From positions 5,355,007-5,419,006 of the forward strand of contig AP018180.1 in the NCBI GenBank assembly GCA_002368155.1: DNA of 64,000 bases, given 5' to 3'. The notes under the pieces are model-generated. The model had not been told where the DNA came from, did not search any database, and saw nothing but the letters and a program-made list of their open reading frames with translations. Position numbers and translations under genes: made by a program. The DNA is from Nostoc carneum NIES-2107 (GTDB lineage Bacteria; Cyanobacteriota; Cyanobacteriia; Cyanobacteriales; Nostocaceae). Below, one piece after another: positions 1 to 64,000 of this stretch; within the stretch, counting starts at the first letter, position 1; each line of letters begins with the position of its first letter.

Positions 1-90
1 CATTGCCCGTGCCCCTACAATCTGTCGCATTCTTTTTTCAAATTGGTATTATTTTTTAGAGTTCCCTGTATAGAGGATTATGTAGCAATA

Positions 91-223
91 CAGTTCAGTT
101 AAGAAAATTAATTGACAACAAAACCCAAAAACTAGTTATTCAACAAAAAACTCAACAATAATTTTGGAGGGGGTTTGGGGGACGCAACCATCACCCAATC
201 GGGGGTTTGGGGGAGAATCCCCC
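91..223. repeat. dispersed ~135-bp repeat, copy 1
   Basis: This stretch runs from CAGTTCAGTTAAGAAAATTA to a G/C-tract segment ending GGGGGAGAATCCCCC. It matches the reverse complement of 18755-18891 over nearly its whole length with scattered differences. The end forms a small hairpin (GGGGGAGAATCCCCC). No long open reading frame lies inside and no clear terminal inverted repeats were seen. It could be a non-autonomous mobile element or an old repeat family. Confidence 0.75.
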
Positions 224-275
224 AATTGAGCTAGCTTTTACACAACTGACAAATCAATAAAATTTTGCCTTGATA

Positions 276-2945
276 TTAAACGTCAACCGTAGGTTCTAAT
301 AACTGAACCGTGGCTGATGGCGCTGCTACTTTAACTGACTGTTTTTTACTAAAACTCAGTCCAGCTTCACCTTTATCAATAAAAATCGTGTCTCCAGGAA
401 TAAAGGTATTTTCCAGTAGCTTGGTAGCAATGGGGTTTTCGACTTCACGCCTAATTGCCCGTTTTAGGGGACGTGCGCCATAAACTGGGTCATAACCTGT
501 TTCTACAAGGTAGTCACAAGCCTCTGCCGAGATGTCAAAAGAGATTTTTTGCTCTTTAAGGAGATTTTCGACGCGTTTGAGTTGAATGCGAATGATATGG
601 CGCATTTCTGAGCGACTGAGGGTGTGGAAGATAATAATGTCATCCACACGGTTAATAAATTCGGGGCGGAAGTGCGATCGCAAAGCTTCGGTTACCCGAT
701 TTTGCATCATTTCATACTTGGAGTCGTCACCAGAGACATCAAGGATATGTTCGCTACCGATGTTACTGGTCATGACGATTACGGTGTTGCGGAAATCCAC
801 TGTTCTACCTTGAGAATCAGTAATTCTCCCGTCGTCCAAGACTTGCAACAAAATATTGAAGACATCGGGGTGGGCTTTTTCCACTTCATCCAGCAGCACC
901 ACTGAGTAAGGATGACGACGCACGACTTCGGAAAGCTGACCGCCTTCTTCATAGCCTACATACCCTGGAGGCGCACCCACCAACCGAGAAACAGAGTGTT
1001 TCTCCATATACTCGGACATATCCAGGCGTACCAAAGCATCATCAGAATCAAAGAGAAACTGTGCTAAAGCGCGGGCTAGTTCAGTTTTACCTACCCCTGT
1101 CGGCCCCATGAACAAAAATGAACCGATAGGACGACCCGGGTCTTTCATCCCCGCCCTAGCACTACGAATGGCGGCGGCGACGGCGGCGACAGCTTCTTGC
1201 TGACCGATAACGCGTTGATGTAAATGATGCTCTAATTGCAGCAATTTCTGCCTTTCCGATGCCATGAGGCGATTTACGGGGATTCCTGTCCATTTAGCGA
1301 CGATTTCCGCAATATCTGCCTCTGTTACTTGTTCACGCAGTAGTGTGGAACCTGTGCTTTGAATTTTTAACAGTTGCGCTTCTTTAGCTTCGCGATCACG
1401 CTGCACTCCCTCTAATTTGCCATACTTCAATTGAGCGGCTTTGTTGAGGTCATAGTCACGTTCGGCTTGCTCAATTTGCACTCGCAAAGCGTCTTCTTCT
1501 TTCTTTAAAGCACTAATCGCTTCTAATATCTGCTTTTCACCTTGCCATTGGTCGTTAAATTTTTGCTGCTTGGCTGTCAAGGTGGTAATTTCTTGCTCAA
1601 TACGCTGCAAACGTTCTTTGGTTTGCGCCGTACCTTTATCTTCCCCAGCTAATGACAGCTTTTCCATTTCTAGCTGCATTAAGCGGCGGTCAATGGTTTC
1701 CAGTTCTGCGGGTTTGGAGGTAATCTCCATTTTCAGCTGGGCTGCAGCTTCATCTACTAAGTCAATGGCTTTATCTGGTAAAAAGCGGTCAGAAATGTAA
1801 CGCGCTGACAACGTTGCGGCGGCTACAAGTGCGGAATCGGAAATTTTGACGTTGTGATGAACTTCGTAACGTTCTTTTAGCCCCCGCAGAATAGAAATAG
1901 TATTTTCAACGCTGGGCTGATCGACAAATACCTGCTGAAAGCGGCGTTCTAAAGCTGCGTCTTTCTCAATGTGCTTGCGGAACTCATCTAAAGTTGTCGC
2001 CCCAATACAGCGTAATTCGCCGCGCGCCAGCATCGGTTTGAGCAAATTCCCTGCATCCATTGCCCCTTGCTGGCTAGAACCTGTACCAACAACGGTATGC
2101 AGTTCGTCAATAAACAGTACTATTTGCCCGTTTGATTCTGTAACTTCCCGCAAAACAGCTTTTAATCGGTCTTCAAACTCACCTCGGTATTTAGCTCCAG
2201 CAATTAAACTCCCAATATCTAAAGAAATTAGCTGGCGGTTTTTCAGCGATTCGGGAACGTCACCATTTACCATGCGCTGCGCTAAAGCTTCCGCGATCGC
2301 CGTTTTACCTACCCCAGGTTCACCAATTAAAACGGGATTATTCTTACTGCGGCGCGATAATACCTGAATAACGCGGCGGATTTCATCATCTCGCCCAATT
2401 ACTGGGTCTAGCTTCCCTGCTTTTGCCTGTTCTGTTAAATCTCGACCAAATTTTTGTAAGGCTTCATAGCGCGACTCAGGATTTTGATCGGTAACTTTTT
2501 GGCTACCGCGCACAGTTTTGATTGCCGCCTCTAACTTACTACTATCAACATTAAAGCGTTGCAGGAGCTTCCGACCGATGCGATCATCTTCAGCAAAAGC
2601 CAGCAGCATATGTTCTATGGAGATGAAGCCATCTTTCATCCGCACTCGACTTTCTTCGGCGCGATCAAGCAGAACATCCAAACTCCGTCCTAGATAAAGT
2701 TGATCGCTTTTCCCCACCTTGGGTTGACGTTTAGTAAAAGCTTCCAGTTGTTCTTGCAAGGCTACTGGATCAACCTCAGCTCGAGCGAGAATACGTATTG
2801 CAATGCTAGTAGGTTCTTCTAACAGAGCAATCATTAAATGTTCAACATCTAGTTGCTGTTGTTGATAAGCACGGACTATATCCTGAGATTTCACGATCGC
2901 TTCCCAGGCTTTATCAGTAAATTTATTAGGATCTGTAGGTTGCAT
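276..2945 (-). CDS. clpB: ATP-dependent disaggregase chaperone ClpB
   Basis: Hexameric AAA+ disaggregase that pulls polypeptides out of aggregates together with DnaK in the cytoplasm. The 889-residue protein has the full ClpB plan: Clp_N repeats (about 1-150), first AAA domain with Walker A GEPGVGKT (208-215), a long charged coiled-coil middle domain (about 400-540) that separates ClpB from ClpC and ClpA, and a second AAA domain with GPTGVGKT (about 612-619). It ends with the Clp D2-small region. Length is normal for cyanobacterial ClpB. The start at 2945 ([18 protein letters not shown]) matches the family N-terminus. It stands alone; about 690 bp of non-coding DNA lies upstream. Cyanobacteria usually carry two clpB paralogues; which one this is cannot be told here. 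Confidence 0.97.
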
Positions 2946-3635
2946 CTTTAATAATTTTCAGGTTGAGATTTCAGAATTTTGCCGCCAGTGGAAGAGTTTC
3001 CTTGCTTGTAAGATGTGGCGCGATTTTAGTTTAGAAATTGCCGTTTGGGGAAGGATAAAGGCACAAAAAGCTCAAGATAGTTAGCTTAGTCGTGGTCATA
3101 GCCGAGAATTAAAACTGTGCTACTTCATAGTTCATACTTCCTGCTTTGCTCGTAGTTTCCCCCTCAGTAAATATCGAAACATCATTCTTATGTATCGGCT
3201 TGTATCTCTAGGTGCAATTTAAAGTTGCTAATTTATCAGCGATAGTGTGACTGACTTCTATACTGATGCTATCGCATACAGTGTAGGCTGTTCACCAACT
3301 TGCTCTGCCAAGCTGAAAGATATAGGTGAGCTTGTAGCCGTCATGAAAATTGCATTTGTGAATTAATGCATTAGTATAATGCCATCTTAAGGTCAACTTG
3401 TTAGCAATTAAATATTTCAGTTCTGTTATCTAAAAATCTTTAAATAAAAAGCGCTGATTCTAGAATTTATTCCTATTCAGTGAATTAACTTAACTTGATA
3501 GTAATCAGGAATACAAATTTCTGTTCAAAGTCATCAAGGAAGCGATCACCATACCTATTGATAGGAAATCCTTTTTTTGAAAATTGATTTTTAGCTTTCA
3601 GCATTGGCGATCGCTCAAATGTTTTACTTTGATAA
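2946..3635. other. non-coding gap upstream of clpB
   Basis: About 690 bp between the clpB start and the gloA stop. No open frame with gene-like character, no tRNA and no strong terminator was recognised. It must hold the clpB promoter on the minus strand, but no heat-shock operator could be identified with confidence. Confidence 0.5.
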
Positions 3636-4067
3636 TTACTTAGTTACCAGTGTTTGTGATTCCTGTTTACCTTCAATTCCTAAAGTACCCAATTGAATCA
3701 GTTCCACCCGATAGCCGTCTGGGTCTTCTACAAAAGCAATTACTGTAGTACCGTGTTTCATTGGGCCTGGTTCTCTTACTACCTTACCGCCACGATTTCT
3801 AATTTCTTGGCAAGTAGCATTAATATCGCTCACACCAATGGCAATATGACCATAAGCATTACCTAATTCGTACTTTTCCACCCCCCAGTTGTAAGTTAGT
3901 TCTATGACTGTATTGTCACTTTCGTCACCATAGCCAACAAAAGCTAGAGTAAATTTTCCATCTGGATAATCTTTTCGCCGCAATAATTTCATTCCCAGGA
4001 CATCAATGTAGAATTTCAAAGACTCTTCAAGATTGCCCACCCGTAGCATTGTATGAAGTAAGCGCAT
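3636..4067 (-). CDS. gloA: lactoylglutathione lyase (glyoxalase I)
   Basis: Converts the glutathione-methylglyoxal hemithioacetal to S-lactoylglutathione, the first step of methylglyoxal detoxification. The 143-residue protein is a complete double beta-alpha-beta-beta-beta glyoxalase fold. It opens with [20 protein letters not shown], where His5 is the usual first metal ligand. Further expected ligands are the Glu in [10 protein letters not shown], the His in AYGHIAIGV and the Glu in DGYRVELIQ. The short metal-binding type lacking long insertions fits the Ni/Co-type bacterial enzyme. A Shine-Dalgarno-like AAAGG sits about 8 nt before the ATG. It appears monocistronic. Confidence 0.95.
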
Positions 4068-4400
4068 AATTACCTTTGCTTTATGTTGGATTCAGCTATT
4101 GTCGTCTGCCAACATTGTACATACAACACCGTTTGACTTTCAGAGTCATACCAAAAACCCAGTTTCTCAGCTTGTACTCCTATGGGGAAGTAAACTAAAT
4201 ACAGTCTCTACATTGGGAGGCTGGTATTGAGCAATCATTATCAGCAGAAATAAGAAGAAAAGCTTTGATAGTGAGCAATGTAAAAAAATTACTGATAAAG
4301 GTTTATGTTTAACTGCTAGCGGCTTTATTCAGATTAACTTTACATTGTCAGATCCTAAATAAATCTGTAATACCGCAGAAATTTTATTTCCAGAATAATA
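4068..4400. other. non-coding gap
   Basis: About 330 bp between gloA and the first Uma2 gene. Nothing gene-like, no repeat family and no clear regulatory element was recognised. Confidence 0.5.
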
Positions 4401-5000
4401 CTACTTTTTCCGATTTAACCAGGCAAACACGTCATCAACAGAGAGTGTTAAATTCAATTCTGCTAACACTGGTAATATATCTTTTCCTGATAACAAATCT
4501 GGCAAAGAATTCGGTTGATAAACCAAAATACAGCGTTCATTTGGGTCAATCAACCATCCTAGCTGACTGCCATTTCGTAAACAGTGTAAAATATTGCCAG
4601 TTACTTTAGTTTGACTTTGAGTAGGTGATAGAATTTCTATTAACCAAGCGGGTGCAAAATCAATACCAGTGCTGATAATTTCTCCACTGTCATCAAGTGG
4701 TAGTTGATTGGTAGAGATAACAACTACATCAGGAACGACTGAACGATTACCGAAGGTACAGCGCAATTCAGGAAAGGCTTCATAGTCACTTTCCAAGCCA
4801 TCAATTACAGCAACTAAGCGTTTCTGCAATAAGCTGTGTTTACCTCCTCCCATAGGTTTCTGAATTGCTTCTCCGTTAATATATTCCCAAGCTGGTGACT
4901 CCTCAATGTATCGAAGTTTTAAAAACTCCTCTATAGTCTTGCTTTCTGTAACTGTGTGTTGGTCAGTGGTTTGGTCAACTAGTGGGGGCATCGCATTCAT
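4401..5000 (-). CDS. Uma2-family protein (DUF820, PD-(D/E)XK fold), copy 1
   Basis: A 199-residue member of the Uma2/DUF820 family, which is strongly expanded in cyanobacteria and has a restriction-endonuclease-like fold. Its cellular role is not established. Family marks are the IEEFLKLRYIEESPAWEYING start, the PELRCTFGNRSVVPDVVVIS segment (central D of the PD-(D/E)XK fold), IDFAPAWLIEILSPTQSQTK (E-I-L-S-P) and LGWLIDPNERCILVY. A Shine-Dalgarno-like AGAGG lies just before the ATG at 5000. Another Uma2 gene lies 92 bp upstream on the same strand, so the two may be co-transcribed. No substrate can be assigned. Confidence 0.85.
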   Translation of the reverse strand: MNAMPPLVDQTTDQHTVTESKTIEEFLKLRYIEESPAWEYINGEAIQKPMGGGKHSLLQKRLVAVIDGLESDYEAFPELRCTFGNRSVVPDVVVISTNQLPLDDSGEIISTGIDFAPAWLIEILSPTQSQTKVTGNILHCLRNGSQLGWLIDPNERCILVYQPNSLPDLLSGKDILPVLAELNLTLSVDDVFAWLNRKK

Positions 5001-5092
5001 TTACCTCTGGCAATCCCTTCCTGAATTGTGGCATACTCTTTACCTGCATAACTATCGTAGGCTGGAAAAAGTATTGATTTGTTTTTTATTTA

Positions 5093-5734
5093 TTAGGATA
5101 AATGCTGTTTTAACCAACTCCGAAAAGCTTTCAGCGTTGCATTTCTACCTGCGGTTTTACTGTTTTCCAGATATTGGGGAATTACTGCAATCAAAGGTAA
5201 ATGCGGAAAATTTAAACTTGACTGAGACTCTACATAATTTCCATCTTGTAAAAGATTAATTTTCAATATACCTTTTTCAAATCGCCACAGTTCCGGCACT
5301 TTTAAAGCTTGATAGATATTTGGATGGGTACGAGAGGTAATATCAATTTCTAATGCTAAGTCGGGTGGTGGATCAACTGTTAAATCTAGTCGCTTTTTGC
5401 CACGAATCAAAGCTTCATTTTTAATATAAAAACATTGATCGGGTTCTATCCCCTGAGTCATCAATTGATTTTTGAATGTGGTAGAGCCAAGACATCTAAA
5501 TTCAATATCTAATTCTTCTAATAATGCTTTGATCAAATCACTGATAATTTCTTTATCGTCTTCATGTTCTGGCAATGGAGCCATAATTTCTAAGATTCCC
5601 CTGTCATAAGCAATTCGCACTGCACGATGTTCGCCCAACTCTTCAATAATTGTTTCTAATTCTTGCCAAGTGACATCTTGCAGTAATACTCTTTGCCCTG
5701 GTGGAAGATGGATGCGCTTTAACTCCAATAACAT
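5093..5734 (-). CDS. Uma2-family protein (DUF820), copy 2
   Basis: A 213-residue Uma2/DUF820 protein of the subclass that begins with a short conserved leader (LKRIHLPPGQRVLLQDVTWQ) and has an ELGEHRAVRIAYDRGILEIM block. It continues with PDQCFYIKNE, DLTVDPPPDLALEIDITSRT (the fold's acidic residues) and LKVPELWRFEKGILKI. A good Shine-Dalgarno AAGGAG precedes the ATG at 5734 by about 8 nt. It is only distantly similar to the downstream copy, so this is not a recent duplication. The nuclease fold is inferred from the family; activity is unproven. Confidence 0.87.
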   Translation of the reverse strand: MLLELKRIHLPPGQRVLLQDVTWQELETIIEELGEHRAVRIAYDRGILEIMAPLPEHEDDKEIISDLIKALLEELDIEFRCLGSTTFKNQLMTQGIEPDQCFYIKNEALIRGKKRLDLTVDPPPDLALEIDITSRTHPNIYQALKVPELWRFEKGILKINLLQDGNYVESQSSLNFPHLPLIAVIPQYLENSKTAGRNATLKAFRSWLKQHLS

Positions 5735-5937
5735 CTTTCTAGCTCCTTGCAGTTTAAAGACTTCAACTCCAACTCATAAATTTTCTGACTAAATAAACAG
5801 TGATAATCAGATTCTCTCAAATTAATTGGGCAAAGTGCGATCGCTCACAGGTTCGCCGTCGTGATAACGTACATTCACTTCCCACCCATAACCTCAACAT
5901 AAAGCCTTCATTGATAGTTGCAGCAGAATGTATTAAT

Positions 5938-6711
5938 TCACACAATCAATTCAGGACTGATGTTCTTCTCAACATAAACAATACCTTTAGGTAGCAGTAC
6001 ACAAAAACCATTTTCATAATGAAGGAGAGCTTCATTATCTAATACTCTCAGTATTTCTGATCGATATCTGCTGGCATTGGCGTATTTAATCCACTTGATT
6101 AAATCTATATCACTGACCTTATCTGGCTGCTTGTAGTATAGAACAAGTAAAGTTTTTTGCTCCGCCTTCAGTTTTGTATTCTGCACTCTTATAAAGTTGC
6201 CAACTTCTACTATGACAGGTATTTTTGTTTCGTTAATACTTTCAACAATTTTTCTTGCTTCATCAATGCTATTGATATGATAATTGCGTATTAGTTCAAC
6301 TAAGATCCAGTCTGCGGAATGTGATACAAATAAGGAATCAGAGTAGTTTGGGTTTACTTCGCCACCAACATGAGCAACATTTCTCTTGTTTCTCATATCA
6401 AGAAGAACCCTTGTAAGTTGAGGAATAAAAAAGCGAATACCTTCTGGTAAGCTTGTATTATTGATAACACGATTTATTATTTTTTGAGTATCTAGTTGCT
6501 TTCCTAACGTAGTATAGGTGCCTGTGTCCAAAAACTCGACTAAACGTAGAATACACTCACAGAAACGAGCAGCATTTAATTCTGCTGGCTGAAATTTTCT
6601 TAGAAAAAACTGTTGCTTGATATGTTGATATTCATCAAGCAAGGCAATAATAACATCTTTAGGTAACTTCGTAGACAAAGCTGCTTCAATTTGAAATCTT
6701 TGAATACTCAT
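5938..6711 (-). CDS. unknown protein with HEPN-like RNx5H motif
   Basis: Not recognised as a named family. The 257-residue soluble protein has a helical N-terminal half. Arg107-Asn108 are followed by His114 in the segment MRNKRNVAHVGGE. This fits the R-[N/D/H]-x4-5-H signature of HEPN domains, many of which are RNases in toxin-antitoxin and anti-phage systems. The C-terminal part (about 160-257: LKAEQKTLLVLYYKQPDKVSD and following) looks like a small winged-helix domain. The gene starts 26 bp after the stop of the zinc-ribbon gene on the same strand, so they form an operon. HEPN assignment rests on one motif and context and is an inference. Confidence 0.6.
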   Translation of the reverse strand: MSIQRFQIEAALSTKLPKDVIIALLDEYQHIKQQFFLRKFQPAELNAARFCECILRLVEFLDTGTYTTLGKQLDTQKIINRVINNTSLPEGIRFFIPQLTRVLLDMRNKRNVAHVGGEVNPNYSDSLFVSHSADWILVELIRNYHINSIDEARKIVESINETKIPVIVEVGNFIRVQNTKLKAEQKTLLVLYYKQPDKVSDIDLIKWIKYANASRYRSEILRVLDNEALLHYENGFCVLLPKGIVYVEKNISPELIV

Positions 6712-6737
6712 GTTTCTTAGTAATTGTAAACAATACT

Positions 6738-7904
6738 CTAACTAAGCCACCCTTCTACAACATTTTCAGCATCAGGTGTTAGATAATATAAACTTTCTGA
6801 GGTTCGACTGAAATATTTGCTGTAATCTTTGGTATTAGCTAAAGCTTTTGAGAAACTATCTTTACTGACTGAAACTGTTTTGTATCTCTTAACAAGGTAG
6901 TTGTATGCTAATCCTGGCTTAACCGCATTCTGAACTTTCAACTCTTTGGTAATATCATATAAAGCAAGAAGAGCGTATTCAACAGAAGTGTTTAGCCTTC
7001 TCACATCAAAGCTGTCAAACCTAGATTGTATTTGAATCCATTGCTCAATGTTTTGAGCATCCTCTTTTGTCTTACGAGAACCTTTATTAGAATTTTTACG
7101 GCTTGAATTCCAATACTCAGTACCTTTCAAATCAGAATCTTGCATTTCTAGAAGAATTTTCTTGACTTCAGCCTGTCCACCAGGATTAAGTTTAAAAGTT
7201 CCATCAGACTTTACGAAGAAGCGGCTTGCAAGATCATTAAGGTAACTTGTGTAATTTTTATCGTGAATACCATTATCTTTAGCAGCTTGATTTAGATGCT
7301 CTTTGAGGACTGGCTCGTTGCAAAGTATATTGTAAGCCCAAACATAAAGCAGACTAAATCTCTGTTGTTGAAGCTTTTTATTCTTACCTTTGTAATCAGG
7401 AGTCTTTGAAACAAGAAAACCTTGTCCATCTTTTTCAAAGTAGCTTAAAGGGGAGTTAGCTTCTGAGAAACTTTGAACAGTATTATCAATCGTCTGTTCT
7501 TGGCTATATTCATCTTGGTTATGATCAATTTCTTCTTCCAATACTGGAAAGGGAGGTAAGATTGGTTGCTGTTTAGCAAATGATGTACGGTTTAGAACTT
7601 TAACAGGAGTTAAAGGAACATAGCCACCTAAAACAGATGCAACTTTATCAATTGCAGTATCAGTAAAAGACAAATTCAGTTTCCTTGAGTAATTGTTGTC
7701 TGATTGTTCCTCTTCTAAAGAAAAATTATTCATAGGAGTAGGATTAGGCTGAGGAGCGTCAATTAAAGTGCCACACTTTAAGCACTTGCTCTTGTCTCTC
7801 AGCAAATAATTGTTGCATTTTAGACACTTTACCTGCCGTTCACAGCTAACGCAGAAGTTATATGCCTCATCAATTTTAGTGTCGCAATATGGACAGTTGG
7901 GCAC
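6738..7904 (-). CDS. double zinc-ribbon protein of unknown function
   Basis: A 388-residue protein whose N-terminus carries four Cys-x2-Cys knuckles within about 45 residues (CPYC, CVSC, CLKC, CLKC), a double zinc ribbon. A low-complexity linker of about 100 residues follows. The C-terminal half (about 175-388) is helical and has no recognised family; its last about 80 residues (SVEYALLALYDITKELK to the end) could be a winged-helix fold. The start is GTG at 7904, preceded by a strong AGGAAGAG Shine-Dalgarno. It is the first gene of an operon with the HEPN-like gene. I find no GCGATCGC octamer from about 5.84 to 8.75 kb, compatible with acquired DNA. Confidence 0.7.
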   Translation of the reverse strand: MPNCPYCDTKIDEAYNFCVSCERQVKCLKCNNYLLRDKSKCLKCGTLIDAPQPNPTPMNNFSLEEEQSDNNYSRKLNLSFTDTAIDKVASVLGGYVPLTPVKVLNRTSFAKQQPILPPFPVLEEEIDHNQDEYSQEQTIDNTVQSFSEANSPLSYFEKDGQGFLVSKTPDYKGKNKKLQQQRFSLLYVWAYNILCNEPVLKEHLNQAAKDNGIHDKNYTSYLNDLASRFFVKSDGTFKLNPGGQAEVKKILLEMQDSDLKGTEYWNSSRKNSNKGSRKTKEDAQNIEQWIQIQSRFDSFDVRRLNTSVEYALLALYDITKELKVQNAVKPGLAYNYLVKRYKTVSVSKDSFSKALANTKDYSKYFSRTSESLYYLTPDAENVVEGWLS

Positions 7905-8212
7905 AGTTTGCTCTTCCTAATTTTTCTCTAAATACTCGACTTGCTAGTATAACCTGCATTTCGTATTTCAAAGTGTAGCATATTAATAATTCAAAAAATA
8001 TTACTAAAAAGTGATTGTTTTATTAAGTATTAATCTTGGGTTTTATTGGTAGTTATTTGTAGGCTTAGTCAGCCGCAGGTATCACTATCTAAGAATCATT
8101 AGCCACTTCTTAATCATCCTGTTGTATTACAAAATGAAGTGATAAATGTGGGGTATAAGCGAGTTTTATTTTCTTGTAACGTTTACTTGTATAGGTACTC
8201 ACCCAAGTTAAC
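7905..8212. other. non-coding gap upstream of zinc-ribbon operon
   Basis: About 310 AT-rich bases between the start of the zinc-ribbon gene and the typA terminator. It presumably carries the operon promoter on the minus strand. No other feature was recognised. Confidence 0.45.
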
Positions 8213-8250
8213 GAAATAAAAAAGCCCGCAGATGCGGGCTTTTTTATTTC
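8213..8250 (-). terminator. Rho-independent terminator of typA
   Basis: A near-perfect hairpin: AAAAAAGCCCGCA, a short loop, then TGCGGGCTTTTTT. It has a GC-rich stem flanked by A and T runs and starts 15 bp after the typA stop. It is symmetric, so it could stop transcription from either side, but only typA runs into it. Confidence 0.92.
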
Positions 8251-8265
8251 ATCGAGGAACTTTAC

Positions 8266-10056
8266 TTAGCGTTTCGCCAACTTCTTCGCCATCTTCCGCA
8301 GACGAATCGATTTTGGTGTAACTTCCACCAATTCATCGGGGCCAATGTATTCCAAAGCACGTTCTAAACTCATGTCTATCGGTGCTTGCAGTTGCACTAG
8401 TTCATCACCACCAGCAGCGCGGTGGTTGGTCAACTGCTTGGTTTTACAAACATTCAGTTCTAAGTCTTGGGGACGATTGTGTTCTCCTACAATCATGCCT
8501 CTGTAAACTTTAGTACCTGGTGTAATAAAGAATGCGCCTCTATCTTCCGCATTCTTCATGGCGTAGAAGGTAGAAACACCTTCTTCAAAGGAGATTAAAA
8601 CGCCTTTGTTCCGGGCTTCAATATCGCCAGAAAGTTGACGGTAATCCAAGAAGCTGTGGTTCATGATGCCTTCACCACGAGTCATCCGCATGAATTCACC
8701 ACGGAAACCAATCAAGCCACGAGCGGGAATGATAAACTCTAGTTGAGTGCGATCGCCACTACCTGGTTGCATATCTTGCATTTCGCCTTTGCGTTGTCCC
8801 AGGCGTTCAATACAGCTACCCACTGCATCAGCAGGAATATCTAACACCAGGAGTTCGTAAGGTTCGCAAGGTTGACCGCTGACTTCGCGGTAAATTACCT
8901 GTGGCTGAGATACCTGAAATTCAAAGCCTTCCCGGCGCATGGTTTCAATTAAGATACCCAGGTGAAGTTCACCACGACCGGAAACGAGGAATTTATCGGG
9001 AGAATCGGTTTCTTCCACACGCAAAGCCACGTTGGTTTCCAGTTCGCGGAAAAGGCGATCGCGCACTTGGCGTGAAGTCACTAACTTTCCTTCTTGACCT
9101 GCAAAGGGCGAGTCATTTACCCAGAAGGTCATTTGTAAGGTTGGTTCATCCACTTTAATCAGTGGCAAAGCTTGGGGTTCATTGGGATCTGTAATTGTTT
9201 CTCCAATGTAAGCATCAGCAAAACCAGCTACCGCCACAATATAACCTGCGGTGGCTTCTTCCATTTCCACCCGTTTCAAGCCTTCAAAGCCCATCAACTT
9301 GGTGATTTTGGACTTGACAATTGCGCCACTTTCTGTGATTAAAGCCGCTTGTTGTCCAGCCCGGATAGTGCCGTTGTGAATTCTGCCAATTACAATCCGT
9401 CCCAGGTATTCAGAATAATCTAGGGTTGTGACTTGCAATTGCAGGGGCTTGTTAACGTCGCCTACTGGTGGTGGAACGTGTTGCAGAATTGCATTAAACA
9501 GGGGTTGCATATCTACCGCTTCTGCTTCCATGCTTTCTTTGGCATAACCACCCATACCGGAGGCAAACAGATAGGTAAAGTCACACTGGTCTTCATCTGC
9601 CCCTAATTCCAAGAACAGATCCAAAACTTTATCAACAGCAATGTGGGGGTCAGCGTTCGTACGGTCAATTTTGTTGATGACAACGATAGGGCGCAGACCT
9701 TTTTCTAACGCTTTTTTAAGTACAAAGCGTGTTTGGGGCATTGGCCCTTCATTGGCATCGACAATTAAAAGACATCCGTCAACCATGCCCAGTACACGTT
9801 CAACTTCACCACCGAAGTCAGCGTGTCCAGGAGTATCAACAATATTGATCAGCGTATCTTTGTAGCGAACCGCTGTATTTTTAGAGAGGATTGTAATCCC
9901 CCGTTCTCGTTCCAAGGCATTGGAGTCCATGACGCAATCCGGAACGTCTTCCCCTTCGCGGAAAATGCCGGATTGTTTAAGGAGTGCATCAACCAGGGTG
10001 GTTTTGCCGTGGTCAACGTGGGCAATAATGGCGACGTTACGAATTGGGAGCGTCAT
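8266..10056 (-). CDS. typA: translational GTPase TypA/BipA
   Basis: Ribosome-associated GTPase of the EF-G-like family that helps 50S assembly and growth under stress. From the ATG at 10056 the protein has 596 residues and begins [20 protein letters not shown], where the G1 loop is AHVDHGKT. Then come the switch region RERGITI, G3 DTPGHADFG and G4 NKID, followed by EF-Tu domain 2, EF-G III/V domains and the TypA-specific C-terminus. The frame is open upstream to 10230, but those 58 residues lack family similarity and the protein is full length without them, so the internal ATG is chosen. Followed by a strong terminator. Confidence 0.96.
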
Positions 10057-10230
10057 AGAAGCTTTACTGTGAACTGTAGAGGGGGTTATTAGGTGTACAT
10101 TTCGATGCGAGGATTCTAGTACCGCTGGGCGGAAATCAAAAGAAGCCACTGCTTGCAGCAATTGGCATTCAAAAGTCAAAGGGAACCAGTGCTTTGCTTT
10201 GGTCTCAAAGTTTTGGCAACTGGCGTTCAA

Positions 10231-10605
10231 AATTCAAAAAGCTTATAGCATAGGCTTTTCGCGGGTTTTGAATAGTTGCTTTAGTTGCGCCTTGCTGTAC
10301 TAGGCTGTTTTAACAGAATTGAGGATGAAGTTCAAATTCTGTAAAGAACCTTTAACAATTCTAGCGTAATCGTCACAATTGCGGCGACTTTTGCGATCGC
10401 TGCCTAGCCAGAAAATTAGGTAAGTTAGATTCTATATTTCGGCTTTTCAATATTTACTCACTCGTCAAGCTGCTTTTTTCGCAAAATTCTGGAATTTAGT
10501 TACCTATACTCACCCTTAGCAGATAGAAATCTAGACCATACCCACCGCAGGATATTGATCTGTCTGTATGCCAAAATTGACACCAGTGTTGTTAACTTCA
10601 GCATC
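10231..10605. other. non-coding gap between divergent typA and kinase remnant
   Basis: About 375 bp (550 bp if the non-coding stretch up to the chosen typA start is counted) holding promoters for both directions. One HIP1 octamer is present near 10395. No further structure was recognised. Confidence 0.45.
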
Positions 10606-10920
10606 ATGACTTGGGCATCAGGAAAGCAATTGCAGGGTGGAAAGTACAGGATTGAACAAGAATTAGGTGCAGGAGGCTTTGGTATCACTTATTGCGCCAA
10701 AGATAATTATGGGCGCTACGTGGTAATTAAAACTTTGAATGAGCAAGTACAACACCGCCCTGACTTTAGCAAGTTTCAACAAGACTTTCTCAATGAGGCG
10801 ATAAAACTCGCTAAATGCACTCATACCCATATTGCGCGGATTGATGAAGTAATTCATGAGGATGGCTTATGGTTATTCCTCATAGGAAGCTTGTCTGCGT
10901 TCGTCACAGATGTTGGTTAA
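10606..10920 (+). pseudogene. truncated Ser/Thr protein kinase
   Basis: From the ATG at 10606 the frame encodes the start of a cyanobacterial Hanks-type kinase: LQGGKYRIEQELGAGGFGIT (glycine-rich loop), then VVIKTL (the ATP-binding Lys) and an FQQDFLNEAIKLAKCTHTHI segment corresponding to the alpha-C region. After GLWLFLI similarity ends and the frame stops at 10920. The hinge, catalytic loop (HRD) and DFG are all absent. Only about 90 of roughly 270 kinase-domain residues remain, so the product cannot be an active kinase. It looks like a 3' deletion remnant. Confidence 0.8.
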
Positions 10921-10987
10921 GCGATCGCCTAATTTTTCAGCTACAGTGCGATCAATATGGGATTTCCAAGAAATAAATTATTCCATC

Positions 10988-11018
10988 TTGTGGGGCGGAC
11001 AAGATGTCCACCCCACAA
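10988..11018. repeat. palindromic repeat TTGTGGGG...CCCCACAA
   Basis: A 31-bp inverted repeat (TTGTGGGGCGGACA, then a 3-nt loop, then TGTCCACCCCACAA with one mismatch) lying between the kinase remnant and the HD gene. It can form a strong hairpin. A degenerate relative may be present near 21690. Likely a dispersed intergenic palindrome rather than a terminator, because no T run follows. Confidence 0.7.
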
Positions 11019-11072
11019 TAAATACTGGGATATTTTTTTATATGGAAGTCCCTATAAACTTTTTAAAATACA

Positions 11073-11636
11073 ATGCTTTCCGAACGCTTTACCGCCGCTC
11101 TTGTTTACGCCACTGAACTGCACGCCAAACAAGTACGTAAAGGTTCTGGTGTTCCCTATATTGCCCATTTATTAGGCGTAGCCAGTATTGCTTTAGAATA
11201 CGGCGCAAATGAAGATGAAGCCATAGCAGCACTTTTACATGATGCTGTAGAAGATCAAGGCGGTGCAGCCACTAGGGAAGAAATTCGCCGCCGTTTTGGA
11301 GATAATGTGACAGCAATTGTCGATGGCTGTACCGATGCAGATACTATTCCCAAACCGCCTTGGCGACAGCGTAAAGAAGCATATATTGCTCATTTACCGA
11401 CAGCATCGCCATCAGTTTTGCTGGTGTCAGCTGCTGATAAAATCTACAACGCTCAGTCTATTGTCAAAGATTACCGCGTCTTGGGCGAATCGCTATGGCA
11501 GCGGTTTCAAGGTGGTAAAGAAGGTACTCTCTGGTATTATCAAACCCTTGTCGATACTTTTAAGCATACTGGGCCTACGGCAATGGCTGAAGAATTAGCA
11601 AGAGTAGTGTTAGAGATGACAACTTTGGCATCTTAA
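11073..11636 (+). CDS. HD-domain phosphohydrolase, small alarmone hydrolase-like
   Basis: A 187-residue stand-alone HD domain resembling the hydrolase half of RelA/SpoT proteins. Conserved elements are the His in VPYIAHLLGVA, the HD pair in AALLHDAVED, and VSAADKIYNAQSIVKDYRVL, which parallels the ADKLYN motif of (p)ppGpp hydrolases. There is no synthetase or TGS/ACT domain, and the length equals that of Mesh1-type small alarmone hydrolases. It probably removes the 3'-pyrophosphate of (p)ppGpp, but closely related HD enzymes act on other nucleotides. It converges on prs, a PRPP-making gene, from which it is separated by a shared hairpin. Confidence 0.8.
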   Translation: MLSERFTAALVYATELHAKQVRKGSGVPYIAHLLGVASIALEYGANEDEAIAALLHDAVEDQGGAATREEIRRRFGDNVTAIVDGCTDADTIPKPPWRQRKEAYIAHLPTASPSVLLVSAADKIYNAQSIVKDYRVLGESLWQRFQGGKEGTLWYYQTLVDTFKHTGPTAMAEELARVVLEMTTLAS

Positions 11637-11640
11637 AAAA

Positions 11641-11683
11641 AATGAAGGATGAAGTGACAAAAAATTAGGCTTCATTCTTCATT
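11641..11683. terminator. bidirectional hairpin between HD gene and prs
   Basis: Inverted repeat AATGAAGGATGAAG / CTTCATTCTTCATT (one mismatch) with an A run before it, placed between two convergent genes. It is AT-rich, so efficiency is uncertain, but position and symmetry suggest a shared terminator. Confidence 0.6.
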
Positions 11684-11734
11684 CTTAATAATTAATTAGC
11701 TAAAACTGTAACGTTGGTGACAGTCCTTTTTTGC

Positions 11735-12754
11735 CTAGCGGAACATACTACTTACTGAACTATCTTCGTGAATTCGCCAGATGGTTTCGCCAAGTACATT
11801 AGCCACTGAAAGCACTACCAGCTGTGGAAAGCGATCGCTTTCTGGGATGGGGATAGTATTGGTGACAATTACTTCCTCAAATATGCCACTAGACAACCGC
11901 TCAATGGCAGGTGGAGAGAACACCGCATGAGTTGCACAGGCATATACCTGACGCGCCCCTTCTTCTCGCAGTAACTTAGCCCCAGCTGCAATTGTGCCGC
12001 CAGTGTCGATCATATCGTCTACCAAGACTGCTGTTTTCCCTTTCACGTCACCGATGACGTTTAAAACTTCGGCAACATTATGAGCTTGGCGACGTTTATC
12101 AATAATCGCCAATGGAGCATCGTTCAGTTTTTTGGCAAATGCTCTTGCTCTTGCTACACCACCAACATCAGGAGAAACTACTACTAAATCATGCAGTTGT
12201 TTGCTGGCCAGGTAATCTAATAACACTGGCGAACCGTAAACATGATCGAATGGTATGTCAAAATATCCCTGAATTTGGGCTGAGTGTAAATCCATTGCCA
12301 GAACACGGTTGGCACCTGCTTGTGTGATCAGGTTAGCAACCAATTTTGCAGTGATGGACTCTCTTCCTGCTGTTTTCCGGTCAGCGCGGGCATAGCCGTA
12401 GTAAGGGATTACTGCTGTTACCTGCCTTGCAGAAGCACGACGACAGGCATCAATCATAATCATTAATTCCATTAAATGATCGTTGACTGGCTGACAACAT
12501 GGTTGGATGAGATAGACATCACAACCCCGAATAGATTCTTGGATTTGAATATAAAGTTCGCCGTCCGCAAATCTTTTACGGATCATTGGGCCTAGATCCA
12601 TACCTAGGTAACGAGCGACTTCAGTAGACAGTTGTAAATTGGCAGAGCCAGAAAAAAGCCGCAGGCGATGATTTTCATTCAGTCCTGTTGCAACTGGCTG
12701 CACTTTGGATAAAGTTGCAGAACTGAGCACAGCAGATCCTCGATGTGCATTCAT
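11735..12754 (-). CDS. prs: ribose-phosphate pyrophosphokinase
   Basis: Makes PRPP from ribose 5-phosphate and ATP for purine, pyrimidine, His, Trp and NAD synthesis. The 339-residue protein shows RLFSGSANLQLSTEVARYLG at the N-terminus, the regulatory ADGELYIQIQESIRG block, the catalytic flexible-loop YARADRK, the metal/ATP site DLHSAQIQGYFDIP, and the PRPP-binding loop VDDMIDTGGT. About 20 residues precede the normal start, as in other cyanobacterial copies. It is a class I allosteric type by these motifs. Transcribed alone on the minus strand. Confidence 0.97.
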   Translation of the reverse strand: MNAHRGSAVLSSATLSKVQPVATGLNENHRLRLFSGSANLQLSTEVARYLGMDLGPMIRKRFADGELYIQIQESIRGCDVYLIQPCCQPVNDHLMELMIMIDACRRASARQVTAVIPYYGYARADRKTAGRESITAKLVANLITQAGANRVLAMDLHSAQIQGYFDIPFDHVYGSPVLLDYLASKQLHDLVVVSPDVGGVARARAFAKKLNDAPLAIIDKRRQAHNVAEVLNVIGDVKGKTAVLVDDMIDTGGTIAAGAKLLREEGARQVYACATHAVFSPPAIERLSSGIFEEVIVTNTIPIPESDRFPQLVVLSVANVLGETIWRIHEDSSVSSMFR

Positions 12755-13569
12755 GGCAATCTTAACATCAGCAATTTAGCAAATTTAACCGAAATAGTGT
12801 AAAAAAATATCTGCAAAGTTAAATCATTGCTCCTAAAAATTATGATTTGCTAATTTTTGACTAACTTTAGTTAACAAACCATTGATAGCTTAACTGAATA
12901 CCCTGTATATTAACTAGGCCTATTATTCGGATTTTTTGCTGTGTAGAATGAAAACTCCAGCTTTCCGAGCAAAGTTTAGGGGATAGCTGCTTATACGCAG
13001 CTATTTTGATGCCTATAATAAAGTTTTTACATTTCAGTGAAATGACAACGGGGTATTCTCTAGTCGAAAGCAGAGCAATTTTCTAAGGAGCAGCAAGATA
13101 TTCTATAATCCTATCTGCAAATTTATCAACTGGTATACTTGACCATTTTTAAAATTTTAATTTTGCAAATATTTTCCACAAAGCAGATTCATCTATGGGT
13201 TGACAAAGCTGAGTGCTGGGTGCGGCTATATGCTTAACACTTAGATACTGAGAACAAAGTGTCAAAATCAAGTTGAGTCAGTCTTATTCAGGCTGACTTC
13301 GCACACCATAATAGGCAAGTTCTAACCTTACCAGAAAGCGCAGCTAACAACAATTACTGATTCTCCAATTATTTTCAAATGCTAATCAACTGGGAGACGA
13401 TTTTGCAGCTGGGCAAATTTTGGACAAAATGCACAAAGCACAGTCCGGTTGTTATAAGTACTTATAAGGTAGGGTAGAATATCGCCGCTAGTAATTGTTG
13501 TCACTGCTTAGACTTCATCTTTAGTAGAGACTTTATTCTCAGTTGCCATAACATTTAAATTAATTTACT
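12755..13569. other. 815-bp gap between divergent prs and kinase
   Basis: No protein gene was recognised. A stable hairpin (12983-13004) lies in the middle. Close to the kinase gene there is a palindrome ATAAGTACTTAT near 13455, followed by TAGAAT about 20 bp on, which could be a -10 element. The gap is long enough for a small RNA, but nothing identifies one. Confidence 0.4.
12983..13004 (+). terminator. hairpin with short T run inside intergenic gap
   Basis: ATAGCTGC / GCAGCTAT, an 8-bp stem with a 6-nt loop followed by TTTT. It is not at the end of any recognised gene, so it may end an unannotated small transcript. Confidence 0.45.
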
Positions 13570-15294
13570 ATGCAACCACCCATTACAGTTGGTACTGTCC
13601 TGCAAAACCGTTACCGGATTATCCAAATTCTCGGACAAGGGGGATTTGGCAGAACATATCTAGCGGAAGACCAGAGGCGTTTTAATGAACTTTGCGCCAT
13701 TAAGGAATTGATTCCGACAACAACCGGAACTTCGGTTTGGGAGAAAACGCAAGAACTTTTCCACCGGGAAGCGGCAATTTTGTATCAAATCGAGCATCCG
13801 CAAGTACCGAAATTCCGGGAAAGGTTTGAAGAAGACCAGCGTCTGTTTTTGGTGGAAGATTATGTTGCAGGTAAGACTTACCGGGCTATCCTTTCGGAAC
13901 GTCAAGCTGTTAGTCAGACATTAACAGAAAAAGAAGTTTTACAGTTGCTGCGCTCTTTGTTACCTGTGTTAGCGCATATTCATAGTCGGGGAATTATTCA
14001 CCGAGATATATCACCAGAAAATATTATTTTACGTGATAGTGATGGTCAGCCAGTTTTAATTGACTTTGGGGTAGTTAAAGAACTAGCAACGCGATTGCAA
14101 TCCCCCAATAGCACTGCACCAGTTACCACTGTGGGAAAATTAGGTTATTCTCCCAGTGAGCAAATGCAAACAGGGCAAGCTTACCCTAATAGTGATTTAT
14201 ATGCGCTTGCAGTAACTGCGATCGTTTTGCTGACTGGTAGAGAACCCTCAGAGTTATTTGATGAAAATCAACTTACTTGGAATTGGCAACAATGGGCAAA
14301 AGTAAATCCCCAATTTGCTCAAGTTTTAAATCGGATGTTGAATTATCGGCCTAGCGATCGCTATCAAAATGCGGCTGATGTCATCCAAGCATTACAATCT
14401 GTAGATCAAGCAAGTGTGGTTAATCCTAATGTCACCAACACCAATGCTGTCTCTAATATGCAAACGATCGCAGTCGGTGGTCGTCCGCCTCAGCCAGCAC
14501 CATCCCCTTCTCCCAACAGACCTGCACCTGTAATTCCACCCAGCAATCATAGCTCTGTTTTAGATAATCCTTTAGCACTTGGGGCGATTGGCAGTGCTGT
14601 AGTGATTCTAGCAGGAGTCGGTTCTTGGGCTTTAGTTAGTTCGATTCGCAGTCGCTCGACTACACAACCAGAAGCACCAGTACAAACTTTTCCTTCGCCA
14701 GTTGTTTCTGGTGGTACGACATTAACACCTACACCTACGAATACTGAGCCATCTGTAATTAGCAAACGCCTCAATTTAGGAACAAATAATATAACTACAG
14801 TAGAAGATACTCTAGAGGAAAATCAAATAGTTCAGTATAGTTTTTTTGGACGTAAAGGTGCAAAATTATCTACTTCTATTGCTCAAGGAACTGGTATTGT
14901 TTTATCAGTTTTAGATGCTAATAAACAACCAATTGATAATACTGCTAATCAAGTTCAATCCTATGAAGGTATATTGCCTGTAAGCGGTAGATATACTATT
15001 CAATTAAATTTAGTTCCTGGTGTGGCTGAAAGTAATTATAGTCTCAATGCGGCATTAGAAAGGGTAGTCAGAGAAACACCCACACCCATAGTAACTTCTA
15101 CGCCAACGCCTACAGAAACTCCTACACAAACACCTATAATTACTCCTACACCAACGCCTACGGAAACTTCTACACAAACACCTATAATCAGCCCTATACC
15201 AACGCCTACGGAAACTCCTACAGAAAGTCCTAATTCTCCGGCAGAACCAAATAACTTACCTAACGATAGAACTTCAAATCCAAGTAATCAATAG
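13570..15294 (+). CDS. membrane-anchored Ser/Thr protein kinase with PPC-like domain
   Basis: Hanks-type kinase of 574 residues. The cytoplasmic kinase domain (about 1-275) has the glycine-rich loop ILGQGGFGRTY, catalytic loop HRDISPENII (about 144) and DFGVVKE in place of the usual DFG-x-A segment. A Pro-rich linker leads to one membrane span (about 337-360, LALGAIGSAVVILAGVGSWA). The outer part (about 395-495) resembles a bacterial pre-peptidase C-terminal (PPC) beta-sandwich: VQYSFFGRKGAKLSTSI and VSGRYTIQLNL. The tail (about 500-574) is a Pro/Thr repeat (TPTPTETPTQTP type) from a tandem DNA repeat. It probably senses an extracytoplasmic signal; the ligand is unknown. Confidence 0.92.
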   Translation: MQPPITVGTVLQNRYRIIQILGQGGFGRTYLAEDQRRFNELCAIKELIPTTTGTSVWEKTQELFHREAAILYQIEHPQVPKFRERFEEDQRLFLVEDYVAGKTYRAILSERQAVSQTLTEKEVLQLLRSLLPVLAHIHSRGIIHRDISPENIILRDSDGQPVLIDFGVVKELATRLQSPNSTAPVTTVGKLGYSPSEQMQTGQAYPNSDLYALAVTAIVLLTGREPSELFDENQLTWNWQQWAKVNPQFAQVLNRMLNYRPSDRYQNAADVIQALQSVDQASVVNPNVTNTNAVSNMQTIAVGGRPPQPAPSPSPNRPAPVIPPSNHSSVLDNPLALGAIGSAVVILAGVGSWALVSSIRSRSTTQPEAPVQTFPSPVVSGGTTLTPTPTNTEPSVISKRLNLGTNNITTVEDTLEENQIVQYSFFGRKGAKLSTSIAQGTGIVLSVLDANKQPIDNTANQVQSYEGILPVSGRYTIQLNLVPGVAESNYSLNAALERVVRETPTPIVTSTPTPTETPTQTPIITPTPTPTETSTQTPIISPIPTPTETPTESPNSPAEPNNLPNDRTSNPSNQ

Positions 15295-15305
15295 AAAATT
15301 GGTTA

Positions 15306-15448
15306 GGACTTACGCAAGTGTCACATTTTTCTCGTTTAGGCTGTCAAGAGTCAAGAGTCAAAAGTCCAAAAAACCTGAATTTTTGACCCTTGACCCTTGA
15401 CTGTTGACTCTTAAACAAGAAGTTTGGTGTACCAGTTGCGTAAGTCTT
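15306..15448. repeat. ~143-bp MITE-like element with terminal inverted repeats
   Basis: Bounded by GGACTTACGCAA on the left and its near inverse TTGCGTAAGTCTT on the right, lying just after the kinase stop. The interior consists of TCAAGAGTCAA / TTGACCCTTGACC heptamer-like tracts that can also fold on themselves. There is no coding capacity. It looks like a miniature inverted-repeat element invaded by simple repeats. Confidence 0.7.
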
Positions 15449-15450
15449 GT

Positions 15451-15488
15451 TGGTAATAGGTAATGGGTAATTGGTAATTGGTAATTAG
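15451..15488. repeat. heptanucleotide tandem repeat (GGTAATT type)
   Basis: Several copies of GGTAATT/GGTAATG in tandem, a short tandemly repeated repetitive sequence of the kind common in Nostocales, directly upstream of bioD. Confidence 0.8.
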
Positions 15489-15554
15489 GAAAAAAGAAGA
15501 TTTTGTATCTAATTTATTTAGATAGAATTTGCTATAAATCAAAATAAAAGGGAA

Positions 15555-16241
15555 ATGTCAAATATCAACGCACTACTAATTACTGGAACCGATACTGAGG
15601 CGGGTAAAACAGTTTTAACAACAGCATTAGCTGCTTATTTGCAAAAATATTTTCCCCAACGCAATTGGGGACTAATGAAACCGATTCAATCGGGAGAAGG
15701 CGATCGCGAATGGTATCAAAGGCTGTTTTCCCTCAATCAAACGGCGGAAGAAATTACACCGTTGTACTTTCAAGCACCTTTAGCGCCTCCCATCGCCGCC
15801 GCTAAGGAAAACCGCCAAGTTGATTTAGCTGTAGTTTGGCAAGCTTTCTCTAAAGAGCGATCGCGTCGGGATTTTGTGTTGGTAGAATCTTTAGGGGGTT
15901 TAGGCTCACCAATTACAGATGAATTGACAGTGGCAGATTTAGCCGGAGATTGGCATTTACCCACAGTTCTGGTAGTTCCAGTCAGGTTAGGTGCGATCGC
16001 GCAAGCAGTCGCTAATGTCGCATTGGCTAGACAAGCAAAAATCAACCTCAAAGGAATTGTGCTCAATTGTGTACAACCCCGTTCTGATGCTGAGATAGCC
16101 GACTTAACGCCACCAGAGATGATTCAAACACTCACCAATATACCAGTTTTAGGCTGCTTACCTTATCTAGAGAACCTCACCGATTTAGATAAATTAGCTC
16201 AAGTAGCCTCAAATTTAAATTTAGAAACACTAAATCTTTGA
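15555..16241 (+). CDS. bioD: dethiobiotin synthetase
   Basis: ATP-dependent carboxylation and ring closure of 7,8-diaminopelargonic acid to dethiobiotin, the penultimate step in biotin synthesis. The 228-residue protein begins with the P-loop ITGTDTEAGKTVLTTAL. It has the KPIQSG substrate motif, VESLGGLGSPI (the family's VEGAGG equivalent, with Ser-Leu replacing Gly-Ala), LVVPVRLGAIAQA and LNCVQP. GGGAA lies just before the ATG. No other bio gene is adjacent. The VESLGG variant is common in cyanobacterial BioD-like proteins and does not remove the P-loop. Confidence 0.92.
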   Translation: MSNINALLITGTDTEAGKTVLTTALAAYLQKYFPQRNWGLMKPIQSGEGDREWYQRLFSLNQTAEEITPLYFQAPLAPPIAAAKENRQVDLAVVWQAFSKERSRRDFVLVESLGGLGSPITDELTVADLAGDWHLPTVLVVPVRLGAIAQAVANVALARQAKINLKGIVLNCVQPRSDAEIADLTPPEMIQTLTNIPVLGCLPYLENLTDLDKLAQVASNLNLETLNL

Positions 16242-16293
16242 TAACGATACACTGGAAAAATACTCATCAGCTGTCGTAACTCTAACTTGCATT

Positions 16294-16334
16294 GTTGACT
16301 GCTGACGGTTAACTGTTAACAGTCAGCAATCAAC
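16294..16334 (+). terminator. strong hairpin after bioD
   Basis: GTTGACTGCTGAC-GTTAAC pairs with GTTAAC-GTCAGCAATCAAC over about 19 bp with few mismatches, starting about 50 bp after the bioD stop. There is no T run, so it may be a dispersed palindrome rather than a classical terminator. Confidence 0.5.
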
Positions 16335-16378
16335 GAATCTCATGAGTGATTGTGTAATTTAAAAGCGTAATAGGTATC

Positions 16379-17596
16379 ATGGTTTCTACCTTCCCCAATC
16401 CTGGTGCTGTTGACTTATCTCATGTTCGGCTTTCGATCCGTGCATTACAAACTCAACTAGTAGAATGGCGACGGCGACTACATCAAAAGCCAGAGTTAGG
16501 TTTTCAAGAAAAGCTCACATCTGAGTTTGTCTCCCAGAAGTTGCAAGAGTGGGGAATTGAGCATCAAACTAATATTGCCCAAACTGGTATTGTTGCCATC
16601 ATCAAAGGTAACAAACTTAGCAGTGGTAAAGTTTTGGCAATTCGCGCTGATATGGATGCTTTGCCAATTCAAGAACTGAATCAAGTACCTTATTGTTCGC
16701 AACATGATGGCGTAATGCACGCTTGTGGACATGATGGACATACTGCGATCGCACTTGGTACAGCTTACTATCTTCAGCAGCATCGCGATGATTTTGCTGG
16801 TACTGTCAAAATTATCTTCCAGCCAGCAGAAGAAGGGCCAGGGGGTGCAAAACCAATGGTGGAAGCAGGGGTACTAAAAAACCCTGATGTCGATGCCATT
16901 ATTGGATTACATCTGTGGAATAACTTACCCTTGGGGACAGTGGGTGTCCGGGCTGGGGCATTAATGGCAGCTGTAGAATTATTCCAATGTACAATTTTAG
17001 GCAAAGGTGGACATGGGGCGATACCACATCAAACTGTAGATTCTATTGTCGTCGCTGCTCAAATTGTCAATGCCTTGCAAACTATTGTGGCGCGGAATGT
17101 GAATCCTATTGATTCCGCCGTGGTGACTGTAGGCGCGCTTCATGCTGGTACAGCGCATAATGTAATTGCTGACACAGCCAATATGAAAGGCACAGTTCGG
17201 TATTTTAACCCAGCTTTTCAAGGATATTTTCACCAGCGGATCGAGCAAATTATTGCAGGTGTCTGCCAAAGTCATGGTGCAAGTTATGACTTAGAATATA
17301 TCTCCCTTTATCCCCCGGTCATTAATGATGCTGGGATGGCAGAATTAGTGCGATCGGTAGCAGCAGAAGTGATAGAAACTCCTGTAGGAATTGTGCCAGA
17401 ATGCCAAACTATGGGCGGTGAAGATATGTCATTTTTCTTGCAAGAAGTTCCAGGTTGCTATTTCTTCTTAGGTTCTGCTAATCCTGACAAAGATTTAGCC
17501 TATCCTCATCATCATCCCCGTTTTGATTTTGATGAAACTGCCTTACCAATGGGTGTGGAAATATTTATTAGGTGCGTGGAGAAGTTTTTAAATTAG
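16379..17596 (+). CDS. M20 family amidohydrolase (N-acyl amino acid / IAA-amino acid hydrolase type)
   Basis: Zinc-dependent amidohydrolase of 405 residues, family M20D (hippuricase, IAA-amino-acid hydrolase, N-acyl-L-amino-acid amidohydrolase). Metal and catalytic motifs: LAIRADMDALPIQE, HACGHDGHTAIALG (Cys, His and Asp ligands), FQPAEEGPGGAKPMVEAG (catalytic and ligand Glu), and HHHPRFDFDE near the end. The lid/dimerisation domain is present (GKGGHGAIPHQTVD). Length is normal. It probably cleaves N-acyl or aryl amino acid conjugates; the natural substrate cannot be inferred. No signal peptide. Starts at ATG with AGG nearby. Confidence 0.92.
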   Translation: MVSTFPNPGAVDLSHVRLSIRALQTQLVEWRRRLHQKPELGFQEKLTSEFVSQKLQEWGIEHQTNIAQTGIVAIIKGNKLSSGKVLAIRADMDALPIQELNQVPYCSQHDGVMHACGHDGHTAIALGTAYYLQQHRDDFAGTVKIIFQPAEEGPGGAKPMVEAGVLKNPDVDAIIGLHLWNNLPLGTVGVRAGALMAAVELFQCTILGKGGHGAIPHQTVDSIVVAAQIVNALQTIVARNVNPIDSAVVTVGALHAGTAHNVIADTANMKGTVRYFNPAFQGYFHQRIEQIIAGVCQSHGASYDLEYISLYPPVINDAGMAELVRSVAAEVIETPVGIVPECQTMGGEDMSFFLQEVPGCYFFLGSANPDKDLAYPHHHPRFDFDETALPMGVEIFIRCVEKFLN

Positions 17597-17698
17597 TTTG
17601 CTGGAATAGCATATTTCATGAAAGCGATCGCATTTATGTTGTGAGTGAGTAAGCCTTAGCGTAGCCCGCAGTATGCATCGCTTTTGTCATTTACAATC

Positions 17699-18686
17699 TA
17701 GTTAGGGCTTGCTGAAAAATCAAGAAAAAGTGACAGTCTCTGGATTATCAGACCCTAGAAGTATATTCAGGTGCAACAAAAGAAAGTAAAATAGCCCAAA
17801 ATCCTTGCATCACAGTGGTCAGTCCCACCACTGTGTATCGGAAGTAACCATGTACCGAAAAGAAGAATCAACTCCAATTGCACCGTCAAACTTCTTGCTT
17901 CCATTTGAGGGAAAGTTGTCATCAGAAAATCGTTGGGTAATCATGGCTGATTTAATACCCTGGACAGAATTTGAAAAGGAATATTCTTCATCTTTCTCCG
18001 CAGAGATGGGAGCGCCAGCAAAATCATTTCGGATGGCGCTAGGCGCATTAATAATCAAAGAAAAGCTAGGGATAAGCGATAGAGAGACAGTAGAACAAAT
18101 TAAAGAAAATCCTTATCTACAGTACTTTATAGGGATGTCATCTTATAGTAATGAATCTCCATTTGACGCATCAATGTTAGTACATTTTCGCTCAAGAATT
18201 AGTGCTAACCTAGTGAACAAAGTGAATCAAGAAATGGTGAAGAAGATGCTAGAGACAACATCTTCTCAAGAGGCTAAAAAAAAACCGAATTAGAAGAAAA
18301 AGAGGTAAGTGAACCAAAAAATCGGGGAAGATTAATAAAAGAAGCAAGCTCAAGAGGACGAAAGGATTCGTAATTCTATTGAGGGAAAGTTTGGACAAGG
18401 TAAAAGAAGGTTTAGCCTGGGTAAAGTGATGGCAAAACTGTCTCATACTTCTCAAACAGCAATTGCTATTACTTTTTTAGTCATGAATCTTTCTACTCAC
18501 CTGTCACGGGTTTTTTATGCCTTTTTAGGTCTATTTTTCCAAAATAGACCTTTTTTAGCCAATGGCATAATTTAAATTTATGATTTTCCTAGCTATAGGC
18601 AATAAAAAATTATATTTCACTTTGCTTAGATAACTAGTCAACCCTTAAGATTGCTTTTTTATGACTTTTTCAGCAGACCCTAGTTA
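17699..18686 (+). mobile_element. internally deleted IS element (IS5-like) with target duplication
   Basis: A 976-bp body from GGGCTTGCTGAAAAA (17705) to the imperfect inverse TTTTTCAGCAGACCC (ending 18680). It is flanked on both sides by the direct repeat TAGTTA (17699-17704 and 18681-18686), consistent with a target duplication. The transposase inside lacks its catalytic middle. Ends look intact, so it could still be mobilised by a relative supplying transposase. Confidence 0.8.
17850..18575 (+). pseudogene. IS5-family-like transposase, internal deletion
   Basis: The first part (ATG 17850 to stop 18293) encodes the N-terminal transposase domain (DUF772 type: AEMGAPAKSFRMALGALIIK, then ISDRETVEQIKENPYLQYFI and LVHFRSRIS). 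After the stop a second piece around 18360-18575 reads ERIRNSIEGKFGQGKRRFSL then MAKLSHTSQTAIAITFLVMN, the typical C-terminus of the same family. The DDE catalytic core between them is missing, apparently deleted, leaving a non-functional gene of about 40 percent normal length. Confidence 0.85.
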
Positions 18687-18754
18687 GAAATCAATACGCT
18701 TAGGTTAAGCTCATTAGCGATTGATTTGTCACTTATTAAAAAAGACAGCATATT

Positions 18755-18891
18755 TGGGGGAGAATCCCCCAAACCCCCGATGGGGTGACGGTTGCGTCCC
18801 CCAAACCCCCTCCAAAATTATTGTTCTGTTTTTTTGTTGAGTAACTAGTTTTTTGGTTTTGTTATCAATTAATTTTCTTAACTGAACTGGA
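18755..18891. repeat. dispersed ~135-bp repeat, copy 2 (inverted)
   Basis: Reverse complement of 91-223, from GGGGGAGAATCCCCC to CTTAACTGAACTG. It sits between two IS elements. The two copies in opposite orientation 18.6 kb apart could support inversion by recombination. Confidence 0.75.
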
Positions 18892-18933
18892 TTTAGTTAG
18901 AAATAAGACTTTTGGGCGCTAATTTACTGCATC

Positions 18934-20057
18934 TATAGCAATCCGATTTGATTTGTGAGAAAATACTGAGACGGCAATAAAGTATGATTTATAACAAGTT
19001 TTGAGTTGTAGCGATGTGGATGCAATTATTAGAAGATTTTATCAGACAAAGCTTGGATAAACGTGAAATTACACGGGCAATGGCAGTCAAAATGCTGCTG
19101 TGTGGATATAAACATAAAGAGATAATGCCAATATTGGGGGTTTCATCAGGCTTTATAAGTACATGGAAAAAAGCATTTTTTCAAAACGGAGTTGAGGGTT
19201 TAAAGTTAGCACATAAAGGCAGCAAGGGATTTTTGGATGCACAACAACATCGGTCTGTCATTGAATGGTTGCAAACCAAGGAGCAATGGACTCTTAATGA
19301 GTTGGAGTATCAAATTGCATCTAAGTATGGAGTGATATTTGAGTCCAAACAAAGCTACTATGATTTGTTTAAAGAAGCACGTATTAGTTGGAAGAAAGCT
19401 CAAGCTAATAATCCAAAGCATGATCCAGAATTAGTTGCCTTAAAAAAAAAGAAATTAGTAAATTGTTGGAGACGCGAAGAGCCGAAATCGAGTCTGGCAA
19501 ACTAGTTGTGTTCATGGTTGATGAATGCCATTTACTCTGGGGAGATATCTGTGGATATATCTGGGGTCAAATGAGTGAGCGCATATTAATTCCAGTTGTC
19601 AATGCTCGTGATAAACAAACATACTTTGGTGCATTAGACTATAAAACAAAGGAATTTCTCACCTATTCTGCCAATAAAGGTAACTCGGAAAACACAATTA
19701 ATTTCTTGGATTATCTTCGTTCACAACGCCCTGGTGCAAAACTTTTAATCATTTGGGATGGAGCTAGTTATCATCGGTCGCAAAAAATCAAAGATTATTT
19801 AGACTCTTTGAATGCGGATTTAGAAAAAGAAGAATGGGTGATAACTTGTGAAAGATTTGCCCCACATGCACCCCAACAAAATCCTGTAGAAGATATTTGG
19901 TTACAAGGAAAAAGACTGATTCGAGAGTTTTATTTTCTCTGTCATTCTTTTTCTGTTGTTAAGGCCTTATTTGAGTTGTCAGTGCATGGTCAAATTTTTA
20001 ACTTCCCTAAGCTTCATGAATATGGTGTTTTCTCATGAATGATTTAGGATTGCTATA
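18934..20057 (+). mobile_element. IS630/Tc1-mariner-type insertion sequence, apparently intact
   Basis: About 1.1 kb bounded by TATAGCAATCC on the left and its inverse GGATTGCTATA on the right, with TA at both edges as expected for IS630-family TA target duplication. It carries one transposase encoded in two overlapping frames. Nothing obviously broken was seen, so it may be active. Confidence 0.85.
19014..20038 (+). CDS. IS630-family transposase, made by -1 frameshift
   Basis: Frame A (19014-19505, 163 residues) holds the helix-turn-helix DNA-binding part (LLCGYKHKEIMPILGVSSGF and following). Frame B (open from 19463, ends 20038) holds the DDE domain: MVDECH (first D), LLIIWDGASYHRS (second D) and HAPQQNPVEDIWLQGKRLIR (final E). 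They overlap in the -1 frame at a run of nine A residues (19442-19450). Slipping there joins LKKK to EISKLLETRRAEIESGK and gives one continuous protein of about 340 residues, normal for the family. This is the usual programmed-frameshift arrangement of many IS630 members rather than a mutation. Confidence 0.87.
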
Positions 20058-20100
20058 TAAAGCGTTAAATATTTAGTACAATAATAATCCAATTAATAAC

Positions 20101-20577
20101 TTACCGTTTAATTTGCTTAGGAAAATCAGGGACTAATAAAGATTGTTCTAATTCACCTTGTTCATTATAAAATTTCATTTCTCCTTGTTCATTACATAGC
20201 CATACTTCTATAGCTTTAGCTTCTAAATATAATTTCTGTTTAAACTCCATCTCTTCCAAATTGTTACCGCTAGATTTAACTTCTATACATATTTCTGGTG
20301 CAATTGACGCTGAGATTTCATCTTCAATTTGAGCAAATCTTTCTTCTGAACACCAAACAACATCAGCAACTTTTACTCCATCTGATGTGTTAATAGCGCA
20401 TTCTGGCATGACTTCTCCCGTACTCAGTAAAGATTCTAATAAGCGTTGAATTCTTCCCTGGTAAAAAGAATGTTTAATCTTTAGTGGAATCATGACAATT
20501 TGATCCCATTTATTTAATTCAATTTTGAAAGGTAAATTTTGTAAATTTTTATTTTCACAAACTTCTTCCCATCTCAT
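20101..20577 (-). CDS. Uma2-family protein (DUF820), copy 3
   Basis: Member of the Uma2/DUF820 nuclease-fold family, about 158 residues from the ATG at 20577 (frame open to 20631). It matches the shorter subclass: VMIPLKIKHSFYQGRIQRLL, then GVKVADVVWCSEERF with the central Asp, IAPEICIEVKSSGNNLEEME with the E-x-K pair of the PD-(D/E)XK fold, and AIEVWLCNEQGEMKFYNEQG. It stands alone, right after the IS630 element. The third such gene in this window; function unknown. Confidence 0.83.
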   Translation of the reverse strand: MRWEEVCENKNLQNLPFKIELNKWDQIVMIPLKIKHSFYQGRIQRLLESLLSTGEVMPECAINTSDGVKVADVVWCSEERFAQIEDEISASIAPEICIEVKSSGNNLEEMEFKQKLYLEAKAIEVWLCNEQGEMKFYNEQGELEQSLLVPDFPKQIKR

Positions 20578-20808
20578 AATTAATATTTTCCGAGAGCAAG
20601 AGAATGATTGATTTAATTTTAACTGATTCATTAACAGCGATGTCTACGACGGGCTACGCCTACGCACGCTGCATAGTTACAAAGGCGATGTCAAATTTGC
20701 TGTTGTAGCAAATACTTAGGGATAAAAGCCAACGCTAAAACTTGGACTCTTGACTCTTGACAACCTCAGCGCCAAATCTAAAATTTCAACACGTAATAAA
20801 TAATTCAA

Positions 20809-21603
20809 TTAATCTTCTGCTTGCAACAACCAAAAGCCACTGTAAGTCATCCCGGAATCATCTGGTTGGACTAACAAAAAGTGTAGCCCCTGACTTAGCT
20901 GTTGACGCTGTTGATAAGCCTTAGCCGCCGCCGCCACTTCTGCATCTTCAAAGGTAGCAACAACCCATCTATCTGCTAAACCTGCTTCTAATACCAAGCC
21001 ATCTGGCGCACCAGCAATATAATTCAAAGATACTGGACGCGCTTCGTGTAACCACCGTACTAAACGCATCGATTGTCTTCCACCGTAAATCACTACACCA
21101 GGAACTGGTGCTGTGGAAGGTAAACCGAGATTCAAGGGTTTGAGAAATTCTGGCAAATGGAGAATGGGAATTGGGCGATCGCTAAATGCAGTTTCTACAT
21201 CACCAGCACTCAGCGTTGCAAAGCGCCATTGTTCTCCCCAAAGGTTTTCTGGTAATGGTGCAGGCGGTGCTTTATCTATAGCTATGGAATATTGTTTTTC
21301 CTGTAACCATTGCTTTAATGCCAAAGTGCGGCGAGTAGGTTCGACATTAATACCTAAATTACGTCCAGCCGCTTCAATTAAACTTAAAGACTGAGGGCGA
21401 AATACTTGGATTGTATCTGGTAATTTTTCACCAGATGCTAGCTGAATTTGAGCAGTCAGCCAAGTGGAATTTGCTTCTTTTTGGGGACAGCTAGCGACAT
21501 ACTCAAAACTGCGATTCGCATCACAAATTAACAACTCCCAAAGTACTTGTTCTGTTGTATCTTGCTGTAGACTCCGGTAAAAATCAGCTTGCCAAATGTT
21601 CAT
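20809..21603 (-). CDS. Tab2/Atab2 family RNA-binding protein
   Basis: A 264-residue protein of the Tab2/Atab2 family (formerly DUF1092). In algae and plants, members bind the psaB mRNA leader and are needed for photosystem I reaction-centre translation; cyanobacterial members are conserved but less studied. Recognised by the MNIWQADFYRSLQQ N-terminus, WELLICD, LALKQWLQEKQY, LLVQPDDSGMTYSGFWLLQ near the C-terminus, and overall length. No signal peptide or membrane span. It is followed upstream by the CBS gene on the same strand but with about 215 bp between them. Confidence 0.88.
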   Translation of the reverse strand: MNIWQADFYRSLQQDTTEQVLWELLICDANRSFEYVASCPQKEANSTWLTAQIQLASGEKLPDTIQVFRPQSLSLIEAAGRNLGINVEPTRRTLALKQWLQEKQYSIAIDKAPPAPLPENLWGEQWRFATLSAGDVETAFSDRPIPILHLPEFLKPLNLGLPSTAPVPGVVIYGGRQSMRLVRWLHEARPVSLNYIAGAPDGLVLEAGLADRWVVATFEDAEVAAAAKAYQQRQQLSQGLHFLLVQPDDSGMTYSGFWLLQAED

Positions 21604-21770
21604 ATTAAAAACCTAACCGCTAATTGCGCCAAGGAAGAAATTAGTATTTATTATCGATGTTAATCGGCATTTCAAATTAACAAATCTTGTGGCACAGACA
21701 TTTTGTCCACCTTAATAATCCAGCTTCAATACCAATTAGCTTATATCCATAATCATTTAATTATAATTTT

Positions 21771-21811
21771 TAATTACGAATTACGAATTACGAATTACGA
21801 ATTACGAATTA
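21771..21811. repeat. heptanucleotide tandem repeat (TTACGAA)
   Basis: Five or more tandem copies of the 7-mer AATTACG/TTACGAA, ending just before the stop of the CBS gene. A typical Nostocales short tandem repeat. Confidence 0.9.
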
Positions 21812-21818
21812 GAAATTA

Positions 21819-22616
21819 TTACTCGATTTCCTCACAGCGAATTAATAGCCTTTCCATCGCCTCTGCTAGGGATATTAATTCTATCCAAGAGGAACCGCTA
21901 ACTAAATTTTGCGCGTGGGCTAATCGGTTGCGTAGCTGTTCGGCAGATTTGAGAAACCGTTCTCCAGATCGCTTTGATTTCAGTTCAAGTTGTTGAAGCA
22001 GTTCTGGTTGATTTAAAACTAACTCTCGTTTATCACAAAATTGCAGATAATCTAACAAATCTGTAGCTTCATTTCTCTCTTGGCTTTCTCGCCATAGACG
22101 TTGCGCTACTTGTAAGCGTTCTGGTTTGAGAACTTTTTGCCAAGAATCTTGAGGATAGTAAAGCCGCACCAAACGCAACAAATTCATCTCTAGCAGCGTT
22201 ACTAAGCCAAATAGCAGCATTCGTGCGGGTGCTTTTTGTAAATCGCCACAAGTCACAATCCCTGTTACTTGATTGCAATCAAGCACAAATAACCGTGGAG
22301 TTTGTTGGAGAATAGGTAGCAGTTTCATTAGTGGAGTAGAAATCGCAATCAGTTCTTTGGGATGAAACACTCGCTGATACTCACTGCACTTACCAGCTTT
22401 GGCTTTCATCAAGCTGCTGCGTTCTACATAACCGCTGATAGTGTCTCCCGACTCCACACCCACAACATCAAAATCCTTTGCTTGCATCCAATGCTGAACT
22501 TCAATGACATCAGCTTCCGCCGAAACTGCTTTGAGGGGTTCTGCAACATATTCAATGGTGATGTTGTTCTCAAACAAACTCCGCAAATCTTGAGAACGCG
22601 ATTTAAGCTGTTTCAT
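21819..22616 (-). CDS. CBS-domain protein with C-terminal HEPN-like helical domain
   Basis: A 265-residue soluble protein. Residues about 15-130 form a CBS pair (ADVIEVQHWMQAKDFDVVGV; LKAVSAEADV; LFVLDCNQVTGIVTCGDLQK), which usually binds adenine nucleotides. The C-terminal half is all-helical and contains Arg229-Asn230-x3-His234 in LRNRLAHAQ, matching the R-N-x3-4-H signature of HEPN domains. It resembles C-terminal helical parts annotated only as hypothetical in cyanobacteria. A nucleotide-sensing module coupled to an RNA-acting HEPN domain is my inference. The HEPN motif could also be a structural remnant without nuclease activity. Confidence 0.7.
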   Translation of the reverse strand: MKQLKSRSQDLRSLFENNITIEYVAEPLKAVSAEADVIEVQHWMQAKDFDVVGVESGDTISGYVERSSLMKAKAGKCSEYQRVFHPKELIAISTPLMKLLPILQQTPRLFVLDCNQVTGIVTCGDLQKAPARMLLFGLVTLLEMNLLRLVRLYYPQDSWQKVLKPERLQVAQRLWRESQERNEATDLLDYLQFCDKRELVLNQPELLQQLELKSKRSGERFLKSAEQLRNRLAHAQNLVSGSSWIELISLAEAMERLLIRCEEIE

Positions 22617-23027
22617 CTGCGTTTATTAATAAGTCATCCGCAGTATCAGTATTTCATGACAGTCTGCATCGTTTCAGTGCAAACTGTATCCTACTGTGGA
22701 TAGCATCCTGCTAGCTAATTAAAATATTAGGCGATCGCTTCGATAAATAAAAAGCTGAGTACCATGTAGCGTGCGTTAGATACAAGCTGTAACACAAGAA
22801 AAGCCTTAGCAAAGGTACCTTACACTGAAGCGATCGCACTAGTAAACATCAAGATTTCTCAAGAATGAATTGCTAATTTTCCTTAAATTCAAAATATTTC
22901 TTTTACAGAAAGTATCATAATTCTTTGCTAAGTTTGATTGTAAACTGTTTTATTAACAGTTATAGCAACACATTGCTAAAGCAGTATGTTTCTGATTACT
23001 CTTAGAAATTTTATTTAATATAAATTT
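22617..23027. other. non-coding gap
   Basis: About 410 bp between divergent genes with two HIP1 octamers (near 22732 and 22832). Nothing else recognised. Confidence 0.4.
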
Positions 23028-23321
23028 ATGAGATTTTTAGCAAAGAGAAATTTACAAAAAGTTATCAATTTAATCTCACTTGGTTTGTGTTTAAGTGCAG
23101 GCAGTGTCTTAGCCCAAACATTAGCTCTTCCTAATAATTTAATTGATTTTAACTCTGATGAGGGTAAAAAATTATTGATTGCAAGCAAATCAAGAGAAGA
23201 TTTTTTTCCTCTTAGCAGTCAGTTTGTGACCCAAAATAACCAAGCCTAGAAAGCGATGAACAGCGACGATAGAGTCTCAGGTAAAACACGCGGTTTTGTA
23301 TTTGTCAGTAAAGGTTCTTGA
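23028..23321 (+). pseudogene. phytochelatin-synthase-like gene with catalytic core deleted
   Basis: The frame starts with a signal peptide (NLISLGLCLSAGSVLAQT). It continues as in cyanobacterial phytochelatin-synthase-like proteins: FNSDEGKKLL, then SREDFFPLSSQFVTQNNQA, and stops at TAG (23247-23249). In the same frame right after the stop comes KAMNSDDRVSGKTRGFVFVS and a second stop at 23319-23321, the typical C-terminus of this family. What is missing is the whole middle, including the Tyr-Cys-Gly-Val-Ala-Ser segment with the catalytic Cys and the His and Asp of the papain-like triad. The TAG can be explained by joining the first two bases of the Tyr codon (TA) to the last base of a Trp codon (G). 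The product would be an inactive short exported peptide. Confidence 0.82.
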
Positions 23322-24214
23322 TTTCACACCAGGATGAAAGCTGAGTTTTAGATTTTTGTGATTCAGAGTCCACATAGCAGGTTATAGCCTCTCCCTAGAA
23401 GCAACTTGGTAGTTATGCTGTGACAGTCATTTTCTGGGGATGTATTTTGTCATCGTCAGCCTTGGCGAAGCTTCTCATTGAGAAGGAGAATAACCTGTTG
23501 CAAGGTTTCCCCTGTTATGGGCTAATTCTTCAGTAAAGATTGACTAGTCGGAGATTTAAAACCCCAATTTTTGAAAAACTTGGGGTTCTGGGCAGTAAGT
23601 TTTGGTGGAGTCAGTGCTTTTCACATTTCAGGCATCTGGGCATGAACCAAAGTGATTTTTCATCTAAAATTGGCATGGTCAACCTGTATCAGCCATATAG
23701 TTAGCGCTTTAGCAGCTTACAAGCACTGTAGATGCGAAGTGGTGAAGCAGCAAAGCCTTCTCTAAACTTCTGGCAGAAAAGGCAGTTGCTATTTTGGGCA
23801 AGGTACAGGCAGTTATAGAAGCTATATATGAACCTAATTTGATATTCTTAAAATTTAAATTAATGTGGTAAAGAATACTAAATATTTAATTAATCAACGT
23901 AAATTGAATGCATACGACTACAACGGCAGTAACAATGAATATATTATTCACAGATTTCCAGCACCCGCTCAAATAATTTTAATTTTCACAAAGCCAATTA
24001 TCAGATTTATGAGCAGTGAGTAAAGCTATAGTGTATTTAGCCATGCCGCAGTGACAGCAGTCCCAAAATAGTATATGAGACTTCTAAAAGTTAAAATCCT
24101 GATACAACAGACAATTTTTGTGCAAAATCCGAATGAGATTGCTGTAATGCGGTTAAGCTGAAATTCTCATGCCAAAGTATTTTAATAATTAGTTGAGACA
24201 CGCACTCTAACTCG
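23322..24214. other. 890-bp gap with one hairpin
   Basis: No protein gene recognised. It holds an AACCCCAA/TTGGGGTT hairpin (23560-23587). Part of the stretch may be leader or remnant sequence of the deleted gene's neighbourhood. The promoter of the FHA-PrsW gene should be near its right end. Confidence 0.4.
23560..23587 (+). terminator. hairpin AACCCCAA...TTGGGGTT
   Basis: Perfect 8-bp stem with a 12-nt A/T loop, not followed by a T run and about 240 bp after the phytochelatin-synthase remnant. It may end a small transcript. Confidence 0.4.
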
Positions 24215-25582
24215 ATGACAGGCAAATACGCAAGACATAATGCATTTCTGCGGCTAGTGTCTGGTAATGGAGCACCATTAAGGTCAGAATCCCGCTACTC
24301 GCTGCTCCCTAGTAAAGAGATGATAATTGGACGCGACCCTAGCTGCCAAATTGTCTTGGATGCCATGATGTACCGGATGGTATCTCGTCGTCATGCTGTG
24401 GTTCGTCCCCTCTCTTCATCTCCAGATAACAAGTTCAGCTGGCTAATTTGTGATTTGAATAGTGCTAATGGCACGTATTTAAACGGACAACGTTTACAAG
24501 GTTGTCAGGAATTACACTCAGGCGATCGCATTTCTCTGGGTACGGATGGCCCGCAGTTTGTGTTTGAGCATGAGCATATCTCCCAAGCAACAATTATGAC
24601 CAGGCCGGCGGCACCCCTACCTTCAGCTGGTGCCTTTCCAGGTCAATCAAAATCAGATTCAGTAAGTTTTACACAACTGTTCCCCATTATTTCCACTGGT
24701 AAAGATTTAACTCGTAAAGCTTACCTAGTACCAGGAATTTTAACAGTTGTCTTTGTGGTACTCATGTTTGCTACGGTAGGTCAGCCGCAAGCAAATCAAG
24801 TAATTGTCGCGAGTTATATCGCATTTGCTGCCTATTACTTTGTTTACCAACTTTGCGGCAAACAAAAACCTTGGTGGGTACTTTTATCTGTGGCGTTGGG
24901 TACGGCGCTAATTTTGAAGAGTCCCATGCTGGATTTGTTTATCTTTGTATTTCGGGGAATATTGCCTGGTAGTTTGCCCTCAGCCCAAGATTCGATTACT
25001 TTCACCGAATTACTGGTGCGAATGTTCTTTGGTGCTGGCTTAATGGAGGAATTACTGAAAGCAATACCTGTATTAGCAGCATTAATTATCGGTATTTTAT
25101 TGCCCTCACCTTGGCGAGAACGCATCGGCATTTGGGAACCTTTAGATGGGATTCTCTTGGGTACTGCTTCGGCTGTGGGCTTTACTCTGTTAGAAACTCT
25201 TGGTCAATATGTGCCTGTGATTACTCAAAATGTGGCTCAACAGGCGGGAGTAGGAACTGGTCAACTAGTAGGGTTACAGCTACTAATTCCGCGCATTTTA
25301 GGGTCTGTCGCCGGACACATGGCTTATAGTGGCTATTTGGGATATTTTATTGGCTTGGCTGTTCTGAAGCCGCGTCTGATTTGGCAAATTCTGCCCATTG
25401 GTTATGTGAGCGCTGCGGCACTCCATGCGTTGTGGAACGCTACTGGTTCGATTAATGCTTTGCTGTTGGTAATTGTTGGAGTGTTATCTTACGCCTTTTT
25501 GATGGCAGCAATTTTGAAGGCACGGGCGCTTTCACCAACGCGATCGCAAAATTTTGCTACCCGATTTCTGGGGCCTAAGTGA
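24215..25582 (+). CDS. FHA domain fused to PrsW-type intramembrane protease
   Basis: A 455-residue fusion. The N-terminal FHA domain (about 20-115) binds phosphothreonine peptides: MIIGRDPSCQIVLDA, VSRRHAVV, LNSANGTYLNGQ. From about 165 on there are 8 or more membrane spans of the PrsW family, related to CPBP/Abi-type glutamic intramembrane proteases. Motifs are MEELLKAIP (EE-x2-K, about 276), LLETLGQYVP, GHMAYSGYLGYF (about 367) and LHALWNATG (about 402), which carry the presumed catalytic Glu and His residues. PrsW of Bacillus cleaves anti-sigma factor RsiW. Here a phospho-recognition domain on the protease suggests control by Ser/Thr kinases. Substrate unknown. Confidence 0.88.
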   Translation: MTGKYARHNAFLRLVSGNGAPLRSESRYSLLPSKEMIIGRDPSCQIVLDAMMYRMVSRRHAVVRPLSSSPDNKFSWLICDLNSANGTYLNGQRLQGCQELHSGDRISLGTDGPQFVFEHEHISQATIMTRPAAPLPSAGAFPGQSKSDSVSFTQLFPIISTGKDLTRKAYLVPGILTVVFVVLMFATVGQPQANQVIVASYIAFAAYYFVYQLCGKQKPWWVLLSVALGTALILKSPMLDLFIFVFRGILPGSLPSAQDSITFTELLVRMFFGAGLMEELLKAIPVLAALIIGILLPSPWRERIGIWEPLDGILLGTASAVGFTLLETLGQYVPVITQNVAQQAGVGTGQLVGLQLLIPRILGSVAGHMAYSGYLGYFIGLAVLKPRLIWQILPIGYVSAAALHALWNATGSINALLLVIVGVLSYAFLMAAILKARALSPTRSQNFATRFLGPK

Positions 25583-25884
25583 AAAATCGGGAATAGAGGT
25601 GCAGGGGAATAGGGAAGCAGAGGAGCAGAGGGAGCAGAGGAGAAATGAAAAATCACTTTTGACTTTTGACTTTTGACTCTTGACCCTTGACTAATATTCT
25701 CTGTCTTTCGGTAGATAGCGCTGCTTTTGTAATCAGCCTATAGTTTTAATTATCTTGGGTAAAGTGTGCTGAAAAAATATAAGCAAATAATTATAAGACC
25801 CGCAATACAAGTGTTGTCGAGTGCGGGCAAAGCTAAGAGTCGTCTGAACTGGTTCCCAATTATCGGGATATAAGACTACTGAAT
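25583..25884. other. convergent intergenic gap with heptamer repeats
   Basis: About 300 bp. It contains GGAGCAGAGG repeats and a TTTTGAC heptamer array (25655-25692). No gene recognised. Confidence 0.5.
25655..25692. repeat. heptanucleotide tandem repeat (TTTTGAC/CTTGACC)
   Basis: Five tandem copies of TTTTGAC/TCTTGAC/CCTTGAC. Same family as tracts near 15350, 50125 and 58245. Confidence 0.85.
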
Positions 25885-26523
25885 TTAGGATTCTGACTGA
25901 AAGCTATTTAATTCGTTCAGGGCATAGTAAGAAATCGCTAAACTAACCTTTGCTTGCTCGACTTCCGATAAACTTGTCCACTCACGATTGCCCAGCTTAG
26001 TAATCATGGCTTTTGGGCATTGGGGTTCGCCACTACGCATAGCATAAGCATAAGGACGGGCTAAAACTAAGAGATCATCAGCGCCCCAACTTGGTAACAT
26101 ATCTTGGACGCATCGCACCAGTTGTTCGCCAATTGGCTGTTGGGAGGAAAACATCTCAGCAGCATTTTGGGCAATGGTATTCAGCCAACCTTGGGGTACC
26201 ACCACAAAAGCTTCTTGCAGACTAGCCATCAAAATCTGTTTCAGATTATGGCTTTTGGAGGCTGAATCTACATTATGTGTAGACCAAAGGTTATCAAGTT
26301 GACTGGAAAAATCTTGCGATCGCTTATTAAGCTCATCTTCTTCCCATAAATCATCGCTGAGAAACTGTTGTTCTAATTCGTTAAAATAAGCTTCCGATTC
26401 TTGGTCAGCAGGATTCCAGGGATAAGTTGCATCTGCTGGCTCTAGTAAAGTGGCTAGAAAATCTAATTCCACTTGAGATGGTAAAGAATTGAAAGTGTTT
26501 GAATTGTTAATGTTGTTAATCAT
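25885..26523 (-). CDS. conserved-looking protein of unknown function
   Basis: Not recognised. A 212-residue acidic, soluble protein, with a low-complexity Asn-rich start, an acidic region (residues about 30-75 rich in Glu and Asp), and a helical C-terminal half containing AAEMFSSQQPIGEQLVRCVQ and LLVLARPYAYAMRSGE, then EVEQAKVSLAISYYALNELN. A good GGGAGCG Shine-Dalgarno precedes the ATG. It lies on the same strand as the CHAT-FHA and phosphatase genes, 258 bp after the CHAT-FHA stop... that is, downstream in the transcription order. It may be a partner or substrate of that group; this is only positional. Confidence 0.75.
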   Translation of the reverse strand: MINNINNSNTFNSLPSQVELDFLATLLEPADATYPWNPADQESEAYFNELEQQFLSDDLWEEDELNKRSQDFSSQLDNLWSTHNVDSASKSHNLKQILMASLQEAFVVVPQGWLNTIAQNAAEMFSSQQPIGEQLVRCVQDMLPSWGADDLLVLARPYAYAMRSGEPQCPKAMITKLGNREWTSLSEVEQAKVSLAISYYALNELNSFQSES

Positions 26524-26781
26524 GTGACGCTCCCGATTGTTTATTTAGCGGTATTGACAGCTACAACTGTCGTGATCGCGTTTCCGCAAAAATAAATTGA
26601 AATTTGTCTAGAGTGAAAAAAATCTTTTCAGGATGTTGTTAGGCTGTTACAGATGGCAATTGCAAATAGACTGATGCTGGTTGTCATTTGTTATTGGTAA
26701 TTTGCCATTTATATCAAGAAATTACTAATTACTAATGAAGCTTTTCACCAGCAACAGAGAATATCTAAGCACATTCACTGA

Positions 26782-28371
26782 TTAAGACTCTTCAATGAGA
26801 AACTCCCATATTTCACCTCTAGAACTACCAAACTTTAACTGCATTCCCGATGTCAAGAGGACTTCCTCCCGGAGGATTTGTTGCCAACCATTAGCACTAA
26901 AAACCCAAGTAGTGCCGTAGGTGGATAAATCTTGCAAGTAATAACTTCTTACCGGATTACTACCAGCCAAACTATTGCGGCAGATAATTTCCGCATGGCG
27001 TTTAGAAACTGAAGGTTCTGCGATGATAATATCGTTGTCTTTGATGCGACCAATGCGAGTGACTCCAGAACGTAACAACCAGGTTTTACCTCCTGGTGAA
27101 AGCGATCGCAAAAAGGCTGTAGGTACCGAGGCAATTATACTCGGAATCGTAGTATCTGGTAGCTCTGTAATTCCCTCATCAAAACTTTTAATCAGTTCGC
27201 CACAAAAATCGGGATGCTGATAAAGAACTGGTAAAGTCCATGCAGGTTGATTAAACTTATATAGTGTTAATAATTCCTGTCTAGCTTCTGCTACAGCCTC
27301 ATCAATTGGCTTGCGCGATCGCAATGCTTCGGTAAAAGCTTGAATAAAACTGTGGCTTTCTTGATCAGCAATTTCATCGCGCATTCCTAACACTGCGGGT
27401 ACGCCATGACGAATCAATACTTCTGCCAAACTACTAGAAGGTAGAGCTTGGTTATTTGCAGATGCGGGTTGTGCGCCCCAACAAGCATTAAAAACTGCTA
27501 ATTTCACACCATTTCTGGTCAATACTTGGGCTAATTCTATGCCATTTAACCTCATCCCTGGCTGCAACAACAGTACCCCGCCATCTGGATCGGGGAAACC
27601 ATGTCCGGCATAGAAAAAGACATTGTAAGCTTTAGTTTCCAACTCCTCAATCAACTCTTGGGGGGTAGGTTGCAGCAGGGTATGTACCATGCATGGCGCA
27701 TAGCCTTGAGAATTACTACCTAATGGCCCCGCTTTAGTGAGGGTTTGGGTTAAAATTTCTGCTTCTTTTTCCAAATCTAAATCTTGGTCTTCTCCTAAAA
27801 CCAAGAGAATATTCAAAGCTTGATCTGTTCGCAAATAAGGCAGTGATTCAACTTCACTGGTTGTCCGGCTAAATACTATATCTTGAGAGAGAGACATTGC
27901 CGATTGACCAGGCTCGCGTTGCATAATCTCCCAAGGTAAAGCGATCAAATCTGGATCGCGAATTTCCAACCGCAAGCGCAAGCGTGTATGCAATCCCATA
28001 GCCATACCTCGGCTGCGTTCTAAACTGCCAAGAATTGGCCCATCAAATAACCAGCGCCACAAACTAATCCCCAAATATTGCATCAGACGACTACTGTAGC
28101 CAGCCGTTTGTCCGGAAGGGGATGAAATTAAATTTAATGGTGATGGAGATGTCTGTGGCAGTGCTGAACGTGAGGAAATATCTAAGGGAGTATGACCTGC
28201 AAACATTTCCTGCCATTCTTGCCAGACTTGAGAAAGTTCAGCCGGCCAGATACAGTCATGCAGAACATAGCCACTAGGATAAGGAGCCTTTACAACCCAG
28301 ATGGCAAAGTTATCAGTGCCGGTGTTAGTTAAACGCGCGATCGCCAGGTTCAGGCATGGCAATGAATTCAT
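26782..28371 (-). CDS. CHAT (caspase-like) domain protein with C-terminal FHA domain
   Basis: A 529-residue protein. The CHAT peptidase-like domain (about 130-385) has the His of YAGHG (His257) and the Cys of NACWGA (Cys297), the expected His-Cys dyad of clan CD proteases, plus the HGVPAVLGMRDEIAD element. The C-terminal FHA domain (about 428-525) has VTRIGRIKDNDIII, SVSKRHAEI and LSTYGTTWV. Pairing a caspase-like domain with a phosphothreonine reader suggests a protease recruited or gated by Ser/Thr phosphorylation. The next gene upstream on the same strand encodes a PP2C phosphatase, which could oppose that signal. The substrate is unknown, and the N-terminal 120 residues are unassigned. 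Confidence 0.88.
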   Translation of the reverse strand: MNSLPCLNLAIARLTNTGTDNFAIWVVKAPYPSGYVLHDCIWPAELSQVWQEWQEMFAGHTPLDISSRSALPQTSPSPLNLISSPSGQTAGYSSRLMQYLGISLWRWLFDGPILGSLERSRGMAMGLHTRLRLRLEIRDPDLIALPWEIMQREPGQSAMSLSQDIVFSRTTSEVESLPYLRTDQALNILLVLGEDQDLDLEKEAEILTQTLTKAGPLGSNSQGYAPCMVHTLLQPTPQELIEELETKAYNVFFYAGHGFPDPDGGVLLLQPGMRLNGIELAQVLTRNGVKLAVFNACWGAQPASANNQALPSSSLAEVLIRHGVPAVLGMRDEIADQESHSFIQAFTEALRSRKPIDEAVAEARQELLTLYKFNQPAWTLPVLYQHPDFCGELIKSFDEGITELPDTTIPSIIASVPTAFLRSLSPGGKTWLLRSGVTRIGRIKDNDIIIAEPSVSKRHAEIICRNSLAGSNPVRSYYLQDLSTYGTTWVFSANGWQQILREEVLLTSGMQLKFGSSRGEIWEFLIEES

Positions 28372-28439
28372 TAAACTAAAAGGTGAAAACGAATTATTAA
28401 TAACAATTTCTCAAGGTAAAGATTGTAGGGCATGAGGCA

Positions 28440-28545
28440 TTGGGTATTTGTTATTTCTCCCTATTCTCCTTCTCCCCTTTTATACCTAGTATCTCTTCCC
28501 TAGCCCCTAGTCCCTAGTCCCTGCCCTTACCTGTATTATTTCAGT
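28440..28545. repeat. simple repeat tract (CCCTAGTC type)
   Basis: Pyrimidine-rich tract with tandem CCCTAGT/CCCTGCC units between the CHAT-FHA and phosphatase genes. Non-coding. Confidence 0.6.
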
Positions 28546-28570
28546 TTTTCTGAGTTTATGGGGTGTGGGG

Positions 28571-30835
28571 CTAAGTTGGATTCTCATCTTTTTGCGGCGT
28601 AGTTGCTGGCGGTTGGTTGACTGGCGCTGCTGGTGCTGTGTCCTCACATGGATTAGTTTCGCCTGGTTGTAAGACAGTGGCGCTAGTTCTGAGTTTGGAG
28701 AGTTCAATCCGTAAGGTTTTCTTTGGTGGCTGTACAGATGTAGCCGCGTCTTTTGGGGGAGTAGGTGTGTCTGGATTAGGACATTCTTGAAGATTCACCA
28801 AAGAGTCTTTACTAGCAGAATTAGGAATGGGTTTTTTATCAATAACTTGAAAATAAGTCCCAGTGGGAAACTTTTGTTTACTATTGATGATTTCACGACT
28901 GGTTTCAACTACCCACCCTTGTGCAAGATTGTCAAGGTTTCTTTCTGGTAATGGTTCTGGAGTTGGCTGTACAGTAGTATCGGGATTAGATGCAACTGGC
29001 TGAGTCAGTAAGGGCGATCGCAATCGCATTAAGAAGTAGCCAAAGGTACCAGCTGCCAAAACCAAGATTAACGGCACAATCCACTGTAGAGGTAGTTGAG
29101 CAATTTTGGTGCGGGGATTTTCTGGAATTACTTGCGTTTTGGCATTAGGATTGCTTAAGTTGGTTGTCTGTGCTGTTCTGGCAGTCTCAACAGCCTTTGT
29201 AGACACATTTTCGGGAATGAAGGGAGTTAAGCTTGACGGTGGTTCTACATAGTTGATTTGATAATGTACTAAGGCGATGGTGACATTATCATGTCCATTT
29301 TTCGTATTGGCGATTTCTACTAATTTCTCTGCCACCTCTACGACATCGGTTTGCCCTGTCAGTATCGGCAATATTTCTGTTTCCCAGTAATCTTCGACGC
29401 GGTCAAAATCACTTAAGCCGTCTGATGTGAGGAGAAATACTGCATCTTCATCCAGAATAAATCGCTGGGAAGTGGGATGTAATGAAGTACTGGGACTCAT
29501 CCCTAAAGCCTGCACCAGGGAGCCAGAACCACTCTGTTCGATTGCTTCCCGATATACAGCGTAGCCTAAGCGCACTTCACGGGAGGCGACATCATCATCT
29601 AAAGTGACTTGATAACAGCCTTGGCGTGAAATCCAGTAGGCGCGACTATCACCAACGTGGGTAATGTACATTTCATGGGCTATGGGCAATGCCATGACCA
29701 AAGTCGTGCCCATGCGTTTCCGCCCTTGGCGATTCTCGCTATCGTTCCGCTGGCTGATTTTATCATTCACCACTGCTACAGCCGATTCTAGGTCTGTGAG
29801 CAGCATTGCTGGGTCTATATGGTCAGAAGGTACTTTCGTTAGTTGATTTACCTGCTGTTGAATGGTTTCAATCGCTAAATTTGATGCCACATTGCCGCCT
29901 TCATGCCCCCCAATCCCGTCGCAGACTATCGCTAAGGCTGTTGGCTGTGGCGGTTTACTTACTAAGTTGTCAGGAGGGGGATAACAAGCATCTTCATTGC
30001 GTTGGCGACTGGGGCCAGTATCAGTTTTGGTAAAAATTTTGATTGTCGGCTTTTGCGATCGCCCTAGTTGCGCCAATCCATAATCGAGAACTGCTATTAA
30101 TTGTTCTGCCGATCTGATTTCTTCGTTAATTAAAGAACTACTAATTTTATGAATTAATTCCGCGATCGCAGGTTTTGCTTGCTTGTGTAACTGCTGCCAA
30201 AATTCACCTAATTGAATTAAGCTAGGCGCTGTTGAATCATCATTACGTAATTCCAACAAGCGGACTAAGGAGCCTTCTACCCTAATTAAATATGGGTCAA
30301 GTAAGCTTGATGCCACTCCTTCACTTAACAGAGGTTGCCACAAATTCGCAATTTGCCACAGCCAATTGAGTTGGCGCATAGATGTGGCATCACCCCAGGC
30401 TGTAATTAAATTGGGGCAAAGTTTGACTTCTTGAGTTGTGCCGTCAGTCAGTAGGGGTGGTTTTTCTAACAGTAAGATGCCGTTGGGGGAACGCTCATCT
30501 ATTGGCGGTATGATGCCATATACCTGCGGTATGTTTAAGCGATAGGGAATTAATCTCAGATATGGTCTGAGGTCTGACAAATTATCTAATTCAGGTGTTT
30601 GTGGCGATATTCCTGGTTGAGTATCAAACACCACAGATTTATCGATGACTAAATAGCGATCGGCTAAAATTTCCCCGGCGGCAAAACTGAGACCATCTCC
30701 CTGCACCCAGAGGTAGCGTTTGGGTAGGGGTGTAGAGCATCGCAAGCAAAACTTGTGGCTTATTGGGTTAGGAGCTTGACAAAGTTCATTAGGGCAGTAG
30801 AGTGTTGCCGCATCATTTTCCATAGTTTTACTCAC
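28571..30835 (-). CDS. zinc-ribbon, pseudokinase-like, PP2C Ser/Thr phosphatase with membrane anchor
   Basis: A 754-residue multidomain protein. Residues 14-36 form a zinc ribbon (CPNELC...CLRC). Residues about 55-255 look like a kinase fold without its catalytic residues: LADRYLVID at the glycine-loop position, NGILLLEKPP at the hinge, and LLDPYLIRVEGSLVRLLEL where HRD and DFG would be. Residues about 268-530 are a PP2C phosphatase with GPSRQRNEDAC, VCDGIGGHEGG, YITHVGDSRAY and LLTSDGLSDFD, so all metal-binding Asp are present. A membrane span (about 580-600) leads to a Pro-rich outer tail. It probably dephosphorylates Ser/Thr of partners of the local FHA proteins. The pseudokinase reading is an inference. 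Confidence 0.85.
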   Translation of the reverse strand: MSKTMENDAATLYCPNELCQAPNPISHKFCLRCSTPLPKRYLWVQGDGLSFAAGEILADRYLVIDKSVVFDTQPGISPQTPELDNLSDLRPYLRLIPYRLNIPQVYGIIPPIDERSPNGILLLEKPPLLTDGTTQEVKLCPNLITAWGDATSMRQLNWLWQIANLWQPLLSEGVASSLLDPYLIRVEGSLVRLLELRNDDSTAPSLIQLGEFWQQLHKQAKPAIAELIHKISSSLINEEIRSAEQLIAVLDYGLAQLGRSQKPTIKIFTKTDTGPSRQRNEDACYPPPDNLVSKPPQPTALAIVCDGIGGHEGGNVASNLAIETIQQQVNQLTKVPSDHIDPAMLLTDLESAVAVVNDKISQRNDSENRQGRKRMGTTLVMALPIAHEMYITHVGDSRAYWISRQGCYQVTLDDDVASREVRLGYAVYREAIEQSGSGSLVQALGMSPSTSLHPTSQRFILDEDAVFLLTSDGLSDFDRVEDYWETEILPILTGQTDVVEVAEKLVEIANTKNGHDNVTIALVHYQINYVEPPSSLTPFIPENVSTKAVETARTAQTTNLSNPNAKTQVIPENPRTKIAQLPLQWIVPLILVLAAGTFGYFLMRLRSPLLTQPVASNPDTTVQPTPEPLPERNLDNLAQGWVVETSREIINSKQKFPTGTYFQVIDKKPIPNSASKDSLVNLQECPNPDTPTPPKDAATSVQPPKKTLRIELSKLRTSATVLQPGETNPCEDTAPAAPVNQPPATTPQKDENPT

Positions 30836-31716
30836 CGATCAGCAATTGGCAATTCCTTCAACAGCATTGGCAGCGGTAATTACACCGCTCAAGTTTCTTG
30901 AACCTGACATATCCAACTTTGGATCAATGATTTTAGCTGGCGGATAGCAGCAGGTGCTAATACTTATTGATCTACTTATCCAAAGAACTCACTCCTGAGT
31001 CAACCCTACAGCCTCATCATAGCCTCTATTGCTCTAAAACTTTCCATTGTCAGCACAGCTTACTCTAAACTTTTTCACCAAAACATATCCCCAGTATTAC
31101 TATATTGTTTGTTAATGAATTATTACATCAAAATAGGCTGATAATGCTGTGATTTCTTGAGTTTATAAGTTACTACGTAGCAGTTAACTGTAAATTAAAG
31201 AATGTTAGATAGCTAAAATACAGCAGATAACCGAAGTTTAAAATTTGTAAAATATTTAGCTGTTCAATTACTAGTTGAATGCTGCCAATACTTTCAGTGG
31301 TAAGCGTTTTGGCTAAACAAGGACAAAATACTTATGCTTATTTTCAATAAAGGCGGATGAAATACTTACTCAGAGTACAATAATATTCTCTTTCCAGAGT
31401 GTTATAAAAATTAATAAATTTTGTCGGATTACAGCTACTAATTCTACAAGGACTTGCAACGCCAAAAAAATATCTGAACCCTAGTTTAAGCAGTCCCAAT
31501 AAAAAAAATTTCACCGCCAGGCACAAACCTTGCCATGAAAATCTGTCTTTCCTATATCCCATGCCCCATGCCCCATGCCCTCATCCCCATCTCTGATGTA
31601 GTTTGGCAAAAAGGTTACGGAAAAAGGAAAAAGAGTGATTTAAATTATGCACCCCTTTTCCTTTCTCCCTTAACCGCAAAATATCGAGTTAAATCACTAG
31701 AATTTAGCTGTTAATT
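30836..31716. other. 880-bp gap
   Basis: AT-rich, no gene recognised. It includes simple CCCATGCC repeats (31557-31590) and an inverted-repeat pair AGTGATTTAA (31634) / TTAAATCACT (31689) close to the ndhM stop. Confidence 0.45.
31634..31698 (-). terminator. imperfect hairpin after ndhM
   Basis: Outer stem AGTGATTTAA / TTAAATCACT (10 bp) about 20 bp beyond the ndhM stop, with purine- and pyrimidine-rich inner tracts that can also pair in part. It may be a terminator or a small palindromic repeat. Confidence 0.4.
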
Positions 31717-32076
31717 CTACTTTTTCTCGTCTACTGCTACTTGGGGAAGACCCATACTGTAGTTATTGACGCGGCTTTGGAGATTGTAGCTGATGTCACC
31801 TTTTTGCAAGAGCGATCGCAGATAATGCTCCAAGTCTGAACCAACGCGGCGTAAGTTGTAGTCTGTTAAGTCTGCGCCACTAGATGCTTCTACTAATTCA
31901 TCAAACTTACGATAAATCTTTTGTAGGGCATCTTCATTCCAGTTGAATTCATTGTCTGGGTCTACGTCTAATGTTAAGACTTGATTACTGGGAACCAGTT
32001 CCCCATCCCGGTCAATTTCTGCGGCAAAAATGCGAATATGCCGGGTTGTAGACTTGAGCAGCATCGGGTTGTCCAT
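31717..32076 (-). CDS. ndhM: NAD(P)H-quinone oxidoreductase subunit M
   Basis: Peripheral subunit of cyanobacterial/plastid NDH-1, the thylakoid complex for cyclic electron flow and respiration. It is found only in oxygenic phototrophs. The product from the ATG at 32076 is about 119 residues, MDNPMLLKSTTRHIRIFAAE, then LTLDVDPDNEFNWNEDALQK, DYNLRRVGSDLEHYLRSLLQ and GDISYNLQSRVNNYSMGLPQ, which match NdhM throughout. The frame is open upstream to 32199, but that extension has no counterpart in NdhM, so the inner start is chosen. An even shorter start at Met 32064 is possible. Transcribed alone. Confidence 0.93.
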   Translation of the reverse strand: MDNPMLLKSTTRHIRIFAAEIDRDGELVPSNQVLTLDVDPDNEFNWNEDALQKIYRKFDELVEASSGADLTDYNLRRVGSDLEHYLRSLLQKGDISYNLQSRVNNYSMGLPQVAVDEKK

Positions 32077-32199
32077 AAAAGGTGTAAGATTTGGGTTAAT
32101 TACACTGAAATCATTGTAGACGTTATGCCCTAGCTTAAAATGCCTGAAATAAAAAGGAATTGCCTTAATTAGGTAGGCAGAAGCAAAAAGCTTGTGCAT

Positions 32200-33039
32200 T
32201 AATTTATGAAGCTGCTAACAAATAGGCAAGGGAGGTTTGTTCAACTAGGAACGGCAGACAAAATTTCCTCCAGAGAAAATGATGAGGTAGGTAGTTGTGA
32301 TTTCTCTACAAACTACAATTTTGCGGCAGCGATATGCTAATCATATTTCAGCAATAATGTCAAGCTATTAATACTCATTAGGATTGATTGAGGTTGAGGT
32401 TAGGCTAGTACGGTTCGTAGGAATTCACCAACTAGATACACATGGCTCAAAATCCGACTTAATCAGCCTTGTGGCTTCTACTCTGTAGTAGAAGGCGGTA
32501 ATTACTTTGTTTCCCTGCCGATAATTTTGATTCAGAACAAAAATAAACTTTTTATGACTTTGCTACTCAACCTCATCTCAATTTTGAGCAGGAAAAAACC
32601 TGCTTCTGGTAAATTTACGTAGTTATGCTACAGCGGTCATGAGGTTTCATAAAAAATCAAAAATTTAGTGTTTTCACGTAAGTAAAATCACCAAAATTTC
32701 AGTAAAATCCCAAACTGTTGTTGACGTTCAGATAAAGTTGATGTAAAAACCTTTAAAAAGCTCGAACAACTTCTTACAGAAACTTTATTGTATAGAATCT
32801 TAAAAACTGAATAATAGTTATGGCTTACCTGAACCACCTCTGGTCTAGGAGAACTACAACCTACGTAGCCAAAGCCGGAATCGAAAAAGACACAGGAGTG
32901 TGAAATGGAAGACAAATGTGATGGATAAAGAATAATTCTTAATTCAAAACTATTTGGATTCAAAAGACAATATAAAGAATTTTGGTGGAGATCTAACTCC
33001 TAAACTTCATGACCACTAAGTAAAGGAATCCTCAAATCT
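32200..33039. other. 840-bp gap between divergent ndhM and the heterocyst-type regulator
   Basis: No gene-like frame was recognised. Both promoters should lie here. I looked for the nitrogen regulator NtcA consensus GTA-N8-TAC near the right-hand gene and did not find a convincing match (a GTAGTTATGCTAC near 32620 has 7-bp spacing only). Confidence 0.4.
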
Positions 33040-33321
33040 ATGAATTCTAAAGCATTACCACGCCAAATAAATAATATTGAAGTAGGTGTTTATGAATGCG
33101 AAATACATCTAAAATTCCGATTAGTTGAAGAAAAAAGCCTGTTAAGCGATCGCGAACAATTATTGCAAGTGCTGCTAGATGCTTTAACTGAAGGATCTGA
33201 TGACTTTTTAGAGACCCTACACGCGTCTGTGAAAGCCCAAGAAGTTTCTGAGTTTAAAGCTTCGCCGCAAATGCGTCGTCAGCTGATGCGCTTACGTAAT
33301 TTTGCCGATAATAGCCAATGA
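33040..33321 (+). CDS. small heterocyst-differentiation regulator-like protein (Npun_R1517/Asr1734 type)
   Basis: A 93-residue protein: NIEVGVYECEIHLKFRLVEE, then LLSDREQLLQVLLDALTEGS, FLETLHASVKAQEV and SPQMRRQLMRLRNFADN. It resembles the small proteins annotated as Npun_R1517-family heterocyst differentiation regulators, seen only in heterocyst-forming cyanobacteria. Their overexpression in Anabaena (Asr1734) affects heterocyst formation. No classical DNA-binding motif can be pointed to, so a direct transcription-factor role is uncertain. Monocistronic, with 840 bp upstream for complex regulation. Identification is from memory of the family. Confidence 0.65.
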   Translation: MNSKALPRQINNIEVGVYECEIHLKFRLVEEKSLLSDREQLLQVLLDALTEGSDDFLETLHASVKAQEVSEFKASPQMRRQLMRLRNFADNSQ

Positions 33322-34147
33322 TTATTTGTATTATTTAAGTAGTGAGAAGTTAGGAATTGAGCATCAAATGGTGAATTTGTTTTCAGTTTATCCATCTGCT
33401 CTCAAGATTTATGGAGTTGGCTTGTGTAATCTAAACCCACGGCTAAGAGTTAAACATACTCTCTAAACAGCCTAAGAAGTCTCACAGTAGCCCTCACCCT
33501 TTGCACTACGGAAAATACTTGGGTGCCTACTAATGCAGTTCTGCCTCAATAATCAGGGCGGGTTAAAGTTGTTAAAAAATTCTCTGTTCTGGGAAATACG
33601 TTTAATCAGGGTGTCACTTCAAGTTGGCGAAGTATTAGCTAGCAATCTTTGGCGTTATATACTCTAAACATTTAAAAAACTGTTCAATTAATGACTTAGG
33701 TTTTGAGCGATTGCAGTAGTTGAAAGTAGTATTTTGCCAGCTTGAAGTTACATTCCGCCCTTCAAACTGGTATAGAAGGACAATTTTACTTAAATCATCA
33801 GGGATAAATTAAATTCCAGAGCAAATCCAGGGTTAACAAATAGGCCGAGTACAGCAGGCGCGTAAACAGACCATTTAAAATTACTTAAAATGGCGCAAAA
33901 CCCTGGAAGAGAATTAATTCTTTTGGCTTTTGTACAGACGCGATTAATCGCGTCTCTGCGACTTTTAACTTTCAAGGTAATGGTAATAGGAGGCTAAGAA
34001 AACAAACAAATTGGAGTAAATATGACAATAGGCAAGCAAATGCACCTATATGGCAATTAAAAGGTACACAGCTTAGATTAATTACTGATTATTGGCTGTT
34101 AAATCTTGCGCTTTTTGCTCACAGCTAATATCTGCAATTCATGACAT
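33322..34147. other. 825-bp gap containing one AGACGCG palindrome
   Basis: Non-coding between convergent genes. It holds one perfect 20-bp palindrome of the AGACGCG family (33936-33955). Nothing else was recognised. Confidence 0.5.
33932..33959. repeat. AGACGCG palindromic repeat, copy a
   Basis: Contains AGACGCGATTAATCGCGTCT, a perfect 20-bp palindrome, within GTAC-...-CTGC flanks. Same family as the copies at 38907, 39287, 43611 and 43885. Confidence 0.9.
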
Positions 34148-34843
34148 TTATTTAGCAAGACCATGTTCTAAGGCAAAACGAACTAACTCTGTACGGCTGT
34201 TGGTACCAGTTTTACTAAATAAACGGCTCACATACTTTTCCACATTCCGCACACTAGTCTCTAATCGACGGGCGATTTCTTTATTCATCAACCCTTCAGC
34301 TACCAAATTGAGAACACTTTGTTCTCTAGGAGTTAGATCGATTTTAAAAGGTGCTGGTGATTGAGAAATAGCGTTTCTTTGGGTTAATAAAGCCTTAATT
34401 TGAGCAATCTGATGCGCTAGTTCCGCAATATCAGGAGTTTCCGTTTCTTCTCCTGTTGCTGGAGTCTTAGCTATGCGCCGAGCCAGCAAATTTTCTACAA
34501 TGGCAATTAACTCATCTGGATCGAAAGGCTTGGGTAAGTAAGCATCAACACCAGCTTGGTAACCTTGAATGCGATCGCCTGTCATTCCCTTAGCAGTTAA
34601 AAATACTACAGGCAATGCTTGAAAACGGGGATCTTCTCGCAGTTGTTTTAAAAACTGATACCCGTCCACCTGCGGCATCATGATATCCGAAATCACTAAG
34701 TCAGGTGTATTTTGTTGCATCAATTCCCATCCCTCACGGGCGTTACTGGCAACTTGAACGCTGAAACCGCTTTCTTGTAAATAATCTTTTACGGCTTCCC
34801 GCAATCCCGGTTCATCATCTACCAGTAACAATTGTGCTGACAT
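34148..34843 (-). CDS. NarL/LuxR-type response regulator (Ycf29-like)
   Basis: Two-component response regulator of 231 residues. Receiver domain 1-120 has acidic residues DDE (9-11), phospho-acceptor Asp53 in VISDIMMPQ, Thr in FLTAKG, and Lys in PKPFDPDEL. A variable linker (about 125-160) leads to a LuxR-type helix-turn-helix (LTPREQSVLNLVAEGLMNKE, then VRNVEKYVSRLFSKTGTNSR). The layout and length resemble the Ycf29/TctD-like regulators conserved in cyanobacteria and red-algal plastids. No sensor kinase gene is adjacent, so the partner is unknown. Confidence 0.9.
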   Translation of the reverse strand: MSAQLLLVDDEPGLREAVKDYLQESGFSVQVASNAREGWELMQQNTPDLVISDIMMPQVDGYQFLKQLREDPRFQALPVVFLTAKGMTGDRIQGYQAGVDAYLPKPFDPDELIAIVENLLARRIAKTPATGEETETPDIAELAHQIAQIKALLTQRNAISQSPAPFKIDLTPREQSVLNLVAEGLMNKEIARRLETSVRNVEKYVSRLFSKTGTNSRTELVRFALEHGLAK

Positions 34844-34914
34844 TGAAAATTTCCTTGATTCTACCTTTTTCCAATTTAGCGAAAGTTGGCAGAGATTGGA
34901 TAGGGGGGAGGAAA

Positions 34915-35055
34915 TTAGGGATTGGGTAATGGGGACTGGGGACTAGGTAATGGGTAATGGGAGATGAGGGGATAAGGGGAAATAACAAACACCCAATTAC
35001 CAATGACCCATTACCAATTACCAAATGACAAATGACCAATGACAAATGACAAACA
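34915..35055. repeat. heptanucleotide tandem repeats (GGGGACT and TTACCAA types)
   Basis: Two adjoining arrays: GGGGACT/GGGTAAT units, then ATGACAA/TTACCAA units, filling the gap between the glycosyltransferase stop and the response-regulator start. Non-coding. Confidence 0.9.
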
Positions 35056-35056
35056 C

Positions 35057-36025
35057 CTATAACCATTCGATGATTTGGGCTTTTTCTGGTAACTTGGCTT
35101 CGCTTTGACCAGAGTAGCGGGCTTTGGCGGTAAATAAACCGATGGGGGTACTTAAAAAGTCTACAAGGGTGGCTTTGCCTGCGATCGCCTGCAAAATATT
35201 TTTGGGTATTTCTTTTAATAACCAGCGAATTAAGCGATAAATATAGTCTTTGGGTTTTAGCCCTGGCATTAACTTAACACCGTACAATTCATGTAAGTAG
35301 CGATTGGAGCGTCCGTAGCGTCGCCATTGGCTTTGTAGCTCTTTGAAGGTGCTGCGGTGGCGATGCTTCACTATCGCACCTGGAGCAAATTTTAAATCAC
35401 CGATTTTGGCTAAGAGAATCCGCCAACAAATATCTGCATCGCCGCCTGTAGTGAGGTAAGGACGAAATAAACCGACTTTTTCTAAGACTATGCGACGAAT
35501 GGCTAAATTAGCGGTTTGTCCGTAAGCACAGAAGGGATGAGCGAGTGTGTGCTTTTGTGATAGGGTATCTTGCTGATCAGCGTGTTGTTCTAAAATATTT
35601 TTACTTGGCAATGCGGCAATTTCACCGACCACAATCACTATATTTTGGTCGCTAAAAGGTTGAATTAATAATTCTAGCCACTGTGGTTGTGGGCGACAAT
35701 CAGCATCAGTAAAGGCGATAATTTCGCCTGTAGCGGCTCTAATTCCTGTGTTACGAGCTGCATAGGAGCTTTGAATTTGATTTTCGCTTAAAGGGCGAAT
35801 GATGAGGGGAGAAAGCTCTGCGGCTGTGTTTAAATAAGTGAGAGTGCGATCGCTGCTATTGTTATCTACCAACAAATACTCTACCCGGTCTTGAGGGTAT
35901 GTTTGCGCTAATAAACAAGAGATTAAATCTGGTAAATCTGTCTCACCATTATAAATAGGAACAACCACCGACACCTGAGGCCAAAAGCTGTGGGCAGTGG
36001 TTGCATCAACTGGTGAATTATTCAT
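35057..36025 (-). CDS. family 2 glycosyltransferase
   Basis: A 322-residue inverting GT-A glycosyltransferase. N-terminal SVVVPIYNGETDLPDLISCL is the nucleotide-sugar binding start, LLVDNNSSDRT follows, and FTDADCRPQ carries the metal-binding DxD. AIVKHRHRST is in the acceptor half. The C-terminal about 60 residues (YIYRLIRWLLKEIPKN) are amphipathic and may associate with the membrane. The donor and acceptor cannot be deduced. The stop codon lies within 2 bp of the simple-repeat array at 34915-35055. No other sugar genes are close, so a pathway is not suggested. Confidence 0.88.
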   Translation of the reverse strand: MNNSPVDATTAHSFWPQVSVVVPIYNGETDLPDLISCLLAQTYPQDRVEYLLVDNNSSDRTLTYLNTAAELSPLIIRPLSENQIQSSYAARNTGIRAATGEIIAFTDADCRPQPQWLELLIQPFSDQNIVIVVGEIAALPSKNILEQHADQQDTLSQKHTLAHPFCAYGQTANLAIRRIVLEKVGLFRPYLTTGGDADICWRILLAKIGDLKFAPGAIVKHRHRSTFKELQSQWRRYGRSNRYLHELYGVKLMPGLKPKDYIYRLIRWLLKEIPKNILQAIAGKATLVDFLSTPIGLFTAKARYSGQSEAKLPEKAQIIEWL

Positions 36026-36121
36026 AAAAATAAAATTTTGGAGATGGGATTAATTAGATTCCTAAATTAGTATTCCCATTCCAAAATTCTAAAATCAGTA
36101 ATAGTAGCTTGAGATTGAAAA

Positions 36122-37459
36122 CTAAAATTTCAAGTCGCTAGCACGGCTGCTCATTGCTCCAGAAGGTTGGCTACTTGGAGGTTGAGCAAAGTTAGTATTA
36201 GAGAGAGCCGCAATCGCCTTAGCATATTGTGGATCGCTTGGTGTACCGAGTAAATCGGGATTAGATGCTAATTGACGTTCCTGTGCTTCTGTCAAATCCA
36301 GCTTGATATCTGGTGCGATTCCTTTATGGTTAATATCTGTTCCCTTAGGAGTGTAATAGTGAGCAATAGTTACTGCCAAACCAGAACCATCGGTAAGTTC
36401 GTGAACTGACTGTACTAAAGCTTTACCAAAGGTTTGACTACCAACTACCACTGCTCGCTTATTATCTTTCAGTGCGCCTGTGAGGATTTCGCTAGCACTA
36501 GCTGAATTACCATCTACTAATACAGCTAAGGGCAGATTTGTGATGGCAGTACGATTAGCTTTAGTATCTTCTGTGCCACCTACACGATCTACTGTGCGGA
36601 CAATTCCACCGTTATCCAGCCACATCCGCGCGATTTCAATGCTGGCTTGCAATAAACCGCCAGGATTACCTCGCAAATCTAAAACATAAGCATTAACTTG
36701 CTTACTATTTAAATCGCGGATAGCGCGCCGCATTTGATCCGCAGCATGGGAACTAAATTCTCGTAACCGAATATAACCAACGCGACGGTTACCTTCTTGT
36801 TTGACGGTATAACGTACTGTTGGTACTTCAATAGTCGCTCGGGTTAGCTTTAAATCAAAAGCACTTTGCCCTGTGCGTCCCAACCGTAAAGTTAAAATAG
36901 TACCAGCTTTGCCACGAATTAGCTTAGAAGCATCATCCACTTTCATTTGCTGAGTGGGTTTGCCATTAATAGCTAAAATTTCATCGCCGGCTTTAATACC
37001 TGCTTTCAGTGCTGGGGAATTTTCTATAGCTTCTACAACAGTCAGCCGCTTGGTTTTTTCGTTCAATTCCATGCGAATACCAATCCCCGAGACTTCCCCA
37101 GAGGTTTGGCTGGTTAGCGCTTCATATTGTTTGGGATCCATAAAGCGAGTGTATGGATCTCCCAAGGTTTGCAAGGCTTCGCGAATTGCAACGTATGCTT
37201 CTTCACGAGAAGAATAGTTTTTATTTAAAAGGCTCTGTCTAGTAGCTTGCCAATCTTGTTGATTAAATTTACCATCAACATATTCACGATTTACCAATTG
37301 CCATACTTGGTCTACTAAGGCTTTCGGGCTATCTTGGAGCGCAGCACGAACGCAGCGTGTCCAAGCAGGGCCAAATACGGATACAGTGGCAGTCGTGGCG
37401 ATCGCTCCACCAATCAAGGCTACTTGGAGCGGCGAGTAACGTTTCGCAGATTGGTTCAT
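36122..37459 (-). CDS. carboxyl-terminal processing protease, S41 family
   Basis: Tail-specific serine protease of 445 residues with the Ser-Lys dyad. An N-terminal signal/anchor (LQVALIGGAIATTATVSVFG) is followed by the N-terminal cap, a PDZ domain (about 105-190, GIGIRMELNE to AGIKAGDEILAINGK), and the protease core with YVLDLRGNPGGLLQ, VDGNSASASEIL (catalytic Ser) and VGSQTFGKALVQ (catalytic Lys). In cyanobacteria, CtpA matures the D1 protein of photosystem II; CtpB and CtpC are paralogues. Which one this is cannot be settled here. Acts in the lumen or periplasm. Monocistronic. Confidence 0.93.
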   Translation of the reverse strand: MNQSAKRYSPLQVALIGGAIATTATVSVFGPAWTRCVRAALQDSPKALVDQVWQLVNREYVDGKFNQQDWQATRQSLLNKNYSSREEAYVAIREALQTLGDPYTRFMDPKQYEALTSQTSGEVSGIGIRMELNEKTKRLTVVEAIENSPALKAGIKAGDEILAINGKPTQQMKVDDASKLIRGKAGTILTLRLGRTGQSAFDLKLTRATIEVPTVRYTVKQEGNRRVGYIRLREFSSHAADQMRRAIRDLNSKQVNAYVLDLRGNPGGLLQASIEIARMWLDNGGIVRTVDRVGGTEDTKANRTAITNLPLAVLVDGNSASASEILTGALKDNKRAVVVGSQTFGKALVQSVHELTDGSGLAVTIAHYYTPKGTDINHKGIAPDIKLDLTEAQERQLASNPDLLGTPSDPQYAKAIAALSNTNFAQPPSSQPSGAMSSRASDLKF

Positions 37460-37771
37460 GTATATTAGCTGGAATAATTGTGTTGTTGACAGTTTAGCAA
37501 TCAGGATTTCCAGAATTTTTTAAGTTTTTATACTCAAAGTTCAGCTATGCTTTCTTCATCATTTCTTCTTAAAAGAATGATAAAAATATAGCTTAACTTT
37601 ATTAATAATCATTTCTCCGTTGGCTAGTTTTCTCCGGAAGATCATTTGGGAGTTATGACACTGTAATCTGCATCAACTTTACACCCTTGATTACTTTTAT
37701 AAGATAGCACCTTGCAAGCTTAGTTGCAGGTATTTTAAACATCCGCTAACCAAGCTTTTCGTAACTGCGTC
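37460..37771. other. divergent promoter region
   Basis: About 310 bp between the divergent protease and YdcF genes; no specific element recognised. Confidence 0.4.
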
Positions 37772-38470
37772 ATGAAACGTAATGGTTCCATCAAATCACA
37801 AATTTCCCACGAGAAAAAAGATAAGAAACTGTGGCGATTGATACGAAAAGTCGCTTGTGGTATGTGCTTTGTCCTGGGTATTTGGCTGATTTGTACCACT
37901 ATAACCCTAGTTTCTGCATCTTCACAGTCTGTAGATGCCTTTTTTGTGCTTGGTGGCAGTATTCAACGAGAAATATACGTAGCTCGAGAGGCAAAAAGGT
38001 ACCCTAATATTCCAATTTTGATTTCTCATGGTTCGCTAGAGCCTTGTATCTGGCTATTATTTCAGCGAGAAGGTACGGAGTTGCAAAACGTTTGGTTAGA
38101 GGATTGTGCAAATTCTACTTGGGAAAATTTCTATTATGGGATTCCGATTCTGCGGCGCTGGGGTGTACATAAAGTAAAACTGATTACATCACAAACCCAT
38201 TTACCGAGAGCGCAATGGATGGCGCAAATTCTCTTGGGAGCAAATGGCATTTGGGTAGAGCCAGATATTGTTCAGGAGCAAGGTATCCCTGGTAATCGTG
38301 AATCTTGGCAAAAAACTACATTAGATGTCACCCGTAGTTTGTTATGGGCGGGTTTCAGTCAAATTATGCAGCCGCAATGTTCAAAGGTGAAAAGGTTGGC
38401 TGAGGTGGATATGCAAGCTTGGGAGAGTCGAGGGTTTAGGTGTGAACATCAGGGGATGTTGGGGAGATGA
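37772..38470 (+). CDS. YdcF-family (DUF218) membrane-anchored protein
   Basis: A 232-residue DUF218/YdcF-like protein. It has a basic N-terminus, one membrane span (about 28-50, VACGMCFVLGIWLICTTITL) and the DUF218 fold outside: VDAFFVLGGSIQRE, ILISHGSLEP, LEDCANSTWENFYYGIPILR and KLITSQTHLPRAQWMAQILL. Family members include E. coli SanA and ElyC (envelope integrity) and proteins binding nucleotide cofactors; the biochemical function is not settled. The C-terminal end overlaps the open upstream extension of the next frame but not its chosen start. Confidence 0.85.
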   Translation: MKRNGSIKSQISHEKKDKKLWRLIRKVACGMCFVLGIWLICTTITLVSASSQSVDAFFVLGGSIQREIYVAREAKRYPNIPILISHGSLEPCIWLLFQREGTELQNVWLEDCANSTWENFYYGIPILRRWGVHKVKLITSQTHLPRAQWMAQILLGANGIWVEPDIVQEQGIPGNRESWQKTTLDVTRSLLWAGFSQIMQPQCSKVKRLAEVDMQAWESRGFRCEHQGMLGR

Positions 38471-38531
38471 GGAGGTGTTTCTCAAAGAGGTAGACATTAA
38501 AATAACGCTGGGAAGAATTGCAAGTAAGTTT

Positions 38532-38858
38532 ATGGCAGATATTCAAGTAGCAATTGAGGGTGAGGATGCGATCGCAGCAACGGAGGAGTTGTTGGCGATT
38601 CCTGGTATATCTGGTGACTATACGGTAAATACAGAAGCACCGGAACGAGAAACAGTAGTTGCAACGGTGGCGACTATCGTGGGGATTGTTGGGGGTGCGA
38701 TCGCAATTGCTGAACAAATCCGCAAGTGGTATCAGGAGTATCAAGGGAAACAGTCTGGTAAAAGAATTGAAAAGGTGTTGATTGTGGGGCGCAATGGTAG
38801 GCGGTTGTTGTTGAAGAATCCGACGGTGGAGGAGATTCGGCAAATTTTGGAACCTTAA
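38532..38858 (+). CDS. EACC1-like effector-associated small protein
   Basis: A 108-residue protein from the ATG at 38532 (frame open back to 38442 but that part overlaps the YdcF gene and is not conserved-looking). Features: MADIQVAIEGEDAIAATEEL, a hydrophobic stretch TVVATVATIVGIVGGAIAIA (possible membrane helix), then KRIEKVLIVGRNGRRLLLKN and a final VEEIRQILE. This pattern fits the effector-associated constant component 1 (EACC1) family reported in bacterial conflict systems next to CHAT-type or trypsin-like effectors. It lies directly upstream of a CHAT-NTPase-TPR gene, which supports this. Its mechanism is unknown. Confidence 0.75.
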   Translation: MADIQVAIEGEDAIAATEELLAIPGISGDYTVNTEAPERETVVATVATIVGIVGGAIAIAEQIRKWYQEYQGKQSGKRIEKVLIVGRNGRRLLLKNPTVEEIRQILEP

Positions 38859-38860
38859 AG

Positions 38861-38930
38861 GCGGGATGAATCGTAAAGAGGCGATGGATCAAGACGCGAT
38901 GGGTTAAGACGCGATTCATCGCGTCTCTAC
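38861..38930. repeat. AGACGCG palindromic repeat, copy b
   Basis: Between the EACC1-like and CHAT genes: AGACGCGATTCATCGCGTCT at 38907-38926, followed by CTAC, and preceded by partial units (AAGACGCGATGGG). Non-coding spacer between two genes of one module. Confidence 0.9.
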
Positions 38931-38994
38931 AAATATGGGATGGGATTGGGGGTGATAGACTTGGGGATAATACTGGGTTTTTGGGATTCGGAAT

Positions 38995-41900
38995 GTGCAA
39001 GTCATCCACCTTGAACTGAAGCATATTGCGGGTGATTACGTAGAGTTACGGTATTTTGTTGATAATCCAAATGAGTATGAAAGGCGATCGCTCCCCCTTA
39101 AAGAAATCGCTGATTTGATTGAATTGGCAGAGCGAGATTATTACGTTTCGTCGTTACCAGAGGATTATGCAGTAACTGGGCGGCGGTTGTATAACTGGTT
39201 GGATGGGAGCGATCGCTATTTACAATCCTTGCTAGATAAGCATCGCCGGGAAGGGGTTGTATTAGCTATCAACACCGAACTTGTAGAGACGCGATTCATC
39301 GCGTCTTCGGAAATCGCGTCTGCACAAAGCGCGTCTCCACAAAACACGTCTCCACAAATCGCGTCTCTACACCATCTACCCTGGGAAGTTTTACACGATG
39401 GTACTAGCTTCCTAGTGCAACGTATCCCCGCTATTGTCCCCGTGCGGTGGGTGTCGGACAGCAAGGTAAAAAAATTGACTATTGCAGGGGAACCAGAAAA
39501 CCGGGCGCTCAATGTTTTGTTTATGGCGACTTCGCCCTTGAATGTCTCACCTGTGCTGGATTTTGAGGCGGAAGAAGCGCGGATTTTAGCAGCGACGGCA
39601 CGGCAACCTTTAGCCTTGACAGTGGAAGAAAGCGGCTGTTTGTCCGAGTTGGGTTATTTGGTTGATAGTTACGACCAGAATTATTTTGATGTTTTACACC
39701 TGACTGGTCATGCTACTTTACAAGATGGGCGATCGCGCTTCGTTACAGAAACCCTCACAGGTGAAGCTTACTATGCCAGTGCAGCAGATATCGCCGAAGA
39801 ATTACAATTTCGACTGCCGAAACTGATTTTCCTCTCTGGTTGTCGCACTGGACAAGCTGGTAATGGGGGTGATTTACCTTCAATGGCAGAAGAATTGCTG
39901 CAAGCTGGTGCAAAAGCGGTTTTGGGTTGGGGACAAAAGGTATTAGATCCAGAAGCGACGGCTGCGGCGGCTGCATTGTATCAGGAATTAGCGGCGGGGA
40001 AGCAAATTGTCGAGGCGGTTGCTAGTACTTATCAAGCATTAATTCAGAATCAAGCGCGGGATTGGCATTTGTTGCGGCTGTATGCAGCAGGTGATTTACC
40101 CAGTGCATTAGTCACACCTTTGCGGACTCGTGGACGAACACCAGCGCCAGCGCCTTCTGTGACTACCCAGTTTTTAGATCCGGCGGGTAAGGTGAAAGTC
40201 CCGACGCGGGAAAGTTTTGTTGGTCGTCGCCGTCAGTTGCAAAATTGTTTAAGGATACTGACACAATCTCCCGATGAAATTGGGGTGTTGATTCATGGGA
40301 TGGGCGGTTTGGGTAAAAGTAGTTTAGCAGCTAGGCTGTGTGACAGACTGCCGACTTTTGAGCGTGTTGTGTGGGTGGGGAGAATTGATGAAGGTAATTT
40401 AGTGAGTCGGTTGGCGGAAAAGTTGGATGATAACGAACAACGCAAAAGCTTACAAAATTACGATGAAGAATTGAGATTTCGGTTGCGGCGAGTTTTGCAG
40501 CAGTTGCATGAGGGTGGAAAGGCGTTTTTGTTAGTGCTGGATGACTTTGAAGTGAATTTAGCACCCCGCAATGAGAGTTATGTGCTGCAAGCGGAAGTAG
40601 CCGAGGTGTTGAAAGCTTTGGTTTGGGCGATTAGAGAAAATTACACATCCCACCGCATTATTATTACTTGCCGTTACGATTTTGAATTTAGTCTGTTGCA
40701 GTATTTCTACAAGCAGCCGTTGGATGCACTGCAAGGCGCAGATTTGCGAAAAAAGTTTAATCGCCTCACAGCTTTTGGTGACAAATCTCAGGTTGATGAG
40801 GCGTTGAAGTTACAGGCGCAGAAGTTGGCGGATGGGAATCCCCGCTTACTTGAATGGTTAGATAAGATTCTGCAAAATAAAACAGTTGATCGCGCAGCAA
40901 TTTTGCAGAGGTTAGCAGCAGATCCGGTGGAGTTGCGAGAGCAAGTTTTGGCAGAAGCGCTGCTGCAACAGATGGATGAAACTATGCGGGAGATGTTGTC
41001 ACGGGGTTTGGTGTTTGAGTTACCAGTTCCGAGGGAAGCGTTAGCCGCAGTTTGTGAGAATATCCCTAGTTTGGAACATTATATTAATCGGGCGGTGGCG
41101 TTGGGGTTGTTGGAAGTCAGCCATGATGAGGCGTTGCGAGTGCCGCGTATTTTGCCTGTGCAGTTAGCGGTAGATGGGGAGGGTTTGTATAAGCAAGCGG
41201 CTGAGGTGTTGTATCGCCTTTGGTGGGAAGAGGTGGAAACTTCAACTGAGGAAAAAGGGTTAGAAATTCATCGGTTGGCGTTGTTGGGGAAAGAAGAAAA
41301 AAAAGCAGCTGACATAGCCAGCAGTTTAGCAAATCGCTGGTGGCAACAAAGCCGTTTTAGAGAAGCATTGCAACTGTGCAAATCAACCTTAGAAATTACT
41401 GAAGACTATCGCGTTCTCAAGGAGATGGGCTATTGTGAGAGCTTAGTTGGTGAAGTTGATAAAGCACTAAAGCATTATCAACAAGCGTTAAACCTTTGTC
41501 CCCCAGAAGACAAACAAGAACAAGCAGCAATTAGTCACTATTTAGGGATGCTCAAAGCCAATAGCGGCGAAATCACCGAAGCGATCGCTCTATATCAACA
41601 ATCCCTGGCGCTCAAAGAACAAATCGGCGATGTCCAAGGCAAAGCGGCGACGTTGCACGAACTGGGGAGACTCAAAGCCAATAGCGGGGAAATCACTGAA
41701 GCGATCGCTCTATATCAACAATCCCTGGCGCTCAAAGAACAAATCGGCGATGTCCAAGGCAAAGCGGCGACGTTGCACGAACTGGGGAGACTCAAAGCCA
41801 ATAGCGGGGAAATCACCGCAGCGATCGCTCTATATCAACAATCCCTGGCGCTCTTTGAACAAATCGGCGATGTCCAAGGCAAAGCGGCGACGTTGCACGA

Positions 41901-42414
41901 ACTGGGGAGACTCAAAGCCAATAGCGGGGAAATCACCGCAGCGATCGCCCTTTATCAACAATCCCTGGCTATTGAGGAACAAATCGGCAATGTCCAAGGC
42001 AAAGCGGCGACGTTGCACAATCTGGGAATGCTCAAAGCCAATAGCGGGGAAATCACCGAAGCGATCGCTCTATATCAACAATCCCTGGCGCTCAAGGAAC
42101 AAATCGGCAATGTCCAAGGCAAAGCGGCGACTTTGCACTGTCTGGGAATGCTCAAAGCCAATAGCGGGGAAATCACCGAAGCGATCGCCCTTTATCAACA
42201 ATCCCTGGCTATTGAGGAACAAATCGGCAATGTCCAAGGCAAAGCAATGACTTTGTGGTGCTTAGGACATTTAGCAGAAAAACAGGGTAATTACAATCAA
42301 GCACTAGATTATTTGCAGCCAGCCTTGGAGATATTGCAGCGTATCCAATCGCCTGATGCTGAAGCAGTTAGGCAAATGGTAGTGAGAGTACAAGGGTTAA
42401 TTTATAATTCGTAA
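38995..42414 (+). CDS. CHAT-NTPase-TPR conflict-type protein
   Basis: A 1139-residue STAND-like protein. The CHAT caspase-like domain (about 125-370) has His239 in LHLTGHA and Cys283 in LSGCRTGQ. The NTPase (about 405-700) has Walker A HGMGGLGKSS (434-443), Walker B FLLVLDDFEVN and a GxP-like NPRLLEW. The C-terminal sensor is a TPR array with six near-identical 40-residue units plus degenerate ones (about 820-1110). Such proteins are thought to oligomerise on sensing a trigger through the repeats and activate the protease; this is family knowledge. Residues about 97-126 are translated from an inserted palindromic repeat. The EACC1-like gene upstream probably works with it. Confidence 0.9.
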   Translation: MQVIHLELKHIAGDYVELRYFVDNPNEYERRSLPLKEIADLIELAERDYYVSSLPEDYAVTGRRLYNWLDGSDRYLQSLLDKHRREGVVLAINTELVETRFIASSEIASAQSASPQNTSPQIASLHHLPWEVLHDGTSFLVQRIPAIVPVRWVSDSKVKKLTIAGEPENRALNVLFMATSPLNVSPVLDFEAEEARILAATARQPLALTVEESGCLSELGYLVDSYDQNYFDVLHLTGHATLQDGRSRFVTETLTGEAYYASAADIAEELQFRLPKLIFLSGCRTGQAGNGGDLPSMAEELLQAGAKAVLGWGQKVLDPEATAAAAALYQELAAGKQIVEAVASTYQALIQNQARDWHLLRLYAAGDLPSALVTPLRTRGRTPAPAPSVTTQFLDPAGKVKVPTRESFVGRRRQLQNCLRILTQSPDEIGVLIHGMGGLGKSSLAARLCDRLPTFERVVWVGRIDEGNLVSRLAEKLDDNEQRKSLQNYDEELRFRLRRVLQQLHEGGKAFLLVLDDFEVNLAPRNESYVLQAEVAEVLKALVWAIRENYTSHRIIITCRYDFEFSLLQYFYKQPLDALQGADLRKKFNRLTAFGDKSQVDEALKLQAQKLADGNPRLLEWLDKILQNKTVDRAAILQRLAADPVELREQVLAEALLQQMDETMREMLSRGLVFELPVPREALAAVCENIPSLEHYINRAVALGLLEVSHDEALRVPRILPVQLAVDGEGLYKQAAEVLYRLWWEEVETSTEEKGLEIHRLALLGKEEKKAADIASSLANRWWQQSRFREALQLCKSTLEITEDYRVLKEMGYCESLVGEVDKALKHYQQALNLCPPEDKQEQAAISHYLGMLKANSGEITEAIALYQQSLALKEQIGDVQGKAATLHELGRLKANSGEITEAIALYQQSLALKEQIGDVQGKAATLHELGRLKANSGEITAAIALYQQSLALFEQIGDVQGKAATLHELGRLKANSGEITAAIALYQQSLAIEEQIGNVQGKAATLHNLGMLKANSGEITEAIALYQQSLALKEQIGNVQGKAATLHCLGMLKANSGEITEAIALYQQSLAIEEQIGNVQGKAMTLWCLGHLAEKQGNYNQALDYLQPALEILQRIQSPDAEAVRQMVVRVQGLIYNS
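39283..39370. repeat. AGACGCG palindromic repeat cluster inside the CHAT gene, copy c
   Basis: Starts GTAGAGACGCG, contains AGACGCGATTCATCGCGTCT (39287-39306) and then degenerate units (AATCGCGTCTGCAC, GCGCGTCTCCAC, AACACGTCTCCAC, AATCGCGTCTCTAC). It is translated without a stop as a Ser/Ala-rich stretch just before the conserved LPWEVLHDG of the CHAT protein. Confidence 0.92.
41527..42246 (+). repeat. 120-bp coding tandem repeat (TPR units)
   Basis: Six consecutive 120-bp units, each encoding a 40-residue TPR of the form LHELGRLKANSGEITEAIAL (start only shown), with only a few differences between units. Each unit carries one HIP1 site or a near match. The uniform length and high identity point to recent expansion or gene conversion. 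Confidence 0.95.
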
Positions 42415-42435
42415 TTTGTCATTTGTCATTTTTCA

Positions 42436-42500
42436 TTGCGAATGGAGCGTTCGCGTAGCGTCCCGTTCGCGGTAGCGTAGCAAAGGGAAGCGGAATGACA
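42436..42500. repeat. GC-rich dispersed repeat (GCGTTCGCGTAGCGTCC type)
   Basis: Contains GGAGCGTTCGCGTAGCGTCC and CGGTAGCGTAGCAAAGGGAA, resembling GC-rich dispersed repeats common in Nostocales genomes (see also 20638-20690 with CTACGACGGGCTACGCC). Non-coding, after the CHAT gene. Confidence 0.6.
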
Positions 42501-42516
42501 GTTATAATTCAACTCG

Positions 42517-43026
42517 ATGGTGCTGGGTGCGATCGCCGATTTTGCCTTAAGCTATCTTATTCACCAGTCTTTGATATTCATTAATGAGGCTTGGAAGCTC
42601 GTGAATGAGGCTCGGAAGTTCATTAATGAGGCTCAGAAGTTCATGAATGAGGCTCGGAAGCTCGTGAATGAGGCTCGGAAGTTCATTAATAAGGCTCAGA
42701 AGTTCGTGAATGAGGCTCGGAAGCTCATGAATGAGGCTCAGAAGCTCGTGAATGAAGCTCGGAAGTTCATTAATGAGGCTCAGAAGCTCGTGAATGAAGC
42801 TCGGAAGTTCATTAATGAGGCTCGGAAGTTCATTAATGAGCCTTTGATATTTGTTTACCTGCTTTTTAGGCTAATACTTGGGTTATCTTACCTTGCGATC
42901 GCCCCAATTCAGCCCGAAGCAAATTCTAAACTAAAGAATCTGGCATCCTCTAGCATCAATCAGCACAGGTTATATTCATTACGTCCGATAAATTTTGTCA
43001 ATCAATCGCCAGCTTTGTGCATCTAA
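42517..43026 (+). CDS. possible heptapeptide-repeat protein (uncertain)
   Basis: A 169-residue open frame (ATG 42517) whose central part is 12 copies of a 7-residue unit, EARKFIN/EAQKLVN. This would form a charged amphipathic helix or coiled coil, between hydrophobic ends (LSYLIHQSLIFI and IFVYLLFRLILGLSYL). No Shine-Dalgarno is evident. Repeats whose unit is a multiple of three stay open by default in several frames, so this may be non-coding repeat DNA. The frame-preserving variation (Arg/Gln, Lys, Phe/Leu, Ile/Val/Met changes) is mildly in favour of coding. No family recognised. Confidence 0.35.
   Translation: MVLGAIADFALSYLIHQSLIFINEAWKLVNEARKFINEAQKFMNEARKLVNEARKFINKAQKFVNEARKLMNEAQKLVNEARKFINEAQKLVNEARKFINEARKFINEPLIFVYLLFRLILGLSYLAIAPIQPEANSKLKNLASSSINQHRLYSLRPINFVNQSPALCI
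42583..42834. repeat. 21-bp tandem repeat, 12 units
   Basis: Twelve consecutive 21-bp units of the type AATGAGGCTCGGAAGTTCAT plus one base, with variation at about six positions. The array is bordered on both sides by CTTTGATATT (near 42569 and 42842). It is not a CRISPR because there are no spacers. Confidence 0.95.
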
Positions 43027-43248
43027 TTATCACTATGTCTTGTGATTTTACCCAAATTTGTAATATGCGATCGCTGTAGGGAAATAGATATTTTAAACAG
43101 AATGGAAATGCGATATTTTTTTGATTGCAAAGATGAATAGATTAGGGTTATGTGGGAATAATTCGGCATTTTTTGGGTTGGCGATTACATAAATGCGAGG
43201 CAATAATTACATGATTATAAATTCTTTGCATCAATTAAAGATGTAATC

Positions 43249-43884
43249 ATGAATAATTCTAATCTTCAACCAAATAACGACAAACCTAAATACAACGGTA
43301 AATATCGAGTTGATTCTACACGTTTGCCAGCATGGAATTATGCAACTAATGGTGCATATTTTCTGACTATTTGCACGAAGGGTAAAGAATGCTTTTTTGG
43401 TGAGGTTGTGCAGGGGGAAATGCAGTTATCGCCAGTTGGAGAGGTTGCACGAAGGTTGTGGGGTGAGATTCCTCATCAGTTTTCTAATTGTGATATTGAT
43501 GTGTTTTGCGTTATGCCTAATCATATTCACGGGATTCTTATCCTTAATCAAATACAAATGGAATCGGTGAATTCGGAAGAAGGCGCGATGAATTTCGATG
43601 ACGAAGAAGAAGACGCGATGAATCGCGTCTCTACAAGAGGGGGGGTGACGGGGTTGTTTAATCCGATGTTGTCGAAAAATTCGGTTTCTAAAATTGTGCG
43701 GTGGTATAAGGGACGATGTACGTTTGAAATTAATCAAATTTATGAAGGTTTTGGATGGCAAGAACGGTTTTATGATGAAATAATCCGCAATCAATTCGCC
43801 CTGGATAAAATTCGACAATATATTATCGATAACCCAATCAATTGGGAACGCGATCGCGAACAACAACCCCATCCCCCCTTGTAG
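43249..43884 (+). CDS. RAYT: REP-associated tyrosine transposase (Y1/HUH)
   Basis: A 211-residue Y1-type transposase of the IS200-like/RAYT class. It starts YRVDSTRLPAWNYATNGAYF and LTICTKGKECFFGEV, has the HUH metal motif in MPNHIHGILIL, and the helix with the nucleophilic Tyr near YDEIIRN...IRQYIIDNP. There are no IS200 ends around it. Instead, palindromes AGACGCGATTCATCGCGTCT lie directly after its stop and even inside the gene (43611-43630, giving EEDAMNRVSTRGG in the protein). RAYTs excise and copy such palindromes. The stop TAG (43882-43884) is immediately followed by the palindrome. The inserted loop sits between conserved parts, so activity may remain. Confidence 0.9.
   Translation: MNNSNLQPNNDKPKYNGKYRVDSTRLPAWNYATNGAYFLTICTKGKECFFGEVVQGEMQLSPVGEVARRLWGEIPHQFSNCDIDVFCVMPNHIHGILILNQIQMESVNSEEGAMNFDDEEEDAMNRVSTRGGVTGLFNPMLSKNSVSKIVRWYKGRCTFEINQIYEGFGWQERFYDEIIRNQFALDKIRQYIIDNPINWERDREQQPHPPL
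43598..43640. repeat. AGACGCG palindromic repeat inside RAYT gene, copy d
   Basis: AGACGCGATGAATCGCGTCT at 43611-43630 (reverse complement of the common core), with CTAC after it, read in frame in the RAYT coding sequence. Confidence 0.9.
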
Positions 43885-43958
43885 AGACGCGATTCATCGC
43901 GTCTTCTTCCAGATTCATCGCGTCTTCTTCTTCCAGATTCATCACGTCATCGCGTCTT
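43881..43958. repeat. AGACGCG palindromic repeat cluster between convergent genes, copy e
   Basis: GTAG then AGACGCGATTCATCGCGTCT (43885-43904), followed by two partial units (AGATTCATCGCGTCTTC, AGATTCATCACGTC) and ATCGCGTCTT. The left edge coincides with the RAYT stop codon and the right edge overlaps the end of the cyclase gene, whose stop TGA (43947-43949) is inside a GACGCGATGA unit. Confidence 0.9.
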
Positions 43959-46334
43959 GCTTGCAAATGAGTCATCGATTGGATTCTCATTACAATTGGG
44001 ATATTGATTCTCCAAACCAGTCGCATTGTATATTTGATCCAACATCGCCCGCACAGATGGCGGCAGGGCTGTAAAGTGGATGAAGAAACTACCCTCCTCT
44101 GTCGGTTTTTCTAACACCTTTCCATAAAAATCTTCCCGTACCTCTTGAGGCAAATTCTCATTCAGCAAAATCAGCTTGAGGTTTGTTAGCGGCGGTAATT
44201 TACCTTCATGACTCTCACACTGAATCAACGCTTCTCGATGGGAGAGTTTGATAATTTGGGCTTCATACCAGCGATCGCCTACGTGTTTGCTTTCTAAGGT
44301 GACGTACTGGAGTAAAATCGGCTCTGGTAATTCACGGAATTCTTCTGTGGATTTCGAGAGAAATAAGTTATGTTCTCCCCTAATACCGCTAATTTCATAG
44401 AGATTAATGGGGTCTTTTACTCCCTTCATCTGCACTTGTTGCGTTCCTTCCACCTGTACCATATCTCGCACTTCCGCTAAAACATCCTCGGAGACGATAA
44501 TTTGTCCGCCAACGCTACAGGATTCTATGCGGTAGGCGAGGTTGATGTGATTTCCTACGACACCATATTTGGTACGCTTTTCTGAGCCGATGTTACCAAC
44601 GACAACCTCACCTGTATGGATACCAATCCCCATTTCGATTTCTGGGAAACCCCATGCTTGCATTTGTTGGTTGACGGGAATCATAGCTTGTTGCATGGCT
44701 ACAGCACAGGCGATCGCTCTTTCTGTATCGTTGGCTCTGACGGTAGGCGCACCGAAGAATGTCAGAATCCCATCTCCCATAAATTCATCAATAGTACCTT
44801 CGTAGCGGGTAATTACTTCCGCCATATATTGCAGGTAAAAGTTGAGGATAGCGATGACTTGCTCTGGAGATATGCGTTCTGATGTCGCTGTAAAGCCACG
44901 CAAATCGGAGACTAGGATGGTGATTTTCTGTCGCTTTCCGCCTAACTCTAACCCTTGGGGACTTTCTAAGAGATTGCTAACAATCTCATCACTGAGATAG
45001 CGTCCAAAAATTTTCCGAATCAGCGCATTTTTGTTTTTCAGTTCGCCGTTGATTTTAGCCAGTGCTTGAGTGCGATCGCGTACTTTTTCTTCTAAAGTGG
45101 CAAATAATTCTTTTAGCTGTTTCGCCATGCTGGTGAAGGATTCAGCCAATTCGCTAATTTCATACGAGCCATCAACTGCTAGTTTTTGCTCCCAGTTTCC
45201 ATCTGCTAGTCCTTTAGCAGCAGTATTCAAACGCTGAATCGGTTTGACAATCCATAGGGATGTTTGCAATCCCACCACCGTTGCAACAATCAGCGATAGC
45301 AGACACAAGACAACTGTCATGCGAGTGTTTTCATGAATGCGCTTCATGAACTCCGCTTCTGGTACAACCACCGCAATTAAAACATCCAACCCTCTGTTAT
45401 CCTTTAATGGCGTAACCTGGAGAAATTGCCGTTCTCCCTGGATTTCAAAGTCTAGTAGTTGACTGCTGTGAATTTTGCTAAAATTTCCAAACTTTCGATC
45501 TAAATGTTTGGCACTTTGTTGGATGAGATAATTTTGGCTCTCAGAAGCTTTAATTCGTTGCGTCTGATTAGTCCGATTGCGATAACTGGGATCGGGAGTA
45601 GATGTAGCCACTAGCAATCCCGAACGTTCCATAATAAATGTCTGTCCAGATGCACCAATCTTGAGGCTTTGCAAAAATGTGTTCACCTCAGAAAAAATAA
45701 AATCGCTACCCAGAACCCCCTTGAGTTTCCCTTGCTTGTCATAGATGGGTTGAGCTGCGGTAATTGCCAATCCTCCTGTACTAAAGTCGGGATAGATTGT
45801 ACTCCAAATCGGTTTACCCGCAGCTACAGCTTCCTTGTACCAAGGGCGTTGTCTGGCATCAAAATTAGGAAGAGACTGGATGCGCTTTGTGCGATCGCCC
45901 TGTGCATTGGTAGCAAAGTACTGATTGTATCCAGTAGTGCGATCGCGTTCCATTACTTGCAAGTCGCCACTGGCTAAACGTCTGGCTCCTAAATATTCAC
46001 CTGTAACATTTCCGTAAAAATTGTAGGTAATCACCGGAAATGTACGGATTTGCTGCCAAAAATACTTCTGCTTATATTGGGTATTGTGTTTATCTAACTC
46101 CCCTAACTCAATAGCATTGGCATTGAGACGATTAATCAGATGGGGTGTTTCTATATACACTAGTAGCTTATCCTTAACCCTGCCAGTCACCTCATCCCGG
46201 AGTTTGGTAGCAACTTCATTGACTGCCCTTTGCCCATTGCGAAAGGAGAAATATCCAGTTAGTCCGACAGCAGTAATCACCTGGAGTAGTGTAGATACAA
46301 CAAAAATGACACGTAACGGCATTTTTCTATACAT
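43947..46334 (-). CDS. membrane adenylate/guanylate cyclase with Cache sensor and PilZ-like tail
   Basis: Class III nucleotide cyclase of 795 residues. Two membrane spans (about 12-30 and 330-355) flank an external dCache sensor (about 35-325). HAMP (about 350-405) and a coiled coil lead to the catalytic domain (about 455-640): ILVSDLRGFTATSE (metal Asp), GDGILTFFGAP (second Asp), MGIGIHTGEVVVGNIGS and VVGNHINLAYRIES (transition-state Asn/Arg). The C-terminal about 110 residues (LLQYVTLESKHVGDRWYEAQ and following) resemble a PilZ domain. The adenylate/guanylate choice is not decidable by eye; cAMP is likelier in cyanobacteria. The last codons and stop (SKTR, stop) are supplied by a palindromic repeat. 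Confidence 0.9.
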   Translation of the reverse strand: MYRKMPLRVIFVVSTLLQVITAVGLTGYFSFRNGQRAVNEVATKLRDEVTGRVKDKLLVYIETPHLINRLNANAIELGELDKHNTQYKQKYFWQQIRTFPVITYNFYGNVTGEYLGARRLASGDLQVMERDRTTGYNQYFATNAQGDRTKRIQSLPNFDARQRPWYKEAVAAGKPIWSTIYPDFSTGGLAITAAQPIYDKQGKLKGVLGSDFIFSEVNTFLQSLKIGASGQTFIMERSGLLVATSTPDPSYRNRTNQTQRIKASESQNYLIQQSAKHLDRKFGNFSKIHSSQLLDFEIQGERQFLQVTPLKDNRGLDVLIAVVVPEAEFMKRIHENTRMTVVLCLLSLIVATVVGLQTSLWIVKPIQRLNTAAKGLADGNWEQKLAVDGSYEISELAESFTSMAKQLKELFATLEEKVRDRTQALAKINGELKNKNALIRKIFGRYLSDEIVSNLLESPQGLELGGKRQKITILVSDLRGFTATSERISPEQVIAILNFYLQYMAEVITRYEGTIDEFMGDGILTFFGAPTVRANDTERAIACAVAMQQAMIPVNQQMQAWGFPEIEMGIGIHTGEVVVGNIGSEKRTKYGVVGNHINLAYRIESCSVGGQIIVSEDVLAEVRDMVQVEGTQQVQMKGVKDPINLYEISGIRGEHNLFLSKSTEEFRELPEPILLQYVTLESKHVGDRWYEAQIIKLSHREALIQCESHEGKLPPLTNLKLILLNENLPQEVREDFYGKVLEKPTEEGSFFIHFTALPPSVRAMLDQIYNATGLENQYPNCNENPIDDSFASKTR

Positions 46335-46379
46335 AAAACCAATTCTTAATTCGTATTTTTAATTAATAAAGTCAGATTC

Positions 46380-46504
46380 CAATACTGCTCGGTTAAGGAT
46401 TTTCAACTCGGAAGTTGGTTTGGGGAAAAGGTGAAAGGGTAAGGGTTAAAGGTTTTTCTTGCCCCTTTTACCCTTCCCCTTTTACCCTTAACCGACAAGT
46501 ATTG
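46380..46504. mobile_element. 125-bp MITE, copy 1
   Basis: Ends are CAATACTGCTCGGTTAAGG and, inverted, CAATACTTGTCGGTTAAGG. Flanking 10-bp sequences AGTCAGATTC (46370-46379) and AGTCAGATTT (46505-46514) form a near-perfect target duplication. The interior is GGGTAAGGGTTAAAGG / CCCTTTTACCC and can pair with itself. No coding capacity. A second copy in inverse orientation lies at 51519-51644. Confidence 0.9.
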
Positions 46505-46896
46505 AGTCAGATTTTATCTTGCTTGTTTTACTGAGTTTCAATCTGTTACTGAATTTTAAAGAATTGGTATAGCTTGATGCGTAATACCAATTTAAAAAAA
46601 GAAGGCGACAGATGTGTTTGTTGGGTTAAACGCACTGAAAATCAACATATACAAAGGTTTTAGGTATTGGGTTTCCTCCCTCAACCTAACCAACATCTTT
46701 AGCGATCATTCTTCAAATTTGTATAATTTCGCATCAGTATTTATCCTCCAGGTGAATGTTCCTTTCTTTCAGGATTCCCAGATTAGGAGGTGATATTGTG
46801 TTACCGAAGACTTTCAGTAGGGAGATGAGGCAAGGGGGCAGGGAGCAGGGGAGAATTAATTAATGGCAAACCCCAACCACCCAATGCCCTATGCCC
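46505..46896. other. non-coding gap upstream of cyclase / after recJ
   Basis: About 390 bp beyond the MITE, with a simple GGGAGCAGGGG tract near 46835. No gene recognised. Confidence 0.4.
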
Positions 46897-49254
46897 TTAC
46901 TGAGTATTCACCATCGCCACAATTGTAGATAAAGGCACTTCGGCAAAATACTCGCGTTGAAATTGTTCTTCGCGGACTGCTGCTAAAAATTTGCTTGCAG
47001 CAGCATCGGCTTGAGTTTCGGAGATATTTTTGGGTTCTGGGATAATTCGCAAATAGTTATCTTGGCGTTGCACTGTGAATCCCAAATATTTTAAGGCTCT
47101 GATGCCTAACAATAAAGCTTGGTTACTAATGCCCAATTTCTCTAAAAGTTGTACGCGGGTAACTGGTTGATGGGTGCGGCTGAGGTATTTGGCAATTCCG
47201 ATGAGAGTCAGCCAAATTTGATTCGGTGATTGCTGGTTGGGTTTACTCCATGCGATCGCCAGTTGTTGATTATTGTACAAACATCGCTTCCACCAGCCGC
47301 GTAAATCATCCCAGCTTGTCGGACATTCTTCTAAAACGAGTGCTGAGTGCTGAGTTCTGAGTGCTGAGTGTTTTTGATTGCGCCAGTCTAATATCAGTTC
47401 TGAGTTTTGGGTGGTGAAGACTGAATTAGCGCTGGGGCGAACGGCGATTAATCTGATTTCGTAGCGTTTTTTAAAGGTGTTGTAATCTAGTTCAGCTATG
47501 CAATCACATCTACCTATGGGTAATTCATCTTTGTAGTGTCCCCACCAAATCCCAGGGAAAGCATTTCTTGTGGAATCATCCCGAATATCAAAATCGGTTT
47601 TAATATACTGTATTTTTTTCCCTTGAGAATCCTGTTGATTACGATGCCAAGCATTTTCAAACCAGCAGTTTTGAATCAACAGTTTTGGCACGGGATTACC
47701 CATTCCACAAGGTTCTAGTATTTTCAGTTCTAAAAATAAATCTTTCCCTAAGTCTGCAACTGTTACTACTATGTCTGCTTGTACCGTAGCTGTGAGGGTT
47801 TTACCACCCAAGGATTGCCGTAAACGTTGGTTAATCGCCTCTGTAAATAAGGGAATATTCTCCACCAACATACTCAACCCAGCCGCAAAGGGATGTCCGC
47901 CAAAGCGATGCAATAAATGTGCTTGGTCTTTGACTAATTGGTATAAATCGACAGAATTAATAGAACGGGCAGAACCTCTAGCTAGGGGCTGGGGATTAGG
48001 GATTGGGGATTGGGAAGAGTCTTCCCCAGTCCCCAGTCCCCAGTCCCCAGTCCCCAATTCTTCTGTACTCAACAAAATCGTAGGGCGACCAGTTTCTTGT
48101 GCTACTTGTCCGGCTACTAAGCCTAATACGCCTACAGGCCATTGGGCATCGGCAAGGACGATCGCACTTGTGGTAGATAAGTCTAATTGAGTTAGTTTTT
48201 GGGCAACTTGGGTTTGTACGTCTTTCTGTAAAGACTTGCGGCGGGCGTTGGCTAGTTCTGTGTCTTCTGCGAGTTCGCTGCAGCGTTTAATATCGCGGCT
48301 GGTGAGTAGTTCTACACAAAAGCTGGCATCACCTTGGATGCGACTGACAGCATTGATGCGCGGCCCTAAACCAAAGGAAATATCTGTGGGGCGATCGCCA
48401 CTTTTCTGACACAATTCTAATAATCTTCCTACCCCAGGCCGTCGTCTGGCTACTGGTGGTTGTTTAAAGTCTTCTTGTAGGCGTTGAATGCCCAATTGTG
48501 CTAAATAGCGGCAATCTCCGCTTAATTGGACTAAGTCGGCAATTAACCCTACAGCTACTAAATCTAGTAAATCTGTTAAAGGATGTTTTGGTATATTGGG
48601 CAGAGTTTGATACAGTGCTTCTACTAACTTGTAAGCTACCGCTACCCCAGACAAATTATATAGGGGATGTTCATTTGGCAAATTGCGCGGATTGATAATT
48701 GCAATGACTGGTGGGCGTTCTGCTGGTAATGTGTGATGGTCTGTAACTATAACATCAATACCCAGCTTTTGAGCATAAATAATTTCATCAATATTTGTGC
48801 TGCCAGTATCGCAGGTAACAATCAATGTACAGTCTTGTTTTGCTAAGTTATCGATACCTGCATAGTTCAGCCCGTGGGATTCTTTTAGGCGATTGGGGAT
48901 ATAGTAGCTTAACTGCGAATTCTGAACAAAAAACTCCCCCAAACCATCCCACAACACAGATGTAGAAGTAATCCCATCCGCATCAAAGTCGCCCCAAATC
49001 GCAACTTTCTCCCCAGCATTACGTGCTAGTTGCAATCTTGCCACAGCGCGATGCATTTCTTCCCCAAACTCAAAGGGGCTAGCTGGTTGATAAGTTTTAT
49101 AGTTAACAAAACCTTCTAATTGCTGCGTGTCACGAATACCACGTTGCCATAATAATTGCGCTGCATAAATGCCACTTGATGCAGGCGTATACTTTTTCAC
49201 AGCTTGGATAAACCACTCTGGTGGTTGTTCAGTTGCGGCTAGAGTCCATTGCAT
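46897..49254 (-). CDS. recJ: single-stranded-DNA exonuclease RecJ, with in-frame repeat insertions
   Basis: 5'-3' single-strand exonuclease of the DHH phosphoesterase family used in recombination and repair. From the ATG at 49254 (MQWTLAATEQPPEWF) the protein has about 785 residues. Motifs: WGDFDADGITSTSVLW, VTCDTGS, VTDHHTLPAERP (DHH), FGLGPRINAVSRI, RFGGHPFAAG (DHHA1). Two stretches are translated simple repeats: LGTGDWGLGTGEDSSQSPIP (about 47985-48060) and SALRTQHSALVLEE (about 47330-47400), both in frame. The open frame also extends upstream through a GGGGACT array to 49380, which would add 42 Pro/Ser residues; those are judged non-coding. Confidence 0.93.
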   Translation of the reverse strand: MQWTLAATEQPPEWFIQAVKKYTPASSGIYAAQLLWQRGIRDTQQLEGFVNYKTYQPASPFEFGEEMHRAVARLQLARNAGEKVAIWGDFDADGITSTSVLWDGLGEFFVQNSQLSYYIPNRLKESHGLNYAGIDNLAKQDCTLIVTCDTGSTNIDEIIYAQKLGIDVIVTDHHTLPAERPPVIAIINPRNLPNEHPLYNLSGVAVAYKLVEALYQTLPNIPKHPLTDLLDLVAVGLIADLVQLSGDCRYLAQLGIQRLQEDFKQPPVARRRPGVGRLLELCQKSGDRPTDISFGLGPRINAVSRIQGDASFCVELLTSRDIKRCSELAEDTELANARRKSLQKDVQTQVAQKLTQLDLSTTSAIVLADAQWPVGVLGLVAGQVAQETGRPTILLSTEELGTGDWGLGTGEDSSQSPIPNPQPLARGSARSINSVDLYQLVKDQAHLLHRFGGHPFAAGLSMLVENIPLFTEAINQRLRQSLGGKTLTATVQADIVVTVADLGKDLFLELKILEPCGMGNPVPKLLIQNCWFENAWHRNQQDSQGKKIQYIKTDFDIRDDSTRNAFPGIWWGHYKDELPIGRCDCIAELDYNTFKKRYEIRLIAVRPSANSVFTTQNSELILDWRNQKHSALRTQHSALVLEECPTSWDDLRGWWKRCLYNNQQLAIAWSKPNQQSPNQIWLTLIGIAKYLSRTHQPVTRVQLLEKLGISNQALLLGIRALKYLGFTVQRQDNYLRIIPEPKNISETQADAAASKFLAAVREEQFQREYFAEVPLSTIVAMVNTQ
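47330..47365. repeat. GAGTGCT tandem repeat inside recJ
   Basis: GAGTGCTGAGTGCTGAGTTC units in tandem, read on the minus strand as SALRTQHSAL within RecJ. The same kind of tract is usually intergenic in Nostocales. Confidence 0.85.
47984..48060. repeat. GGGGATT/CCCCAGT heptamer array inside recJ
   Basis: GGGGATTAGGGATTGGGGAT on one side and CCCCAGT x4 on the other form an inverted pair of heptamer arrays within the recJ coding frame, giving a Gly/Trp/Pro/Gln-rich insert. Confidence 0.9.
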
Positions 49255-49256
49255 AG

Positions 49257-49432
49257 TGGGGGATTGGGGACTGGGGATTGGGGACTGGGGATTGGGATTG
49301 GGGACTGGGGATTGGGGACTGGGGATTGGGGACTGGGGAGATGAGGGGGATGAAGAAGATGAGGGAGAAGTACTCACCAATTACCAATTACCAATTACCC
49401 ATTACCAAATGACAAATGACAAATGACAAATG
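49257..49432. repeat. heptanucleotide arrays upstream of recJ
   Basis: GGGGACT/GGGGATT units (49258-49341), then GATGAGG-like and TTACCAA/ATGACAA units (49375-49432), filling the space between the recJ start and the GNAT stop. Confidence 0.95.
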
Positions 49433-49433
49433 C

Positions 49434-50078
49434 CTACTCATCATTCAACCTTAAATCTATTTGCGGTTCGGTGACTAAGGGATTGAGGACGACTTCGTTA
49501 GCGAAACCATCAGGCTTACGGGCGCGAATTGCAGCCGGACGCGATCGCCGATAACCTGCTCTTTCAGCTTTTTGATGTTCATAATCAATTAGTCTGCCAT
49601 AGTATGGATGCTTACTTAAATTCATCGACAAGAAAATATGCTGGCGGTTGTTACCAAATCCTTTGCGGTTGAAAAATTTCACAGCAGGGGTATTGGTAGG
49701 ATCTGTATCTACTAGCATGAACCGCGCGCCATCTTCAATCATGCGGGCGACAGCTTTATCAACTAATTTGTCTGCAACTCCCCGACGCTGAAAATTCGGG
49801 CTAACTCCTAACCAGAGAATATATCCGTAAGTCCATGAGGCTTTGGTAATGATGGTTCCTAATATAAAGCCTGCTAAGTCGCCATCGATTTCTGCAACCA
49901 AACAGTATTCTGGATCTGTGTTGTAAAGTCCGATGACTTCCCATTCATCCCAAGTTCTATACAAATAAGGATATAAATCGCTGGTAAATAGTTCTTCTCC
50001 CAAATGGTAAACCGGCGCTATATCGTCAATTCCTAATTCACGGACGTAAACCGCGTCCATGTCATCAATGTTTGTCAT
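49434..50078 (-). CDS. GNAT-family N-acetyltransferase
   Basis: A 214-residue GCN5-related acetyltransferase. VRELGIDDIAPVYHLGEELF is motif C-like, LAGFILGTIITKAS is in the core, and LGVSPNFQRRGVADKLVDKA is motif A, the acetyl-CoA pyrophosphate loop with Q/R-R-G-V-A. The next element is FMLVDTDPTNTPAVKFFNRK, and MNLSKHPYYGR follows. A basic C-terminal tail (RRSRPAAIRARKPDG) follows the domain. It resembles cyanobacterial RimI-like proteins, but whether it acts on ribosomal protein or small molecules cannot be told. It precedes recJ on the same strand with only repeat DNA between. Confidence 0.88.
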   Translation of the reverse strand: MTNIDDMDAVYVRELGIDDIAPVYHLGEELFTSDLYPYLYRTWDEWEVIGLYNTDPEYCLVAEIDGDLAGFILGTIITKASWTYGYILWLGVSPNFQRRGVADKLVDKAVARMIEDGARFMLVDTDPTNTPAVKFFNRKGFGNNRQHIFLSMNLSKHPYYGRLIDYEHQKAERAGYRRSRPAAIRARKPDGFANEVVLNPLVTEPQIDLRLNDE

Positions 50079-50161
50079 AACTTTTTAAGTATATATTCTG
50101 CTTTCATATTAGCGAGAGTAATAATTGTCAACAGTCAAAAGTCAAAAGTCCAAAGAGGTAG

Positions 50162-50188
50162 GATGCGTTAGCCTTGGCGTAACGCATC
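50162..50188. repeat. GATGCGTTA palindrome
   Basis: GATGCGTTAGCC, TTG, GCGTAACGCATC: a 27-bp inverted repeat of a dispersed family. A looser pair with the same arms is at 60626-60691. Confidence 0.8.
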
Positions 50189-50220
50189 ACACATTTCTAT
50201 TGTTTGTTGACTCTTGAATT

Positions 50221-51024
50221 TCAAAGCGCTACTTCTTCTATACTGGCAATATCTGGTAAGGAATTGCTATCGCTTTCTTCTTCGCTAGCCTGGATGCGAT
50301 CGCAGCGAGTACCAAATTGACAATATCCGCAAGCTTTGTTTCCGTGTGGTAGTTGAGGAAATTGTTCTTTATGTTGATAACGTTCTAGCCAATAACTTAA
50401 ATCGTTTAACAGTTCATTCAGTTCTTTTGCTGTTCGCTGGTGCTGGGCAGTACTGTAATTAAATTTAATATTCTGCGGTTTACCTTCAGATTGAACAAAC
50501 CAATAAGTCATAGAGATATTTTCTGACAAATACTCACTAGTTTCTGCCAAAACATACAAATAAAGACGAGTTTGCCAGTTCTGCTCTAATTTACGTTTAT
50601 GTAATGGTTTAGGATAAGTTTTCCAGTCGAGAATCTGGGCTTTTTCTTTATCGGCAATTAATAAATCATAAACAACAGTCAACAAATAATTTTGCACTTG
50701 CAGAGTGCGGTAATGTTCGCTTTCACGAAAAGTTTGACTACCCGCAGCAGGTGTGAGAATTTCAGGTGCAGTTTCCGCAAAAGCTGACATCCAATTTTGT
50801 AATTGGCTATCGGCTTGCAAAATACTATTAATTGGCAAACCCATTTCTCTTTGCTGCATTAGCAAGTGAAATCGGCTACCTAAAGTTTGCCGTTCTTCAT
50901 GTTCTGGATCTGAGGGAGAATTGAGATTGTCGAGATAAGTATGTTGAAACTGACGGGGACAACGTTCTAGTAAATTCAGTTGTCCTTGGGAAATGCGTAA
51001 TAGTTGAGTGGAAGTTGACAGCAT
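50221..51024 (-). CDS. PD-(D/E)XK nuclease, Cas4/AddB-like with Fe-S cysteines
   Basis: A 267-residue single-domain RecB-type nuclease. Catalytic residues lie in LLIADKEKAQILDWKTYPKP (the Asp and the D-x-K pair) with QTRLYLYVLAE after it (motif IV, Q-x3-Y). Cys in LLERCPRQFQHTYLDN near the N-terminus and CGYCQFGTRC (C-x2-C-x5-C) near the C-terminus form the four-Cys pattern that holds a 4Fe-4S cluster in Cas4, AddB and related exonucleases. It lies near recJ on the same strand, suggesting DNA repair. There are no cas genes or CRISPR array nearby, so it is not part of an adaptation module here. Confidence 0.87.
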   Translation of the reverse strand: MLSTSTQLLRISQGQLNLLERCPRQFQHTYLDNLNSPSDPEHEERQTLGSRFHLLMQQREMGLPINSILQADSQLQNWMSAFAETAPEILTPAAGSQTFRESEHYRTLQVQNYLLTVVYDLLIADKEKAQILDWKTYPKPLHKRKLEQNWQTRLYLYVLAETSEYLSENISMTYWFVQSEGKPQNIKFNYSTAQHQRTAKELNELLNDLSYWLERYQHKEQFPQLPHGNKACGYCQFGTRCDRIQASEEESDSNSLPDIASIEEVAL

Positions 51025-51518
51025 TTTTCTATTTTAGAAGCGATCGCCGCCCTGAATACAGGCATTAAATTGTACAAAAATATACATCTTTTCCCATAAA
51101 TATTCGGGTAAACATTATTTAAATGAGATAATTTTTACTTTTTTTAAACTTTTAGAGATGATAATGTTTAGGCTTTTTTGTATTCTATGAAGTATACATT
51201 CACATAGTAGTACTCTACTCAGTCACATGGTTTTCACTACTCTCTTCAATTCTGCCAATGTTTTAACTGCTTGGCTTTTTTTCAGAAATAAATCTTATTT
51301 ATACAAATTTTATACATAAGTTAGTAATTATACTCATAATTCTTCTGTCTATTTACCTTAAACTTTAAAAATATTCTTATTAAAAGTTTACTGTGGTATA
51401 CATTAATAAATACTCCGGCTAGACAGCTTAATCTATAACTTTTTTCTTAGTGTTTTCCCTATAAAAATATTCCTCCGTTCTGCCCTTATTTAAATTCCAA
51501 GGGTATTGAACAAGGAAC
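51025..51518. other. AT-rich non-coding gap
   Basis: About 490 AT-rich bases. No gene or repeat family recognised before the MITE. Confidence 0.4.
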
Positions 51519-51644
51519 CAATACTTGTCGGTTAAGGGCAAAAGGGGAAGGGGAAAAGGGGCAAGAAAAAACCTTTAACCCTTACCCTTTCACCTTTTCC
51601 CCAAACCAAATTAAGAGTTGAAAATCCTTAACCGAGCAGTATTG
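51519..51644. mobile_element. 125-bp MITE, copy 2 (inverted relative to copy 1)
   Basis: Starts CAATACTTGTCGGTTAAGG and ends with the inverse of CAATACTGCTCGGTTAAGG. The direct repeats AACAAGGAAC immediately before (51509-51518) and after (51645-51654) are a perfect 10-bp target duplication. It is highly similar to the reverse complement of 46380-46504. Confidence 0.92.
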
Positions 51645-51800
51645 AACAAGGAACTAGTATATTTTCGCCACGATGCACATTTGCGACGTGGGAATATTTG
51701 CACGGCAATAAGTACGAATTTGTTGGGTAAAAAAATCACATTTGCACTCTTTTTTCAGCATTGTTTTGGTAACTAATTGGCTAACTCTCAATCAACATTT

Positions 51801-53582
51801 ATGAAGCTCAACTACAAACTTTACTTGTACTTATCTTTAGCTAATTTGAAATTGCTCAAGAAAAGTTACCCGGCCAAAATCATGTTTGTGGCTTTTTTGG
51901 GTACTCACATACCACTTTTAACATTACTGTTGAGTTTTATCATTTCCAACTCCTATTCTTGGGAGATGGCGGTGCGAGTTTTAATTATTGCGCTGTTAGC
52001 GACGTTAGCAGGTACAGCAGCCACTCTTTATGCCATACACCATCTCCTCGCGCCAGTGATGTTGACATCTACTGCACTACAAGACTATCTCAATAATCGA
52101 ACATTACCTGAACTGCCCACAGAGTATGTTGATGAAGCGGGGACATTGATGGCGGATGTTTCTCAAACTCTGCATAAATTAGATGAGTTGATTCATCACA
52201 TTACTAATTACGACGAATTGACAGGATTGCCTAATCAAAATTTATTCAGCGATCGCCTATCGGGTGCTGTGGCGGGAAAGTACTTTGCGCCAAACAATAC
52301 AAAAGAAGTTGGGATGCAACCTCGTCTTGGCGATCGCGCTGATTTAAATTTCTCCCCATCTCAAAATCATCAACAGCTATTAGCTATTTTTTTATTGGGT
52401 ATTGATGATTTCCTCAACATCAGTCATGCACTCAAACATAATACCTTAAATTTGTTGCTGAGAGCCGTAGCCCAGCGTTTAACCACCTGTGTGTCACCAA
52501 CAGATATTCTTGCCCATTTGAGTAAAGATGAATTTGCAATTGCGCGAGTGGAAATTCCATCTTTTGAAAGTGTGATTAAGCTATCACAATTGCTGCTAAA
52601 TACTTTAGCAAAACCATTTTATATAGAAGGCAACTCAATTCATATTACTGCCAGTATGGGCATCACAATTAATGACTTCAATGAAAGTAATAGTGTAGAG
52701 CAACTCTTACAAGAAGCGCACATCGCACTCTCCCAGGCTCAAAAACAAGGGCGTAGCCAATATTTATTTTATTCGCCAGAAATCAATGCTCGCTTACAGG
52801 AGCGACTAAGTTTAGAAACAGAATTATATGGGGCGCTGGAACGCAATGAAATGCAGGTTTATTACCAGCCTTTAATTAATTTGCATACCCAAAAAGTAAC
52901 AGCAATTGAAGCCCTAGTTCGCTGGCAACATCCTACTTTGGGTTTAGTTTCGCCAGCAAAGTTTATTCCGATTGTCGAAGCCAATGGTTTAATCACTGCC
53001 ATCGGTGAATGGGTTTTGCGAACAGCCTGTGCCCAAAATCGTGCTTGGCAGCTGGCTGGGCTACCTGCGGTTAGAGTATCAGTGAATCTGTCAGCTAGGC
53101 AATTTGAACAACCCAATTTAGTGGAGGTTGTTAGCCAAATCCTTAAGGAAACCGAACTACCGCCATCTTACTTAGAATTAGAAGTAACTGAAAGCTTTTT
53201 GATGGCTGATATTCAGAAATCGGTGAAAATCTTGAACCAATTACGAGAATTAGGTATTTGGCTAGCTCTAGATGACTTTGGTACTGGTTATTGCTCTTTG
53301 AATTACTTAACCCGCTTTCCCGTCAATATGCTGAAAATTGATCGCTCATTTGTGCAAGATATAACATCCAATCCTGATAGTGCGGCTGTTACCGATGCCA
53401 TTATTGCTTTAGCGAATAGTCTGCAATTGAAGATTACAGCCGAGGGCGTGGAAACCGAAGAACAGCTGAACTACTTAAAAAGACGAGGATGTGAGGAAGG
53501 GCAGGGATTTTACTTCAGTCGCCCTGTTCCAGCTGATATAGCTATTGAGATGTTACAGAACAGTTATGAACTAAGCAAATAA
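51801..53582 (+). CDS. membrane GGDEF/EAL protein, degenerate GGDEF, intact EAL
   Basis: Cyclic-di-GMP enzyme of about 593 residues from ATG 51801 (a TTG at 51777 in the same frame is possible; no clear Shine-Dalgarno for either). Two membrane spans near the N-terminus (VAFLGTHIPLLTLLLSFIIS and VRVLIIALLATLAGTAATLY). The GGDEF-like domain has SKDEF instead of GGDEF, so cyclase activity is doubtful. The EAL domain keeps its catalytic residues: EALVRWQHP, SVNLSARQF, EVTESF, LDDFGTGY, LKIDRSFV, AEGVETEEQ. The protein is therefore probably a c-di-GMP phosphodiesterase, perhaps with GTP regulation by the GGDEF part. Confidence 0.93.
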   Translation: MKLNYKLYLYLSLANLKLLKKSYPAKIMFVAFLGTHIPLLTLLLSFIISNSYSWEMAVRVLIIALLATLAGTAATLYAIHHLLAPVMLTSTALQDYLNNRTLPELPTEYVDEAGTLMADVSQTLHKLDELIHHITNYDELTGLPNQNLFSDRLSGAVAGKYFAPNNTKEVGMQPRLGDRADLNFSPSQNHQQLLAIFLLGIDDFLNISHALKHNTLNLLLRAVAQRLTTCVSPTDILAHLSKDEFAIARVEIPSFESVIKLSQLLLNTLAKPFYIEGNSIHITASMGITINDFNESNSVEQLLQEAHIALSQAQKQGRSQYLFYSPEINARLQERLSLETELYGALERNEMQVYYQPLINLHTQKVTAIEALVRWQHPTLGLVSPAKFIPIVEANGLITAIGEWVLRTACAQNRAWQLAGLPAVRVSVNLSARQFEQPNLVEVVSQILKETELPPSYLELEVTESFLMADIQKSVKILNQLRELGIWLALDDFGTGYCSLNYLTRFPVNMLKIDRSFVQDITSNPDSAAVTDAIIALANSLQLKITAEGVETEEQLNYLKRRGCEEGQGFYFSRPVPADIAIEMLQNSYELSK

Positions 53583-53634
53583 TTACAGTAACACACTTCT
53601 GTAATCCAAACGTCACGGGTACCTAGACAAAAGT

Positions 53635-53692
53635 AAAAGGTAAAAGGCAAAAGGATAAATTTTGTGATTGATCCTTTTTTCTTTTACCTTTT
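53635..53692. terminator. hairpin between convergent genes
   Basis: AAAAGGTAAAAG and CTTTTACCTTTT (12 bp perfect arms) with a further AAAAGGAT / ATCCTTTT inner stem. It lies between the EAL gene and the small membrane-protein gene, which converge here. Acts plausibly as a terminator in both directions. Confidence 0.65.
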
Positions 53693-53706
53693 CATGTACC
53701 TGATGC

Positions 53707-53910
53707 TTATTTAATGTTAGCCTTTGCGTCCCTCACTGCAGCAAAGAAAAATAATCCTGTGAGAGGAATACTCAATACTAAGATAATCGTCGTGGCTTGA
53801 AAGCCTAAGTCTGGTTGTCCGTAACTCAGTTCAAAAATCGAACCAACAGCCGCGATCGCTGCTACACAAGAACCAGCTAGAAATAATCCGCTTTTTGGAG
53901 TTAAATACAC
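53707..53910 (-). CDS. small two-span membrane protein, unknown function
   Basis: A 67-residue protein with two hydrophobic segments (SGLFLAGSCVAAIAAVGSIF and ATTIILVLSIPLTGLFFFAA) and a short charged tail. No family recognised beyond looking like conserved small cyanobacterial membrane proteins. It starts only 12 bp after the def stop on the same strand, so it is very probably co-transcribed with def. Confidence 0.75.
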   Translation of the reverse strand: MYLTPKSGLFLAGSCVAAIAAVGSIFELSYGQPDLGFQATTIILVLSIPLTGLFFFAAVRDAKANIK

Positions 53911-53922
53911 TACTAAACCACC

Positions 53923-54486
53923 CTATGCTACTGGTTTCACCGCCTGATACGAGAAGCCATTTTTAGATAGTTCCTGGGCCAAAGTCAAGGAATTATCTAC
54001 ACGATCTACGAATACCACGCCATTGAGGTGATCCATTTCGTGCTGAATACAGCGTGCGAGTAAGTCAGTTGCTTTTATTGTCTTAGGACGACCGTTTTCA
54101 TCTTTATAAGCAATTTCCACCACTTCTGGACGCTTGACATCCATATACACGTTAGGAATGCTCAAACATCCTTCTTGAGCAACGCAGATTTCTTTGCTTA
54201 CCTGTTTAATAGTGGGGTTAATCAATACCAATGGCGGATTAGCAGGATTATCTGGTTCTAAATCGATGACAATTAGTTGTTTATGAATACCAACCTGGGG
54301 TGCAGCCAAACCAATGCCATCTTTGCTGTACATAGTTTGCAGCATATCCCGGATTAGTTGGCGCAGTTCATCATCTACTTTGGCAATGCGCTTTGCTGGT
54401 TGACGAAGAGCGCGATCGCCTAAATAGTGAAGTTGCAAGGGCGGATTTTTTAACTTTTTTTTCTCGACAGCAATTTCGGAGGGCAT
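53923..54486 (-). CDS. def: peptide deformylase
   Basis: Removes the N-formyl group from nascent proteins. The 187-residue protein has the three deformylase motifs in order: GIGLAAPQVG, EGCLSIPNVY (metal-binding Cys), and CIQHEMDHLNG (metal-binding His pair and catalytic Glu). The basic N-terminal 15 residues precede LQLHYLGDRALRQPAKRIAK, where the fold begins. It is the typical class IB-like bacterial type. Followed directly by a small membrane-protein gene. Confidence 0.97.
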   Translation of the reverse strand: MPSEIAVEKKKLKNPPLQLHYLGDRALRQPAKRIAKVDDELRQLIRDMLQTMYSKDGIGLAAPQVGIHKQLIVIDLEPDNPANPPLVLINPTIKQVSKEICVAQEGCLSIPNVYMDVKRPEVVEIAYKDENGRPKTIKATDLLARCIQHEMDHLNGVVFVDRVDNSLTLAQELSKNGFSYQAVKPVA

Positions 54487-54686
54487 GATTCCTTATGGCT
54501 TGATTGTGAAAATTCTCTCTAGTTTAATTCTATCAATCTCTTAATGGCTGACATTCTGCTAACTGTGCTGTCAAAATTACAGAACACACAAATTCTACAC
54601 ATTCGAGTATAAATGTGATGTTATCTCGTGCCATGACTTCAGTATTTTTGTCAGGGCGCGAAATTCAATTATTGGGGTAATAATGT

Positions 54687-55589
54687 GTGTGGAAATTTTT
54701 AACTAAACTCGACTACCTCCTCAAAGAAACCTTCCTCGGCTTGCTGCGCGGAGGTTGGATGAATTGGGCAGCAGTCAGTACTGTAACTGTATTACTATTT
54801 TTGTTTGGAATGAGTCTGCAAACTTCCTGGCAAGTAGAGAAACTACTTTACCAATTTGGTAGCCAAATGGAGGTTTCAGTTTATCTAGATTCGGGGATAT
54901 CAGCCGCCAACCTGGAATCACTAGTAAAAAATATACCAGAGGTAGTAGGGACGCAAGTTATTACCAAAGAGGAAGCTTGGACTAAGTTAGTTAAAGAACT
55001 AGGAATTTCTGATATTGAAGGTGCAAACCAGCAGCTAGCAGAAAATCCCCTAGTTGATGAAATTAAAGTCAAAGCACGTAACTCGGAAGTTGTGCCTAAT
55101 TTAGCAACTAAGTTAGCTAAATTACCCGGAGTGAGTACAGTGCAGTATGTCGATGAAGTCCTCAAGCGTATCGCCCAGTTACATCAAGGTTTAAACTGGA
55201 TTACCGTAACAATTACCATCATCCTCACCTTAACTGCGATCGCTGTCACTAGTATTACCATTCGCCTGATTGTTACGGCGCGCCGACAAGAAATTGAAAT
55301 TATGCAGTTAATCGGTGCAACTACAGCTTGGATTTACCTGCCGTTTATTTTACAGGGTATAGCCTTTGGTGTATTTGGGGGTGCGATCGCTTGGAGTTTT
55401 ATTACTGTCATTCAACAATTTATCAGCAACTTGCTATCCAACCAGCCTGAATTTATTCAATTTCTTAGCAACGGCTTGCAACTTACTCCTGTACAAATTT
55501 TATTATTACCCCTAATTCTTGTAAGTTTTGGTGCAGCTGTAGGATTAATAGGTAGTTTATTTGCTGTACGGCGTTTTGCTAGAGGTTAG
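54687..55589 (+). CDS. ftsX: cell-division ABC-permease-type protein FtsX
   Basis: Integral membrane component of FtsEX, which controls septal cell-wall hydrolases. The 300-residue protein starts with GTG (54687) and has four membrane spans: about 22-45, then three at about 160-185, 210-240 and 265-290. A large outer loop between spans 1 and 2 carries MEVSVYLDSGISAANLESLV and VPNLATKLAKLPGVSTVQYV. The conserved FtsX core ARRQEIEIMQLIGATTAWIY lies after span 2. The partner ATPase gene ftsE is not next to it, as in many cyanobacteria. Confidence 0.93.
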   Translation: MWKFLTKLDYLLKETFLGLLRGGWMNWAAVSTVTVLLFLFGMSLQTSWQVEKLLYQFGSQMEVSVYLDSGISAANLESLVKNIPEVVGTQVITKEEAWTKLVKELGISDIEGANQQLAENPLVDEIKVKARNSEVVPNLATKLAKLPGVSTVQYVDEVLKRIAQLHQGLNWITVTITIILTLTAIAVTSITIRLIVTARRQEIEIMQLIGATTAWIYLPFILQGIAFGVFGGAIAWSFITVIQQFISNLLSNQPEFIQFLSNGLQLTPVQILLLPLILVSFGAAVGLIGSLFAVRRFARG

Positions 55590-55623
55590 TTATTTGGCAT
55601 TTGTCATTTGTTATTTGTTATTT

Positions 55624-55658
55624 CTCCCAGTCCCCAATCCCCAGTCCCCAGTCCCCAA
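55624..55658. repeat. CCCCAGT heptamer array
   Basis: CCCAGTCCCCAATCCCCAGT and one or two more units between ftsX and the DUF3598 gene. Translation of it creates a spurious N-terminal extension of the next open frame. Confidence 0.9.
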
Positions 55659-55664
55659 ATTCTT

Positions 55665-56474
55665 ATGACATCTAAATGGGAAAGATTACTATTAAACATT
55701 GGTGAATGGCATGGTTCATTTACCAGTTTCTCTGCCCAAGGTGAACTGCTGCAAGATATCAAAAGTGTCGTTTCTCTAGAAGGGTTAAATAATAACCAGA
55801 CAATTCGCCAAATTGTGAGCCTTCAAGGACAAGAAGATTTAGTTCTTGAATATAGTTCTTTGTCTAAAAGTATTTTATTGTTTGAAAATGGGGCATTTTC
55901 GCAAGGTTCAATTCAATTTGGCCCCTTTAGTGAATTTGGTGCAGAACTGGGTTTGATTTATGAAAATCGTCGATTGCGGCTAGTTCAGTTATTTGATAAA
56001 AATAGCCAACTAAATAAACTCACTTTGATACCAGAATATTTAGCTGGTACTGAACCTATAGTAAGCCAGAATCTACAAATCGAGGACTTGTTAGGAGAAT
56101 GGCGCGGCGAAGCAACAACAATATATACAGATTTTCGCCCTGCTAATACTGTCTCCACAACCCTAAAATTACAACTAGATGATGCTGGGCAGTTAATCCA
56201 AACTCTTTCTTTTGGACAATATACAATTACTTCCAGCGCCACAATTAAAGGCTCGATTATCCACTTTGATAAAGATCCACAAAAGCAGATGCAAGTATTA
56301 CTCCTACCTCACGGTGCTTCTGCAACTTCGCCACTCAAGATAAATTTACGCCAAAGTTTTATTCTAGAAGTGGGTTGGTTAATTAAGCCAAATCTCCGCC
56401 AACGTATGATTCGCAGCTACAGCGATAAAGGCGAATGGGTAAGCCTAACTTTAGTGACTGAAGAAAAAGTTTAA
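55665..56474 (+). CDS. DUF3598-family protein
   Basis: A 269-residue protein from the ATG at 55665 (MTSKWERLLLNIGEWHGSFT). The open frame starts at 55608, but the first 19 residues are just the translated CCCCAGT repeat. It shows the two-lobe lipocalin-like layout of DUF3598: first lobe with WHGSFTSFSAQGELLQDIKS and FENGAFSQGSIQFGPFSEFG, second lobe with LLGEWRGEATTIYTDFRPAN and ending HGASATSPLKINLRQSF. Related folds bind bilins or lipids in CpcT/CpeS-type lyases, but no function is known for this family. Confidence 0.82.
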   Translation: MTSKWERLLLNIGEWHGSFTSFSAQGELLQDIKSVVSLEGLNNNQTIRQIVSLQGQEDLVLEYSSLSKSILLFENGAFSQGSIQFGPFSEFGAELGLIYENRRLRLVQLFDKNSQLNKLTLIPEYLAGTEPIVSQNLQIEDLLGEWRGEATTIYTDFRPANTVSTTLKLQLDDAGQLIQTLSFGQYTITSSATIKGSIIHFDKDPQKQMQVLLLPHGASATSPLKINLRQSFILEVGWLIKPNLRQRMIRSYSDKGEWVSLTLVTEEKV

Positions 56475-56491
56475 AAACTGGAAGATTTAAA

Positions 56492-57046
56492 TTAAAATTC
56501 TGCTCCGCTTTCCCAAGATTCTCTTGTCAACAGCCATTCAGTTTGACTCCAGCCGCGCTCAAGCATCCAATCTGGGCTAGTAATTGTGCCGATTGTTACA
56601 AATCCATATCGCAGCGCTAAACGAGCAATACGCAAATTTGCGCTGACAGTAATACCTCGAATTTCTTTTAAACCTAGATTCTGGAATCCAAAATCAATTA
56701 TGGCTTTCGCCACTTCAATTGCGTATGCGTAACGCCCCCAAAATTTAGGTGCTAATTCTATCCCTAATTCTGCCTGTTCAGAACCGTAATTTTCTCGGCG
56801 CAGTCCACAACAACCGATTAATTCTTGGGAGTTGAAACGTTCAAAAATGGCAAGCTGATAATTGATACGCGGATATTCATTTGCCCACTGACGAAACAGG
56901 TAAAAAAGCTCACGTGTATAATTGGGTGCTACTTCTTCCGGCGAACAAAATTCAGCATACCTTGGATCGGTATGATAGGCGAAAAAAGCAGGCTCGTCTT
57001 CTGTAATAAAGTCTCGCAGCAGAAATCTTTTAGTGAGAATTTCCAT
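56492..57046 (-). CDS. GNAT acetyltransferase, RimJ/RimL type
   Basis: A 184-residue RimJ/RimL-like acetyltransferase. ILTKRFLLRDFITEDEPAFF is the typical start, followed by YQLAIFERFNSQELIGCCGL, AELGIELAPKFWGRYAYAIE (acetyl-CoA loop, with W-G-R-Y replacing the common W-G-x-G-Y), and GLKEIRGITVSANLRIARLA. Members acetylate ribosomal proteins or small amines; the substrate here is unknown. Convergent with the DUF3598 gene, 17 bp apart. Confidence 0.88.
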   Translation of the reverse strand: MEILTKRFLLRDFITEDEPAFFAYHTDPRYAEFCSPEEVAPNYTRELFYLFRQWANEYPRINYQLAIFERFNSQELIGCCGLRRENYGSEQAELGIELAPKFWGRYAYAIEVAKAIIDFGFQNLGLKEIRGITVSANLRIARLALRYGFVTIGTITSPDWMLERGWSQTEWLLTRESWESGAEF

Positions 57047-57150
57047 AGCCAGTGACTCCAGCCTGATTATTCAAGTGCAAGTAAAAGGCGATCGCACCTA
57101 CAGATACAGAACTGTTCGCAGCCCTTCATCTACTTCTATCTGGCTCTTTC

Positions 57151-57738
57151 TTATACTAAACTACAAGGACTTTGCAACGCTTTGTGTAGTAGGGCTTGAT
57201 AATCTCCATCATTAATGCGGTAAGCACCAAATCTCTCTAAATGGGGATTCATCATTTGTGCGTCAAACAGTATAAATCTCTTCTGGCGTAATCTCTCTAC
57301 CAATTTCACCATAGCTACCTTTGAGCCTTCGGGAATGCGATAAAACATGGATTCGCCAATAAAAGCACCTGCGATCGCAATTCCTAAAATTCCCCCTGCA
57401 AGTTCGTCACCTTGCCAAGTTTCAAAACTAAAAGCGTAACCATTCTGATACAAAAGCCAATAAATCTTTTCTAATTCCGGCGAAATCCAAGTTGTTTCGC
57501 GGTTCGCGCACCCAGCCACTACTGCTTTAAAATCACGGTTAATTGCCACTGTAAACCGTTCTTGATTCAAAACACGCCGCAAAGATTTAGGATAGCGAAA
57601 TCTTTCATCTAAAGGAATTAATGTGCGATCGCGACTACCATACCAGCCCAATCCCTGACTATCATCAGCCATGAGAAAATAGCCTTGAGCATAACCCTGA
57701 ATAATAGCAGCGATATCATATTCCATAGTGAAGATCAC
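57151..57738 (-). CDS. aat: leucyl/phenylalanyl-tRNA--protein transferase
   Basis: Transfers Leu or Phe from tRNA to N-terminal Arg/Lys of proteins, making N-degrons for ClpS/ClpAP(C). The 195-residue protein has [39 protein letters not shown], a [20 protein letters not shown] block, [29 protein letters not shown] (start of this block given only as key residues G-G and G-E-S-M-F) and [15 protein letters not shown]. The start could be at either of two nearby Met (57738 or 57726). Confidence 0.94.
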
Positions 57739-57822
57739 AATTCAAAAACTCATATTCCGAACGCTATTCGATGTTAACAGTCATCCTTTGCGTTCCTTTG
57801 CGTCCCTCTGCGTTTAAAAAAA

Positions 57823-58152
57823 ATGACAGAACCAATTCCACCTATCACCCTACCACCATCAGAAAATCCCCAGCTAGAAGGCGAATGGTTACAACAACGC
57901 CTGCTGCGGTGGCTGGATGCAGAATTTCTGCCAGAAATTGTCAATCAAAAGATTGCTCAACGCGCCGCCCAGATTTTTATGCGCCAACGCATGGAAGGAG
58001 AAAACGACCTCGGTTCTCTGGTAATTGCCATTGTCACAGAGATGCAAGCGTTTGATTTTTCTAAAAGCTTTTATGGAGAGTTTGCGATCGCTAACGCTGT
58101 CAGCGATCTACTCTTAGAAAGTTTGGGAATCGATCGGTGTTGTGGTCAATAA
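57823..58152 (+). CDS. conserved cyanobacterial protein of unknown function
   Basis: A 109-residue soluble helical protein: GEWLQQRLLRWLDAEFLPEI, VNQKIAQRAAQIFMRQRMEG, LVIAIVTEMQAFDFSKSFYG, ANAVSDLLLESLGID. It looks like a small all-helical cyanobacterial conserved hypothetical with no known domain. Its ATG is preceded by a (C)TTTGCGT simple repeat and a run of A. Divergent from aat. Confidence 0.72.
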   Translation: MTEPIPPITLPPSENPQLEGEWLQQRLLRWLDAEFLPEIVNQKIAQRAAQIFMRQRMEGENDLGSLVIAIVTEMQAFDFSKSFYGEFAIANAVSDLLLESLGIDRCCGQ

Positions 58153-58195
58153 AGAAAGTCCACGGTCAAAAGTCCACAGTCAAAAGTTTTCTCTT

Positions 58196-58279
58196 GAACG
58201 CCAGTCGCCTCAAGTCGGGAAACCCGCCCACGGCGCTGGCTCCTCTTGACTCTTGACTCTTGACTCTTGACTCTTGACT
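58196..58279. repeat. palindromic repeat plus TTGACTC heptamer array
   Basis: GCCAGTCGCC / GGCGCTGGC arms around GTCGGGAAACCCGCC (58199-58240), then five copies of TCTTGAC/TTGACTC up to the rpsN stop codon. Both types are dispersed intergenic repeats. Confidence 0.85.
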
Positions 58280-58580
58280 ACCAGCTAGACTTAACCACGC
58301 CAGGTAAAAGTCCTTCGTGCGCCCATTCCCGCAGGACGTTCCGAGACAGACCAAAGTCACGATAAACACCTCTGGGACGACCTGTTACCCAGCAACGATT
58401 GCGGCGACGGTTAGGTGCGCTGTTGCGGGGTAGTTGTTGAATTTTGCGGTGAATTTCTAGCTTTTCCAGCGGAGATTCAGCGCTTTCAAAGTCGCTCATC
58501 AACGCTTCACGCTTTTCAGCGTACTTTTCTACCAACTTAGCGCGTTTTTTCTCGCGCTCAATCATGCTCTTCTTTGCCAT
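58278..58580 (-). CDS. rpsN: 30S ribosomal protein S14
   Basis: Component of the small-subunit head. The 100-residue protein is the long, zinc-free type: [20 protein letters not shown] at the start, [20 protein letters not shown] and [20 protein letters not shown] near the end; only a single Cys is present. It stands alone, outside the main ribosomal operons, as usual in cyanobacteria. Its stop codon touches a heptamer repeat array. Confidence 0.97.
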
Positions 58581-58670
58581 ACTTTCTCGAATTTATTTAA
58601 AGACAGCATTTCCCATTCTACAGTTAGCACAGGCATTTGGCCTTTCTAGCAATAGGGCTGCTATTATAGC

Positions 58671-59360
58671 TTAACCTAAGGCCGCTAGCTTATTTGCGTC
58701 TGGGCATAAATCTGCTAGTTCACAAGCGATACATACAGGGGAACGGGCTTTACAGATAGCGCGTCCGTGATAAATTAGCCGAATTGACCAATTCTCCCAA
58801 TCAGGTTGAGGCAATAATTTCATTAAATCTTGCTCAATGCGGACGGGGTCTGTATGTTTTGTTAAACCCAGGTGATTGCTCAGTCGCTTCACGTGAGTAT
58901 CGACCGTTACCCCGGCATTAATGCCATAAGCATGAGCCAAAACTACATTAGCCGTCTTCCGCGCTACACCAGGAAGCTTTAACAGCTGTTCCATTTGGTT
59001 AGGAACAACAGAGTTAAACTCAGTGACAATCATTCTACAGGCAGCTTGAATATTCTTAGCTTTATTGCGATAAAACCCTGTAGAACGTACCAAATCTTCT
59101 AACTCTGCTAAGTCAGCATTAGCTAAACTCGCAGCATCGGGAAAGCGAGCAAACAAAGCTGGTGTGACTTTATTTACCCGCTCATCTGTACACTGTGCGG
59201 AGAGAATGGTTGCTACTAAAAGTTGTACAGGTGTTGAGTAGTTCAAAGAGCAAGTTGCATCTGGGTAAAGATGCTTCAGGCGATTTAAAATTTCTAGCGC
59301 CCGTTGCTTCTTAGATAAGACTTTACGCGTAATGGTCACTGGAACAGTTTTTGTACCCAC
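58671..59360 (-). CDS. nth: endonuclease III
   Basis: DNA glycosylase/AP lyase for oxidised pyrimidines in base-excision repair. The 229-residue protein has VATILSAQCTDERVNKVTPA, the helix-hairpin-helix LPGVARKTANVVLAHAYGI (catalytic Lys in the RKTA segment), VDTHVKRLSNHLGL (catalytic Asp), and four Cys for a 4Fe-4S cluster, C-x6-C-x2-C-x5-C, in CKARSPVCIACELADLC. It overlaps the upstream M50 protease gene by 25 bp, so the two are co-transcribed. Confidence 0.96.
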   Translation of the reverse strand: MGTKTVPVTITRKVLSKKQRALEILNRLKHLYPDATCSLNYSTPVQLLVATILSAQCTDERVNKVTPALFARFPDAASLANADLAELEDLVRSTGFYRNKAKNIQAACRMIVTEFNSVVPNQMEQLLKLPGVARKTANVVLAHAYGINAGVTVDTHVKRLSNHLGLTKHTDPVRIEQDLMKLLPQPDWENWSIRLIYHGRAICKARSPVCIACELADLCPDANKLAALG

Positions 59361-60433
59361 TCCAACTGGATTGTTAATTGGGTAGTTTCTTTAACGATGA
59401 GAAAGATACCTAGTCCTAACAGTAGCACCAAACCAGTTTGCATAACACTTTCTTGAATGCGGCTAGGTAAGGGTTTACCACGCACACCTTCAATCAACAG
59501 AAACGCCAACTGTCCGCCATCTAAAGCAGGTAGAGGCAAAATGTTGATAATTGCTAAGTTAATGCTGATCAGTGCCGCAAAGAAGAACAAACTACCGGTA
59601 TCATTTTGGGCAATATTAGCGCCAATTTCCACAATTTTAATCGGCCCGGCTACTTGTCCAGCAGTTTCCCCAAAGTTAGTAATTAGTTGTCCAAAACCTT
59701 TGAATGTCATTACCACAATGCGTTGAAATTCAGTAGCACCAACACTCAACGCTTCGATGGGATTAGCAACACGACGACGCTCAACTTTACCATTGGGAGA
59801 AAGCCCAATGCCAATTGTACCGCCGCTAGGTTTGGCATCTGGAGTGACATTGACAGTCAGCTTTTCATCACCACGGGCAATTTCTAACTGAACTGATTTA
59901 CCTGCACTAGTTTTAATTAATTCTCTAAAAGCGTCTATTTCTTGTAAAGAAGTACCAAATTGCCTTTGATTAGCCGCTACGATCACATCTCCTGGTTTAA
60001 TTCCTGCGTTCGCGGCTACAGAACTAACTTCTGGTGCTAGCTGTTGAATTAATACACCGGGTTGGCTAGCTTGTCCCACACCAACAACACTCACCTGTCC
60101 CACTAAAAGCATATAGGCGAATATTAAATTGGCAATGACACCTGCACTAATCACGATCGCCCGATCCAAGATAGGACGGTTACGCAGCAGATTTGGGTCA
60201 TTGGGGGGAATATCGCTATCTGGATCGTCATCGGGAAAGCCGACAAAGCCACCTAAAGGAAAAGCGCGGATAGCATATTCGGTTTCTGAACCTTGGTATT
60301 TCCAAAGAACCGGGCCAAAACCTAACGAAAACCGATTAACATGAATGCCCTGAGAACGTGCTGCAATGAAATGTCCTAGTTCGTGTACCAAGATCAAAAC
60401 AGCCAAAACTGCGATCGCTGCTAAAACTGACAT
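59336..60433 (-). CDS. rseP: M50 site-2 intramembrane metalloprotease (RseP-like)
   Basis: Zinc metalloprotease cleaving within the membrane, 365 residues. Span 1 carries LVHELGHFIAAR (HExxH, about 17-22). A PDZ domain follows (about 115-205, with GIKPGDVIVAANQRQF). The NxxPxxxLDG element is LPLPALDGGQLAFLLIEG. In cyanobacteria several S2P enzymes process membrane transcription or sigma-regulatory factors; substrates here are unknown. The usual family layout of 4 spans is present. First gene of a two-gene operon with nth (25-bp overlap). The symbol is by similarity only. Confidence 0.93.
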   Translation of the reverse strand: MSVLAAIAVLAVLILVHELGHFIAARSQGIHVNRFSLGFGPVLWKYQGSETEYAIRAFPLGGFVGFPDDDPDSDIPPNDPNLLRNRPILDRAIVISAGVIANLIFAYMLLVGQVSVVGVGQASQPGVLIQQLAPEVSSVAANAGIKPGDVIVAANQRQFGTSLQEIDAFRELIKTSAGKSVQLEIARGDEKLTVNVTPDAKPSGGTIGIGLSPNGKVERRRVANPIEALSVGATEFQRIVVMTFKGFGQLITNFGETAGQVAGPIKIVEIGANIAQNDTGSLFFFAALISINLAIINILPLPALDGGQLAFLLIEGVRGKPLPSRIQESVMQTGLVLLLGLGIFLIVKETTQLTIQLEWVQKLFQ

Positions 60434-60625
60434 AGATCAAACAAGATATTAAGCTATATACCTATCTCCATTCTAAAATGTGTCACTGGTTAGCATTGGC
60501 AGTAAATCGTCTGAATTGAACAATTTCCATCTGGCGATCGCCAAATATTAGTCAATAGTTATAAGCCAATAGGAATTCCTCCACAAAAATTATCCAACTC
60601 TTGTGGAGGCCATTAAATCCTGTAG

Positions 60626-60691
60626 GATGCGTTACGGCTCTATCAATGTATATTTCCTAGCGAATAATTCAGTGTTTAGCCGTAACGCATC
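60626..60691. repeat. GATGCGTTACGGCT inverted repeat
   Basis: Perfect 14-bp arms GATGCGTTACGGCT (60626-60639) and AGCCGTAACGCATC (60678-60691) around a 38-nt centre, between serS and the M50 protease gene. Same family as 50162-50188. Confidence 0.85.
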
Positions 60692-60721
60692 GCCCAAATT
60701 GGCTGTACAAATGACAAATAA

Positions 60722-62002
60722 CTACAACACCTCACGCCCTAAATAAGGTTGCAACACTTCTGGTATGCGTACCGTCCCATCTGCTTGTTGATAATTCTCC
60801 AAAATTGCTGCCATTGTTCTTCCTACAGCCAAGCCTGAACCATTTAAGGTATGCAAGTACTGAGTACCTTTTTTCCCTGTTTCTTTAAAGCGGATATCAG
60901 CCCTTCGTGCTTGGAAGTCAATAAAATTGGAACAGCTAGAAATCTCCCGATATTTACCCGAAGAAGGTAACCAAACCTCTAAATCGTAGGTTTTAGTAGA
61001 AGAGAATCCCAAATCCCCAGTGCATAAATTAATTACTCGGTAAGGTAATTTCAAAGCCTGTAAAATAGCTTCTGCATTTCCCACCAGTTTTTCTAGTTCG
61101 TCAAAAGAAGTGCTGGGATGAACAAATTTTACCAATTCCACTTTATTGAATTGATGCAGGCGAATTAATCCCCGCATATCTCGCCCATAACTCCCAGCTT
61201 CCCGACGAAAACAAGGAGTGTAAGCGCAATGGTAAATAGGTAATTCTTCCGCTGCAAGAATTTCTCCCCGGTAGAGGTTAGTAACTGGAACTTCTGCTGT
61301 GGGAATTAGCCACAAGTCATCATCGGCACATTTAAAGCTTTCTTCCGCAAACTTTGGTAACTGACCAGTAGCAGTCATAGATTCTGTATTTACCAAAATC
61401 GGTGGACTGACTTCTACATAACCAGCCTCAGTCTGACGCGCTAGCATAAATTGAATTAATGCCCTTTCCAGCGCTGCGCCAGCACCTATTAAGTTCACAA
61501 AGCGACTTTGGGCAACTTTAACAGCCCGCGCCACATTCAGAATACCTAGCTTTTCGCCAATTTCCCAGTGAGGCAAAATATTCTCATTTTGCGGAATATA
61601 CTCATCACCCCAACGCCGGACTTCTACATTCTCTTCTTCACTTTTGCCAATGGGTGTGGAATCGCTAGGCAAATTAGGGAGTGCAAGTACTAGTTGCTCA
61701 ATTTCTGCTTTGAGGGCTTTTTCTTGGGGTTCAAGTTCGCTCAATTGTGTTTTAATCGCGTTGCCCTCATCCCGCAAAGATTGAATTTCTGGAGACTGAG
61801 GATTGGTTCCAGATTTAATCTTTTGCCCAACAATTTTACCAACTTCGTTGCTGCGGGCTTGGAGTTGATTACGTGTAACTTCCAGTTCCCGTTGTTTTTG
61901 ATCTAACTGCAATATTGCTTGAATATCGTATTTACCACTACGACTATTCAAGCGTTCTTCAACTAGTTGGGGATTTTCCCTTATTTGCTTAATATCCAGC
62001 AC
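60722..62002 (-). CDS. serS: seryl-tRNA synthetase
   Basis: Charges tRNA-Ser. From GTG at 62002 the protein has 426 residues and begins [18 protein letters not shown], the normal start. A coiled-coil tRNA-binding arm follows (about 30-100), then class II motifs: motif 2 with [20 protein letters not shown] and motif 3 with [18 protein letters not shown]. The frame is open to 62092, but the extra 30 residues have no counterpart in the family, and the length fits the GTG start. It is preceded by a long heptamer repeat array. Confidence 0.95.
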
Positions 62003-62102
62003 AGATTTTTCTTTTATTTTTTGCCTAGTATCTTCTGCCAACACATCAGCATATCCTGATTTTGGTGCGACATAACAGGATTTGCAATACAAAATTTAAT
62101 TA

Positions 62103-62225
62103 AATTGGGGGGATTAGGGACTGGGGACTGGGGACTGGGGACTGGAGATGAGGGAGATGAGGAAGCAGAGGAGAAATTCCCATTACCAATTACCAATTAC
62201 CAATCCCCCATGCCCAATGCCCCAT
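62103..62225. repeat. heptanucleotide arrays upstream of serS
   Basis: GGGGACT x4, GATGAGG units, TTACCAA units and CCCATGC units in succession between serS and the DUF3611 gene. Confidence 0.9.
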
Positions 62226-62232
62226 GCCCTAT

Positions 62233-62808
62233 TTAAGGTTTATTAATGCGATTAAGCAGCCAAAGTGAGGCTACCAGTCCGCCAAAGTGAGCCATAACTG
62301 TGTTTGTATTAGCTTGGACAACAAACATATCCAAGCCACTGATAAATGGTTGGTTACCTTGAGGAGAAAATAAAAATTGAGTTTGGGTAATTGCCCTGGC
62401 TGCTAACGTTCCGACAATAGCCTGTGCGCCCAACAGAGTTAATAATATTCCTACTAAACTCACCATTACCCCTAAGCGCAAAACTTGTATAGTTTCGCTT
62501 TTACGCGGTCGGTTATTGGGATTAGCCGATAGTAGTTGAGCGCCTAGTCTGGTATAACGGAAAGCTAAATAAATGCCTACACCCAAGGAGACTAACCCAC
62601 AAATAGCCAAAAAGATACCAAATCCTGCTCCGGCATTATTACCTGAGCTACCAGGCCTTTGGCTAGAAATGGCAAATAGTAACAGAATGACACCAGAAAC
62701 TACACCTAGTACTAACTGTATCCAAAAACTAATCCAACCTGTCAGCCGGAACTTTTGGCCAATTGCCCGAATATTAGAAGACGATGTTGCGTCAGGATTT
62801 TGTGACAT
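62233..62808 (-). CDS. DUF3611-family membrane protein
   Basis: A 191-residue protein with four membrane spans: GWISFWIQLVLGVVSGVILL, FGIFLAICGLVSLGVGIYLA, VMVSLVGILLTLLGAQAIVG and a C-terminal HFGGLVASLWLL. This matches the DUF3611 family of cyanobacteria and plastids, which is related to the chloroplast envelope protein CIA5/TIC21. That plant protein has been linked to protein import or iron transport; the cyanobacterial role is not established. N-terminal 18 residues are polar. Transcribed alone. Confidence 0.85.
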   Translation of the reverse strand: MSQNPDATSSSNIRAIGQKFRLTGWISFWIQLVLGVVSGVILLLFAISSQRPGSSGNNAGAGFGIFLAICGLVSLGVGIYLAFRYTRLGAQLLSANPNNRPRKSETIQVLRLGVMVSLVGILLTLLGAQAIVGTLAARAITQTQFLFSPQGNQPFISGLDMFVVQANTNTVMAHFGGLVASLWLLNRINKP

Positions 62809-63408
62809 ACTGGTAACGAATTATCTAGGCGCTGCATAAAAATTGGGCATGAGGCATGGGGCATTGGTCATTGAGTAATGGGTAATTGGTAATTGTTAAT
62901 TGGTAATGGAAATGAAGAATTTTCCCCCTGCCCCCTCTGCTCCCTCTGCTTCCTTATCCCCAATCCCCAGTCCCCAATCCCTACTCCCCAGTCCCCAACC
63001 CCATATTCTAAGGTCTGCACTGGTAAATTTATTGTAAAAAAAGTGTTTATTAACTTTTTACAGACAAAACTGCATTTTACCTGTAAAATTTCTTCGATGG
63101 CATCTTATTGCTACAGCAGTTCTAACCAGCTCGGCATCACTTGACACAAAGATGTTGGCTTTGCCAATATCTTAAATTGCTCCTCACCACACAGTCTTGA
63201 GCTTGGGTAGGAACGTAAAATCCTGCGTTCCTGAACTCACACACTCGTCCCACAACTGTCAAGAACGTGGGTTACCGTTTAATGTTTACGCTTTGAAAAT
63301 TTCGCCTAAGTAGCTTTAGATACTGGTACAAGTGCCGGAGTATCAGTATATACTGACTACAAGCATTGTAGATCTCACCTTAAGGCATTTTTTAGCCATC
63401 CACTAACC
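62809..63408. other. 600-bp gap with simple repeats
   Basis: Left half (62845-63005) consists of simple repeats: GGGCATGAGGCAT, GGTAATT heptamers, CCCTCTGCT units and CCCCAGT heptamers. The right half is unremarkable and should hold the padR-type gene promoter. A 4-base-period AT stretch near 63050 was noticed but not interpreted. Confidence 0.55.
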
Positions 63409-63756
63409 ATGAAACTTGAGGATATATATCATTTCTTTGAAAATCCTCCGCCAACTTACCTCTGTCAGGAACTAGCAGTTTGTTACATTCTGTACGTTTT
63501 ACTACAAGGTGAATCATACGGAACCGAGTTGATCCAGCGATTGGAGACTGAATATCCTACCTATCGGCTTTCGGATACCGTACTGTACAGTGCAATTAAA
63601 TTTCTCGAAGACCAAAGGGCAATAACTGGGTATTGGAAGAAGCTTGAAGGGCGGGGCCGCCCAAGGCGGATGTATCAAGTTTCTCCAGAATGGCAAGTTC
63701 AATCACAAGAATTAGCCCAGCTTTGGCTAGAGTACATCAATCCGAGAACAAATTAA
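63409..63756 (+). CDS. PadR-family transcriptional regulator
   Basis: A 115-residue winged-helix protein of the PadR type: LAVCYILYVLLQGESYGTEL, LIQRLETEYPTYRLSDTVLY, SAIKFLEDQRAITGYWKKLE, GRGRPRRMYQVSPEW. The short form (no long C-terminal helix domain) resembles cyanobacterial PadR-like proteins including Pex of the circadian system, but nothing here proves that role. Ligand and targets unknown. It lies 66 bp upstream of the partial b6f-assembly gene on the same strand and may share a transcript with it. Confidence 0.88.
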   Translation: MKLEDIYHFFENPPPTYLCQELAVCYILYVLLQGESYGTELIQRLETEYPTYRLSDTVLYSAIKFLEDQRAITGYWKKLEGRGRPRRMYQVSPEWQVQSQELAQLWLEYINPRTN

Positions 63757-63822
63757 CGAATAATTAGATATTGAGAATGAAATGAATAAGTCTCCTCCAA
63801 TCAAATAGTACTTTTTTTAGTT

Positions 63823-64000
63823 ATGGATACTGCTATTCTGCCATCAACGTTCCTACTGACCTTATTGTTATCGGTTGGGCTGTTTTTCTTTATTCGTGCT
63901 TCCACTAAAGAACGCACGCAGACAGCGCAACTGATATCTGAACAAGATGAAGCTAGTTTGATGCCTCAATTACAAGAGTATTTTCGCTCTCGGTCTTATC
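63823..64000 (+). CDS. partial: probable cofactor assembly of complex C subunit B (CCB-type, DUF2930)
   Basis: The first 59 residues of a gene cut by the window end: MDTAILPSTFLLTLLLSVGL, FFFIRASTKERTQTAQLISE, then MPQLQEYFRSRSY. The N-terminal membrane span followed by F-I-R-A-S and Y-F-x2-R-x-Y matches the DUF2930/CCB2-CCB4-related proteins. In algae, those are needed for covalent haem ci attachment to cytochrome b6. Assignment is from memory of the N-terminus only and needs the full sequence. Confidence 0.6.
   Translation, partial: MDTAILPSTFLLTLLLSVGLFFFIRASTKERTQTAQLISEQDEASLMPQLQEYFRSRSY

Follow-up and report, generated by a model that had tools for sequence, protein, structure and literature searches.

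A RAYT of Nostoc carneum and its dispersed GTAG palindromes as a probable REPtron

We examined a 64,000-nucleotide stretch of the Nostoc carneum NIES-2107 genome (contig AP018180.1; hereafter the window) and suggest, from comparisons of sequence, that the RAYT gene it contains and a short palindrome lying within and around that gene very probably constitute a REPtron, in which a TnpAREP/RAYT that is single-copy for its clade, and of the cyanobacterial class that carries its own REPs inside the gene, is paired with dispersed REPs. Direct support comes from an intact set of motifs, purifying selection on the gene, the pairing of RAYT lineages with palindrome sequences, a genome-wide palindrome count that goes with presence of the gene, and a constant placement and orientation of the copies in and around it. 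We infer binding, cutting and copying of the palindrome by this RAYT, with GTAG as the guide. The enzyme would be a single-strand HUH endonuclease for which the most likely target is the hairpin AGACGCGAT-TC-ATCGCGTCT plus its GTAG foot in single-stranded form, and that would cut beside the hairpin, at CT if it works as TnpAREPs do, and rejoin the palindrome elsewhere, such that copies would accumulate in trans over the whole chromosome.

The arrangement is of an already known type, since REPs inside the gene and REP-supplied stop codons are described in the available text of two earlier papers. That of Quentin 2018 (PMC6006769) treats REPs inside tnpAREP genes as the hallmark of subclass 2.4, equates this subclass with RAYT group 4 of Bertels and recognises two REP types in it, "double foot" and single-foot; that of Di Nocera 2013 (PMC3733652) describes, for filamentous cyanobacteria, GTAG REPs, REPs in frame inside genes and TAG stops supplied by REPs. 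What we add to the cited papers is a family-wide copy-number test, pairing at the level of the loop, a fixed pattern of orientation and a REP-bounded change of neighbours. Less expected is that, where some orthologues occupy different loci, the DNA they have in common is bounded by REPs, with flanks that are sometimes independent. The system bears on why RAYTs persist in single copy and on how each of them chooses its own REP.

The gene and its palindromes

The features of the window that concern us are the following:

43249..43884, plus strand: RAYT/TnpAREP gene, a 211-aa open reading frame with a Y1_Tnp domain
43570..43610 (limits approximate), plus strand: degenerate in-frame half-units, 5' of the in-gene REP
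43611..43634, minus strand: in-gene REP, with the 20-mer at 43611-43630 and the foot CTAC at 43631-43634, which is GTAG on the minus strand
43881..43904, plus strand: terminal REP, with the 20-mer at 43885-43904; its GTAG foot at 43881-43884 contains the TAG stop codon of the RAYT
43905..43957, plus strand: imperfect array of ATTCATCGCGTCT half-units, 3' of the terminal REP
39283..39370, plus strand: REP with GTAG foot, then four half-units at a spacing of about 15 bp and a final CTAC, in frame within another gene
38907..38930, minus strand: REP copy with a CTAC foot on the right, common to G004 and G006
33932..33955, plus strand: REP copy with a TTAA loop and a left foot of GTAC replacing GTAG

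As the initial annotation of this DNA had proposed for a Y1/HUH RAYT, the palindrome lies both inside the gene (43611-43630) and at its stop (43885-43904), and the 211-aa product of the open frame 43249-43884 contains a Y1_Tnp domain (Pfam, E 3.9e-7). NCBIfam REP_Tyr_transpos also matches (2e-12, below the family cut-off). Against NCBIfam NF047646 the window RAYT scored 47.2 bits in two stretches and missed the curated cut-off of 80 bits; all 30 aligned RAYTs match this model at E 0.01 or better. The Pfam scan of the window's genome (G000) did not list the window RAYT, probably because an insert splits the domain, and the RAYT search of this genome was done with a protein query instead of Pfam. 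The solved E. coli TnpAREP (PDB 4er8) was matched by a profile of the 30 RAYTs (4.3e-7), a PDB search with the window protein as a single sequence gave no match, and an AlphaFold2 model from 8 sequences was discarded (mean pLDDT 33).

The HUH motif of the window RAYT is N91-H-I-H94, which fits the NH[IFV]H of subclass 2.4, and the WQ motif of that subclass is found as W170-Q171. The catalytic-type Y191 stands in YIIDNP; in the window RAYT and L180 this motif is one residue off the YIxNNP of subclass 2.4, and the other six of the eight aligned sequences have YIINNP. Residues H92, H94, W170, Q171 and Y191 are invariant in an alignment of 30 diverse RAYTs. Between the HUH and Tyr motifs, where subclass 2.4 also has its in-gene REPs, the REP of the window gene encodes EDAMNRVSTR in frame; in-frame peptides such as EDAMNRVSTRG in RAYT proteins are REP-encoded, a caution for annotation. 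The half-unit segment in front of it varies in length by whole codons among eight aligned orthologues. There is no 5' palindrome copy within 250 bp of the window gene, and the GTAG REP at its stop was counted as the flanking hairpin, GT[AG]G-footed and repeated in the genome, that is characteristic of TnpAREP/RAYT genes. For the eight orthologue pairs computed, dN/dS is 0.22-0.47, which indicates that the window-type RAYT is under purifying selection and hence maintained, though the orthologue of G003 is cut off after 58 codons; this genome has 107 copies of the palindrome all the same.

The core AGACGCGATNNATCGCGTCT occurs 244 times in the 9.36-Mb genome, and its reversed-pattern control 0 times. 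With up to three mismatches allowed in the 20-mer, the window holds five copies (at 33936, 38907, 39287, 43611 and 43885), the first three being those noted initially at 33.9, 38.9 and 39.3 kb; shuffling of the window gave an expectation of 0.00 and a largest count of 0 in 100 shuffles. Folded as single-stranded DNA, each of the five gives a stem of 8 bp closed by a loop of 4 nt (-8.7 to -9.1 kcal/mol), and hairpins as good arose in 0 of 200 shuffles. Copies of the palindrome whose loop is TTCA are called the TTCA form below. The REP and half-units at 39283-39370 encode a linker of about 30 residues in a gene that we take to be of the CHAT/NB-ARC/TPR type; this insertion is present in the window's genome and in G004, and G005 and G007 have a short linker there instead. 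The copy at 33932-33955 lies within about 130 bp that are missing from G004 and G006. Other repeats are found nearby: upstream of the RAYT, an open frame at 42517-43026 consists of 21-bp repeats of the NEARKFINEAQK type and TCATTAATGA palindromes, with different repeat units at the equivalent site in G005, and 120-bp tandem repeats (41543-42250) lie near the 3' end of the gene at 38995-42414.

The initial annotation had placed GTAG/CTAC shoulders on both sides of the palindrome; we find one foot at most. In the window, the copies at 38907 and 43611 have CTAC on the right, those at 39287 and 43885 have GTAG on the left, and that at 33936 has GTAC on the left without GTAG, so that 0 of 5 carry two such shoulders. 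Among the 31 copies in 800 contiguous kb of the window's chromosome (G000:C1:1-800000), GTAG stands on one side in 20, GTAC without GTAG in 9 and neither in 2; GTAG on both sides occurs in 0 of the 31, which argues for one foot per copy. As had been supposed, GTAG next to the hairpin suits the role of recognition tetranucleotide for a TnpAREP, going by the available text of PMC8266576. The GTAC class (9 of 31, and the window copy at 33932-33955) usually reads TTGTAC, and its other side is often GGAG, GCAG or ACAG. With exact copies only counted, there are 2 close pairs among the 31 in 800 kb, a count that bears on whether most copies form REPINs, inverted pairs of REPs that move as a unit.

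With the in-gene and terminal copies set aside, the 64 kb hold 3 vs 1.7 expected at the genome mean (Poisson P ~0.24), and thus show no clear local cluster around the RAYT. The palindrome is spread genome-wide without clear enrichment near the gene, and the earlier suggestion that the RAYT drives a local spread is not supported.

Copy number and pairing across the family

The clade of the window gene numbers 31 at a length of at least 150 aa, with 67-91% BLAST identity for the members other than the window gene. All 31 have a REP inside the gene or within 250 bp, 27 have one inside, and 69 of the 79 clade REPs counted are exactly of the TTCA/TGAA form. In the 30 members of at least 165 aa, to which the orientation, stop and dN/dS analyses refer, the gene's own palindrome, wherever present, is on the plus strand upstream, on the minus strand inside and on the plus strand at the 3' end (30/30); an additional upstream minus-strand reading in L096 comes from a palindrome with a different core and a double foot. 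In 22 of these 30 genes, vs 3 of 72 other RAYTs, the stop is provided by the 3' copy. Besides G003, stops were flagged in G027 and G143, where they lie near the end (open frames of 223 and 202 aa), and in G148. The window's genome contains one member of the clade and three other RAYT matches that are 31-40% identical; the window RAYT is single-copy for its clade.

We compared 217 genomes of the family, of which 31 have a full-length orthologue (four with a flagged stop included), 6 a partial or broken one and 180 none, presence and absence being judged among the matches listed at E 1e-20. The median number of copies is 127 (range 9-265) in the first group, 121 in the second and 3 in the third, and a permutation stratified by genus reached the observed difference in 0 of 20000 rounds, kinship among these 217 related genomes being handled at genus level only. 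In the best-sampled genus the median is 121 in 22 genomes with any orthologue vs 53 in 31 without. The TTCA form has at most 8 copies in 118 genomes from 45 genera without the orthologue, and all 15 of the non-orthologue genomes with at least 20 TTCA copies fall in the 11 genera that have the orthologue elsewhere.

The expectation in the initial annotation that the palindrome would be less abundant in relatives without this RAYT is upheld on average, given medians of 3 vs 127, and fails for 17 of the 180 genomes without a close orthologue, which have at least 90 copies. Loop sequence separates some of these. Of the copies in G026, 130 of 135 have an ATAT loop, as do 124 of 130 in G141, and 0 of 164 in G118 are of the TTCA form; the RAYT locus of G141 (L110) carries an ATAT palindrome, the broken RAYT of G026 (L039) does not, and the RAYT of G118 (L104) is followed by two TTAA palindromes. 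In these three genomes most or all copies have another loop, of a kind that accompanies a different RAYT in the genome itself or in its genus. Other loops and RAYTs thus account for some of the 17 high-copy genomes, and not for G215, G001 or G002, which have 143, 93 and 59 TTCA copies without the gene and which we provisionally read as gene losses. Loss is favoured as one cause of copies without the gene by G193, which was scored as lacking it and retains a C-terminal RAYT remnant (seen by eye). Conversely, G140 has a full-length orthologue but 9 copies, 1 of them of the TTCA form. G215 has 369 copies in total, 152 of them ATAT, plus an ATAT-type RAYT (L103).

Other RAYT lineages have other cores in similar positions. 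The comparison took in 103 RAYT genes with a length of 150 aa or more (6 shorter loci were left out, and L001, L002 and L004 were omitted as having no match to the RAYT query). In 94 of them a REP occurs within the gene or no more than 250 bp from it, and in 70 it is in-gene; where in-gene REPs occur and both motifs could be recognised (69 genes), all in-gene REPs lie between the HUH and Tyr motifs in 66. In the distance test, which used 176 protein columns without the insert, REP-stem distance rises with protein distance for 93 RAYTs (Mantel r 0.70), as it does for the 63 outside the window's clade (r 0.74) and for 15 thinned below 60% identity (r 0.54), with 0 of 2000 shuffles reaching the observed value in each test. 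The core AGACGTTGCANTGCAACGTCT, for example, has 1 copy in the window's genome and a median of 47 (5-79) in 12 genomes whose fetched RAYT locus carries it, though G240 has 181 copies and no locus of this type among those fetched. The proposal that this palindrome is the partner of this RAYT agrees with both the copy numbers across the 217 genomes and the Mantel r of 0.70, and, on these comparisons, that the two belong together is well supported. Nostoc-type genomes are in this respect a natural experiment, with numerous RAYT lineages that each have a distinct core, some of them also a distinct two-base loop, and with apparent losses within genera, by which both REP specificity and the decay of REPs after loss of a RAYT should become measurable.

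Possible other sources of the palindrome, and known systems

Could the palindrome be an unrelated repeat, spread by other means, for which the RAYT was merely one of many genes struck? Copies do insert in frame in another gene (39283-39370), and several genomes have many copies without the RAYT. Against this, 244 copies in 9.36 Mb imply a chance in-gene rate of about 1.7% for a 640-bp gene, vs 70 of 103 RAYTs, which typically carry their own lineage's core, and both copy number and core sequence track the RAYT; we regard this explanation as very improbable. Even harder to credit is that a different Y1 protein of the same genome handles the palindrome. The window's genome does offer candidates in its three further RAYT matches and in the other Y1_Tnp genes L001, L002 and L004, and near-identical palindromes occur in distinct RAYT lineages, such as those of L104 (TTAA loop) and L103 (ATAT loop). 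However, L003 and L064 carry REPs of the GGATACCC and GGGCAAGG types, L060 has none within 250 bp, the hairpins of L004 are of the GATGCGTTA type, with GTAG at some of them, and L002 has no hairpin with a stem of at least 9; among the loci examined, the AGACGCGAT type is found only at the window gene.

Two observations on these further Y1 genes may be recorded. At L004, two of the GATGCGTTA-type hairpins are preceded by GTAG, beside another Y1 gene, and the strongest Y1_Tnp match of the genome is L001 (G000:C1:2495980-2496324), a 148-aa open frame without a match to the RAYT query.

Among known systems, likeness to TnpAREP subclass 2.4 was judged on motifs and REP arrangement. As far as that subclass is described in the available text of PMC6006769, the window RAYT resembles it in being cyanobacterial, in its NHIH and WQ motifs, in having REPs that flank the gene and in-frame REPs between the HuH and Y motifs, and in the length variation of short repeats there. 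It differs in the single GTAG foot of the sampled REPs of the window's genome, in the stop supplied by the 3' REP and in the half-unit arrays that follow. "Double foot" REPs lie beside many RAYTs of the family and make up 0 of 31 in the window-genome sample, an absence that does not exclude membership in subclass 2.4, because the single-foot type is allowed there (PMC6006769, available text). With the E. coli TnpAREP (4er8) the window RAYT shares the motif region, by profile, and GTAG directly 5' of the hairpin; unlike that enzyme, which needs a bulge according to the available text of PMC8266576, it has a hairpin that is perfect and short, and its gene has a REP inside and encodes a large variable protein insert. 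The experiments on other TnpAREPs in PMC8266576, as available, show that GTAG, loop and stem weigh differently by group. The cyanobacterial families GTAG-12, 15 and 16 of Di Nocera 2013 (PMC3733652), compared here by their description in the available text only, are alike in their GTAG palindromes, TAG stops and in-frame REPs. A literature search for the palindrome strings gave matches only in papers whose titles are unrelated to cyanobacteria or REPs.

The REPs of the gene and its changing neighbours

What the in-gene and terminal copies may be for can be read in more than one way. We tentatively consider, while thinking it rather unlikely, that they are working parts: the gene would then be a cassette bounded by its own substrate, cut or recombined there and so changing neighbours, sometimes one flank at a time, vs the published view of REPtrons as immobile, and through the in-gene hairpin the protein may recognise the gene or message that encodes it and so restrain itself. 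For the reading that they are neutral leftovers, of REPs that once struck the 3' end and a loop able to tolerate them and have since been passed on, the chances seem to us not far short of even, and it is compatible with a REPtron. It agrees with the whole-codon length variation of the in-gene segment among the eight aligned orthologues, with the tolerance of an in-frame REP in another gene (39283-39370), with the published modelling that puts the insert away from the active site (PMC6006769, available text) and with 4 of 31 clade members having no intact in-gene copy. It accounts less readily for the fixed order and orientation (5' plus, in-gene minus, 3' plus) of the own-palindrome copies present in 30 of 30 clade genes, and for the recurrence of in-gene copies in divergent RAYTs with other cores.

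Some pairs of orthologues that occupy different loci are alike in DNA from the foot of the 5' REP (about -136 to -148) as far as the end of the 3' REP (about +19 to +24), as in L090/L095 and, on the L095 side, in L027/L095. In other pairs the similarity continues past the inner 5' REP into an upstream leader, with REP-like remnants at the far end of that leader (by eye). The two flanks can be independent: L025 and L098 share the right flank of their group and not the left, and L030 and L088 share only the right, though left-flank clusters are inflated by single linkage through repeat-rich genes. The block of G179 has apparently been reduced to a hybrid REP. Within the window's genus, a search of G001, G002, G005 and G007 gave no clean empty site for the block: G002 has the downstream gene and a different upstream neighbour, both sides match in G005 and G007 with other content between them, and in G001 the upstream side matches only in repeats.

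Movement of the REP-RAYT-REP block as a unit, in the manner of IS200/IS605, would explain why similarity between some orthologues at different loci ends at the 5' REP foot and the 3' REP end. The end copies also share one orientation, as do the ends of IS200-type elements. A Y1 HUH transposase and hairpin ends with a 5' tetranucleotide (PMC8266576, available text) are further points of likeness, whereas the window's genome has a single clade copy of the RAYT and not several near-identical ones. Other pairs, moreover, share sequence past the inner 5' REP, and G179 seems to have lost the block and kept a hybrid REP, as in recombination between repeats. Since the flanks change independently, we keep unit transposition as a rival, and an unlikely one; from the sequences compared, the REP-bounded change of neighbours would fit recombination between dispersed REPs at least as well, and the independent flanks fit it better. 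A further arrangement is seen by eye at L144, L145, L146, L149 and L154-L156, where the RAYT leader is followed by other sequence, apparently a small gene, and in L146 (G193) a C-terminal remnant of the RAYT lies behind that apparent gene.
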